The notes beneath the pieces are model-generated. The model did no database searches, was not told the origin of the DNA, and saw nothing but the letters and a program-made list of their open reading frames with translations. The translations under genes were made by a program, and so were the position numbers. Of a DNA stretch of 41,779 bases, positions 1-41,779 are shown piece after piece. This stretch comes from Geobacteraceae bacterium (GTDB lineage Bacteria > Desulfobacterota > Desulfuromonadia > Geobacterales > DSM-12255), in the NCBI GenBank assembly GCA_013377075.1, contig JACABD010000030.1:6097-47875 (forward strand), in the 5' to 3' direction. Positions within the stretch are counted from its first letter, which is position 1, and each line of letters opens with the position of its first letter.

Positions 1-1992
1 TGTTGCATTTGTCGTAATTTGGCCGTGGATGTTCGAATACACCTGGTTGCCGGTTCCGTCGTTCTGGATCCAGACTACTTCACCCAGGTCGTTACCCATC
101 AGGTCCCATACATTGGGAAGGGCGGTGTAGACCAGCTCGGGTTCCGGCAATGGCGCAGCATTGAACGTGGCCGTGACATCCTTTACCGAATCCATGGTTG
201 TCTGGCAACTGCCGCTGCCGCTACAGGCGCCCCCCCAGCCGGTGAAAGTGAAGCCTGTGCCAGGGTTGGGAGTCAAGGTAACAACCGTGTTGATATCGTA
301 GCTGTAACCGCAGTTGCCACTGCAGGTCTGGTCGCCATAGCCGGCTGCTGTAGCGGTAATTGTGCCGGTGCCAGTGGCGGAGAGGGTCAGGGGGTAGGTA
401 ATCCTGGTAAAATTGAAGCCAACCGTGCAGTCGGCGGTGATGGCTCCGGTGGTGTAAGTGTTGCCGTTCCACGAGCCGGCCGGGCAGTCGCCGGAGACAG
501 TGGCCGCTGGTTGGTAGGTGGCATTGGGGCTAAGAGTGAATGACCCCGTGGCGTCGGTATTGACGGTCAACGGGTTGGTTGAAGCGATAGTGCCGTTTGC
601 CCCAACGGTAGCGGTAACGGTGCGACCATAAGGATATTGGGTGTAGATGATAAACGCATCGGTAGCAGCGTTTTTTGTCAGCGCAGGAATGGTGATGTTG
701 GCACTATCAAAATACCCTCCCAATAAAACATTTCCGGAACCGTTAACTGCTATTCCCAAGCCAAATGCAGTTGCGCCACTGCCACCGAAATTTTTTGCCC
801 AGGTGGTGGTGCCTGTGGAGTCGAGCTTGAACGCAAAGGCATCCTGGGTGCCGATCTTCGTCAGTGCAGGCGCGGTGAGGTTGGCACCTTGCAACCATCC
901 CCCCAGATAGGCATTATAGGAACCATCCACTGCGATGCCAAAGCCTCTTGTCCATGCTCCGCTGCCGCCGAAGTTCTTTGCCCAGGTGGTGGCGCCGGTA
1001 CTATCAAGCTTGAACACAAAAGCATCGTCAATGCCGATCTTAGTTAAAGTCGGGTTGGTGAGGTTGGCAGACTGGAAAAAACCGCCGAGATAGACGTTTC
1101 TGGATGTATCCACGGTGATGCCCATGCCATAGACAGACGCCCAGCTGCCGCCGAAGTTCTTTGCCCAGGTGGTGGCGCCGTTGGCATCCAGCTTGAGCGC
1201 TAAAGCATCCTGGGTGCCGATCTTTGCCACAGCCGGAGTGGTGAGGTTGGCACCTTCAAACCATCCTCCCAGATAGACACTGCCGTTGCCGTCTACTGCG
1301 ACACAGCGGAACACGGTACTCGCCCCACTCCCTCCGAAGCGTTTTGCCCAAGAGATTGTACCGGCAGCATCCAGCTTGATTGCAAAGGCATCCTGACTGC
1401 CCGCTAACGTCAGTGCCGGGTTAGTAAAATCTGCACTCTGAAAAAAACCAGCAATATAGGTGTTACTGGAACTGTCTACCGCAATGCCGTGGCTAAAGGC
1501 AGACGCCCCGCTGCCGCCGAAGTTCTTTGCCCAGACAGTTTCCCCGGAGGCATCCAGCTTGATTGCAAAGGCATCCTGGCTACCAATTTTAGTTAAGGCA
1601 GGGGTAGTCAGATTGTTGCCAGACAAATCCCCCACAATATAGATAAAGCCGTTGCCATCTACCGCGACACTGTTGCTTGACGAATATGCCCCGTTGCCGC
1701 CGAAATCCTTCGCCCAGAGCACCGTGCCTGATGCATCCATTTTGGCAACAAAGGCGTCCCTGGAACCGATCTTGGTCAATATGATGCTGCCGAACGTTAG
1801 TGTGGCACCGTCAAAATACCCGGTCAGATAGATGTTTCCGGAAGCGTCTGTCGCTGTTGCTTGAATATAGGCATGTGTTCCGGGTGATCCGCCGAAGTTT
1901 GCCGCCCAGTCGGCAGCCGATGTCCTGTCGGAGAGTGACAGCACGAAGAGTAAAATCAGCAGACAGATATTACGAAGCAAGGATATTTTCAT
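1..1992 (-). CDS. Secreted SBBP beta-propeller repeat protein, 3' end cut by window edge
   Basis: The reading frame is open from the ATG at 1992 to the left edge (664 codons, no stop), so the C-terminus is missing. The first 25 or so residues form a signal peptide (basic start, then LLILLFVLSLS, then SAADWA). Seven repeats of about 60 residues follow, each with a WAKNFGGSGA-like strand and a DAFAIKLDA-like strand, typical of SBBP (seven-bladed propeller) repeats. After about residue 450 come glycine/threonine-rich modules with paired cysteines (for example GACSGSGSCQTTM followed by VTATF), the usual Geobacter bacterial-repeat domain. The start has a good ribosome site (AAGGGAGG, 1999-2006). 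The protein is probably exported and structural or adhesive; its ligand is unknown. Confidence 0.88.
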   Translation of the reverse strand, partial: MKISLLRNICLLILLFVLSLSDRTSAADWAANFGGSPGTHAYIQATATDASGNIYLTGYFDGATLTFGSIILTKIGSRDAFVAKMDASGTVLWAKDFGGNGAYSSSNSVAVDGNGFIYIVGDLSGNNLTTPALTKIGSQDAFAIKLDASGETVWAKNFGGSGASAFSHGIAVDSSSNTYIAGFFQSADFTNPALTLAGSQDAFAIKLDAAGTISWAKRFGGSGASTVFRCVAVDGNGSVYLGGWFEGANLTTPAVAKIGTQDALALKLDANGATTWAKNFGGSWASVYGMGITVDTSRNVYLGGFFQSANLTNPTLTKIGIDDAFVFKLDSTGATTWAKNFGGSGAWTRGFGIAVDGSYNAYLGGWLQGANLTAPALTKIGTQDAFAFKLDSTGTTTWAKNFGGSGATAFGLGIAVNGSGNVLLGGYFDSANITIPALTKNAATDAFIIYTQYPYGRTVTATVGANGTIASTNPLTVNTDATGSFTLSPNATYQPAATVSGDCPAGSWNGNTYTTGAITADCTVGFNFTRITYPLTLSATGTGTITATAAGYGDQTCSGNCGYSYDINTVVTLTPNPGTGFTFTGWGGACSGSGSCQTTMDSVKDVTATFNAAPLPEPELVYTALPNVWDLMGNDLGEVVWIQNDGTGNQVYSNIHGQITTNAT

Positions 1993-2189
1993 GGAGGGCC
2001 TCCCTTGAGGAACATAGTTGCATAAAATAGCCCGAACATCGGGTAGACCGAAGGCGGACGGATAGACTTGCAATTGGGAAAAACATGGATGTACCTTATG
2101 TTGGAAGTTGTTTGCTGTTGTGCTAGTTTTTCTTGAGTGAATAGCAAAATAGGAGCCCAATGGGGTCGGGCCTGCAAGCTTTGAGTTAT

Positions 2190-2271
2190 GTGAGCTGCCG
2201 AGGACTTTATGTATATTTGCCTCAGCACATAAAAGTGCGCTCACATTATAACGGGATCAAATGTCTGTCAA
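2190..2271 (-). promoter_or_regulatory. Candidate promoter and palindrome upstream of the SBBP gene
   Basis: On the minus strand TTGACA (2271-2266) is followed after 15 bases by TATAAT (2250-2245), or after 17 by TAATGT. Immediately next to the -10 box lies a dyad: GCTCAC at 2239-2244 pairs with GTGAGC at 2190-2195, enclosing two smaller inverted repeats (GCAC/GTGC at 2225-2238 and GAGG/CCTC at 2200-2223). If the TATAAT box is used, the leader is about 245 nt. The 15-base spacer is short, so the assignment is tentative. Confidence 0.35.
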
Positions 2272-2482
2272 CTGGGGAAGTGTGCAAAAGGGTGGGAAAG
2301 GGAAAAGAGTTTGTAATGTTTTTCTGGTCCGCGAAACGAGGAAGGGGCTGTTGAACTTCAACTACTTCCACAACCGCATGATCCTGATGGGTGACTGGTG
2401 CAGCAAAGACTGACATCGAAAGAATAGAAATAACGGCAATGGTATCGATGTTGATGACAAGGCTTGAAAAACCTTTTTTCAT
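2246..2482 (-). CDS. Possible small exported protein (78 aa), doubtful
   Basis: The predicted peptide begins MKKGFSSLVINIDTIAVIS and reaches VFAAPV, which reads like a signal peptide with an Ala-x-Ala type cleavage site near residue 27, similar in style to the many small exported Geobacter proteins. Against it, there is no Shine-Dalgarno sequence before the ATG, the mature part has no recognisable composition or motif, and the ORF overlaps the promoter candidate of the next gene. It could be a decayed gene. I do not recognise a family. Confidence 0.25.
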   Translation of the reverse strand: MKKGFSSLVINIDTIAVISILSMSVFAAPVTHQDHAVVEVVEVQQPLPRFADQKNITNSFPFPTLLHTSPVDRHLIPL

Positions 2483-2861
2483 TGCATAAGGAAAGTTTTT
2501 GCCGTTGACAGCAGCCTTTTAATGGGTGACCCCTTGGGTTTTCTCTGGGCAACAGGCCGTTCTGGGTTACCCCCTATTATTATTCTAAGCATGACCCCAT
2601 TTCAAGGCAAGCAGTTGTTCATAGGACTCCACCTATCACAGCCATTCTTGCTGGCATAAATCCCGCTCTCCGTTTTGGCGTAGACTTGTCGCTGCAGTAG
2701 ACTGCTGTGTAGAAGCTTTGCCGAATCCTTCATGGCATGCGCCTTGGCCCGGCTGCCTGCGCAATCAAATATGGTGTCATTGTTTTGCAACAGGCTAAAT
2801 CGCACAAGATTTTATTCCAGAATTGCTGATATTAATGTCAGCATATATCAGCAAACAGACA
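2483..2861. other. Intergenic stretch without a recognised gene
   Basis: No frame on either strand has both a ribosome site and a recognisable protein. What can be seen is two nine-base palindromes of form GGGTNACCC centred 40 bp apart (2524-2532 and 2564-2572), and an inverted repeat GCTGATAT/ATATCAGC (2825-2832 and 2845-2852) just before a terminator-like hairpin. The minus frame at 2602-2805 and the plus frame at 2732-3037 look like chance ORFs. Confidence 0.5.
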
Positions 2862-2892
2862 AAAAAAGGCGACCGAATAGGCCGCCTTTTTT
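2862..2892. terminator. Bidirectional intrinsic terminator
   Basis: A perfect 10-bp stem, AAAAAAGGCG (2862-2871) with CGCCTTTTTT (2883-2892), has an 11-base loop. Each strand ends in six or seven Ts. On the minus strand it lies about 190 nt beyond the 6S RNA candidate with no recognised gene between, so it may end that transcript. On the plus strand no gene precedes it. Confidence 0.75.
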
Positions 2893-3079
2893 AAACAGTT
2901 GGCGCGGGAGCGAGATTCTTTGTTCCAATCCGTCGGTAAGATCCATCTGGCTTATCGTGCCCTCCATGCTGGCAGGACAAGCGGTCAAGCCCTTTGACTC
3001 CCCCTTTTTCAAGCGGTTATACGCGCCTGGCGGATGAGACCTGTCGCTTTCAGCGTAATCTCGAACTGCGCCAATTTCT
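2893..3079. other. Unassigned sequence between 6S RNA and its likely terminator
   Basis: No coding potential or known RNA was recognised here. On the minus strand it would form the 3' trailer of the 6S precursor, or an independent small RNA ending at the hairpin 2862-2892. A short minus-strand frame starting MEGTISQMDL (ATG near 2966) has no ribosome site and runs through the terminator, so it is not called. Confidence 0.35.
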
Positions 3080-3262
3080 AAAATCGCTCCAAAGTGCCGT
3101 AGACGCTGCGAAATACCCGTCCTCTGCTACACTTTTTGCCTGCCGCAACGCTTCAGGCTTCTCTTTGACCTCAAGAGCCTGCACACCACGTCTTCAAAGC
3201 AGACAGAAATTATGTCTGGTCGACAGGTTTCTGATCTGTTCTTACAAACACCCCAGAGCAAA
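3080..3262 (-). ncRNA. ssrS: 6S RNA (candidate), RNA polymerase-binding regulator
   Basis: 6S RNA mimics an open promoter and binds sigma-70 RNA polymerase. The minus strand folds as 6S RNAs do. A long closing stem pairs 3259-3247 with 3098-3086 (13 consecutive pairs including G-U) and continues with GTA/TAC and AGA/TCT pairs. Then come GAAA..CCTGTC (3231-3222) with GACGGG..TTTC (3121-3110), a large central bubble, and an apical hairpin GGCTCTT/AAGAGaAGCC. The apical part (GTGTGCAGGCTC, then GAGAAGCCTGAA, then TGCGGC) closely resembles the E. coli 6S apex GTGAGCATGCTC, GAGAAGCCTTAA, TGCGAC, including the bulged A. The length of about 180 nt matches the family. End points are approximate. A covariance-model search would settle it. 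Confidence 0.75.
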
Positions 3263-3307
3263 TTGTCAAAGAACGATACCTGCTCCTACCTCAACCACCC
3301 CAGCTTG

Positions 3308-3469
3308 TCAGACCTTGCGCCCTTTACGGCCGAGCATCAATTTGCCGTGACGGGTGATAACATGCACATTGTGATTCGGTGTCATGATAAGCTTTTTCAT
3401 CTCCATAAGCTTGATGGATGCTTTTGCCCGACGTAGCGGCATCATGGATCTGGTTGTCATTGTTTTCAT
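3308..3469 (-). CDS. Small basic protein (53 aa) upstream of 6S RNA
   Basis: The ATG at 3469 is preceded by a strong ribosome site (GGGAGGTGG, about 7 nt upstream), which selects this start over the longer frame beginning at 3499. The product starts MKTMTTRSMMPLRRAKASIK, is rich in Lys, Arg and Met, and ends GRKGRKV; it has no signal peptide or membrane segment. Its charge suggests a nucleic-acid or ribosome-binding role, but this is only inference and no family is recognised. It ends 46 nt before the 6S RNA candidate on the same strand, so the two may share a primary transcript from the TATAAT box at 3521-3516. Confidence 0.5.
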   Translation of the reverse strand: MKTMTTRSMMPLRRAKASIKLMEMKKLIMTPNHNVHVITRHGKLMLGRKGRKV

Positions 3470-3515
3470 TTTTGCCACCTCCCGTTTATCAACTTTCAAT
3501 CAGTCCTTTAATTAC

Positions 3516-3546
3516 ATTATACGCCGCCAATTATTTTGTGGCGCAA
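3516..3546 (-). promoter_or_regulatory. Promoter candidate for the 53-aa gene and possibly 6S RNA
   Basis: A perfect TATAAT lies at 3521-3516 on the minus strand. The best -35 match, TTGCGC (3546-3541), is at a long 19-base spacing. A dyad CGCCA/TGGCG (3525-3529 and 3539-3543, 9-base spacer) sits between the two boxes and could be an operator. The predicted start of transcription is about 40 nt before the small ORF. Confidence 0.4.
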
Positions 3547-3707
3547 AAATAATGCATACTTTGTGATACTCTCCAGGTTAGTGGTGGTAACGCGCAGAAC
3601 ACTGATGGAAGCGAATCTGTCGAGGTTTTACGGTTCTTTTACTTAGTGATTCAGCGCAGGCGGTATAAGCTTTGTTCAGACAACATCACTTTTAAAACGG
3701 ACAATAT

Positions 3708-4298
3708 ATGAGCGATATTCGCCTTTCAGATTGCACAATATTCAGTACCCCGATTCTCAATAAACTTCTGCGCCTTGCATCACTGACATATCTGAAGCTT
3801 GCCGGTTGGCGCATCGAAGGGGTTTCCCCAAAAGCTGAGCGCTTCGTCATGATTGCCGCCCCCCACACCAGCAACTGGGATCTCCCCATGACGCTGGTCG
3901 TCGTTTTTGCACTCCGGCTAAAGGTCTATTACCTTGCCAAACATACCCTTTTTCGTCCCCCTTTCGGTTTATTCCTCCGCTGGCTTGGCGGCATCCCGGT
4001 GGATCGAACCAAATCCAATAATCTGGTTGAGCAGATCGTGGATCTCTATAATTCACATGATCAGCTGATAATTATCGTACCGCCGGAGGGGACGCGAAAA
4101 AAGGTGCGCTACTGGAAAAGCGGCTTCTACCACATGGCCCATGGGGCAAAGGTGCCGATTGCTCTGGGATTTATTGATTTCAAACGGAAAGTGGCAGGAC
4201 TTGGCGGGATGTTGTCTCCATCAGGAGATTTTGAAGCTGATCTCCCCGTAATTCAAGCATTTTACAGTGGCATTGTCGGCAAGAACCCGGATAATTGA
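3708..4298 (+). CDS. PlsC-like 1-acylglycerol-3-phosphate acyltransferase family protein
   Basis: This 196-residue protein belongs to the glycerophospholipid acyltransferase superfamily, which transfers an acyl group to a hydroxyl of a (lyso)phospholipid or related acceptor at the inner membrane. The HX4D catalytic motif is present (HTSNWD, His53 and Asp58), and the substrate-binding EGTR motif is at 127-130 (PPEGTRKK). A hydrophobic stretch at about 61-92 fits membrane association. It is shorter than E. coli PlsC (245 aa) and the exact acceptor cannot be told; ornithine- or sterol-type acyltransferases share these motifs. The ribosome site is weak (ACGGA). It stands alone and converges on the Ehr-like operon with only 6 bp between stop codons and no obvious terminator. 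Confidence 0.85.
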   Translation: MSDIRLSDCTIFSTPILNKLLRLASLTYLKLAGWRIEGVSPKAERFVMIAAPHTSNWDLPMTLVVVFALRLKVYYLAKHTLFRPPFGLFLRWLGGIPVDRTKSNNLVEQIVDLYNSHDQLIIIVPPEGTRKKVRYWKSGFYHMAHGAKVPIALGFIDFKRKVAGLGGMLSPSGDFEADLPVIQAFYSGIVGKNPDN

Positions 4299-4304
4299 TA
4301 ATAA

Positions 4305-5084
4305 TCAGATTTTTCCCAGAAGCCTGAGCAGCCCGTCGAGGATTGTCAGCGGATGTGGCGGGCAGCCGGGGATGTAGAGATCTACCGGAATAAGGTCGCA
4401 GGCGCCGTCATTAACTTCCGGGCTCCCTCTGAACGGGCCGCCGCCGATGGCGCAGGCTCCGCAGACAATGGCTATCTTCGGTTCGGGAATCGCTTCCCAG
4501 GTTTTCAGCAGCGCCTCCCGCATGTTTTCGCTCACCGGTCCGGTAACAAAGATTCCATCGGCATGGCGGGGCGAGGCGACAAACTGGATGCCGAACCTTC
4601 CCAGATCGAACCCTACCGTGTTCAAGACATTCGTGTCAGCTTCACAGGCGTTGCAGCCGCCAGCAGAGACTTCCCGCAGCTTCAGCGACCTGGAAAAAAG
4701 CTTCAGCCTCTTCTCTTCAAGGGCCCCAGCCCGTTTATGTCCTTGATCAGCAACAGCCACAAGCTCATCACGTTCGCCAGTGGCAAGCTGATATTCGTTA
4801 CTGAAGCTGATGGCCCCGCCAGGACAGGCAAGAGCGCATTCATTACAGAAAATACAAAGCCCCATGTCAATGGAAATCCGGTTTTCTCTGGGCCTTGAGC
4901 CCTGAGCCAGCAGTTCAATAGCCCCATAAGGACAGGCTTCAACACACCTGTTACACCCATCCAGACACTTTTGCGGTTCGAACCGTGGATACCCCCTGAA
5001 AAGCTCCGGTAGAACCGGCAGCTCATCCGGGTATTTCATTGTCCGGTGTTTCTGTTTCAGTCGTGCAAGGATGGTCTTTATCAT
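4305..5084 (-). CDS. Ferredoxin-NuoB fusion, small subunit of hydrogenase-4/Ehr-like complex
   Basis: The 259-residue protein joins a two-cluster ferredoxin domain (about 35-100) to a NuoB/HycG-type small subunit (about 125-259), combining what E. coli splits into HyfH and HyfI. Second-cluster cysteines are canonical (C77, C80, C83, C87, CIFCNECALACPGG). The first has an extra residue (C40, C44, C47, C51: CLDGCNRCVEACP). The small-subunit domain keeps four cysteines for a proximal 4Fe-4S cluster (GGCNACE, VCGACAIGG, PGCPPHP). It would pass electrons to or from the large subunit on the cytoplasmic side. It is the last gene of the operon, and its ATG overlaps the stop of the large-subunit gene by 4 bp. 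In Geobacter such complexes are called Ehr. Confidence 0.9.
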   Translation of the reverse strand: MIKTILARLKQKHRTMKYPDELPVLPELFRGYPRFEPQKCLDGCNRCVEACPYGAIELLAQGSRPRENRISIDMGLCIFCNECALACPGGAISFSNEYQLATGERDELVAVADQGHKRAGALEEKRLKLFSRSLKLREVSAGGCNACEADTNVLNTVGFDLGRFGIQFVASPRHADGIFVTGPVSENMREALLKTWEAIPEPKIAIVCGACAIGGGPFRGSPEVNDGACDLIPVDLYIPGCPPHPLTILDGLLRLLGKI

Positions 5085-6598
5085 AGGTCAAACCCGCAGT
5101 AGGAGAGATTAAAGCTCTTGTTGCACAGGGGGAAGTCGGATATCTGCTCGCCCCTGAGCGCCATTGCCAGCCCTGTCCAGTTGTGGAACGATGGATCGAC
5201 GATTTTGTAGCTGGTAAAGGTGCCGTTTATACCGGTTATTGCAGTATGACAGATTTCCCCGCGCCACCCCTCGGTCAGGCTGATGACCATGCTTTCCGGA
5301 AGCGGCATAGCAACTTTTGCGCGACAGCCTCCCTGGGGGAGATGGTCAAGTTCATGTGCGATAAAGTCAATGGACTGCTGGCACTCAAGCCACCTGACCA
5401 TGGCCCTTGCATAGACGTCGCCATGGGGATCTGTAACTGGCTGCCACCCATGATTTTTATATGCACCAAAAGGGAAACCGCTGCGAACGTCCCGCTGCAC
5501 ACCGCAGGCTCTGGCTGCCGGGCCCACCAAACCGAGCTCAAGGGCTGCTTCAGCAGATATTTTGCCGGTCTGATCAAAGCGGGCCATTGCCGAGGAGGAG
5601 TGCCAGAGGAGCTCAACGGCATTTTGCAGATCTGATTTTGCCGCAGCAAGGCGTCTTTGCAACTCCACCATCTGCCTTGTATCAATATCAAAAGCCGCGC
5701 CGCCTGGTCTTACAAGTCCGCGTCCGAAACGGCTTCCGCAGATGAGGGCGGTCATGTTGAGGAAATCGCCGCGAATCCGTCCGCAATAGGACATGGTCGG
5801 CAGATAGCCGACATCACCGGCCAGGGCGCCGAGATCGCCGCAGTGATTGGCAAGGCGCTCAAGTTCAAGGGCAATGGCGCGGATCGAGTCCCCCCGCTGG
5901 GATGGTGCTGAACCTCCCAGCCCTTCAAGGATCATGCAGTAGGCCTGTGTATGGCCTATGGTCGTGTCGCCGGCGACTGTCTCCATCCGGTGTATTGTTG
6001 AGGGGTACGGCCCCCCTGTCAGCTGGCCTTCAATGCCGCGGTGCTGGTAGCCCAGGCTGATTTCAAGATGAAAAACCTTTTCGCCATGGCACTGAAATCT
6101 GAAATGCCCCGGTTCGATTATCCCGGCATGAACAGGGCCGACAGCAACTTCGTGCACCTCTTCGCCATTGACGCGGAAGTAGTCAGTAACGCCTGGGATT
6201 ATGGGCTCATCGACGCTTTTGGCGAAAGAGTTTTGGCCGGTAGTTCTTGAGGTTATGAATCTGACCGGTTTGAACCAGGGGTGATCTTCTGGGATCACGC
6301 CGAAGGTCTCGGCAATTTCACGTTCGAAAAGGTGAAGTTGGGGTACATAGCCGCTTATGGAGGGAAAACTCTCTGTCACACGGCACTTCATGACCCCTAT
6401 CTGTTGTTCCCGTCGAGCACCGAGAACTGCGTAAAGAGTTAGACTCTCCTGTTCCGGTACGCCAAAGAAGTTGAGAACCCGCCAGCCGGAAGATGTTTCG
6501 GTGATTATCTTTTGCAGAAAGTCGTTCGAGCCATATTCCGGTATTTCCGAGAGCAGAAAAGCATCACCGTTTCTTGAAAACTTCATTGAGCTGTTCAT
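5081..6598 (-). CDS. hyfG: NuoC-NuoD/HycE-type large subunit lacking NiFe ligands (Ehr type)
   Basis: The 505-residue protein has an N-terminal NuoC-like domain (about 1-130) fused to a NuoD/hydrogenase large-subunit domain, as in HycE and HyfG. The family signature GHFRF..GYQHRGIE is clear at 164-190. In true NiFe hydrogenases two CxxC motifs bind nickel. Here the first reads VAGDT (A209 and T212 in place of cysteines) and the C-terminal one reads DPSFHN (S470 and N473). The C-terminus ends CNKSFNLSYCGFDL with no cleaved extension. So it should not make or use hydrogen, and the electron partner is unknown. Its start overlaps the previous stop (ATGA, 6598-6595) and its stop overlaps the next start, giving translational coupling. 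Confidence 0.92.
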   Translation of the reverse strand: MNSSMKFSRNGDAFLLSEIPEYGSNDFLQKIITETSSGWRVLNFFGVPEQESLTLYAVLGARREQQIGVMKCRVTESFPSISGYVPQLHLFEREIAETFGVIPEDHPWFKPVRFITSRTTGQNSFAKSVDEPIIPGVTDYFRVNGEEVHEVAVGPVHAGIIEPGHFRFQCHGEKVFHLEISLGYQHRGIEGQLTGGPYPSTIHRMETVAGDTTIGHTQAYCMILEGLGGSAPSQRGDSIRAIALELERLANHCGDLGALAGDVGYLPTMSYCGRIRGDFLNMTALICGSRFGRGLVRPGGAAFDIDTRQMVELQRRLAAAKSDLQNAVELLWHSSSAMARFDQTGKISAEAALELGLVGPAARACGVQRDVRSGFPFGAYKNHGWQPVTDPHGDVYARAMVRWLECQQSIDFIAHELDHLPQGGCRAKVAMPLPESMVISLTEGWRGEICHTAITGINGTFTSYKIVDPSFHNWTGLAMALRGEQISDFPLCNKSFNLSYCGFDL

Positions 6599-8028
6599 GG
6601 TTTTGCCCCGAGCATTACGGCTGCTTCGCTGAGAATAGTCTGCAGGGGGGCCGGGATCCAGATGCCGAGGATCAGTGTAATGAGCATCAGCATCAGCGGC
6701 GGCGCAATGGTGAGGGCCTTGTCGCGATAGCCGCTGTCATCAAGATCCTTGCTATCGCCTCGACCTGAAAGAACAGGGAGGATGGTGGTCGTCATGCCGA
6801 TGAATATTATCCCGAAAAAGACCGCTATTGCTATGCCCGCAGCTGCATTGCCGCTGTCAAAGATGCTGCTGATGACCATGAATTCGCTGATGAAGCTGGA
6901 AAATGGCGGAGAGCCTGTCACCGCAAAGAATGCTGCCATAAAGAGCCAGCCCGACCAGGGGAGTCGCTCGATGACGCCCCGTACCCGCTCAACCCGCTTG
7001 CTTTTGTAGGAACGGTGGATGTTGGCAGCTGTCAGGAAGAGCACCCCTTTGATAAAGCTGTTGTTGAGGAGGTGGAAGAGAGTTCCGTAAAGAGCCCCTT
7101 TTCCCATGCCAAGGCCGATTGCCAGAAAACCGACATGTTCGACGCTTGAGTATGCAAGAACTCTTTTGAAGTCAGCCTGTTTGAGGACAAATATTGCCGC
7201 AGTTATCATGGAGAGGAACCCGAGAGCTGTGAGAGCTTCCAGGTAGAAGTGGCTGCTGCTGGCAGCACAAACCTGGTAGATCCTGCAGATGCCAAGGAAG
7301 CCGCAATTGACAAGTCCGCCGGCCAGAAGTGCGCCAACCAGTCCCGGCGCTTCGCCATAGGCATCCGGCTTCCAGGTGTGCAGCGGTGCAAGGCCGATCT
7401 TTGTGCCGAAGCCGACAAGGAGAAAGATGAAGGCGCCATTCAGCCAGGCTGGAGAGAGTGATTTAGCTCCGGCCAGAAGCGGTGCCAATAGCAGAGTTGG
7501 TTTGATGTTGGAGACAACGGTTGCGTAGGCAAGGAAGTAGATGCCGAGAAGCGCCATTGCAATGCCGATGGAGCAGATCATCATGTATTTCCAGGTTGCT
7601 TCTATTGAGCGGGCGTTTCTGTTGAAGTAGATCAGGGGTGCCATGGTCAGGGTTGTTGTCTCTATGGCAAGCCAGAGCAGTCCCAGATGCTGGGATACGG
7701 TTGCCAGCGACATTGCCGAGAGGCAGAGAAGCAGCCCCATGCAGAGGGTTCTGTTGCTCCGCTCCTGGCGGTATGCCAGGTAGCCGACTGAATATATGGC
7801 GCAGAAAAAGAAGAGAATGGTGATGCCAAGGAGTACCAGTTTCCCCAGGGGATCGAGAAATATCCAGCCGTTAAGGGAGGGTGGAGGCGGTTTGGCAATA
7901 AGCATTGTGGCAATTATGAGATGCAGTCCGCTGGCGAGGGGAAGGACAAGGGGGCGCTGCCTGTTGTCAGGTATCGTCCATGCGGCCAGTGAGCCAAGCA
8001 GCGGAATTATGATGAGGAGAGTTATCAA
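6595..8028 (-). CDS. hyfF: Proton-pumping antiporter-like subunit (HyfF/NuoN type)
   Basis: This 477-residue integral membrane protein has about 13-14 hydrophobic helices throughout and belongs to the Mrp/NuoL-M-N antiporter family, which forms the ion channels of complex I and of membrane-bound hydrogenases. Typical segments are visible: WLAIETTTLTMAPLIYF, the KPDAYGEAPGLVGALLAGG loop, FKRVLAYSSVEHVGFLAIG, and HLLNNSFIKGVLFL. These hold the lysine, glutamate and histidine residues on the proton path. The length matches HyfF of E. coli. It starts 100 bp after hyfE; that gap is filled by a palindromic repeat, the only large gap in the operon. Confidence 0.9.
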   Translation of the reverse strand: MITLLIIIPLLGSLAAWTIPDNRQRPLVLPLASGLHLIIATMLIAKPPPPSLNGWIFLDPLGKLVLLGITILFFFCAIYSVGYLAYRQERSNRTLCMGLLLCLSAMSLATVSQHLGLLWLAIETTTLTMAPLIYFNRNARSIEATWKYMMICSIGIAMALLGIYFLAYATVVSNIKPTLLLAPLLAGAKSLSPAWLNGAFIFLLVGFGTKIGLAPLHTWKPDAYGEAPGLVGALLAGGLVNCGFLGICRIYQVCAASSSHFYLEALTALGFLSMITAAIFVLKQADFKRVLAYSSVEHVGFLAIGLGMGKGALYGTLFHLLNNSFIKGVLFLTAANIHRSYKSKRVERVRGVIERLPWSGWLFMAAFFAVTGSPPFSSFISEFMVISSIFDSGNAAAGIAIAVFFGIIFIGMTTTILPVLSGRGDSKDLDDSGYRDKALTIAPPLMLMLITLILGIWIPAPLQTILSEAAVMLGAKP

Positions 8029-8049
8029 TTATCTACCTTTGAATCCTAA

Positions 8050-8127
8050 AATCAACCCCCTCGCTCCCCCCTTGTCAGGGGGGAGGTTTGAAGTCTCCCT
8101 TGATAAGGGGAGATTTAGAGGGGTTTG
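8050..8127. repeat. Nested palindromic intergenic repeat inside the Ehr-like operon
   Basis: The whole element is an imperfect foldback: ACCCCCTC near its left end pairs with GAGGGGTTT at its right end. It contains two inner hairpins, CCCCCCTTGTCAGGGGGG (about 8066-8083) and CTCCCTTGATAAGGGGAG (about 8095-8112). It fills nearly all of the space between hyfE's stop codon (8128-8130) and hyfF's start. The form resembles the C-rich/G-rich MITE-like repeats scattered through Geobacter genomes. In RNA it could act as a stabilising or attenuating hairpin. Confidence 0.7.
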
Positions 8128-8766
8128 CTACTCTTTCAGCGAGGTCAGTCTGGAGGTGTCTATTGACGAAAACTCCTGGCTGATCTGGTTGATGATGATA
8201 CCCATGACAAATATTCCCACAAGAAGATCGAGAAGGGCCCCTGCCTCCACCATCACCGGCATGGAATCGGCGAGGAGAAGCCCGAAGATGAAAATGCCGT
8301 TTTCGAGAATAAGGTAGCCCGTAACCTGGGAGATCGCCTTCTTTCTGGTGATGAGTAGCAGGCAACCGGTCAAGAGGGTGGCAATGGCTGCCGGTACAAA
8401 CAGCAGCTCCTTGTGCTGTGGCGCAAGCGGCAGCTGTTCCGCAAAGATGAAGGCAAGTGCCGTGGCTACAGCGCCGATCAGCATGGTCGGTACATAGCCG
8501 AGATATGGCTCTTCTTCCCGGTTTATGCCGATGGAGCGTACAGCCTTTGTCAAAAGGGTCGGAATGATAACCCCTTTGGCAGCAATCATTCCGGCTGATA
8601 TCAGAAAAAGATGCCAGGAAAAATCATGGAGGATGGAAGGTATGAGACCAAGGGCTACCCCTTGAACAGCCACGACGCGGATGGCGATGTTGATCCGGCT
8701 CGTGCCGAGCACCATGAAGTTTAGGAGAAAGACGAGCACCAGAAGCTGGTCGGCAAAAGTGTTCAT
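8128..8766 (-). CDS. hyfE: Hydrogenase-4 subunit E-like membrane protein
   Basis: The 212-residue protein starts MNTFADQLLVLVFLL and has six to seven hydrophobic helices; its size and pattern match HyfE (216 aa in E. coli), a membrane subunit whose C-terminal part resembles NuoK/MnhC. The ATG at 8766 overlaps the stop of hyfC (ATGA) and is chosen over a longer in-frame start at 8922, whose extra 52 residues are cysteine/histidine-rich read-through of hyfC in another frame. A glutamate in the membrane (LILENGIFIFGLL) matches the conserved NuoK-type acidic residue. The palindromic repeat follows directly. Confidence 0.88.
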   Translation of the reverse strand: MNTFADQLLVLVFLLNFMVLGTSRINIAIRVVAVQGVALGLIPSILHDFSWHLFLISAGMIAAKGVIIPTLLTKAVRSIGINREEEPYLGYVPTMLIGAVATALAFIFAEQLPLAPQHKELLFVPAAIATLLTGCLLLITRKKAISQVTGYLILENGIFIFGLLLADSMPVMVEAGALLDLLVGIFVMGIIINQISQEFSSIDTSRLTSLKE

Positions 8767-9689
8767 GATGTCTGCCTCATTACCAGTAGCATGGCAAAAG
8801 CCGAGAGGATGCAGGCTGCTATAAGGAGCTGTGGCACCCGTGTCAGTTTTAGTCTTGCCATTGTTGATTCGACAACGCCTACAATGATGGCAAGGAGTAT
8901 CATCGCTCCTGTGAAAGCGCACCAGTCAAGGAGGAAGCTGCCGCTTCTGAACGGAACCGTGATGTGAATGAAGAGCGCTCCGAAAAGAAGGAGTTTGAGT
9001 GATGCACCGTAGAGGATTGCCGCAAGGGCCGGGCCGCTGTGATCCAGCACCATCACCTCATGGATCATGGTCAGCTCCAGATGGGTGTTCGGGTCGTCAA
9101 ACGGTATGCGGCAGTTTTCCGCGAGAAGGAGGATAAAAAGAGCCCCTACCATCAGGAGCAGTGCGGCACCGGAACCGAACCAGATCGTCGGCGGAAAGTC
9201 GTTGAGCATCCCTGTGAGTGAGATGGAGCGGCTGATCCTGGCGAGCACAACCAGGGAGAAGAAAAGGGCAGGCTCGGCGAGACAGGCAAAGGTTGCCTCC
9301 CGTGCGCCCCCCATACCTTCAAAACTGGATCCGGTGTCGAGTGCCGCTGCAATGGTGAAGAAGCGTGCCAGCCCAAGCAGATAGGCAAAGAGGATCATGT
9401 CGCCATTGAAAGAGATTGGTGCCGGGTGGTTGCCAAGGGGCATCATAAGGGCTGCTGCAACTATTGCTGCTATTGTCAGAACCGGTCCTGCACGGAAAAT
9501 TACCGATGTGGTCGGACTGAATACCGACCCTTTTTGCCAAAGCCTGATGATGTCATGGTAGGGCTGGAGGGTCGGCGCACCGTTTCTTCCGGCAAAAAAG
9601 GCTTTTGTCCTGTTGATGACGCCAAGCAAAAGTGGCGGGAAGATGGCAATCATCAGCAGATGTATCGGAATGTTGACCATATACTCCAT
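8763..9689 (-). CDS. hyfC: NuoH-like membrane subunit (HyfC/HycD type)
   Basis: The 308-residue protein, with about eight membrane helices, belongs to the respiratory-chain NADH dehydrogenase subunit 1 family, which anchors the hydrophilic arm and lines the quinone or proton-entry chamber. Diagnostic pieces are GRNGAPTLQPYHDIIRLWQK near the N-terminus, GLARFFTIAAALDTGSSFEG, and the acidic loop LAENCRIPFDDPNTHLELTM followed by HEVMVLDHSGP. The start at 9689 has GAGGGG about 7 nt upstream; an in-frame ATG at 9680 is possible. It lies 3 bp after hyfB and overlaps hyfE by 4 bp. Confidence 0.92.
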   Translation of the reverse strand: MEYMVNIPIHLLMIAIFPPLLLGVINRTKAFFAGRNGAPTLQPYHDIIRLWQKGSVFSPTTSVIFRAGPVLTIAAIVAAALMMPLGNHPAPISFNGDMILFAYLLGLARFFTIAAALDTGSSFEGMGGAREATFACLAEPALFFSLVVLARISRSISLTGMLNDFPPTIWFGSGAALLLMVGALFILLLAENCRIPFDDPNTHLELTMIHEVMVLDHSGPALAAILYGASLKLLLFGALFIHITVPFRSGSFLLDWCAFTGAMILLAIIVGVVESTMARLKLTRVPQLLIAACILSAFAMLLVMRQTS

Positions 9690-9692
9690 ACC

Positions 9693-11684
9693 TTAGCCCC
9701 TCATCCTGAAGTGACTCCAGGCCAGCAGGCTGATCAGGGTCACAACTATGTAGAGTATGTATAGATGGAGTTTGCCGTGCTGCAGCTTGCGAAACAAAGA
9801 GAGACGGCTGTTTGCATTGTCAAACAGGGGGAGATATACCTTTTCGAGTAGGGCTTCCGGGGTATGGCTCCTGAATGACTGATTTTTCGGGAAATACCCG
9901 TTTATATCCGGATCTTTTGTATGGGGTCGCAGCAGTGAGCTAAAGAGGGAATTCAGGATTGCGGCAAATGAAGAAGAGGTGTACTGCATTCTTGCTGTAG
10001 GTGCCAGATAGCCGCACCCCCAGGTTTCAGAAGCTTTTACAGGTGATTTGGAAAGGCGGTTTTTATAGAGAAGGGCTGCGACGCCTATCAGTATCATCAG
10101 CAATGCCGATACTGCTGAAAGTACGCCAAGGGATGCACTCTCGGAGATTAATGCGGCTCCTGCGGCAACGGGGAAGATAGATGCAGCGGTTATCTGCAGG
10201 AGCGGGGCGATGCCTTGTGGGAAAAGACCAATTAGGATGCAGAACCCTGCAAGAATTCCCATTGGCAATTTCATGGAGAGCGGCGTGTCATGTGCCTCTG
10301 CAGCCGCATCGCTGCGCGGAGAGCCGAGGAAGGCGATCCCGAAAACCTTGACAAAGCAGGCTGCCGCAAGTGCACCGATCAGGGCAAGAGCCGGTGCTGC
10401 CAGGGCAAAATAGGGGTCGTTCAGGGTGTCTGCATCAAGCATCCCTTTGAAGAGGCCGATGTAGATCAGCCATTCGCTGACAAAGCCGTTCAGGGGGGGC
10501 AGCCCGCAGATGGCAACTGCACCCACAAGAAAGAAGAGGGCTGTCAGCGGTATCTTCTTGATAAGGCCCCCCATTTGGTCGATCTCGCGACTGCCGCAGG
10601 CATGTATGATCGCACCGGCGCCGAGGAAGAGGAGCGATTTGAAGATGGCGTGGTTGAGGGTATGAAGAAGAGCTCCAGCCATGCCGAGAACCACCAGTGC
10701 CGGGATATTGTTACTGACTCCCATGAGGCATACGCCGATCCCCATGAGGATGATGCCGATATTTTCTATGCTGTGATAGGCCAGAAGGCGCTTTATGTCA
10801 TGCTGGGCTATTGCAAAGATAACGCCGATAACTCCGGAGATGACCCCGAGCAAAAGGATGGTCACCCCCCACCAGAAAGGGATGCTGCTGAAAAGTGAGA
10901 CTGTGCGGATGATGCCGTAGATTCCCATTTTTATAAGGACGCCGGACATCATGGCCGAAAGATGGCTCGGCGCATTTGCATGGGCAGACGGGAGCCAGAT
11001 GTGAAGCGGCATGATACCTGCTTTCAAGCCGAAGCCGATCAAGGCTGCGATGAATATTGCCGCAGCAGCTTCCGATGAGCCGGAGAGGGTGCCGCTCTCG
11101 GGAAAAGAGAATGAGCCTGTCAGCGAATGAATCTTGCTGAAGTAGACAAAGAGCGCCAGTGTGCCGAAGTGTGCAGTGATCAGATAGAGGAGTCCTGCTT
11201 CGCGCACCTCCTTCTTCCTGCTTTCAATGGTTATGGCCAGGTAACAGGCAATCGCCATTATCTCCCATACCATGAGGAAAAGAACGGCATGGCGTGCAAT
11301 CACTATCCCTGCAAGGGAGCCGGTGAGGATGCCGAAGAAGGTAGAGAGTTTCGGTGCTGTGTCGCGGTTTTCGGATGCTGGCAGGTAACCACGTGCATAT
11401 ATGGAGCAGCAGGCTGAAACAAGGAAGATCAGTATGAGAAAAATGGCTGAAAGGGGGTCTATGCCGATTTCAGCAGGGCCGAAAGGAAGCCCCCATGAAA
11501 TTAGCCATCGTTCGCTGCCGACTGATAAAAGCGCTTGCAAGGCCCCTGTAATGCCTAGAAGAGAGGCGGCTAGCATGATGCCGCAGGATGTCCGCTCTCC
11601 CCGGACAGGGCTGATCAGCAGAGGCAGTCCGGCTACTGATGCAGTCAGGGTGGCAGTGACTATGAGGATGAGGGGGGAGATCAT
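9693..11684 (-). CDS. hyfB: Antiporter-like subunit (HyfB/HycC, NuoL type), first gene of operon
   Basis: The 663-residue membrane protein has about 16 helices and a long C-terminal cytoplasmic and helical part (about 560-663). It belongs to the NuoL/M-type antiporter family. Hallmarks are MVWEIMAIACYLAITIESRK, the HIWLPSAHANAPSHLSAMMS loop with ion-path histidines, and HDIKRLLAYHSIENIGII. It would form one of the two ion-translocating channels of the complex, with hyfF. The ribosome site is GGAAGAA before the ATG. Transcription of the six-gene set probably starts in the AT-rich region shared divergently with rho. Confidence 0.92.
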   Translation of the reverse strand: MISPLILIVTATLTASVAGLPLLISPVRGERTSCGIMLAASLLGITGALQALLSVGSERWLISWGLPFGPAEIGIDPLSAIFLILIFLVSACCSIYARGYLPASENRDTAPKLSTFFGILTGSLAGIVIARHAVLFLMVWEIMAIACYLAITIESRKKEVREAGLLYLITAHFGTLALFVYFSKIHSLTGSFSFPESGTLSGSSEAAAAIFIAALIGFGLKAGIMPLHIWLPSAHANAPSHLSAMMSGVLIKMGIYGIIRTVSLFSSIPFWWGVTILLLGVISGVIGVIFAIAQHDIKRLLAYHSIENIGIILMGIGVCLMGVSNNIPALVVLGMAGALLHTLNHAIFKSLLFLGAGAIIHACGSREIDQMGGLIKKIPLTALFFLVGAVAICGLPPLNGFVSEWLIYIGLFKGMLDADTLNDPYFALAAPALALIGALAAACFVKVFGIAFLGSPRSDAAAEAHDTPLSMKLPMGILAGFCILIGLFPQGIAPLLQITAASIFPVAAGAALISESASLGVLSAVSALLMILIGVAALLYKNRLSKSPVKASETWGCGYLAPTARMQYTSSSFAAILNSLFSSLLRPHTKDPDINGYFPKNQSFRSHTPEALLEKVYLPLFDNANSRLSLFRKLQHGKLHLYILYIVVTLISLLAWSHFRMRG

Positions 11685-11767
11685 GTTTTCTTCCAGTTTA
11701 TTGCGCTGTAGTGCCTCTGCTCACTAGAGGATAGCTGTAATAAATCCGGTGAATATGGTACATCAAA

Positions 11768-11796
11768 TTTTTAAAACTATATTAGTTTAGTGTCAA
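11768..11796 (-). promoter_or_regulatory. Promoter candidate for the Ehr-like operon
   Basis: On the minus strand TTGACA (11796-11791) is followed after 17 bases by TAAAAA (11773-11768). The -35 box is perfect and the -10 box weak, in a very AT-rich setting, about 85 bp before the hyfB start. Confidence 0.35.
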
Positions 11797-11916
11797 TCTG
11801 TTTATTTTGCAAAATTGATAAAAGTGGTGTAAGTTACCTGAAAATATAGTAAAAATGCTGTTTTATTTTTGTGTGCAGGCATTGATTTATTCGGGAAACC
11901 ACTGGTTTTATTTTTA

Positions 11917-11946
11917 TTGACAAAGCAATTCCATCAACGCTATAAA
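11917..11946 (+). promoter_or_regulatory. Sigma-70-type promoter of rho
   Basis: TTGACA (11917-11922) and TATAAA (11941-11946) are separated by 18 bases. The predicted transcription start near 11953 leaves a leader of about 185 nt before the rho ATG. Confidence 0.7.
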
Positions 11947-12051
11947 AGAGACTACAGTATTATCCTTTCTGAATCCGCAAGTTAATAATCAACCAACCGA
12001 CAAAACTAAGCAGGAAATCCAGACTAAATAATCAATTTACCTATTTTCGCC

Positions 12052-12117
12052 ATGAACGCCTTTACATATCAGAGTTACAATTCCGTCATAAGTGCCGTTT
12101 GCCCGGCAAAGTATTAA
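12052..12117 (+). CDS. Possible leader peptide in the rho 5' leader (21 aa)
   Basis: An ATG at 12052 opens a 21-codon frame reading [21 protein letters not shown], which stops 19 nt before the rho start codon and ends close to the rho ribosome site. No good Shine-Dalgarno precedes it. In enterobacteria rho is autoregulated through its leader, which also carries a small frame (rhoL), but there is no sequence likeness. Coding status is uncertain. Confidence 0.25.
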
Positions 12118-12136
12118 CAGTTTTTCAGGAGAAAAG

Positions 12137-13384
12137 ATGAATCTACAGGAGCTTAAAGGGAAGAAGATCAGCGAGCTTAATACGCTTGCAAGGGAGTTGA
12201 ATATCGAGGGGGCTTCCGGAATGAGGAAGCAGGATCTTATATTCGCCCTCCTTAACGCCCAGACAGAGCAAAACGGCATGATTTACGGCGAAGGGGTTCT
12301 TGAAACCCTGCCGGATGGCTTCGGGTTCTTGCGGGCTCCTGACTACAACTATCTTCCGGGCCCGGACGATATCTACGTATCTCCAAGTCAGATCAGGCGT
12401 TTCAATCTGCATACCGGTGATACGGTGTCAGGTCAGATCAGGCCGCCCAAAGAGGGTGAGCGCTATTTTGCCTTGCTCAAAGTTGAAAAGGTGAACTTTG
12501 AGTCACCGGATGTCGCCAAGGACAAAATTTTCTTTGACAACCTCACACCGCTCTATCCGGATGAAAAACTCATTCTGGAGACAGAGCCGGACAATATGCC
12601 GATGCGTGTCATGGAGCTTACCTCGCCGATCGGCAAGGGGCAGCGGGGACTGATCGTTGCGCCGCCACGTACCGGCAAGACCATGCTTTTGCAGAATATC
12701 GCCAATTCAATTGCCGCAAATCATCCTGAAGTCTACCTGATCGTTCTTCTCATTGATGAGCGTCCGGAAGAGGTTACTGATATGCAGCGCTCCGTCAGGG
12801 GCGAGGTGGTATCTTCAACCTTTGATGAACCTGCTTCACGTCACGTTCAAGTAGCCGAGATGGTAATCGAGAAAGCAAAACGACTGGTTGAACACAAGCG
12901 TGACGTTGTCATTCTCCTTGACTCCATCACCCGTCTTGCCCGTGCCTATAATACGGTCATTCCTCCATCCGGCAAGATTCTCTCCGGCGGTGTTGACTCT
13001 AACGCACTGCATAAGCCGAAGCGCTTTTTCGGCGCTGCCAGAAATATCGAGGAGGGTGGTTCGCTGACAATCATCGCCACTGCCCTGATCGATACCGGCA
13101 GCAAGATGGACGAGGTTATTTTCGAGGAGTTCAAGGGGACAGGCAACATGGAGTTGCACCTTGACCGCAAGCTCGTTGAGAAACGGACATTTCCGGCGAT
13201 CGATATCAACAAGTCGGGTACAAGAAAAGAAGAGCTGCTGGTCGAAAAATCCAACCTCAACCGCACATGGATTTTGCGCAAGGTAATCCACTCGATGAGT
13301 GTTGTGGACAGTATGGAGTTCCTGCTCGACAAGCTTTCAGAAACAAAGAGCAATCAGGCGTTTCTGGATGCCATGAGTAAATAG
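12137..13384 (+). CDS. rho: Transcription termination factor Rho
   Basis: This 415-residue RNA-dependent ATPase loads on untranslated C-rich RNA and releases RNA polymerase. An N-terminal SAP-like domain ([20 protein letters not shown]), a cold-shock RNA-binding domain (about 50-120, [20 protein letters not shown]), and the hexameric ATPase domain (Walker [11 protein letters not shown] at about 175-184, Walker [17 protein letters not shown]) are all present. Length is normal for proteobacterial Rho without insertions. The ATG at 12137 is chosen over an in-frame GTG at 12092 because CAGGAG lies 6 nt upstream and the protein aligns from MNLQELK. rpmE follows at 100 bp. Confidence 0.97.
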
Positions 13385-13484
13385 GAAATATTGCTTGTAA
13401 TAATTATTCGATAATGCTAGCTTTTATACTTTACAGCTGAATTAAATTGGCGACTTGCCAGTATTTATAGGAGGAAAGAAAGAG

Positions 13485-13685
13485 ATGAGAGAAGGTATTC
13501 ACCCTAAATATGTTGATGTTACTGTAAAGTGCCTTTGCGGGAATTCATTTGAGACCCGTTCTACAAAGCCTGAGATCAACACCGAAGTCTGTTCCGCATG
13601 CCATCCGTTTTTCACTGGAAAGCAGAAGCTTCTTGACACAGCCGGTCGTGTTGAAAGGTTCAAAAAGCGTTACGGCCAGATTTAA
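13485..13685 (+). CDS. rpmE: 50S ribosomal protein L31, zinc-binding form
   Basis: The 66-residue protein has the four zinc-ligand cysteines of the C+ type L31 (C16, C18, C36, C39: KCLCGNSF and CSACHPFF) and the C-terminal motif [11 protein letters not shown]. The start at ATG 13485 is fixed by TAGGAGG about 9 nt upstream; an in-frame start at 13455 would add ten unlike residues. A strong hairpin terminator begins 26 bp after the stop. Confidence 0.96.
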
Positions 13686-13710
13686 GATCGCTGATGAATT
13701 TTTTGCAGGA

Positions 13711-13743
13711 GGGGATTTTGTCAAAGACAAAAATCCCCTTTTT
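13711..13743 (+). terminator. Intrinsic terminator after rpmE
   Basis: GGGGATTTTGTC (13711-13722) pairs with GACAAAAATCCCC (13726-13738), with one bulge and a 3-base loop, followed by five Ts. It lies only 23 bp before the thyX start codon, leaving almost no room for a separate thyX promoter. Confidence 0.8.
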
Positions 13744-13765
13744 GCGTTTTACCCCGGGGGTTTAA

Positions 13766-14458
13766 TTGAAAGTAACTCTTCTTCAGCATACTCCAAATCC
13801 TGAACGTTCTGTTGCGCTTGCGGCAAAACTCTGCTACTCCGCCTCGTCGATATCCGACCTGGAAGAGAAACTCTCTCAGGCCGACACTACGGAGTTTCTG
13901 GCTAAGATAATGTCTCTCGGTCATCAGTCCGTCCTTGAGCACATATCCTTCACCTTCGGTATTGACGGCATTTCAAGAGCATGTTCCCATCAGCTCGTCA
14001 GGCATCGCCTTGCCTCATACTCGCAACAATCCCAGCGTTATGTAACCTTCAAGGGGGATGATTTCCCCATGGTTGTTCCGGAAACGGTATCATCTTCTCC
14101 GAAAAGGAACGAGATTTTTGCAGAGGCAGCAAAGGCTGCGGCAAAGGCATACAAGGAGCTTGTTGACGACGGTGTTCCTGCTGAAGATGCCAGATTTGTG
14201 CTGCCAAATGCCTCAGAAACAAAGATCATTGTCACCATGAATGCGCGGGAGCTGTTGCACTTTTTCGAGCTGCGCTGCTGCGAGCGGGCACAGTGGGAGA
14301 TTCGTACATTGGCAATCGAAATGCTGCGGCTTGTCAAGCCCGCTGCACCGGTTGTTTTCAGCTCAGCCGGCCCCGGTTGCGTAACCGGCGGTTGCCCGGA
14401 AGGGGAGATGACCTGCGGCAAAATTAAGGAAGTAAGGGCAAAATTCGATCATTTGTAG
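13766..14458 (+). CDS. thyX: FAD-dependent thymidylate synthase ThyX
   Basis: The 230-residue enzyme makes dTMP from dUMP using methylene-tetrahydrofolate, FAD and NAD(P)H. The ThyX signature RHRX7S is present at 79-89 (RHRLASYSQQS). The start is TTG at 13766 with GGGGG 6 nt upstream, and the protein begins KVTLLQHTPNPE, matching the family N-terminus; no ATG fits. The C-terminus carries GCVTGGCPEGEMTCG, a cysteine-rich tail. Expression probably depends on read-through of the terminator at 13711-13743, or on a promoter overlapping it. Confidence 0.95.
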   Translation: MKVTLLQHTPNPERSVALAAKLCYSASSISDLEEKLSQADTTEFLAKIMSLGHQSVLEHISFTFGIDGISRACSHQLVRHRLASYSQQSQRYVTFKGDDFPMVVPETVSSSPKRNEIFAEAAKAAAKAYKELVDDGVPAEDARFVLPNASETKIIVTMNARELLHFFELRCCERAQWEIRTLAIEMLRLVKPAAPVVFSSAGPGCVTGGCPEGEMTCGKIKEVRAKFDHL

Positions 14459-14465
14459 TTATTGA

Positions 14466-14583
14466 GGAATGTGGATTTTTGTCAAGATCAAGGCGGGCAA
14501 AGGGTGACGCGGAGACATAGCAGGGCTACGTCGCGCAAGGAAGCCTGAAGCCCAACGCAGATATTGGCGAAAAGTCGCATTCC
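14466..14583. repeat. Foldback intergenic repeat, copy 1
   Basis: The 118-bp element has imperfect inverted ends (GGAATGTGGATTTTTGTCAA on the left, and on the right a sequence whose complement reads GGAATGCGACTTTTCGCCAA). Its core at 14509-14539 contains GAGACATAGCAGGGCTACGTC. The core matches the complement of the core in the element at 15505-15624, so the two are inverted relatives either side of the DUF1385 gene. Confidence 0.75.
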
Positions 14584-14593
14584 GGGAGATTAA

Positions 14594-15505
14594 ATGGAAA
14601 AGATCAATGTTGGTGGCCAGGCCGTAATCGAAGGGGTAATGATGAGAGCACCCCGAGCAATGGCAATTGCGGTGCGTCGTCCGACCGGCGAAATAGTTGT
14701 AAAGAAGGAGGAGGTTGTCCCTCTGTCCGAGCGCTATCCCATAGTAAAGCTGCCGATATTACGTGGAGCTATTGCTCTCTTCCATTCCCTCATTGTCGGC
14801 GTGACAGCGCTCAACTTTTCAGCCAATGAAGCTCTGGTTGAGGAAGAGGGCGAAGAAAAGAGTGAAATGTCTTCATGGGCTATTGCCGGGACAATGGCTT
14901 TTGCCTTTGGCTTCGGCATACTCCTCTTTTTCATTATGCCGCTCTATCTGACAAAACTGATGGTTCCGGTCATCGGTGACTCCAATATCGTCTTTAATCT
15001 TGTTGACGGTGTTATTCGGGTAGTCGTTTTTCTTCTCTATATCTGGATAATTTCCCGAATGAAGGATATTCAGCGGGTCTTTCAGTACCACGGTGCCGAG
15101 CATAAATCGATCTTTGCCTTCGAGGCAGGTGAAGAGCTGACGGTCGAAAATGTCCGTAAATACAGCTGTCTTCACCCCCGCTGCGGCACCAGCTTTCTCC
15201 TTATCGTTATGGTGGTCAGTATCGTCATTTTTTCGCTCATCCCTAAACTCTGGCCGTTTTATCTGAAGGCAGCTTCCAGAATCGTCTTTTTGCCGCTGAT
15301 TGCCGGGGTATCCTACGAATTTCTCAAATGGAGCGCCAAGAACGACCAGTCTCCACTGGTTAAAATGATAATTGCTCCAGGGCTCGCCCTGCAGAGACTC
15401 ACAACCAGAGAACCGGATGACAGCCAGCTGGAGGTTGCTATCCGCTCCATGGAAGAGGCGTTGGCGGTTAATGCCGGTTACAGGGACGACAGACTGGTCA
15501 TCTGA
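14594..15505 (+). CDS. DUF1385 (YqhQ-like) membrane protein
   Basis: The 303-residue protein is the DUF1385 family; the signature starts at once (NVGGQAVIEGVMMRAPRAMA) and the centre has FQYHGAEHKSIFAFE and YSCLHPRCGTSF with a conserved histidine/cysteine set that could bind metal. Four to five membrane helices are visible (about 95-120, 135-155, 200-225, 230-250). The function is not established. Family members commonly sit beside rpmE and prfA, as here, which hints at a link to translation or the membrane. It is flanked on both sides by copies of the same foldback repeat. Confidence 0.92.
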   Translation: MEKINVGGQAVIEGVMMRAPRAMAIAVRRPTGEIVVKKEEVVPLSERYPIVKLPILRGAIALFHSLIVGVTALNFSANEALVEEEGEEKSEMSSWAIAGTMAFAFGFGILLFFIMPLYLTKLMVPVIGDSNIVFNLVDGVIRVVVFLLYIWIISRMKDIQRVFQYHGAEHKSIFAFEAGEELTVENVRKYSCLHPRCGTSFLLIVMVVSIVIFSLIPKLWPFYLKAASRIVFLPLIAGVSYEFLKWSAKNDQSPLVKMIIAPGLALQRLTTREPDDSQLEVAIRSMEEALAVNAGYRDDRLVI

Positions 15506-15624
15506 AAACGGCCACTTTCCCGCCCTGGCGGCGTAAGTCCTCATGATCGCTTGTGCGACGTAGCGCTGCTACGTCTCCGCGCAATCGCTCGACAGCCTTG
15601 CCAGAACGAAAAAGTGGCCGTTTT
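15505..15624. repeat. Foldback intergenic repeat, copy 2, possibly also terminator
   Basis: Perfect 14-bp inverted ends, AAAACGGCCACTTT (15505-15518) and AAAGTGGCCGTTTT (15611-15624), enclose further pairing (CTGGC/GCCAG) and an internal palindrome GACGTAGCGCTGCTACGTC (about 15557-15575). The left arm begins on the last base of the DUF1385 stop codon. In RNA it makes a long hairpin ending in TTTT. The core relates it to the element at 14466-14583 in opposite orientation. Confidence 0.8.
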
Positions 15625-15679
15625 GTAATAATCGAATTTTAAACTCCCAAACAGGGAGATTATGAAGGAATAAAATAAG

Positions 15680-16747
15680 ATGTTAGACAAAATAGAAGAA
15701 CTCGAACGCCGCTTTCAGGAATTGGAAGCTCTCCTCTCGGACCCCACAGTCATTGCCAATCAGCCCGAATTCAGGAAGTTTTCACGCGAACATTCCGATC
15801 TCTCCCCTCTTGTGGATGCTTATCGCCGCTATAGAAAGGTGCTTGAGGAGATTGCCGAGAACAGGGATATGCTTGCCGATCCTGAAATGAAGGAGATGGC
15901 CGAAGAAGAGCTGAAGTCTCTGGCAGAGGAACAGGAGCGGCTTGACAGTGAAATTAGGCTACTGCTTCTCCCAAAAGATCCCAATGACAGCCGCAACGTC
16001 ATTCTCGAAATCCGTGCAGGAACCGGCGGCGACGAGTCCGCTCTATTTTCAGGCGATCTCTTTCGCATGTACTCACGTTTCGCCGAAAAGAATCGCTGGA
16101 AAGTCGAGATGCTTTCTGCTTCCGAGTCGGAACGTGGCGGCTATAAAGAGGTTATCGCTTCCATCGAAGGGACCGATGTCTACGCCAAACTGAAGTACGA
16201 ATCGGGCACTCACCGTGTGCAGCGTGTCCCAGAGACCGAGGCTCAGGGGCGGATCCACACTAGCGCCTGTACTGTGGCTATTATGGCTGAGGCAGAGGAT
16301 GTTGACATTGATATACGGCCGGACGATCTGAAGATTGACGTTTACCGCTCCTCAGGCGCAGGCGGTCAGCACGTCAACACGACAGATTCTGCTGTAAGGA
16401 TTACCCATATCCCTACGGGAACAGTTGTTGCCTGTCAGGAGGAGCGGAGCCAGATCAAGAACCGGGCGAAAGCGATGAAGGTTCTCAAAACCCGCATTCT
16501 TGACAATATTCAGACGGAGCAGAACTCGAAAATGGCGGCAGACCGCAAGCAGCAGGTCGGCAGCGGTGACCGCAGTGAACGGATTCGCACCTACAACTTC
16601 CCCCAAGGGAGGATGACCGACCACCGTATCGGCCTGACCCTCTATAAACTGGATATGATCATGCAGGGAGAGGTCGGCGAAATCGTCGATGGTCTTCGCC
16701 AGTATTACCAGATGGAAGCGCTGAAGGCACAATCAGAGGCAGGTTAA
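15680..16747 (+). CDS. prfA: Peptide chain release factor 1
   Basis: The 355-residue RF1 recognises UAA and UAG stop codons and triggers peptide release. The GGQ catalytic loop is at 228-230 ([16 protein letters not shown]), and the codon-reading tripeptide is of PxT type ([17 protein letters not shown]), which marks RF1 and not RF2 (SPF). Length is normal (E. coli 360). AAGGA about 10 nt upstream supports ATG 15680. The methylase that modifies the GGQ glutamine, prmC, follows after a 169-bp gap that holds a long inverted repeat. Confidence 0.97.
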
Positions 16748-16762
16748 TCCAGATACTGTTTC

Positions 16763-16877
16763 ACGCAACGACGCGACGAACGCAACGTAAAAACAGAAAA
16801 CTTTGATATTTGAACTAATAACCGCATCAGCTGAAGCAGAGTTTTTTTAGCATTAGAATTTCGTCGCGTCGTTGCGT
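16763..16877. repeat. Inverted repeat with 18-bp perfect arms between prfA and prmC
   Basis: ACGCAACGACGCGACGAA (16763-16780) is exactly complementary to TTCGTCGCGTCGTTGCGT (16860-16877). The arms themselves are built from short direct repeats of the type CGACG or GCAACG. The 79-bp middle is AT-rich and has no coding potential. It resembles the low-complexity intergenic repeats common in Geobacter and could fold in RNA between the two cistrons. Confidence 0.8.
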
Positions 16878-16916
16878 CGTCGTGTGAGTGATTTTAGTTT
16901 TAGGGGTAAGGTCTGA

Positions 16917-17780
16917 ATGAGTGAGCGGGAAGTCTGGACAACTTTAAAACTCCTCAACTGGACTAAAGAGTATCTTGCCGGGAAAGGGATTGAAAATGCC
17001 CGCCTGGAGGGGGAGTGGCTGCTCTGTCATGCCCTGTCCCTCGACCGTGTCGGGCTCTATCTGAACTTTGACAAACCGCTTCTGGAGAGCGAGCTTGCTG
17101 CTTTCCGGGCGCTGGTCAGCCGGCGGGCAAAGCGGGAGCCGTTGCAGCATATCCTTGGCACCCAGGAGTTCATGGGGCTTGAATTCATGGTCTCGGCAGC
17201 TGCGCTGATCCCCCGTTACGACACTGAACTGCTGGTAAGTGAAGCGCTGAAGGCTCTGCCAAAGGCCCAAAGGGTTCTGGATATCGGCACTGGAAGCGGC
17301 TGCGTTGCTATCGCGCTTGCAAGGAACCTTCCTGCCGCGACAGTTGTTTCCGTTGATATCTCTAAAGCCGCCCTCGAACTGGCGCAGAGTAATGCCTCCC
17401 TGAATTCAGCTGTTGTTGATCTCAGAGAGGGGTCGCTCTTTGAACCGGTAAATGGCGAGTATTTCGATCTGATTGTCAGCAATCCACCTTACATACCAGC
17501 AGCAGATATCGAAACACTTCAGCCTGAAGTGCGTGATTTTGAACCAAGATCCGCCCTTGATGGCGGTGTTGACGGCCTTGATTTCTACCGGCAGATTGCC
17601 CGCATAGCGCCGCAGCATCTGAGTTCAGGGGGGTGGCTGCTTCTTGAGGTCGGTATTGGACAGGCAACAGAAGTTTCGCAAATGTTGGCTGAAAACGGTT
17701 TTTCTGATATATATTCCGCAAAAGATTCCGGTCGCATAGACAGGGTTGTTGGCGGCAGGTTGCAAACCCATAAGGATTAA
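16917..17780 (+). CDS. prmC: Release factor glutamine methyltransferase
   Basis: The 287-residue SAM-dependent enzyme (HemK family) methylates the glutamine of the GGQ motif in RF1 and RF2. It has an N-terminal helical domain (about 1-85), a Rossmann methylase domain with [16 protein letters not shown] (motif I), and the NPPY active-site motif at 189-192 ([13 protein letters not shown]). The gene starts 169 bp after prfA and ends 2 bp before murA. Confidence 0.96.
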
Positions 17781-17782
17781 TA

Positions 17783-19036
17783 ATGGACAAACTGATTATC
17801 AATGGTGGCAAAAAACTCAAGGGTGAAGTCTCGGTAAGCGGCTCAAAGAATGCAGCACTGCCGATTTTCGTTGCCACAATACTTGCCGGCGGCAAATTCG
17901 AGATAAGCAATGTGCCTTTTTTGCGTGACATCAACACCACCATCAAGGTGCTTGAGTCGTTGGGTGCAACCATCGAAGGTAACGGCAACATAGTCAAAAT
18001 AGACACAACCAATGTGAACAATGTCGAGGCAACCTATGATCTGGTGAAAACGATGCGCGCTTCAGTGTTGGTTCTCGGACCGCTTTTGGCGCGGCACGGC
18101 AGGGCACGTGTATCTCTCCCAGGGGGCTGCGCCATCGGCGCACGTCCCATTGATCAGCATCTCAAAGGGCTGAAGGCGCTTGGCGCAGAGATCCGCCTGG
18201 AACATGGCTATGTGGAGGCTACAGCAAAGCAGCTCAAGGGGGCGCGGATAAATTTTGACGTGCCGACCGTTGGCGGTACCGAGCATCTGATGATGACCGC
18301 TGCCCTTGCCAAAGGGGTGACCCTGCTGGAAAATGCCGCCAGGGAGCCGGAGATTGTTGACCTGGCCAATATGCTCAACCTCATGGGTGCAAAAATCGAA
18401 GGTGCCGGTACCGACAACATCAGGATCGAAGGGGTTGAAAAACTCTCTGCCATTGATTACCGCGTCATGCCCGACCGGATCGAGGCCGGAACCTTCATGA
18501 TTGCAGCTGCCATTACCGGCGGTGATATAAAAATCAGCAACATGCAGCTTGAGCATCTGGATGCACTGGTTTTCAAGATGCAGGATGCCGGTGTTGAAAT
18601 TATTAACAAGGACGGTTTTGTCCGGGTGAAAGGGCCGAAAAAGCTCAAAAGCATCAATATCAAGACCCGCCCGTATCCAGGCTTCCCAACCGATATGCAG
18701 GCTCAGTTCATGGCGCTCATGTGTCTTGCCGACGGAGCCAGCGTGGTTGCAGAAAACATCTTCGAAAACCGTTTTATGCACGTCTCCGAGCTACTCCGCT
18801 TCGGCGCTGATATAATGATTGACGGCAGAAGTGCCACTGTTAAAGGGGTTAAAAAACTTTCCGGTGCGCCGGTCATGGCGACTGATCTGCGTGCTTCCGC
18901 CTCGCTTATACTTGCCGGTCTTGCAGCTGAAGGGACAACGGAGATTACCAGAATCTACCATCTGGACCGGGGCTATGAGTCGATTGAGAAGAAACTTGCT
19001 GCTCTGGGTGCAGACATTGTCAGGGTGAAAGAGTGA
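17783..19036 (+). CDS. murA: UDP-N-acetylglucosamine 1-carboxyvinyltransferase
   Basis: The 417-residue enzyme adds enolpyruvate from PEP to UDP-GlcNAc, the first committed step of peptidoglycan synthesis, in the cytoplasm. The N-terminal [16 protein letters not shown] segment and the catalytic, fosfomycin-sensitive cysteine C116 ([15 protein letters not shown]) are present. Length is normal (E. coli 419). It is wedged between prmC (2 bp gap) and hisG (its TGA overlaps the GTG start of hisG), so cell-wall and histidine genes share a transcript. Confidence 0.97.
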
Positions 19037-19671
19037 ACGATTTTATTACAATAGCCATTCCCAAGGGGCGCATTCTCGAAGAGTCTGTGGAGCTTTTCGG
19101 TAAAATAGGGATAGATTGTCGGGAACTGCTTGGCAAATCACGCAAGCTGATTTTCGAAAATACCGAGCAGAAGATGCGCTACATGATCGTCCGGGCTACC
19201 GACGTGCCGACCTATGTGGAGTACGGCTCAGCTGACCTTGGTATTGTCGGCAAGGATACCCTCCTTGAGCAGGGGAAAGATCTCTACGAGCCCCTCGATC
19301 TGAAATTCGGCTACTGCCGGATGATGGTTGCCGAGGCTGCCGGTCTGGCTGAAAAGGATGATCCGTCCCGCTGGGCAAATATCCGCATTGCCACCAAGTA
19401 TCCGAATGTAACGGAAAAATATTTCTCCTCAAGAGGTATTCAGGTAGAGATAATCAAACTCTACGGTTCTATCGAACTAGCTCCGCTGGTCGGGCTTTCA
19501 GAGCGGATAGTCGATCTTGTCTCAACCGGTGAAACCCTGAAGCAGAACGGGCTGGTAGAGGTGGAGACCATCGCCGAGATTACCACAAGGCTGGTGGTCA
19601 ACCGGGCAAGCCTCAAGACCAAGCATCAGCGGATCACTAAAATCATCGAGGGGCTGGAGAGGGTGTTATGA
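19033..19671 (+). CDS. hisG: ATP phosphoribosyltransferase, short catalytic form
   Basis: The 212-residue protein catalyses the first step of histidine synthesis (ATP plus PRPP). It starts at GTG 19033, overlapping the murA stop, and begins with the family N-terminus [12 protein letters not shown]. The PRPP-binding stretch is [20 protein letters not shown]. It ends after the catalytic domains, without the about 80-residue regulatory domain of long HisG, so it is the short form that normally needs HisZ for activity and feedback control. No hisZ is in this window. Confidence 0.96.
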
Positions 19672-20960
19672 AAATCCTTGATATCAAAGACAAAGATTTT
19701 GATAGTCGCTTTGCGGCTATACTTGGCCGTGGTGAGGAATGTAGCCGTGATGTGGAACAGGTGGTGCTTGACATTATAGCTGCTGTCCGTGGTCGTGGCG
19801 ATGCGGCTGTCCTTGAATACACCAATCGATTTGACCGGCTGGACGCTTCATCCCTTGCATCACTTGAGGTGACTAGCGATGAGATGGATGAAGCATTTGC
19901 CCGCTGCCAGCCTGAAGACCTTGCCGCTTTAAAGCTGGCCGTGGAACGTGTCGCCAGGTTCCATGAAAAGCAGAAAACAGAGACCTGGCTCTCCACCGAA
20001 GAAGCCGATGTCATGCTCGGCCAGATGGTCACGCCGCTACAGCGGGTTGGCATCTATGTGCCGGGCGGCAAGGCGAGCTACCCCTCCAGCGTTATCATGA
20101 ATGCTGTCCCTGCAAAGGTTGCCGGAGTACCGGAAGTGATTATGGTTGCACCGACACCGGACGGTGAGATTAACCCCCATGTGCTTGTGGCAGCCCGTCT
20201 TTCGGGGGTTGACAGGATATTCAGGATTGGCGGAGCTCAGGCGGTCGCTGCTCTTGCTTACGGTACGGAAACGATTCCCAAGGTGGACAAGATCACCGGC
20301 CCTGGGAATATCTACGTAGCCACAGCCAAAAAGCTGGTCTTTGGGCAGGTCGGGATCGACATGATCGCCGGCCCTTCGGAGATTCTCGTTATCAATGACG
20401 GCAGCGGCAATCCTGCCCATATAGCTGCTGATCTCCTTTCTCAGGCTGAGCATGATGAACTTGCCTCATCAATACTTATTACAACTGATCGCAAATTCGG
20501 CGAAACTGTTGCCAAAGAGGTTGAAAAACAGCTGAAAGAGCTCTCCCGTGAAAGCATTGCCAGAAAATCGTGGGAGAGCTACGGGGCTATCATAGTTGCC
20601 GGCGAGTTGAATGAGGCAATTGCTTTTTCCAACCGGATTGCTCCCGAGCACCTTGAACTGGCGGTCAACGACCCTTTTGCGATCCTGCCGCAGATAAAAA
20701 ATGCCGGTGCGATTTTTATGGGGCACTATACTCCCGAGGCTGCCGGAGATTACCTGGCAGGGCCCAATCACACCCTCCCCACAGGCGGAACCGCCAGATT
20801 CTTCTCGCCCCTTTCAGTTGATGATTTCGTGAAAAAGTCTTCAATCGTCTACTTCAGCAAGGGGGGATTGAACCGGCTGGGTGATGATATCGTCAGAATA
20901 GCCGGGCTAGAAGGGCTTGAAGCCCACGCAAAATCTGTAAGCAAGAGGCTTGAGAAATGA
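19668..20960 (+). CDS. hisD: Histidinol dehydrogenase
   Basis: The 430-residue zinc enzyme oxidises histidinol to histidine in two NAD-dependent steps. Family segments seen are [46 protein letters not shown] and [12 protein letters not shown], the last with catalytic Glu/His residues. Length matches E. coli (434). The ATG overlaps the hisG stop by 4 bp. Confidence 0.97.
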
Positions 20961-22021
20961 TTCCTTTAAGAGAAAATATCGCAACTATGGCGGGCTACGT
21001 CCCCGGCTACCAGCCGCCGGATATTGCTTCATGGATAAAGCTCAATACCAACGAAAATCCCTATCCACCTTCGCCAAAGGTGCGTGAGGCGATTCTCGCC
21101 GAGCTGGGGAATGACGGCGCTTCGCTCAGAGCCTATCCAAGCGCGTCAAGTCAGACGCTTCGGGAGATTGCCGGGAAACTCTACGGCTTTGATCCGTCGT
21201 GGGTGATCATGGCCAACGGCTCCGACGAGGTGCTCAATAACCTGATCCGTGCCTTTGCTTCCGAAGGTGAGGAGATTGCCTTTGTTCACCCGTCCTACTC
21301 CTACTACGCCACACTGGCCGAGGTTCAGGGGGCAAAGGTACGGACATTCGGCCTCTCCGATGATCTCTGGATTACCGGCCTGCCGGAGCGCTACAGCGGC
21401 AAGCTCTTCTTTCTGACAACGCCTAATTCGCCCCTTGGCTTTGCCTTTTCCATAAAATACATAGAGCGGCTTGCAGAGCGGTGTGACGGGATGCTCGTTG
21501 TTGATGAGGCGTACGCAGATTTCTCCGACGAAAACGCCCTTGATCTGGTGCGCACGTATGAAAACGTCATTGTCACCAGAACCCTCTCCAAGAGCTATTC
21601 CCTGGCCGGTATGAGGCTCGGACTGGCCATTGCCAGACCGGAGGTGATTGCGGCGCTGGACAAGATTCGCGACCACTACAACCTCGACAGGTTGGCCCAG
21701 GCTGCATGCGGCGCGGCTCTGCTCGATCAGGATTACTTTGCCGAATGCTGCCGGAAAATTGTCGAAACACGTGAGTGGTTCACGGGTGAGCTGAAGATGC
21801 TTGGTTACGACGTCATCCCATCAAGCGGTAATTTTGTTTTTGCTTCGCCGCCGGACGGGGACGGCAAGCGGGTCTACGATGGACTTTACGAACGGAAGAT
21901 TCTGGTGCGCTATTTCACGGACCCGCTTCTTTGTCAGGGCTTAAGAATTTCAATCGGTACACGGGCAGAGATGGAGAAGACGCTTTTGGTACTTAGAGAA
22001 ATCGGACAGGAGGGATTATGA
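20957..22021 (+). CDS. hisC: Histidinol-phosphate aminotransferase
   Basis: The 354-residue PLP enzyme of the class I/II aminotransferase fold makes histidinol phosphate from imidazole-acetol phosphate and glutamate. The substrate-side segment [13 protein letters not shown] and the PLP-binding lysine K212 ([16 protein letters not shown]) are present, with [12 protein letters not shown] before it. It overlaps hisD and hisB by 4 bp each. Confidence 0.96.
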
Positions 22022-22605
22022 ACCGTACAGCTTCAATCGAAAGGGTCACCAGGGAGACAAACATCAAGCTGTCGCTGAACATTGACGGCACCGGGCTCAG
22101 CACGATCTGCACCTCTGTGCCTTTTCTCGATCACATGCTCGACCTTTTTGCCCGTCACGGCCTCTTTGACCTGACCGTAGAGGCGAAAGGCGATATCGAC
22201 ATCGACTTCCACCACACTGTGGAGGATATCGGCATTGTCCTGGGTCAGGCGCTGAAAGAGGCCCTTGGTGACAAGTGCGGTATCAGGCGCTACGGTCAGG
22301 CAACGGTACCGATGGACGAGACCCTTGCCGAGGTGGTGACTGACCTCTCCGGTCGGCCATATCTGGTCTACAATGTGGAACTGCCAAAGGTGAAGATCGG
22401 TGAGTTCGATGTGGAGCTTGGTCGTGAGTTTTTCCAGGCATTTGTCAACAATGTCGGTGCCAACCTCCATATTAATGTTCGCTACGGCGAGAATGTCCAC
22501 CATATCCTCGAAGCAGTGTTCAAGGGGGTTGCCAGGTCGCTGGATGCGGCAACCCAGGTAGATGCCCGGATTCAAGGCGTTATGTCGACCAAGGGAAAAT
22601 TATAA
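22018..22605 (+). CDS. hisB: Imidazoleglycerol-phosphate dehydratase
   Basis: The 195-residue protein is the dehydratase only, without the histidinol-phosphatase domain fused in E. coli HisB, so a separate phosphatase must exist elsewhere. Metal-binding histidine motifs are visible: [24 protein letters not shown], and near the C-terminus [15 protein letters not shown]. It overlaps hisC by 4 bp. An 88-bp gap with a short repeat array separates it from hisH, the only sizeable gap within the his genes. Confidence 0.96.
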
Positions 22606-22615
22606 AATCAGGTGC

Positions 22616-22680
22616 AAGGTAAAGGGTTAATGGTGAATTGATGCCATTCAGTTTTTTTTACCTTTTACCTTTTACCTTTT
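22616..22680. repeat. ACCTTTT tandem repeat and foldback between hisB and hisH
   Basis: Three consecutive copies of the heptamer ACCTTTT occupy 22660-22680. A degenerate complement (AAGGTAAAGGGTTAATGG) lies about 45 bp upstream, so the segment can fold back. There is no coding potential. Such pyrimidine heptamer runs recur between Geobacter genes. Confidence 0.65.
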
Positions 22681-22693
22681 TTACAGGATTTTT

Positions 22694-23317
22694 ATGATCG
22701 CAATAATTGATTACGGAATGGGGAACTTACGCTCCGTGCAAAAAGGGTTTGAGAAGGTCGGTTTTGAGGCCGTTGTCACTGCCGATCCCAGAGTCGTGCT
22801 TGAGGCGGAGCGGATCGTGCTTCCAGGGGTCGGTGCCTTTCGTGACTGTATGCAGAACCTTGAGCAGGCCGGCTTTGTCGAGCCCATCCTGAAGGTTATA
22901 GCCGATGGTCGCCCGTTTCTGGGGATCTGCGTCGGCATGCAGCTTCTCCTCACCGACAGCGTCGAGTTCGGCCTTTACAAGGGGCTGAACATCATCCCCG
23001 GCCATGTGCTTCGTTTTCCTGACGGCATGGAAGAGTGTGGCGAGAAGCTGAAAGTGCCGCACATGGGATGGAACCAGCTCGCCATCCGCCGTCCAGCGCC
23101 GATCTTTAAGGGGGTGGAGGATGGAGCTAATGTCTACTTCGTTCATTCCTACTACGAGATGCCAGATGACGAGTCGGCTGTTGCTGCAACTTCGACATAC
23201 GGTCTGGAATTCTGCGCGGCCCTCTGGAAGGACAACATCGTTGCAACCCAGTTTCACCCTGAAAAGTCCCAGGAAGTAGGGCTGAAAATACTTAAAAACT
23301 TCGGAGAGATGTCGTGA
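22694..23317 (+). CDS. hisH: Imidazole glycerol phosphate synthase, glutaminase subunit
   Basis: The 207-residue class I glutamine amidotransferase releases ammonia for HisF. The nucleophile is C79 ([12 protein letters not shown]), the oxyanion segment is [12 protein letters not shown], and the His/Glu pair lies in [11 protein letters not shown]. It starts with [14 protein letters not shown], the family N-terminus. Its TGA overlaps the start of hisA. Confidence 0.97.
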
Positions 23318-24048
23318 TAATCATACCGGCGATAGATTTGAAAGATGGCAACTGCGTCCGCCTGGAGCAGGGGCTGATGGATAAGGATACGGTTTTCAGT
23401 GATAATCCCGGGGCTCAGGCAAGGGTCTGGCAGGATCAGGGGGCTGAAATGCTCCATATTGTCGACCTTGACGGTGCTTTTGCCGGTGAGCCGAGGAATC
23501 GCAGCGCAATAGAGGCGATAGTCAAAGCTCTTACCATACCGACCCAGCTTGGCGGCGGCATTCGCGACATCGCAACTGTTGAGGCGTACCTTTCCCTCGG
23601 TATCGGCCGGGTGATCATCGGCACCGCTGCCCAACGTAATCCGGAGTTTGTCAAAGAGGCTTGCGCCAAATTCCCAGGGAGAGTCGTTGTTGGTATCGAT
23701 GCCAAGGACGGCATGGTGGCGGTTCAGGGGTGGGCTGAAGTGACCGGCGTCACCGCGGTCGAGCTTGCCAAAAAATTTGAAGGGTTCGGCGTCTCTGCAA
23801 TCATCTACACTGACATCAGTCGTGACGGCATGATGCAGGGCCCGAACATCGAGGCGACACGGCAGCTGGCAGAGTCCATCAGCATCCCGGTAATTGCCTC
23901 TGGCGGGCTCTCTTCCCTCAGGGACATCGAAAATCTGATGGCGATTGAGGCAAGCGGCGTCACCGGAGTCATCACCGGCAAGGCGATCTACAGCGGAGCC
24001 ATAAATCTGACGGAAGCGATCAGGGTGTCGAAGGGAAGCGTATGCTGA
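23314..24048 (+). CDS. hisA: Phosphoribosylformimino-5-aminoimidazole carboxamide ribotide isomerase
   Basis: The 244-residue half-barrel-repeat TIM barrel isomerises ProFAR to PRFAR. The catalytic aspartate lies in [18 protein letters not shown], and the second in [14 protein letters not shown]. Phosphate-binding segments GGGIRD and ASGGLSS are present. The GTG start overlaps the hisH stop by 4 bp, and the gene overlaps hisF by 7 bp. Confidence 0.97.
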
Positions 24049-24803
24049 CGAAAAGAATTATCCCCTGTCTGGATGTCACCGGAGGACGGGTCGTCAAGGG
24101 TGTCCAGTTTCTTGAGTTGCGCGATGCCGGTGATCCGGTGGAAATTGCCGAGCGCTATGATCAGGAAGGGGCTGATGAGCTGACCTTTCTTGATATTACC
24201 GCATCAAGTGATGGCCGCGACACCATGGTTGATGTGGTGCGAAAGACTGCGGAGCGGGTATTCATGCCCCTTACCGTCGGTGGCGGCATTCGCGTTGTCG
24301 AGGATATCCGCCGCATGCTCAATGCCGGTGCTGACAAGGTCTCCATCAACACAGCGGCTGTATTCAATCCCGATTTCGTTCGTGAAGCTGCAGAGCGCTT
24401 CGGTTCACAGTGTACTGTCGTTGCCATTGATGCCCGCAGGGTTCCGGGTGAGAATCGCTGGGAAGTCTACACCCATGGCGGTCGCAAGCCGACCGGTATC
24501 GATGTGGTTGAATGGGCAGCCAGAATGGAGTCCTTCGGCGCCGGAGAAATCCTCCTCACCAGTATGGACTGCGACGGTACAAAGGATGGCTATGACATCG
24601 CCCTGACCCGCGCCATTGTCGATGCGGTCAATATTCCGGTCATCGCTTCAGGCGGCGTCGGCACTCTTGAGCATCTTTATGACGGCTTCACCAAGGCCGG
24701 GGCGAGCGCCTGTCTGGCCGCGTCAATTTTTCATTTCCGTCAGCATACGGTGCAGGAAGCAAAAGAGTATCTGCGTGAGAAAGGGGTTTCGGTACGACTA
24801 TGA
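24042..24803 (+). CDS. hisF: Imidazole glycerol phosphate synthase, cyclase subunit
   Basis: The 253-residue TIM barrel partners HisH to make imidazole glycerol phosphate and AICAR. The catalytic aspartates are in [19 protein letters not shown] and VVAIDARRV, with phosphate sites GGGIRV and [10 protein letters not shown]. Length is normal. It overlaps hisA by 7 bp and hisE by 4 bp. Confidence 0.97.
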
Positions 24804-25117
24804 ACGACGATACTTTACAACTACTTTTCAAGACCCTTCTTGAGAGACGTGATAACCCTTCAGAAAACTCATACACTGCGACGCTCCTTGCTAAGGGTGT
24901 TGACAAGATCCTGAAGAAGGTTGGTGAAGAGGCTACCGAGCTTGTCATCGCTTCAAAAGGAGGCGAGCGCAGCGAAATAGTTTACGAAACTGCCGATCTT
25001 CTTTATCACACTCTTGTACTGTTGGTGCACCATGACATCCCTCTTGATGAGGTCTATGGTGAGCTGCGCAGACGTTTCGGCATCTCCGGTATTGAGGAGA
25101 AGTCTGCCAGGGGCTAA
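24800..25117 (+). CDS. hisE: Phosphoribosyl-ATP pyrophosphatase
   Basis: The 105-residue all-helical protein hydrolyses PR-ATP to PR-AMP (step 2). The family core [15 protein letters not shown] and [13 protein letters not shown], with the metal-binding Glu/Asp residues, is present. The cyclohydrolase HisI, fused to HisE in many bacteria, is absent here and must be encoded elsewhere. It is the last gene of the his run; the promoter of the next operon begins 7 bp after its stop. Confidence 0.96.
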
Positions 25118-25123
25118 AAAGTA

Positions 25124-25152
25124 TTGACATAAAGGTTATCTTCGCTTATTGT
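25124..25152 (+). promoter_or_regulatory. Sigma-70-type promoter of the rpsU-dnaG-rpoD operon
   Basis: TTGACA (25124-25129) and TATTGT (25147-25152) are separated by exactly 17 bases. It lies directly after hisE, with about 60 nt of leader before rpsU. No terminator is seen after hisE, so read-through from the his genes is possible. Confidence 0.7.
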
Positions 25153-25218
25153 TAACAGCCTTTGTAGTAAGACCGGCCTACCCTGGTTGGAAATTGAAAT
25201 AGGGGGGGGTGAATATAA

Positions 25219-25416
25219 ATGCCGGGTATCAAGGTAAAAGAGACAGAACCGTTTGAGCTAACACTCAAGAAGTTCAAGAAGCAGTGCGAAAAAGCCGGAA
25301 TCCTTTCGGATGTCCGTAAGCGCGAGCACTTCGAAAAGCCGAGTATCAAGAAGAAGAAAAAGGCTATCGCAGCTCGTAAGCGTGCGCTCAAGAAACAGCG
25401 GAAAATGGTCGATTAA
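25219..25416 (+). CDS. rpsU: 30S ribosomal protein S21
   Basis: The 65-residue basic protein has the S21 core ([20 protein letters not shown], then [11 protein letters not shown]) and a Lys/Arg-rich tail. GGGGGGTGA lies just upstream of ATG 25219. It heads the classic macromolecular-synthesis gene order rpsU-dnaG-rpoD that links translation, replication priming and transcription, here with cvpA inserted. Confidence 0.97.
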
Positions 25417-25462
25417 GATCGTGCATTTTTCTGTTGGCAGCGTCAATTGAAGTAAACCGGTG

Positions 25463-25495
25463 GGGGCGATTTATAATTGCCCCTACTTTAATTTT
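25463..25495 (+). terminator. Weak terminator or attenuator hairpin after rpsU
   Basis: GGGGCGATT (25463-25471) pairs with AATTGCCCC (25475-25483), with one G-U pair and a 3-base loop, followed by an interrupted T run. Its position just after rpsU recalls the attenuator that lowers dnaG expression relative to rpsU in the E. coli operon; the function here is inferred. Confidence 0.45.
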
Positions 25496-25534
25496 AAGGG
25501 TCAGGCACCATAAAGTCGCCATTTCGGGGGGCTG

Positions 25535-26074
25535 ATGAATCTTGTAGACATTCTTATCTGGCTGATTATCACAGGATTTGTTGTCAAAGGGTTCTCGAAA
25601 GGTCTTGTCCGCCAGATATGCTCTCTCACCGGATTTCTGGTAGGAGGGTGGGCAGCCATCAAATACCACCTTTATCTTGCCGAGGCGAGCCGTCACGTCA
25701 TACAACTGCCGCACTACCTGGCAACAATCCTCTCCTTCATCTTCATATTTCTGATAACAGGGGTTCTGTTCTTCCTGCTGGGGCACTTTCTGACAGTTAT
25801 GTTCCGGATAGTTCTGCTTGGTGGTGTAAACAGGCTTGGTGGCGTAGCGCTGGGTTTTCTCGAAGGTGCGTTTATCGTCTGTATTTCGCTTTACATGGCC
25901 ACCAGCAAGCCGGTGCCGGATAAATTCAAGGGGTATGTTCAGCGGGCAAAAACAGCCGCACCGTTTCTTGAGGCGGGAAAAGATATAGTTACCGGGTGGG
26001 GAGGAATGCATGATCTGCTTAAACCCCAACCTCCTGCCAAAGGGGCAAAGAACAGTTCGAATTCGAAGGACTGA
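25535..26074 (+). CDS. cvpA: CvpA family membrane protein
   Basis: The 179-residue protein has four membrane helices in the first 130 residues and the CvpA/colicin V production family pattern: NLVDILIWLIITGFVVKGFS, then KGLVRQICSLTGFLVGGWAA, then VNRLGGVALGFLEGAFIV. The C-terminal tail is proline/lysine-rich and cytoplasmic or periplasmic. The molecular role of the family is unclear; it affects envelope integrity and colicin V export in E. coli. Its place between rpsU and dnaG is unusual compared with enterobacteria. It ends 6 bp before dnaG. Confidence 0.88.
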   Translation: MNLVDILIWLIITGFVVKGFSKGLVRQICSLTGFLVGGWAAIKYHLYLAEASRHVIQLPHYLATILSFIFIFLITGVLFFLLGHFLTVMFRIVLLGGVNRLGGVALGFLEGAFIVCISLYMATSKPVPDKFKGYVQRAKTAAPFLEAGKDIVTGWGGMHDLLKPQPPAKGAKNSSNSKD

Positions 26075-26080
26075 CATACA

Positions 26081-27823
26081 ATGATGATCCCGGATGAGAA
26101 GATTGCAGAAGTTCGGGAGCGGGCTGGAATTGTAGAGGTAATCTCCGACTACATCCCGCTGAAAAAGTCCGGGGCTAATTTTCAGGGGCTCTGCCCGTTT
26201 CACGGTGAAAAAACACCTTCGTTCAATGTAAATCCGGCCCGCGGGATTTTTCACTGTTTCGGCTGCGGCGTTGGCGGTAACGCAGTTACATTTGTAATGA
26301 AGATGGAAGGAATCTCCTTTCCGGAGGCTGTAAAGCTTCTGGCAAAGCGGGTCGGTGTAGAGATTGAAGAGAGGCTTCCGTCTCCGTCCGAGGTAAAGCG
26401 AAAGAATGAGCGGGGTGAGCTGCTTGCCATTGTTTCACTGGCTGCCGAATACTACAGTGCACTGCTGGCCAAGGGGATTGACGGGGCTGCTGCCAGGAGT
26501 TATCTGGCTGGTCGCGGTGTTGGCGAAGGGCTCTTTGCACCATACCGGCTAGGCTCTGCTTCTGAAAAATGGGACGGCTTGGCAAACTTTTTCAAGCAGA
26601 AAGGGGTGTCGCTGGAAAATGTTGAAAAGCTTGGCCTGATAAAGCGAAAGAGCGGTGGCGGATATTTTGATCTGTTCAGAAATCGCCTGATGTTCACAAT
26701 CGCTGACGTTCATGGTCAGCCCGTTGGTTTCGGCGGGAGGGTTCTTGACAATTCTCTCCCCAAGTACATAAATTCTCCGGAATCACCTCTTTACTTAAAG
26801 AGTGACGTGCTTTTCGGCGTCGATCTTGCCAAGCAGGCAATGCGTGAAGAGCGTGCTGCTATTATTGTTGAAGGGTACTTTGACCATCTGGCGCTCTACC
26901 GACACGGCATCAGAAACGTTGTGGCAACCTGCGGTACAGCCCTGACAAAAGGGCATCTTCAGCTCATTAGACGCTACGCGGAAAAGATTTACCTTCTTTT
27001 TGACAGTGACAGCGCAGGCCGGAAAGCCACGTTGAGGGCTATGGAGCTGTTACTATCAGAGCAGGTTCCATGTTTTGTCATTGAAATGGCCGAAGGGGAT
27101 GATCCGGACAGTTATCTGGAAAAGCATACAGCTGCCGACTTTCTGGAGTTGCTGAAGAGTTCAAGGCCGGCACTGGATTACTATCTGCGTGAGCTCATTG
27201 CCAAAGAGGATACAGGTAGTGTTACCGGTAAGATGGCTGTTGTTGACCAGTTCAGGCCGTTTCTTCTGAAACTGGCAGATCCACTTGAGCGGGATTTGTA
27301 CCTGAAAGAGCTTTCACGGCTTCTTGCCGTCGATATTAAAACTTTAGGGGCGCCTGAGCGTACGGCATCAGCAAGTGCCGGTAAAAACGACTCATCAAAG
27401 ATCAGGGCAACCCTGGCGGATTCTCTTGTGGCGCTGCTTTTCCGCTATCCCGAGATTGCATCCGAATTCAGGCAGTTCGGTACAGAAGCGCATCTGCCGG
27501 ACGAGCTGAAAAAGTGCGCCGCAATTATTATTGACGCTGCTGCAAAAGGTGAGAAAGTTGAGCCGACCGAGTTGATTGAAGCCAGTGGGTCAACTTCGAA
27601 CTCTTTTGCGGCAATTCTTATGGATGATTCCCACCTTGAGGCCATTGATCCATTTAAGGCGCTCAAGGATTACCGCAGGGCTCTTGAAAAAGATGCTCTG
27701 AAGATGTCAGATGCTAAGAGCCTTCGCAGGGAACTGCTTCAACTCGAATACGACTCTCCCAGATACGTGGAGATTCTTGAGAAGTTGAACAGCCTGCGAA
27801 ATGTGAAATCACAACTTTTATGA
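26081..27823 (+). CDS. dnaG: DNA primase
   Basis: The 580-residue primase makes RNA primers for replication. The CHC2 zinc ligands C38, H41, C59 and C62 (CPFHGEK and HCFGCGVGG) are complete. The TOPRIM domain has its acidic residues (IIVEGYFDHLALY, LLFDSDSAGRKA). The C-terminal DnaB-binding part (about 430-580) is present. AAGGA lies about 10 nt upstream. An ATG one codon later gives the same protein less one residue. The TGA stop is also the TGN of an extended -10 promoter for rpoD. Confidence 0.97.
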   Translation: MMIPDEKIAEVRERAGIVEVISDYIPLKKSGANFQGLCPFHGEKTPSFNVNPARGIFHCFGCGVGGNAVTFVMKMEGISFPEAVKLLAKRVGVEIEERLPSPSEVKRKNERGELLAIVSLAAEYYSALLAKGIDGAAARSYLAGRGVGEGLFAPYRLGSASEKWDGLANFFKQKGVSLENVEKLGLIKRKSGGGYFDLFRNRLMFTIADVHGQPVGFGGRVLDNSLPKYINSPESPLYLKSDVLFGVDLAKQAMREERAAIIVEGYFDHLALYRHGIRNVVATCGTALTKGHLQLIRRYAEKIYLLFDSDSAGRKATLRAMELLLSEQVPCFVIEMAEGDDPDSYLEKHTAADFLELLKSSRPALDYYLRELIAKEDTGSVTGKMAVVDQFRPFLLKLADPLERDLYLKELSRLLAVDIKTLGAPERTASASAGKNDSSKIRATLADSLVALLFRYPEIASEFRQFGTEAHLPDELKKCAAIIIDAAAKGEKVEPTELIEASGSTSNSFAAILMDDSHLEAIDPFKALKDYRRALEKDALKMSDAKSLRRELLQLEYDSPRYVEILEKLNSLRNVKSQLL

Positions 27824-27848
27824 TATAATATTGTGCTGATTTGCAGCA
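27821..27848 (+). promoter_or_regulatory. Extended -10 promoter candidate for rpoD
   Basis: TGATATAAT at 27821-27829 is a perfect TGN-TATAAT element, and its TGA is the stop codon of dnaG. No good -35 box is present, as is normal for extended -10 promoters. A small inverted repeat (TGCTG/CAGCA, 27834-27848) covers the expected start of transcription. It could give rpoD an independent supply of message. Confidence 0.5.
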
Positions 27849-27891
27849 GGAGTTTACGGACTAATATATCCGCCTTATTAAGGGGAGATTC

Positions 27892-29652
27892 ATGGCAAAA
27901 AAGAGCGTTGAAGAGGTAAAGCAGCTGATAGACATGGGTAAGGAGAAGGGGTTTTTGACCTATGAAGAGGTTAATGATCTTCTTCCGCCTGACATTGTCT
28001 CCTCCGAGCAGATAGACGATGTGATGAGCATGTTCGGCGAAATGGAGATCGAGATCGTCGACTCAGTTCAGAAAGTCAAGATACCGAAGGTCAAGCTTGA
28101 CCTTGATGATGAAGAGGAATCTGAAGGGGAACAGGAAGAACAGGAGTTTGAACCGGGTGCCCTTGGGCGAACGAGCGATCCTGTAAGAATGTACCTCCGT
28201 GAGATGGGCTCAGTTTCTCTGCTCACACGTGAAGGCGAGGTTGAGATTGCCAAGCGTATTGAAGACGGAGAGAGAGATGTCGCCGGTGTAATTCTCAATA
28301 CTCCGATTACTCTGAAAGAGATGGTCGCTCTTGGCGACAGGCTGAGAAAGTTCCAGATCAACGGCTCTGATATAAGCAAAGAGGTTGAAGAGGAGGAGCT
28401 TGAAGAGGGTGAAGAAGACCATCAGCGCAACCGTATGCTCGAAATCATGGACGAGATCCGTGACATAGATATCCGCATGGATGCGATTGTTGAAGCACAG
28501 GACGCTGATGCTCTTTCCGAAGCCGACTCTGCATTGCTTATCGCTGAAAAAGATCAACTCAAGCTTCGCCTGGCAGAACTTGTCAAGTCGCTACGCCTTA
28601 AAGACAGGCATGTTGAGAAGATATCGCTGCGCCTTAAAGAGCTCTCCGGCAAGGTTGATCGCATTCTCAAGGAGATTACGGATTTTGAGCGTGAGGCCGC
28701 AGTGACAGCCGGGGTCTTTTCGGCAGTCCTTACTGATCCTGACAGGCAGAGAGGGGCATGTTCCGTAGTTGTTGCTTCATTGAAACTTGCAGAAGAGGAT
28801 TCTGCAAGGATTGAAAAGAGACTGATTGCGCTTGAGAAAAAACTTCATAAGGTTGAGGATGAATCCGGATTCAAGGCATGTGAACTTTCCCGGGCTCTGA
28901 CCGCTGTCGTGCAGGGAGAGTCAAGGGCAAAACTGGCAAAATCCGAGCTAGTCGAAGCCAACCTGAGGCTGGTTGTATCCATTGCCAAGAAGTATACCAA
29001 TCGTGGCTTGCAATTCCTTGACCTGATTCAGGAGGGGAATATCGGTCTAATGAAGGCTGTTGACAAGTTTGAATACCAGAGGGGCTATAAGTTCTCGACC
29101 TATGCTACCTGGTGGATCCGTCAGGCCATAACAAGGGCTATTGCCGATCAGGCGCGAACAATACGGATTCCTGTTCATATGATCGAAACGATCAACAAGC
29201 TGATCAGAACAAGCCGTCAGCTGGTACAGGAGATAGGACGGGAGCCTTCACCGGAAGAGATCGCCGAGCGTATGCAACTGCCCCTTGACAAAGTTCGCAA
29301 GGTGCTGAAAATTGCCAAGGAGCCGATTTCACTGGAGACTCCCATCGGAGAAGAAGAGGATTCACACCTTGGTGATTTCATCGAGGACAAAGGGGTTGTC
29401 TCTCCGCTTGAGGCAGTCATCAAGGCTAACCTGACTGAGCAGACTGCAAGGGTGCTGGCAACCCTTACGCCGAGGGAGGAGAAGGTTCTGCGGATGCGTT
29501 TCGGCATTGGTGAAAAGAGCGATCATACTCTCGAAGAGGTCGGTCAGGATTTCGAGGTGACCAGGGAGCGGATCAGGCAGATAGAGGCCAAGGCGCTGCG
29601 TAAACTACGCCATCCAAGCAGGGCAAAGAAGCTGAAAAGCTTTGTAGAGTAA
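27892..29652 (+). CDS. rpoD: RNA polymerase primary sigma factor (sigma-70)
   Basis: The 586-residue protein has region 1.1 ([20 protein letters not shown] to about residue 70), an acidic linker, region 1.2 ([20 protein letters not shown]), a non-conserved region, region 2 ([20 protein letters not shown] and [20 protein letters not shown], which read the -10 box), region 3 and region 4 ([19 protein letters not shown], which reads the -35 box). It is the housekeeping sigma and not a group 2 factor, because of region 1.1 and its gene position. A strong terminator follows at once. Confidence 0.97.
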
Positions 29653-29659
29653 AGACGAA

Positions 29660-29693
29660 AGGTCGTGACTTTAATTTAAGTCGCGACCTTTTT
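29660..29693 (+). terminator. Intrinsic terminator after rpoD
   Basis: AGGTCGTGACTT (29660-29671) pairs with AAGTCGCGACCT (29678-29689), 12 bp including one G-U, with a 6-base loop and five Ts. It closes the rpsU-cvpA-dnaG-rpoD operon. Confidence 0.9.
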
Positions 29694-29730
29694 ATTTATA
29701 GTCTTAAGTTAAAGTGGGTACTCTGTCGCC

Positions 29731-31608
29731 ATGAAAAAACTATTTAACGTACAGATCGTTACCGCATTTTCAATCGCTCTCGTGCTTTTTCTCTACTTTA
29801 TGCAGAGCGGCATTCTGGAGAGCTTTGAAGAAAAGACATATGACCTGCGTGTCAAAATCCTCCATTCTCCCCGCCCTTTACCACAAAACCTGGCAATCAT
29901 AGAAATAGACGACAAGAGCATTGCCGAGCTGGGCAGGTTCCCTTTTTCCAGGGAGAATTATACGGCTCTGCTAAATATGGCAAAGACTGCCGGCGCAAAG
30001 GCGGTACTTTTTGATGCGTTCTTCCCGGAAGTTCAGTCAGAGACCATAGACAGAGCGTTTGCAGATGCTGTCAAACGCTCCGGCAATGTAACCCTTGCCG
30101 GAGGAATAGAGTTTGCTGCTGATGGCACTGCCAAGGGGTTTACCTCCAATATCCCGGTGCTTGAGACGGCTGCAAAAAGAGTTGCCCAGATAAATATGCT
30201 TCCGGACAGTGACGGTGTAATCCGCTCAAGTTTGCTTCTCATCCCTTACAAAAATAAACTCTATCCATCCCTTGGTATCTGCGGTGCCGCAGAACTGCTC
30301 GGCGTTGACAGCATCGAGGCTGACAGGCGAAATGTGATACTTGGCAAGATGAAAATCCCAACGGATGCAGAGCAGAGGATGCTGATCAAATATAACGGCC
30401 CTCCCGGTGCATATCAGAGATACTCCTTTGCCGATGTCGCAAAGGGGAGGGTTGCTGCTGAAAATCTCAAAGGCAGGGTGTTGTTTGTCGGGGCAACCGC
30501 ATTGGGCATTTACGACATGAGGGTGACTCCTTTTTCCAACAACTCTCCAGGGGTCGAAATCCATGCCAATGTCGCAGACAGTGTCGCCAATGGCCGCTTT
30601 ATAACCCGTGGCGTTTCCGAGAGCCTTATTGACATAGGGCTTATAATTTTCATGGGTGTTGTCACTGCAGTAATCTCCTGGAAACTCCGTCATCTGGTAT
30701 CCCTTCCTCTTGTCGCAACCCTGGTGGCATTTCATTCTGCCCTGGCCTCCTGGGCTTTTCTCTCTGGAAGCTGGATCAGCGTTGTCTATCCGGTTACTTC
30801 AATAATGCTGGTATCAGCTCTGGTTGCATATCTGCGCTTTTTCATAGTTGATCGACATGCAAGAGAGGTCAGGGCGATGTTCTCCAGCTACGTTACCCAG
30901 AGACTTGTTGACGAGATGATAAAAAATCCGGAAATGGCAAGACTTGGAGGGGAAAAAAGGGATATAACCGTACTCTTTTCCGACATAAAAAACTTTACCG
31001 CCTATTCAGAAAACCATAAGCCGGAAGAGGTCGTGGCAATACTCAATGAATACCTTGATGGCATGACTGACATCATCCTCAAGTGGGAAGGTATTCTTGA
31101 CAAGTTTATCGGCGACGCGATTGTGGTTTTCTGGGGAGCCCCGCTCAAGCAGGAGGATCATGCTGGGCGTGCGCTGAAGTGTGCCATTGAAATGCAGCAG
31201 CGTCTTGAGTCGCTACAGGCGAAATGGGTGGCCGACGGCAGAGAGCCGATCTTCTCCGCCATCGGCATAAATACCGGTGAGGCAATTGTCGGGAACATCG
31301 GTTCTGAAGGGCGAAAGATGGACTATACAGTGATCGGTGATAATGTTAATCTTGGCGCGCGGGTAGAGGGGTTAAACCGCCGTTATGATACGTCGATCCT
31401 TATTACTGAGTATACGCTGGAGAGGCTGAGAACCTCAGTCGCAGACGGCTCGTTCAGGGGTGTTTCAATAACAGGTCTTGAACGTGTGATCGTCAAGGGG
31501 AAAGAGACTCCAGTGGGTATATACTCAGTTGCTGCAATTGATCAAGGGCTGATGGCGACTCTGGTCGATTGTGATCCGGAAAAAATAGTGAGACTTTTAG
31601 AAAAATAA
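29731..31608 (+). CDS. CHASE2-domain adenylate cyclase
   Basis: The 625-residue membrane sensor has a first helix at about 8-25, an extracytoplasmic CHASE2 domain (about 28-290: FEEKTYDLRVK, then IEIDDKSIAELGRFPFSREN, then VGATALGIYDMRVTPF), three helices (about 295-380), and a class III cyclase domain (about 410-600). Both metal aspartates are present (D418 in LFSDIKNFT, D462 in FIGDAIVVFWG). K458 and an aspartate in MDYTVIGD fit adenine recognition, and NLGARVEG carries the catalytic Asn/Arg. So it should make cAMP in response to an unknown external signal. The ATG is 38 bp after the rpoD terminator. It reads into the large propeller gene 53 bp downstream. Confidence 0.93.
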   Translation: MKKLFNVQIVTAFSIALVLFLYFMQSGILESFEEKTYDLRVKILHSPRPLPQNLAIIEIDDKSIAELGRFPFSRENYTALLNMAKTAGAKAVLFDAFFPEVQSETIDRAFADAVKRSGNVTLAGGIEFAADGTAKGFTSNIPVLETAAKRVAQINMLPDSDGVIRSSLLLIPYKNKLYPSLGICGAAELLGVDSIEADRRNVILGKMKIPTDAEQRMLIKYNGPPGAYQRYSFADVAKGRVAAENLKGRVLFVGATALGIYDMRVTPFSNNSPGVEIHANVADSVANGRFITRGVSESLIDIGLIIFMGVVTAVISWKLRHLVSLPLVATLVAFHSALASWAFLSGSWISVVYPVTSIMLVSALVAYLRFFIVDRHAREVRAMFSSYVTQRLVDEMIKNPEMARLGGEKRDITVLFSDIKNFTAYSENHKPEEVVAILNEYLDGMTDIILKWEGILDKFIGDAIVVFWGAPLKQEDHAGRALKCAIEMQQRLESLQAKWVADGREPIFSAIGINTGEAIVGNIGSEGRKMDYTVIGDNVNLGARVEGLNRRYDTSILITEYTLERLRTSVADGSFRGVSITGLERVIVKGKETPVGIYSVAAIDQGLMATLVDCDPEKIVRLLEK

Positions 31609-31661
31609 CAGCCCATGAAGCATTGTTTTCATAGACCAAATCACCTTTCCAAGGGGTAATC

Positions 31662-34600
31662 ATGTACAGGTTTTTGCTCTCCCTTGCACTGTTTCTCTTG
31701 CCGACCTCTCTTTATGCCACTCACCAGGTCAGGTTTGTCAGCGAAATCCCCATCGAAAAGCCGCTTCACGTGGCATCAGACAAAGATGGCAACATATACG
31801 TGACAAGCAAGGATCCGGCTGTTCTGGTCTACTCCCGGGATGGCAAACTTTTGCGCACAATTCAGGTTAAAGACTCTGAAGGAGATCCTGTACTGAAGAA
31901 ACCGACCGGCATAGCTGTGTATGGTGACAGGATTTATGTCTGCGACAGATCAAAAGACAGAGTTGCTGTTTTTTCCAAAAATGGCGATCTGCTTGACACT
32001 CTTGGTGAGGGTGGGAGCGGATCAAAACAGTTCAGCTATCCAGAGGGGATTTTCGTCTACCAGGGGATTGTTTATGTCGCAGATTACGGCAACGACAGGA
32101 TTCAGGCTTTCAGCGACAGTGGCGTTTATCTACAGACAATAGGCAGGGCAGGCCTTGGGGAGGAACTGCTGAAAAGCCCCACTGATGTTGCTGTTGACAG
32201 CAGAGGAAATATTTACGTCGTAGATGGTGACAGTCGGCAGGTTAAAATCTACAGGCAGGATGGCGGCTATGCAGGAAAAATCGCAGGCACTGTAAAACCG
32301 TTTTCACTGGCGATGACTGAAGATGGCCTTTTTGTGACAGATATTGAAAACTATAATATTTCCAAGTTCAACTTTAAGGGGGAGCGTTTTTTTTCCTTCG
32401 GTACACTTGGCAGCGGAAAAGTTCAATTCAAGGAGCTATGGGGAATTGCAGCTGACAGCAATGGGCGTGTTTATGCCGTAGATACGGATAAAAAGACTCT
32501 GCAGATTATTGAAGTCGACAGGCCTGCTACAAGTGAACTGCCGCTGAATGTTGCCCCTCCAACCTCTGTTCAGTGGGTTCGAGCGGTCAACCAGAGCGCA
32601 GGCAAGATAGCGTGGGACAGGAAAAACGGGATTCTCTACGGCATTGATTCTGATAAAAAATCAATTGTTGGACTGAAGAATGAGCAGGTTGTAAAGAACT
32701 TCAATATTAAAGATGTGAACCCGGGCTCAGTGGCTGTCGATGCAAACGGTATGCTCTGGCTCTTTGACAAGGAGTCAAGTCAGTTACTAAAACTTGATCA
32801 GGATGGAAAGCTGCTTCTTTCTGTTGGCGCTTCTGGGAGCAGGGAAGGCTATTTTTCAAAAGTCAGTGATATTCTGATAAGCAAAGAAGGGCTTATTTAT
32901 GTTGCTGATACGAGAAATGACCGGATACAGGTTTTTAACCCTGACGGCGTTTTTATGAGCGCCTTCACAAGAGGGACTGGAGCATCTCTTCTGGAAAGCC
33001 CCATAAGTATTGATCAGGATTTCAAAGGCAATTTTTATGTTCTGCTTGGTTCTCGTGGTTCTGTCGTTGTTTTGTCACCAACCGGTGAGCCTGTTGGCGA
33101 GTTCGGAGGCAAGGCTTCGGGCGTTTTGAAGCTTGAAGAGCCAATAGCGCTGGCCGTAGCCGGTAACGAACTGATGGTGCTTGATGCGGGAAGCAGCAGT
33201 GTCAAGGTATTTACCCTACTTGGTGAGTACAAAAGGGAGTTTGGTGCCAAAGGGGTAGGCAAGGGGGATTTCCGTAAACCAGAATCAATTTCAGTTGCAG
33301 ACTTTAACAGATTCTTTGTCTCGGACTCAGGCAATGCAAGGGTTCAGGAGTTTATTGCCACTTACACTGCTGCCCCTCCCAGGGGGATTGCTGCTACTGC
33401 CGGTATGAGGAGTATTAACCTCTCCTGGAAGGGGCATGATGACCCTTTTGTCGATTCATACAGGCTTTTCAGGAAAAAATCAGGAGAGGCGGATTACAGG
33501 GAGATCGCTGTAATTAAGGAGAACAGCTATAAGGATAGCGATCTGCTCCCCGATGTCAGCTACTCCTACAGGGTAAGTGTCCGTATCAAAAGCGGCAATG
33601 AGAGTATTTCCGTAGAGAGTGCTGTGGCTGTCCCCCTGAAATTTACCCCCAAACCGCCGACATCTCTTAAGGCCGAAAGTCAGGAATGGTCTGTTGATCT
33701 CTCCTGGAGCGCTGATGCAAAAGCATATATTGACCATTACACAATCTACAGAAACAGCGAAAAAGATGGATCTCCGATCCTCATAGGGACAACAAAGGAT
33801 TTGTTCTATACAGAGGGGGGGCTTGATTCCTTTAAGGCGTATACATACCTGGTGAGCGCTGTCAGCATAGATGGTGTGGAGAGCGAGCGGGTTCCTGTCA
33901 ACATAAGTACCATAGTCGCGACAAGACCTCCGCTTGAGATAGATATAATCGAAATGAACGATATCTTCTCTAACACCTATAAAATCTACGAAAACGAGGG
34001 GATAGGCAAGGTTCGGCTGACCAATAACACCAGAAACGAGATAGTGGCGCTGAAGCTGGCTTTCACTGTCAAAGAGTATATGGACTTCCCGACCGAGGTG
34101 GAAATCAAAAGCCTTCCCCCGAAACAGGCGACAGACCTGACTCTCAAGGCGGTATTCAATAACAAGATACTGGATGTTACCGAAGATACTCCGGTGCAGA
34201 CGGAATTGAAGGCCTCCTACTTTGAAAATCAGAAACAACACAGCTTTTCCAGGAACAACACGATCAACCTCTACGAAAAGCACCGGATGATGTGGACCAA
34301 CAAGGACAGGGTTGCAACCTTTGTTACCTCCAAAGATCCGGTAGTGCTTGAGTTTACACGCTCTGTAGTTACCCAGTATGCAGATATCGGTTCACCCCTT
34401 GTCTATGCCGCGGCCATATACGATTATCTTGGACTGACCGGCATGACCTACCTGCAACACCCGAACAACCCTTATCAGATTGTCGAAGGAAAGACTAATT
34501 TCGTTGACTATGTCCAGTACCCAAGGGAAACCCTGAAGCGCAACTCGGGCGTCTGTACAGATCTTGTTGTCCTCTTTGCGGCATCACTGGAAGGTCTTGG

Positions 34601-35366
34601 GATCAAAACCATGCTTCTCGGCACGCCTGATCACCTCTTCATCATGTTTGCTGTCGGTCCGGTTTCAGAGCTTGGCGATTCAACCATGAACGGCATGTTT
34701 GCCATACATGATGGCATTGTCTGGGTGCCGTTTGAGCCTACCATGGTTGGTTCCAGTTTCATGAAGTCCTGGGAGGCAGGCAGTAAGGAGTATTACGAGT
34801 GGAAAGAAAAAGGAATTGAGATCACTGACCTTGGTAAGGCCTGGGGGAGGTACAAACCAGCTACTCTTGCAGCTACTGAGTGGCGTGCCCAGAGTGCCAA
34901 AAGAGGCGATATTGACAGTCGTTACACAAGCGAAATGGTAAAACTGAACAAAATGAAGCTGAAATATACCAGTAACAGATATTTTGCTCAGATTAACAGC
35001 AACCCTTCTGATGGTAATGCCTATCACCAGCTCGGCATAATTTACGGCGAGGCCGGAGAACTGGATGATGCCGGAAAATATCTGGCAAAGGCGCAGTCGA
35101 TTCTGCCGACAAGTGCCGAAATTGCCAATAACCTTGGAAATATCTACTACCTCAAAAAGGATTATGCTTCAGCCTGTCAGTCTTATGAAAAGGCCGTTGA
35201 GCTGGACTCGTCGGACCCATACATACTTGTAAATCTTTCCATCTGTTATCTGAAGATGGACAAAAGAGAGCAGGCTACCGAAATATTCAGGAAGGCGGCC
35301 GGAAAAGATCCTGCTCTTTTGAAGAAATACAAGAGTGTGGCAATTGAATTACTTGGGAGCATGTAA
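31662..35366 (+). CDS. Exported NHL-propeller, FN3, transglutaminase-like, TPR protein
   Basis: This 1234-residue protein starts with a signal peptide (cleavage after about LYA, residue 20). Order of parts: NHL beta-propeller 1 (about 22-285), NHL propeller 2 (about 300-565, with IYVADTRNDRIQVFNPDG and FVSDSGNARVQEF), two fibronectin type III domains (about 570-770, each with a WSADAKAY- or WKGHDDPF-like strand), an Ig-like segment (about 770-890), a transglutaminase-like domain (about 895-1060), and two to three TPRs (about 1115-1230, AYHQLGIIYGEAGELDDAGK and AEIANNLGNIYYLKKDYASA). The putative triad is C965 (GVCTDLVVLF), H991 (TPDHLFIMF) and E1025 (WVPFEPT, where Asp is usual). It may be a periplasmic or surface scaffold with peptidase or cross-linking activity; the substrate is unknown. 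The ribosome site is AAGGGG. Confidence 0.88.
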   Translation: MYRFLLSLALFLLPTSLYATHQVRFVSEIPIEKPLHVASDKDGNIYVTSKDPAVLVYSRDGKLLRTIQVKDSEGDPVLKKPTGIAVYGDRIYVCDRSKDRVAVFSKNGDLLDTLGEGGSGSKQFSYPEGIFVYQGIVYVADYGNDRIQAFSDSGVYLQTIGRAGLGEELLKSPTDVAVDSRGNIYVVDGDSRQVKIYRQDGGYAGKIAGTVKPFSLAMTEDGLFVTDIENYNISKFNFKGERFFSFGTLGSGKVQFKELWGIAADSNGRVYAVDTDKKTLQIIEVDRPATSELPLNVAPPTSVQWVRAVNQSAGKIAWDRKNGILYGIDSDKKSIVGLKNEQVVKNFNIKDVNPGSVAVDANGMLWLFDKESSQLLKLDQDGKLLLSVGASGSREGYFSKVSDILISKEGLIYVADTRNDRIQVFNPDGVFMSAFTRGTGASLLESPISIDQDFKGNFYVLLGSRGSVVVLSPTGEPVGEFGGKASGVLKLEEPIALAVAGNELMVLDAGSSSVKVFTLLGEYKREFGAKGVGKGDFRKPESISVADFNRFFVSDSGNARVQEFIATYTAAPPRGIAATAGMRSINLSWKGHDDPFVDSYRLFRKKSGEADYREIAVIKENSYKDSDLLPDVSYSYRVSVRIKSGNESISVESAVAVPLKFTPKPPTSLKAESQEWSVDLSWSADAKAYIDHYTIYRNSEKDGSPILIGTTKDLFYTEGGLDSFKAYTYLVSAVSIDGVESERVPVNISTIVATRPPLEIDIIEMNDIFSNTYKIYENEGIGKVRLTNNTRNEIVALKLAFTVKEYMDFPTEVEIKSLPPKQATDLTLKAVFNNKILDVTEDTPVQTELKASYFENQKQHSFSRNNTINLYEKHRMMWTNKDRVATFVTSKDPVVLEFTRSVVTQYADIGSPLVYAAAIYDYLGLTGMTYLQHPNNPYQIVEGKTNFVDYVQYPRETLKRNSGVCTDLVVLFAASLEGLGIKTMLLGTPDHLFIMFAVGPVSELGDSTMNGMFAIHDGIVWVPFEPTMVGSSFMKSWEAGSKEYYEWKEKGIEITDLGKAWGRYKPATLAATEWRAQSAKRGDIDSRYTSEMVKLNKMKLKYTSNRYFAQINSNPSDGNAYHQLGIIYGEAGELDDAGKYLAKAQSILPTSAEIANNLGNIYYLKKDYASACQSYEKAVELDSSDPYILVNLSICYLKMDKREQATEIFRKAAGKDPALLKKYKSVAIELLGSM

Positions 35367-35410
35367 TTAAAGTGCAGCTGCAGACTGCGCATCTAACGGA
35401 GGTCTACAGG

Positions 35411-35890
35411 ATGAAAAAACGAATCATATTGTCTCTGGTGCTGGTTTTGACTGCAGTTACTGCTTATGGCGAGCAGAAGGAAGGATTCTGGGAGAAACTC
35501 AGGAACAAGCTGGAGAAGATAACCCCTGTAAAGAAATCCTCTTCAACTACTGCTGTCGGAGGTGTCAGGGGGGCCAAGAACGATGATGCTACAGATATTT
35601 ACTGGAAAGGGAAGGATAAGGCGTCTGATGTAAGTGAAGACGAGCTGCAGAAGTTTAATGCAGCCTATGAGAGCAAAAAGAAGGGTGATAATTATCTGGC
35701 CATGAAGCAGCTGGAGGAGTTCCTTGCCGCCTATCCGCAAAGTGCATTAAGGGCTGACGGGTTTCAGGCAATGGAACAGATCAAGGCTGAAATAAGTGGT
35801 GCGGGATCCTCTCCAAAGGTGGAACCAGCCCAGCCCAAACAGCCGGAAGCCGCACCGGTTAAGGCTGATCCGGAGGCTGGCAAGCCGTAG
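35411..35890 (+). CDS. Small exported helical-repeat protein, partner gene of the propeller protein
   Basis: The 159-residue product has a signal peptide (MKKRIILSLVLVLTAVTAYG, cleaved near residue 20), a basic segment (EKLRNKLEKITPVKK), a TPR-like helical stretch (about 75-130, FNAAYESKKKGDNYLAMKQL and FLAAYPQSALRADG), and a Pro/Ala/Lys-rich tail of low complexity. ATG 35411 is chosen over a start at 35372 because GGAGG lies 8 nt upstream and the signal peptide begins there. It lies 44 bp after the 1234-residue gene and ends at a bidirectional terminator, so the two are probably one operon. It is not a known family; the YaaY/BamD-style single TPR is only suggestive. Confidence 0.8.
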   Translation: MKKRIILSLVLVLTAVTAYGEQKEGFWEKLRNKLEKITPVKKSSSTTAVGGVRGAKNDDATDIYWKGKDKASDVSEDELQKFNAAYESKKKGDNYLAMKQLEEFLAAYPQSALRADGFQAMEQIKAEISGAGSSPKVEPAQPKQPEAAPVKADPEAGKP

Positions 35891-35894
35891 CTGT

Positions 35895-35937
35895 TAAAAA
35901 ACTGATGGCAGGGGGGCTTTTGTCTCCTCTGCCATCA
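35895..35937. terminator. Bidirectional terminator between the convergent operons
   Basis: TGATGGCAG (35903-35911) pairs with CTGCCATCA (35929-35937), with a G/C-rich inner part. On the minus strand the hairpin starts at the mutS2 stop codon and is followed by a run of six Ts (complement of 35895-35900). On the plus strand only a weak T tract follows. Confidence 0.8.
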
Positions 35938-38289
35938 AAAGGCAATTTTAACTACAGAAACCCCATCACGGCCTTCAAAACCTTCCCCCGCCCGGAAACT
36001 TTCAACATGGGGACTTCTGGCAAGCTGCTCCCGCACTCCTCGCATAAGTGCGCCGGTTCCTATGCCGTGGATGATTCTGACCTCACTCATGCCAGCGACT
36101 GCACAGTTGTCGAGAAATTTCTCGAGTTCAAGGAGGGCATCGTCGACTCTTTTGCCGATCAGGTTCAGCTCATAGGGTGATTCAGCCTGACAGCCTGGGC
36201 GCGAAGCCCGGCTGTTTCTGGCAGACTGGGGCTTCACCTCTTCAGGGGAGATGGCTGAAAAAGGGACCTCCAGTTCAATGCTTCCGGCACGGACTCTCAA
36301 ACGCTCGTTTTTCTTGTCAATCGCAATAACGGTGGCATTGGTTCCGAGGGTTCTTACGTGAACATTCGCGCCTTCCCGCAAAGCTTCCCGATCTACTGGC
36401 GTCTGCGGAGTGATCTCGTTCAGTTCACTGTCAAGTTTCGCATCAATTGAGGCTAGCATTCCGACTGACTTGCGGCTCTTATCTTTTTTAGCTTCCTCAA
36501 GAATCCTGTTTAGCTCCGCTTTTGAGGCATTTACAAGTGTCTTTGCCTCCAGAAGCCCTTTCTCTCTGGCTTGACGCCGAATTGCCTCAATCTCTTTTCG
36601 GGCGGCTTCCAGATCAGCCTCTTTAGTCAGCAGCTCCTTGTCCCGATATGCAAGATCATTTCGCAGCCGCTCATTATTGTTAATACTCTCCTTCAAATCC
36701 GCAAGAAGGGAGTGGAACTCCGACTCCATCGTGCCGGCAAAGGATTCGGCCGCCTTGAGGATCCTCTCCGGCAGGCCGCAGCGTCTGGCGATATCAAGTG
36801 CATGGGACTGGCCCGGTTCGCCCATGGTAAGTCTGTACAGGGGGGTCAGGCTCTTTCTGTCGAACTCCATTGCCGCATTTGTCATCCCTGGCGTTTTCTG
36901 CACATAGGCGACAATATCCACAAGGTGGGTAGTAGCCAGGACTACAGATCCTTTCTGCATCAGGTCACTGAGCGTTGCGCAGGCAATGGCCCCTCCCTGG
37001 AGAGGATCGGTTCCTGTGCCAAGTTCATCAAGGAGCACGACTGTCTGACTGTCGGCCGTGTCGAGGATCGAGGAGATCTTTCTGATGTGGGCCGAGAATG
37101 TAGAGAGACTCTCTTCGATGGACTGCTCATCACCGATGTCAGCGGAAAGCCGTGCTGTGGCCGGGAATATTGACCTTCTGTCAACCGGCACAGGGATGCC
37201 TGATTGGGCCATGAGCATGAGCAGACCGGCAGCCTTGATAGCTATGGTCTTGCCGCCGGTATTGGGGCCGGTGATAAGGACTGTTCTGATGCCGCTCTCA
37301 CCGCCAAGCTTCAACTCCAGAGGGACAATCGCCGCATTCTTACGCTCTTTGGAGAGCATGAGAAGAAGCGGATGAAAACCGCCGATTATTTCCAGTTCGA
37401 CTCCGTCTGAAAGTCCTGGCGCCTGGGCATTCAAGATGTCGGCAAATGCAGCGATTGAATTGAGAAAATCTAGGTTAACAACGGCATTGAAACTTGCAAG
37501 AATCGCGTCAGCATCCTCACGTATCCAACCGGTTATCTCTTTTAGAATCCTGATTTCTTCGGCCTTTTCCTCGGCGTGGAGGTTTTCCAATTCGTTTACC
37601 ATGCCGATGATCTCGATCGGCTCCATGAAAGCGGTCTCGCCGGATCTGGAAACATCATGAACAACACCGGGAACCATCCCTTTTGAATCCATTCTGACCG
37701 GGATTACCCATCTGCCGTTTCGCTGTGTGATAAAATCATCCTGTAAGAAAATGGCAACGGCGCGCTCCCTGACAATCTCCTCAAGCCGCTTTCTTATCCG
37801 CCCGACAAGATGTCTACTGTTCTTGCGCAGATTGAAAAGCAGATTTGAAGCTGTGTCAAGGATCCCGCCATCAGGGGCAATGGTATGCTCAAGCGGCTCC
37901 AGTATCTCAGGGAAGGAGCTGATGTCGCAAGTGGCCTCCAGTAAAAGCGGCGTGTCGTTCCTGTAGGAAAAAAGACGGTTAATGCTTGCTGAAACTTTCA
38001 GAAAAGGGATCAGAACCGATAGCTCTTCAGTGGAGAGAAGTGACCCCTGGGGCCGGGAGAGTTCGATCACTCTTGAGATCTCCTCAAAGTGGCCAAGGGG
38101 AAGTTTTACTCCAGAGCTGGAAAGCTCCCTGATTTCCTGCAAAAGCGCAAAACGGCTCTGGGCGGCGATCTTTGAGCGCAGTGGTGCCAGGGCAGTGATC
38201 AAAGGCAGGGTTGCCGGTGAATGGGCAAACATGGAGATACTGTCAATTATCTTTTCAAATTCAAGCAGACGTGCTGCACTTAAGCTCAT
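35935..38289 (-). CDS. mutS2: Endonuclease MutS2
   Basis: The 784-residue protein is the MutS-family ATPase that suppresses homologous recombination and, in Bacillus, rescues collided ribosomes. It lacks the mismatch-recognition domain of MutS. Walker A is GPNTGGKTIAIK (about 335-346), followed by DELGTGTDPLQGGA. A long coiled coil follows (about 510-610), then a KOW-like linker (about 645-690), and a C-terminal Smr nuclease domain (about 705-784: LIGKRVDDALLELEKFLD, RIIHGIGTGALM). Its ATG overlaps the stop of the upstream release-factor-like gene (ATGA), so the two are translationally coupled. Confidence 0.96.
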   Translation of the reverse strand: MSLSAARLLEFEKIIDSISMFAHSPATLPLITALAPLRSKIAAQSRFALLQEIRELSSSGVKLPLGHFEEISRVIELSRPQGSLLSTEELSVLIPFLKVSASINRLFSYRNDTPLLLEATCDISSFPEILEPLEHTIAPDGGILDTASNLLFNLRKNSRHLVGRIRKRLEEIVRERAVAIFLQDDFITQRNGRWVIPVRMDSKGMVPGVVHDVSRSGETAFMEPIEIIGMVNELENLHAEEKAEEIRILKEITGWIREDADAILASFNAVVNLDFLNSIAAFADILNAQAPGLSDGVELEIIGGFHPLLLMLSKERKNAAIVPLELKLGGESGIRTVLITGPNTGGKTIAIKAAGLLMLMAQSGIPVPVDRRSIFPATARLSADIGDEQSIEESLSTFSAHIRKISSILDTADSQTVVLLDELGTGTDPLQGGAIACATLSDLMQKGSVVLATTHLVDIVAYVQKTPGMTNAAMEFDRKSLTPLYRLTMGEPGQSHALDIARRCGLPERILKAAESFAGTMESEFHSLLADLKESINNNERLRNDLAYRDKELLTKEADLEAARKEIEAIRRQAREKGLLEAKTLVNASKAELNRILEEAKKDKSRKSVGMLASIDAKLDSELNEITPQTPVDREALREGANVHVRTLGTNATVIAIDKKNERLRVRAGSIELEVPFSAISPEEVKPQSARNSRASRPGCQAESPYELNLIGKRVDDALLELEKFLDNCAVAGMSEVRIIHGIGTGALMRGVREQLARSPHVESFRAGEGFEGRDGVSVVKIAF

Positions 38290-38645
38290 TTTATCCCTTC
38301 TTTTACGGCTCTTTTTCGTTTTGCCCGCGACTTTTGCCGTCTTATCTTCTGCGCCTCGGTATCTGCGGCGGTTTGCAGCCCCATTGCCGCTGCGATCTTC
38401 TCAGTCAGGTCACGTCTGGCGATAAAACGGTTGACTGACTGGCTCCGCTCCCTCATGCACTTAACCTCCAGGCCGGTCGGCAGGTGAATAAGATGAACGC
38501 AGGTCGAGGATTTGTTGACATGCTGGCCACCTTTTCCGGATGAGCGGATAAAGGTCTCCCTGAAATCGGATTCGCCCACGCCAAGCTCATTCATCCGTCT
38601 TTGCAGGGCTCTTTGTTTCTCTTCGGATACGGCAAAAGTGGTCAT
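38286..38645 (-). CDS. Stand-alone GGQ-domain release-factor-like protein (ribosome rescue)
   Basis: The 119-residue protein has only the catalytic RF-1 domain, with GGQ at 39-41 (SSGKGGQHVNKSSTCVHL) and MRERSQSVNRFIARRDL, then a basic C-terminal tail (RRQKSRAKRKRAVKEG). It lacks the codon-reading domains of RF1/RF2, so it may release peptides from stalled ribosomes or split large subunits, like ArfB or mitochondrial mtRF-R. The start ATG 38645 (MTTFAVSEEK) is preferred; the longer frame from 38690 adds unlike residues, though the ribosome site is weak. The 4-bp overlap with mutS2 is notable because MutS2 itself can act on stalled ribosomes. Confidence 0.85.
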   Translation of the reverse strand: MTTFAVSEEKQRALQRRMNELGVGESDFRETFIRSSGKGGQHVNKSSTCVHLIHLPTGLEVKCMRERSQSVNRFIARRDLTEKIAAAMGLQTAADTEAQKIRRQKSRAKRKRAVKEGIK

Positions 38646-38743
38646 TGTCAGGCAATATACAATTTTACGCGCGAAGCTGTAAACCGCCATTTTCAGTGCC
38701 TTGCGCTTGTCAGCGAATCAGCGCTGTGTTAAGGTAACGATCT

Positions 38744-39718
38744 ATGAAAATCTCCGTCATCATACCGGTTAAGCCGGGCGGGGCTGTTGCCGCGCTGGCA
38801 GCACTGAAGGGGCTTGACCACGACTCCCCTGACCATGAAATCATTGTAGCAGAGGGTAAAAGGCCGAGCCGCCAGCGCAATCAGGCTGCAAAGGAGGCGA
38901 CAGGGGAGATTCTCTATTTCCTTGATGATGATGCGTTGATTCAGTCGGATGCACTCAAGCGTCTCGTCGCAAATTTCACTGATCCCCATGTTGCTGCAAT
39001 CGGCGGCCCGTCAATCACCCCTTCAAGTGATACCCCGTTCCAACGTGCCGTTGCATGGGCTCTTGCATCATCTTTGGGGGGTGGCGCAATCAGGAACCGC
39101 TACAGGAGCGTCGGGGTGCTGCGGGATGTCGATGACAGTGAGTTGATACTCTGCAATCTGGCCTTCAGAAAGGATGTCTATCTCTCATTCGGCGGCCTTG
39201 ATGAGCGACTCTATCCGAACGAGGAGAATGAACTGATAGACAGGCTGCTCAAATCCGGCCATCGGCTCCTGCATGATCCGGAAATGTATGTGCAGCGAAG
39301 CCAGCGCCCGACTCTGGCAGCATTTGTCAGGCAGATGAAGACTTATGGCAAGGGGAGGGCAGAGCAGACGCTCATAAGCCGATCCTTGAGCTTCAAGGCA
39401 GTTATCCCGGCTCTGTTTGCCCTGTACCTGCTAACGCTTCCATTTATGGCGTTTTACGGGTGGTATCTGCTGCCCGGATTGGCCTATGCTGCTCTGCTTG
39501 CTGCAAGTTCCAGCCAGGCAATCTTAAAAGGAGAAGCTGCAATTGCGCTTCGCTTGCCGCTTGTCTACACGCTGCTTCACTTCTGTTACGGCGCCGGGTT
39601 TATCTCAGGGTTCTTTGCTCCAAGATATAAAGGTGAGGAAGTAGTACGGGCAGAGGTTCAGATAAAGTGTCTCAAAGAATTCGGCAGTTGCTGGTCAAGT
39701 AAGTCAGTCATCAGCTAA
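38744..39718 (+). CDS. Family 2 glycosyltransferase, membrane-associated
   Basis: The 324-residue protein has a GT-A fold catalytic domain of the GT2 type: MKISVIIPVKPGG at the start, a metal/nucleotide aspartate motif D61-D63 (YFLDDDALIQ), and a later FGGLDERLYPNEENELIDRL region that holds the ED-type acidic residues. The last 110 residues contain about three membrane helices (about 218-240, 243-262, 275-300), so it works at the inner face of the membrane. The sugar donor and acceptor cannot be told. It is divergent from the release-factor/mutS2 pair, with a 98-bp gap, and shows no operon partner here. Confidence 0.9.
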   Translation: MKISVIIPVKPGGAVAALAALKGLDHDSPDHEIIVAEGKRPSRQRNQAAKEATGEILYFLDDDALIQSDALKRLVANFTDPHVAAIGGPSITPSSDTPFQRAVAWALASSLGGGAIRNRYRSVGVLRDVDDSELILCNLAFRKDVYLSFGGLDERLYPNEENELIDRLLKSGHRLLHDPEMYVQRSQRPTLAAFVRQMKTYGKGRAEQTLISRSLSFKAVIPALFALYLLTLPFMAFYGWYLLPGLAYAALLAASSSQAILKGEAAIALRLPLVYTLLHFCYGAGFISGFFAPRYKGEEVVRAEVQIKCLKEFGSCWSSKSVIS

Positions 39719-39798
39719 ATAGCGTATGCGGGAGACACTGTCGTCTTTCGTATCCGATAGTTCAAGGAAAGAGAACTCAGGTGTCGCAACGGTTTGCA

Positions 39799-39861
39799 AG
39801 CCAATTCAGTTGGCTCTGTTCAAGTGGCTTTTTTTGGCGTAAAATTTGCTTAAATACAATA
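39799..39861 (+). promoter_or_regulatory. Alternative-hairpin leader or weak terminator before the YVTN protein
   Basis: AGCCAA (39799-39804) can pair with TTGGCT (39810-39815), or the overlapping AAGCCA (39798-39803) with TGGCTT (39825-39830), which is followed by a T run. Only one pairing can form. A promoter-like TACAAT lies about 25 bp further on. This may be only the terminator of the glycosyltransferase gene. Confidence 0.3.
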
Positions 39862-39898
39862 TCAACTTTTCCGTAATTGATCAGCTCAGGAGGATCAC

Positions 39899-41659
39899 AT
39901 GAAATTCAAGTCTCTTATGACTGCCATCTGCGTACTGGCAACGGCGAACATCGTCTCTGCCGCACCGTTCGCTTATGTAGCCAATAGCGGCACCAAAAAT
40001 GTATCGGTTATAGATACAGCAACCAATACAGTCACTGCAACTGTCGCTCTACCTGACACACAGCCAACGATTCATCCCTATGCGTACAGTGTGACAGTAG
40101 GTGCTTCAGGCCAGTATGTCTATGTTGGCCTCCAGGATACCAACGAGGTTACAGTCATTGATGCTGCTACAAATGCCGTAGTTAAGCGGATCGGGCTTGG
40201 TACAGACTCCCCTGGCGGATTGGCGGTAAATGCCGCGGAAACGCGTCTCTATGTAACCAGCAACAAGAGTAATACCCTCATCATAATTAACATAACCGGA
40301 TCCGGGGCCAGTGAAATTACCCGGGTGGCGGTAGAAACTGCTGCGCAAAGTAACCCGGAAGGTGTTGTGCTCTCTCCTGACGGCAAAAAAGCTTATGTCG
40401 CCAACTCAACAACTGGATCAATTGCAGAGATTTCTCTTGATGAAGCCAATAATGTTTATACAAGAACAAATCTGATTTCTCTCGTCAACAATACATCCCC
40501 GTACGGACTGGCAATTAATTCAACCGGTACGAAGCTCTATGCTGCAAGTTATAATGGAACTGCTTCAGTTATAAACACTTCAACAAGGGCTGTAACTGAT
40601 CTTCCCGTTGCCGCTGGTTACTCGGTTTCTGTTAGCGCTGACAACAGCAAGGTCTACTTTCCTGCAGTAGGTCTGGATAAAATTTATGTTGCTGATGGTA
40701 CCGCTGATACCGTTTCCGCAACAACATACTCTGTGCCGGGTGCTCCTTGGGGCAGTGCAATCGCTCCGAACGGAAAACTTTATCTGGCTATGTACAGCGG
40801 CCCTGATTCAGTCAAGGTTTTTGATCCTACAAGCAACACTGTGACAAGTACTATTGCTCTTCCCGCCGGTGCAAAGCCGATCAGCATGGGGGATTTCACT
40901 GGACCTGCTTTCAATAATACCATTACTGCAACATCAGTGACCAACTGCACTATTACCCCTTCAGGGGCAATTCCGGTCAACAGCTACGGCCGTACTTTCT
41001 CAATGACAACTACTGGTACAGGTGTCTGCAATTGGGTTGCCGATGCTACTAATACCGGAAACAGTGGCAGCAGTTATGCCTTTGCAACTCCTGTAAATGC
41101 TGATCATGCCATTACCGCCCAATTCACAGCAGGAACTCCTTACATTCTTACTGCTAGCTGGATTGCAACACAAGGCGGATGGATTGTGAGTAACCCTGCC
41201 GGAATTAATGCAACCAGCCAGAGTGCCACATTTGCTAGCGGAACATCCGTCATTCTTGGAGTTAATGATGGCAGTGCCTATCAGGTTCAGGCAGGCTCAT
41301 GGACCGGCGACTGTACAGGTTCACTTTCGACCTGTACTGTTGTTATGAACGCAAACAAAACCTTTGGTGTTACCATTATTCCAAAAGTAATAGGTGGTGG
41401 ACCAATTTATAACGCGACTAAATCCACTTATCATCAGACGCTTGCCGAGGCTACCGGTGCTGCAACAACTGGTGATACAATCAAGATTTCTACCGCATAC
41501 ACAACTGGCGGTTCAACAACAGGTACTACAGGTGTTACTGTAACGCTTAGCGGTGGTTGGGATCAGACATTCACTACTCAAACAATACCTAGCCCAACAT
41601 CTATGGGCGCTGTTACAATAACAGGTGTTGCAGTTATTGCCACCAACTTGAAAATATAG
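39899..41659 (+). CDS. Secreted YVTN beta-propeller protein with bacterial-repeat C-terminus
   Basis: The 586-residue protein has a signal peptide (cleavage near IVSA-APF, residue 21-22) and a seven-bladed YVTN-type propeller (about 22-335; FAYVANSGTKNVSVIDTATN, then YVYVGLQDTNEVTVIDAATN). Two cysteine-bearing bacterial-repeat modules follow (about 340-495). The last 90 residues (TYHQTLAEATGAATTGDTIK, then VTLSGGWDQTF, then VTITGVAVIATNLKI) look like a shortened form of a beta-strand domain that ends many Geobacter surface proteins. AGGAGG lies 7 nt before the ATG. It is likely exported; its ligand is unknown. Two strong terminators follow. Confidence 0.9.
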   Translation: MKFKSLMTAICVLATANIVSAAPFAYVANSGTKNVSVIDTATNTVTATVALPDTQPTIHPYAYSVTVGASGQYVYVGLQDTNEVTVIDAATNAVVKRIGLGTDSPGGLAVNAAETRLYVTSNKSNTLIIINITGSGASEITRVAVETAAQSNPEGVVLSPDGKKAYVANSTTGSIAEISLDEANNVYTRTNLISLVNNTSPYGLAINSTGTKLYAASYNGTASVINTSTRAVTDLPVAAGYSVSVSADNSKVYFPAVGLDKIYVADGTADTVSATTYSVPGAPWGSAIAPNGKLYLAMYSGPDSVKVFDPTSNTVTSTIALPAGAKPISMGDFTGPAFNNTITATSVTNCTITPSGAIPVNSYGRTFSMTTTGTGVCNWVADATNTGNSGSSYAFATPVNADHAITAQFTAGTPYILTASWIATQGGWIVSNPAGINATSQSATFASGTSVILGVNDGSAYQVQAGSWTGDCTGSLSTCTVVMNANKTFGVTIIPKVIGGGPIYNATKSTYHQTLAEATGAATTGDTIKISTAYTTGGSTTGTTGVTVTLSGGWDQTFTTQTIPSPTSMGAVTITGVAVIATNLKI

Positions 41660-41681
41660 AATTAACTACATAGAAACAAGT

Positions 41682-41713
41682 AAAAGGGGGGCTCTTTAGC
41701 CCCCTTTTTTTTT
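41682..41713 (+). terminator. Intrinsic terminator after the YVTN protein gene
   Basis: GGGGGCT (41687-41693) pairs with AGCCCCC (41698-41704) around a 4-base loop, and nine Ts follow. Confidence 0.92.
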
Positions 41714-41726
41714 GATGCGATGCAAA

Positions 41727-41764
41727 AAAAGGGGTACGGAATCGTGAGATTCCGTACCCCTTTT
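41727..41764. terminator. Perfect bidirectional terminator hairpin
   Basis: AAAAGGGGTACGGAATC (41727-41743) is exactly complementary to GATTCCGTACCCCTTTT (41748-41764) around the loop GTGA. Either strand ends in a short T run, and on the minus strand the T run is seven long. It probably serves a minus-strand gene beyond the right edge, or insulates both sides. Confidence 0.85.
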
Positions 41765-41779
41765 ACTTTGACAGTTGCG

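Follow-up and report, generated by a model that had tools for sequence, protein, structure and literature searches.

A transglutaminase-like exported protein and its small motif-bearing partner beside a CHASE2 cyclase gene in a Geobacteraceae genome

Does a gene for a CHASE2 cyclase, closely followed by genes for a large and a small exported protein, mark a single system, and which of the three genes belong together? On the + strand of the window, i.e. the whole stretch of 41,779 nucleotides that was analyzed, three open reading frames of 625, 1234 and 159 aa (genes 1, 2 and 3) are separated by gaps of 53 and 44 bp, which confirms the three co-directional genes of the original prediction (Table 1). 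The 44-bp value follows from placing the gene 3 start at ATG 35411, where the signal peptide MKKRIILSLVLVL begins, rather than at the longer listed alternative, GTG 35372. The predicted flanking terminators hold up as well: a strong hairpin follows rpoD, and a hairpin on the side of the convergent mutS2, read by eye and absent from the terminator scan list, has its better T-run facing mutS2. The scan predicted no + strand terminator in either gap, and a terminator separating the cyclase from the rest, which the original prediction had named as evidence against it, was thus not seen. The three-gene arrangement exceeds chance because it recurs in distant genomes at differing chromosomal sites. 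Elsewhere in the window, a 586-aa protein (39899-41659) with matches to SGL/lactonase-type beta-propellers adjoins a family 2 glycosyltransferase (38744-39718).

Table 1 Features of the three-gene locus, in window coordinates.
Feature	Coordinates	Strand	Basis
Rho-independent terminator after rpoD, upstream cluster boundary	29657..29692	+	15-pair stem, T-run
Gene 1: class III cyclase with transmembrane helices and a periplasmic CHASE2 sensor	29731..31608	+	Pfam CHASE2, Guanylate_cyc; motifs
Gene 2: exported 1234-aa protein	31662..35366	+	ORF, Pfam, orthologues
Gene 2, NHL beta-propeller (aa 25-566), not retained in all relatives	31734..33359	+	Pfam NHL
Gene 2, two fibronectin type III domains	33375..33932	+	Pfam fn3; AlphaFold2 strands
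Gene 2, Ig-like and transglutaminase-like region, aa 760-1045	33939..34796	+	Alignments A2, A3; Pfam DUF553
Gene 2, C-terminal TPR superhelix, aa 1111-1223	34992..35330	+	Pfam TPR; VIA-align
Gene 3: small exported partner, 159 aa	35411..35890	+	Alignment A4; genome distribution identical to that of gene 2
Gene 3, basic amphipathic segment FWEKLRNKLEKITP, after the signal peptide	35474..35530	+	Helix in model
Gene 3, peptide motif TTAVGGVRGAKNDDATDIYWKG	35546..35611	+	Conservation; predicted disorder
Gene 3, single TPR-like helical hairpin, aa 76-131	35636..35803	+	pLDDT 85-92; TPR_6 in relatives
Hairpin GATGGCAG...CTGCCATC, between gene 3 and convergent mutS2	about 35903..35936		Sequence read by eye

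The three proteins and their conserved parts

In gene 1, both Pfam matches lie above their cut-offs (CHASE2, E 4e-54; Guanylate_cyc, E 2e-22), which bears out the proposed membrane cyclase with a CHASE2 sensor. The motifs FSDI, KFIGDA and YTVIGDNVNLGAR retain the metal, lysine, Thr and Asn/Arg positions; by motif, the ATP-type catalytic residues are present and cyclase activity is predicted, and the Thr position presumably marks an adenylate cyclase of class IIIb.

Gene 2 matches the Pfam families NHL, FN3 (two domains), DUF553 (transglutaminase-like) and TPR, and its C-terminal superhelix aligns with TPR structures at VIA-align Z scores of 17-20. The transglutaminase-like (TGc) fold rests on Pfam matches near the cut-off, namely DUF553 in gene 2 itself (25.0 bits vs. 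20.5) and Transglut_core in the L117 relative (23.6 bits vs. 23); the AlphaFold2 model of aa 656-1234 has a pLDDT of 89.5, TPR and FN3 structures took up the match lists of the structure searches, and a sequence search found no solved homologue of the Ig-TGc region. The possible catalytic triad noted at the outset gains support from conservation: C965, H991 and E1025 do not vary among 24 aligned relatives from several classes at 31-79% identity (alignments A2 and A3), the acid position being an invariant Glu where the transglutaminase-like triad has Asp or Asn. The propeller, on which the original prediction laid stress, fares differently, being swapped for Reg_prop in L118 and missing in L113-L115 and L121. 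The signal is of the Sec type in the window and, by eye, lipoprotein-like in L016-L019 and L175. The propeller is replaceable, and the TGc-TPR part and the gene 3 partner are not.

Gene 3 itself has no Pfam domain match; however, TPR_6 is found at E < 1 in 8 of 11 relatives. What the original prediction missed is the obligate partnership with gene 2 and the location of the strongest conservation, which lies in a disordered motif. The most conserved stretch, TTAVGGVRG...YWKG, has 3.6 bits per column in its core compared to 2.3 in the folded TPR hairpin, and is predicted to be disordered (pLDDT < 50 at aa 41-61); conservation of this degree in a segment with predicted disorder is therefore suggestive of a recognition peptide. 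It is preceded by the basic amphipathic segment, with conserved W27, K33 and P39, and by TP, and its place is taken in distant relatives by PTAVAGLRG or SAVAGVKG. A scan of 1527 ORFs from 27 loci for the motif gave 24 matches, all of them the partner or a fused copy, which indicates a low background and is no independent test because the search pattern was written from these very sequences. In L118 and L119, a small exported FecR-like protein adjoins the TGc gene and bears the module of helix and motif, ending in TIGGTRG...DHYW and TIGATRG...DHSW, respectively, and in L117 the TGc protein itself carries a basic helix and LGVRG...LLHW at its C-terminal end. Gene 3 was also considered as a FecR protein, given that GVRG resembles the RGT stretch of FecR, but Pfam FecR matches neither gene 2 nor gene 3 nor the gene 3 relatives, and the resemblance was kept as a possible origin only.

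An exact pair and an optional cyclase

The distribution of genes 2 and 3 was analyzed with profiles of the Ig-TGc region (A2), the TGc region (A3) and gene 3 (A4). In the class of the window, A2 matches 15 of 277 genomes, and full-length A4 matches (E 1e-42 or better) occur in exactly the same 15; the other A4 matches listed are short, lie nearly all in the TPR part and have E values no better than 1e-7. Among the 63 genomes of a second class, around G455, A3 and A4 match the same 18, 14 of which were not used in building either model (4 were). In an even phylum sample, TGc was found in 10 of 395 genomes, with gene 3 matched beyond its TPR part in 7; the remaining three are L117, L118 and L119, with the motif fused or on a FecR-like partner. 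The TGc gene and its partner adjoin wherever contigs allow, with one gene between them in L241; in G182 the partner stands apart from the TGc gene, which a contig end cuts elsewhere, the two genes of G719 are each at a contig end, and the L017 contig ends just past gene 2. These counts include related genomes, which are not independent, and A4 was built from TGc-gene neighbors; however, this does not account for the lack of full-length partners elsewhere. Genes 2 and 3, which had been predicted to belong together, are thus the core unit.

Two further observations concern the surroundings of the pair. In L210 (G182:C51, 1898-9915), the gene 3 homologue directly follows pilB-pilT-pilC-pilS-pilR-like genes (named by eye), which resemble a run of type IV pilus regulatory genes. 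In L244 (2037-3341) and L240 (300-1568), from two genomes of one family, an exported protein near the TGc pair carries a cytochrome-like CxxCH motif (ACSTCHFQHYPALNAFGRAFK).

The cyclase is linked to the pair less strictly. By tblastn, a CHASE2 cyclase was located immediately 5' of gene 2 in 10 of the 15 class genomes with the pair (G000, G001, G002, G069, G550, G622, G623, G647, G651 and G653), as well as directly upstream in L016, L017 and L019, in divergent orientation in L018 and in convergent orientation in L116. It is missing at the locus in the other five class genomes (G009, G010, G077, G090 and G551): in G009 and G010 synteny is retained, gene 2 still following rpoD with no cyclase between them, and in G551 and G077 cyclase orthologues are present and unlinked to the pair. 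In L242-L244, from another class than that of the window, the gene after the pair encodes a HAMP class III cyclase lacking CHASE2, i.e. a second, unrelated cyclase type in the same place. On the cyclase tree, linked cyclases cluster without forming a single clade (6 changes vs. a shuffled mean of 10.6, with 2 of 500 shuffles as low as observed; free_L160, entered as unlinked, later proved to be linked). The neighborhood survey of the 1234-residue protein proposed in the original prediction thus divides that prediction: genes 2 and 3 travel together and the tie to a class III cyclase recurs across lineages, but the three genes are not one obligate set, given the five class loci without the cyclase. 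Obligate membership of the cyclase was therefore rejected; the unit often has it as a third member but can lack it. In three genomes, a GAF-HD-GYP-type protein, identified by Pfam in L134 (11744-13369) and by sequence in L135 and L139 (4857-6473), lies beside the cluster, with a possible link to c-di-GMP.

Comparison with known systems

CHASE2-FecR-TPR clusters, such as those of Campylobacterota, S. meliloti cyaD1/SMc02177 and the mtxA loci, likewise combine a class III cyclase bearing CHASE2 with neighboring exported proteins of the TPR, FecR or Ig-like kind, and the accessible parts of these reports do not mention TGc for them (PMC9239204, PMC5498481, PMC4439547). Of the components of a FecR-CHASE2-TPR cluster, the locus has the exported TPR protein, in the gene 2 C-terminus, and lacks FecR (PF04773) beside the cyclase; its cyclase neighbors are instead a transglutaminase-like enzyme and an obligate motif partner, without Pfam FecR. 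Classical TPR-FecR-CHASE2 cyclase clusters were also observed in the window's own genome (L179, G000:C1, 10571-12817) and in G090 (L180, 10422-12474), both adjoining long exported repeat proteins.

On the enzyme side, the closest parallels are the periplasmic transglutaminase-like proteases LapG and DvhG with their adhesins LapA and DvhA. Like the predicted enzyme of the locus, these are exported Cys-His-acid enzymes with a link to a second messenger and a dedicated partner, in which a helix, a turn and a short Ala/Gly motif occupy a disordered stretch; LapG-type substrates have a targeting helix, a DP turn and [TAP]AAG (PMC13090378). The likeness is one of layout, cleavage of gene 3 being putative, and its peptide resembles the LapG site over a short stretch, perhaps by coincidence. 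The differences are that the acid is Glu, in contrast to the Asp of LapG and HvyA, that the enzyme is fused to a propeller, FN3 and TPR, that the partner is a small TPR protein whereas theirs is a giant adhesin, and that a cyclase stands in place of the c-di-GMP receptor LapD; neither a LapD-like receptor nor a giant RTX adhesin was seen among the locus neighbors examined. HvyA, the Caulobacter BTLCP, is likewise exported and homologous to transglutaminase-like cysteine proteases, and its catalytic residues are essential, but it is a stand-alone domain with a C/H/D triad and a capsule function (PMC4241560).

The N-terminal part of NCBIfam NF058533 (anti-phage ProA) is matched by all 12 A2 members (best E 1.5e-11; 12-237 for gene 2 of the window, with the Ig-TGc match region at 33897-34976), and the Ig-TGc region is therefore probably common to gene 2 and ProA, although the match, at 35 bits vs. 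a cut-off of 1500, covers an eighth of the model. An anti-phage system was considered and rejected: the ProA match is partial, PADLOC reports gene 1 only via generic cyclase (PycC) models and gene 2 weakly, and no defence context was seen around the pair. Literature searches, of incomplete coverage, gave no paper on ProA, no account of the gene set under CHASE2 with transglutaminase or NHL, and no TGc-partner pair; to our knowledge, the pair has not been described. The locus thus appears to be of the CHASE2 envelope-signaling kind, built on an apparently undescribed enzyme-partner pair.

A tentative mechanism and its rivals

The reading that we prefer, tentatively, is that genes 2 and 3 form an envelope enzyme-partner pair in which the TGc domain recognizes or processes the partner peptide and the CHASE2 cyclase reads the resulting state as cAMP. 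The exported TGc domain, between the Ig-like domain and the TPR superhelix, would act as a cysteine catalytic domain (C965-H991-E1025), with the swappable beta-propeller as its input domain. In gene 3, a basic amphipathic helix would lead into an unstructured peptide, [TS][AS]V[AG]G[VLT][RK]G-x(5-12)-YW, for recognition by the TGc-TPR part. By analogy with LapG and DvhG, the TGc domain would recognize and probably process this peptide, the likeliest chemistry being cleavage or covalent modification; alternatively, the TGc enzyme may be gated by it. In the lineage of the window, the state of the pair may be read through contact with CHASE2 in the periplasm and put out as cAMP. Periplasmic input that restrains or releases CHASE2 is plausible because cAMP production in S. 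meliloti is constitutive with a CyaD1 construct that lacks CHASE2, according to the accessible part of that report (PMC5498481). More broadly, and with somewhat greater doubt, the locus may represent an undescribed enzyme-tag system, in which the TGc domain and a disordered tag (helix, GVRG, YW) are always together in the examined genomes, with three kinds of carrier for the tag (small TPR protein, FecR-like protein, enzyme itself) and with propeller inputs and cyclase outputs that are interchangeable.

It is rather unlikely, but deserves weight, that nothing is catalyzed and that the TGc and TPR parts only bind the peptide, forming a structural outer-membrane or peptidoglycan sensor that feeds CHASE2. 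TPR superhelices do bind peptides, and such a scaffold would be comparable to the FecR and TPR proteins adjoining other CHASE2 cyclases, as in the cluster of the window's own genome and, as far as the accessible parts of the reports go, in the FecR and TPR clusters of Campylobacterota (PMC9239204) and beside the Ig/TPR protein MtxA of magnetotactic bacteria (PMC4439547). However, invariance of C, H and E at such divergence and across several classes exceeds the need of a dead fold.

The remaining alternatives detach the cyclase from the pair. CsgG-like or GNA1162-like lipoproteins adjoin the pair in L113-L115 and L232, and a GNA1162-like match, below its cut-off, lies within the L231 TGc protein, as might be expected if the pair served outer-membrane assembly or export and either modified or chaperoned a surface product, the cyclase being an independent regulator that in one lineage happens to be co-transcribed; this is unlikely, considering that the association with a cyclase is seen repeatedly, for two unrelated types of cyclase and in several orientations. 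Quite improbable is a locus of two genes alone with the cyclase as an unlinked neighbor: the syntenic loci without a cyclase in G009 and G010 and the unlinked orthologues in G551 and G077 would fit it, but adjacency in two thirds of the class genomes with the pair, despite about 1-5 CHASE2 proteins per genome, and the clustering of linked cyclases on the tree, rarely equaled by shuffling, argue against it.

Taken as an enzyme-partner pair with an optional cyclase, the genes look like an undescribed system that senses or processes something in the envelope. Little is understood of what CHASE2 cyclases receive as input, and substrates are known for few transglutaminase-like envelope proteases; within a single small cluster, the locus brings together candidates for an enzyme, its peptide substrate and the messenger output, and the exact genomic co-occurrence shows which of these parts deserve testing first.
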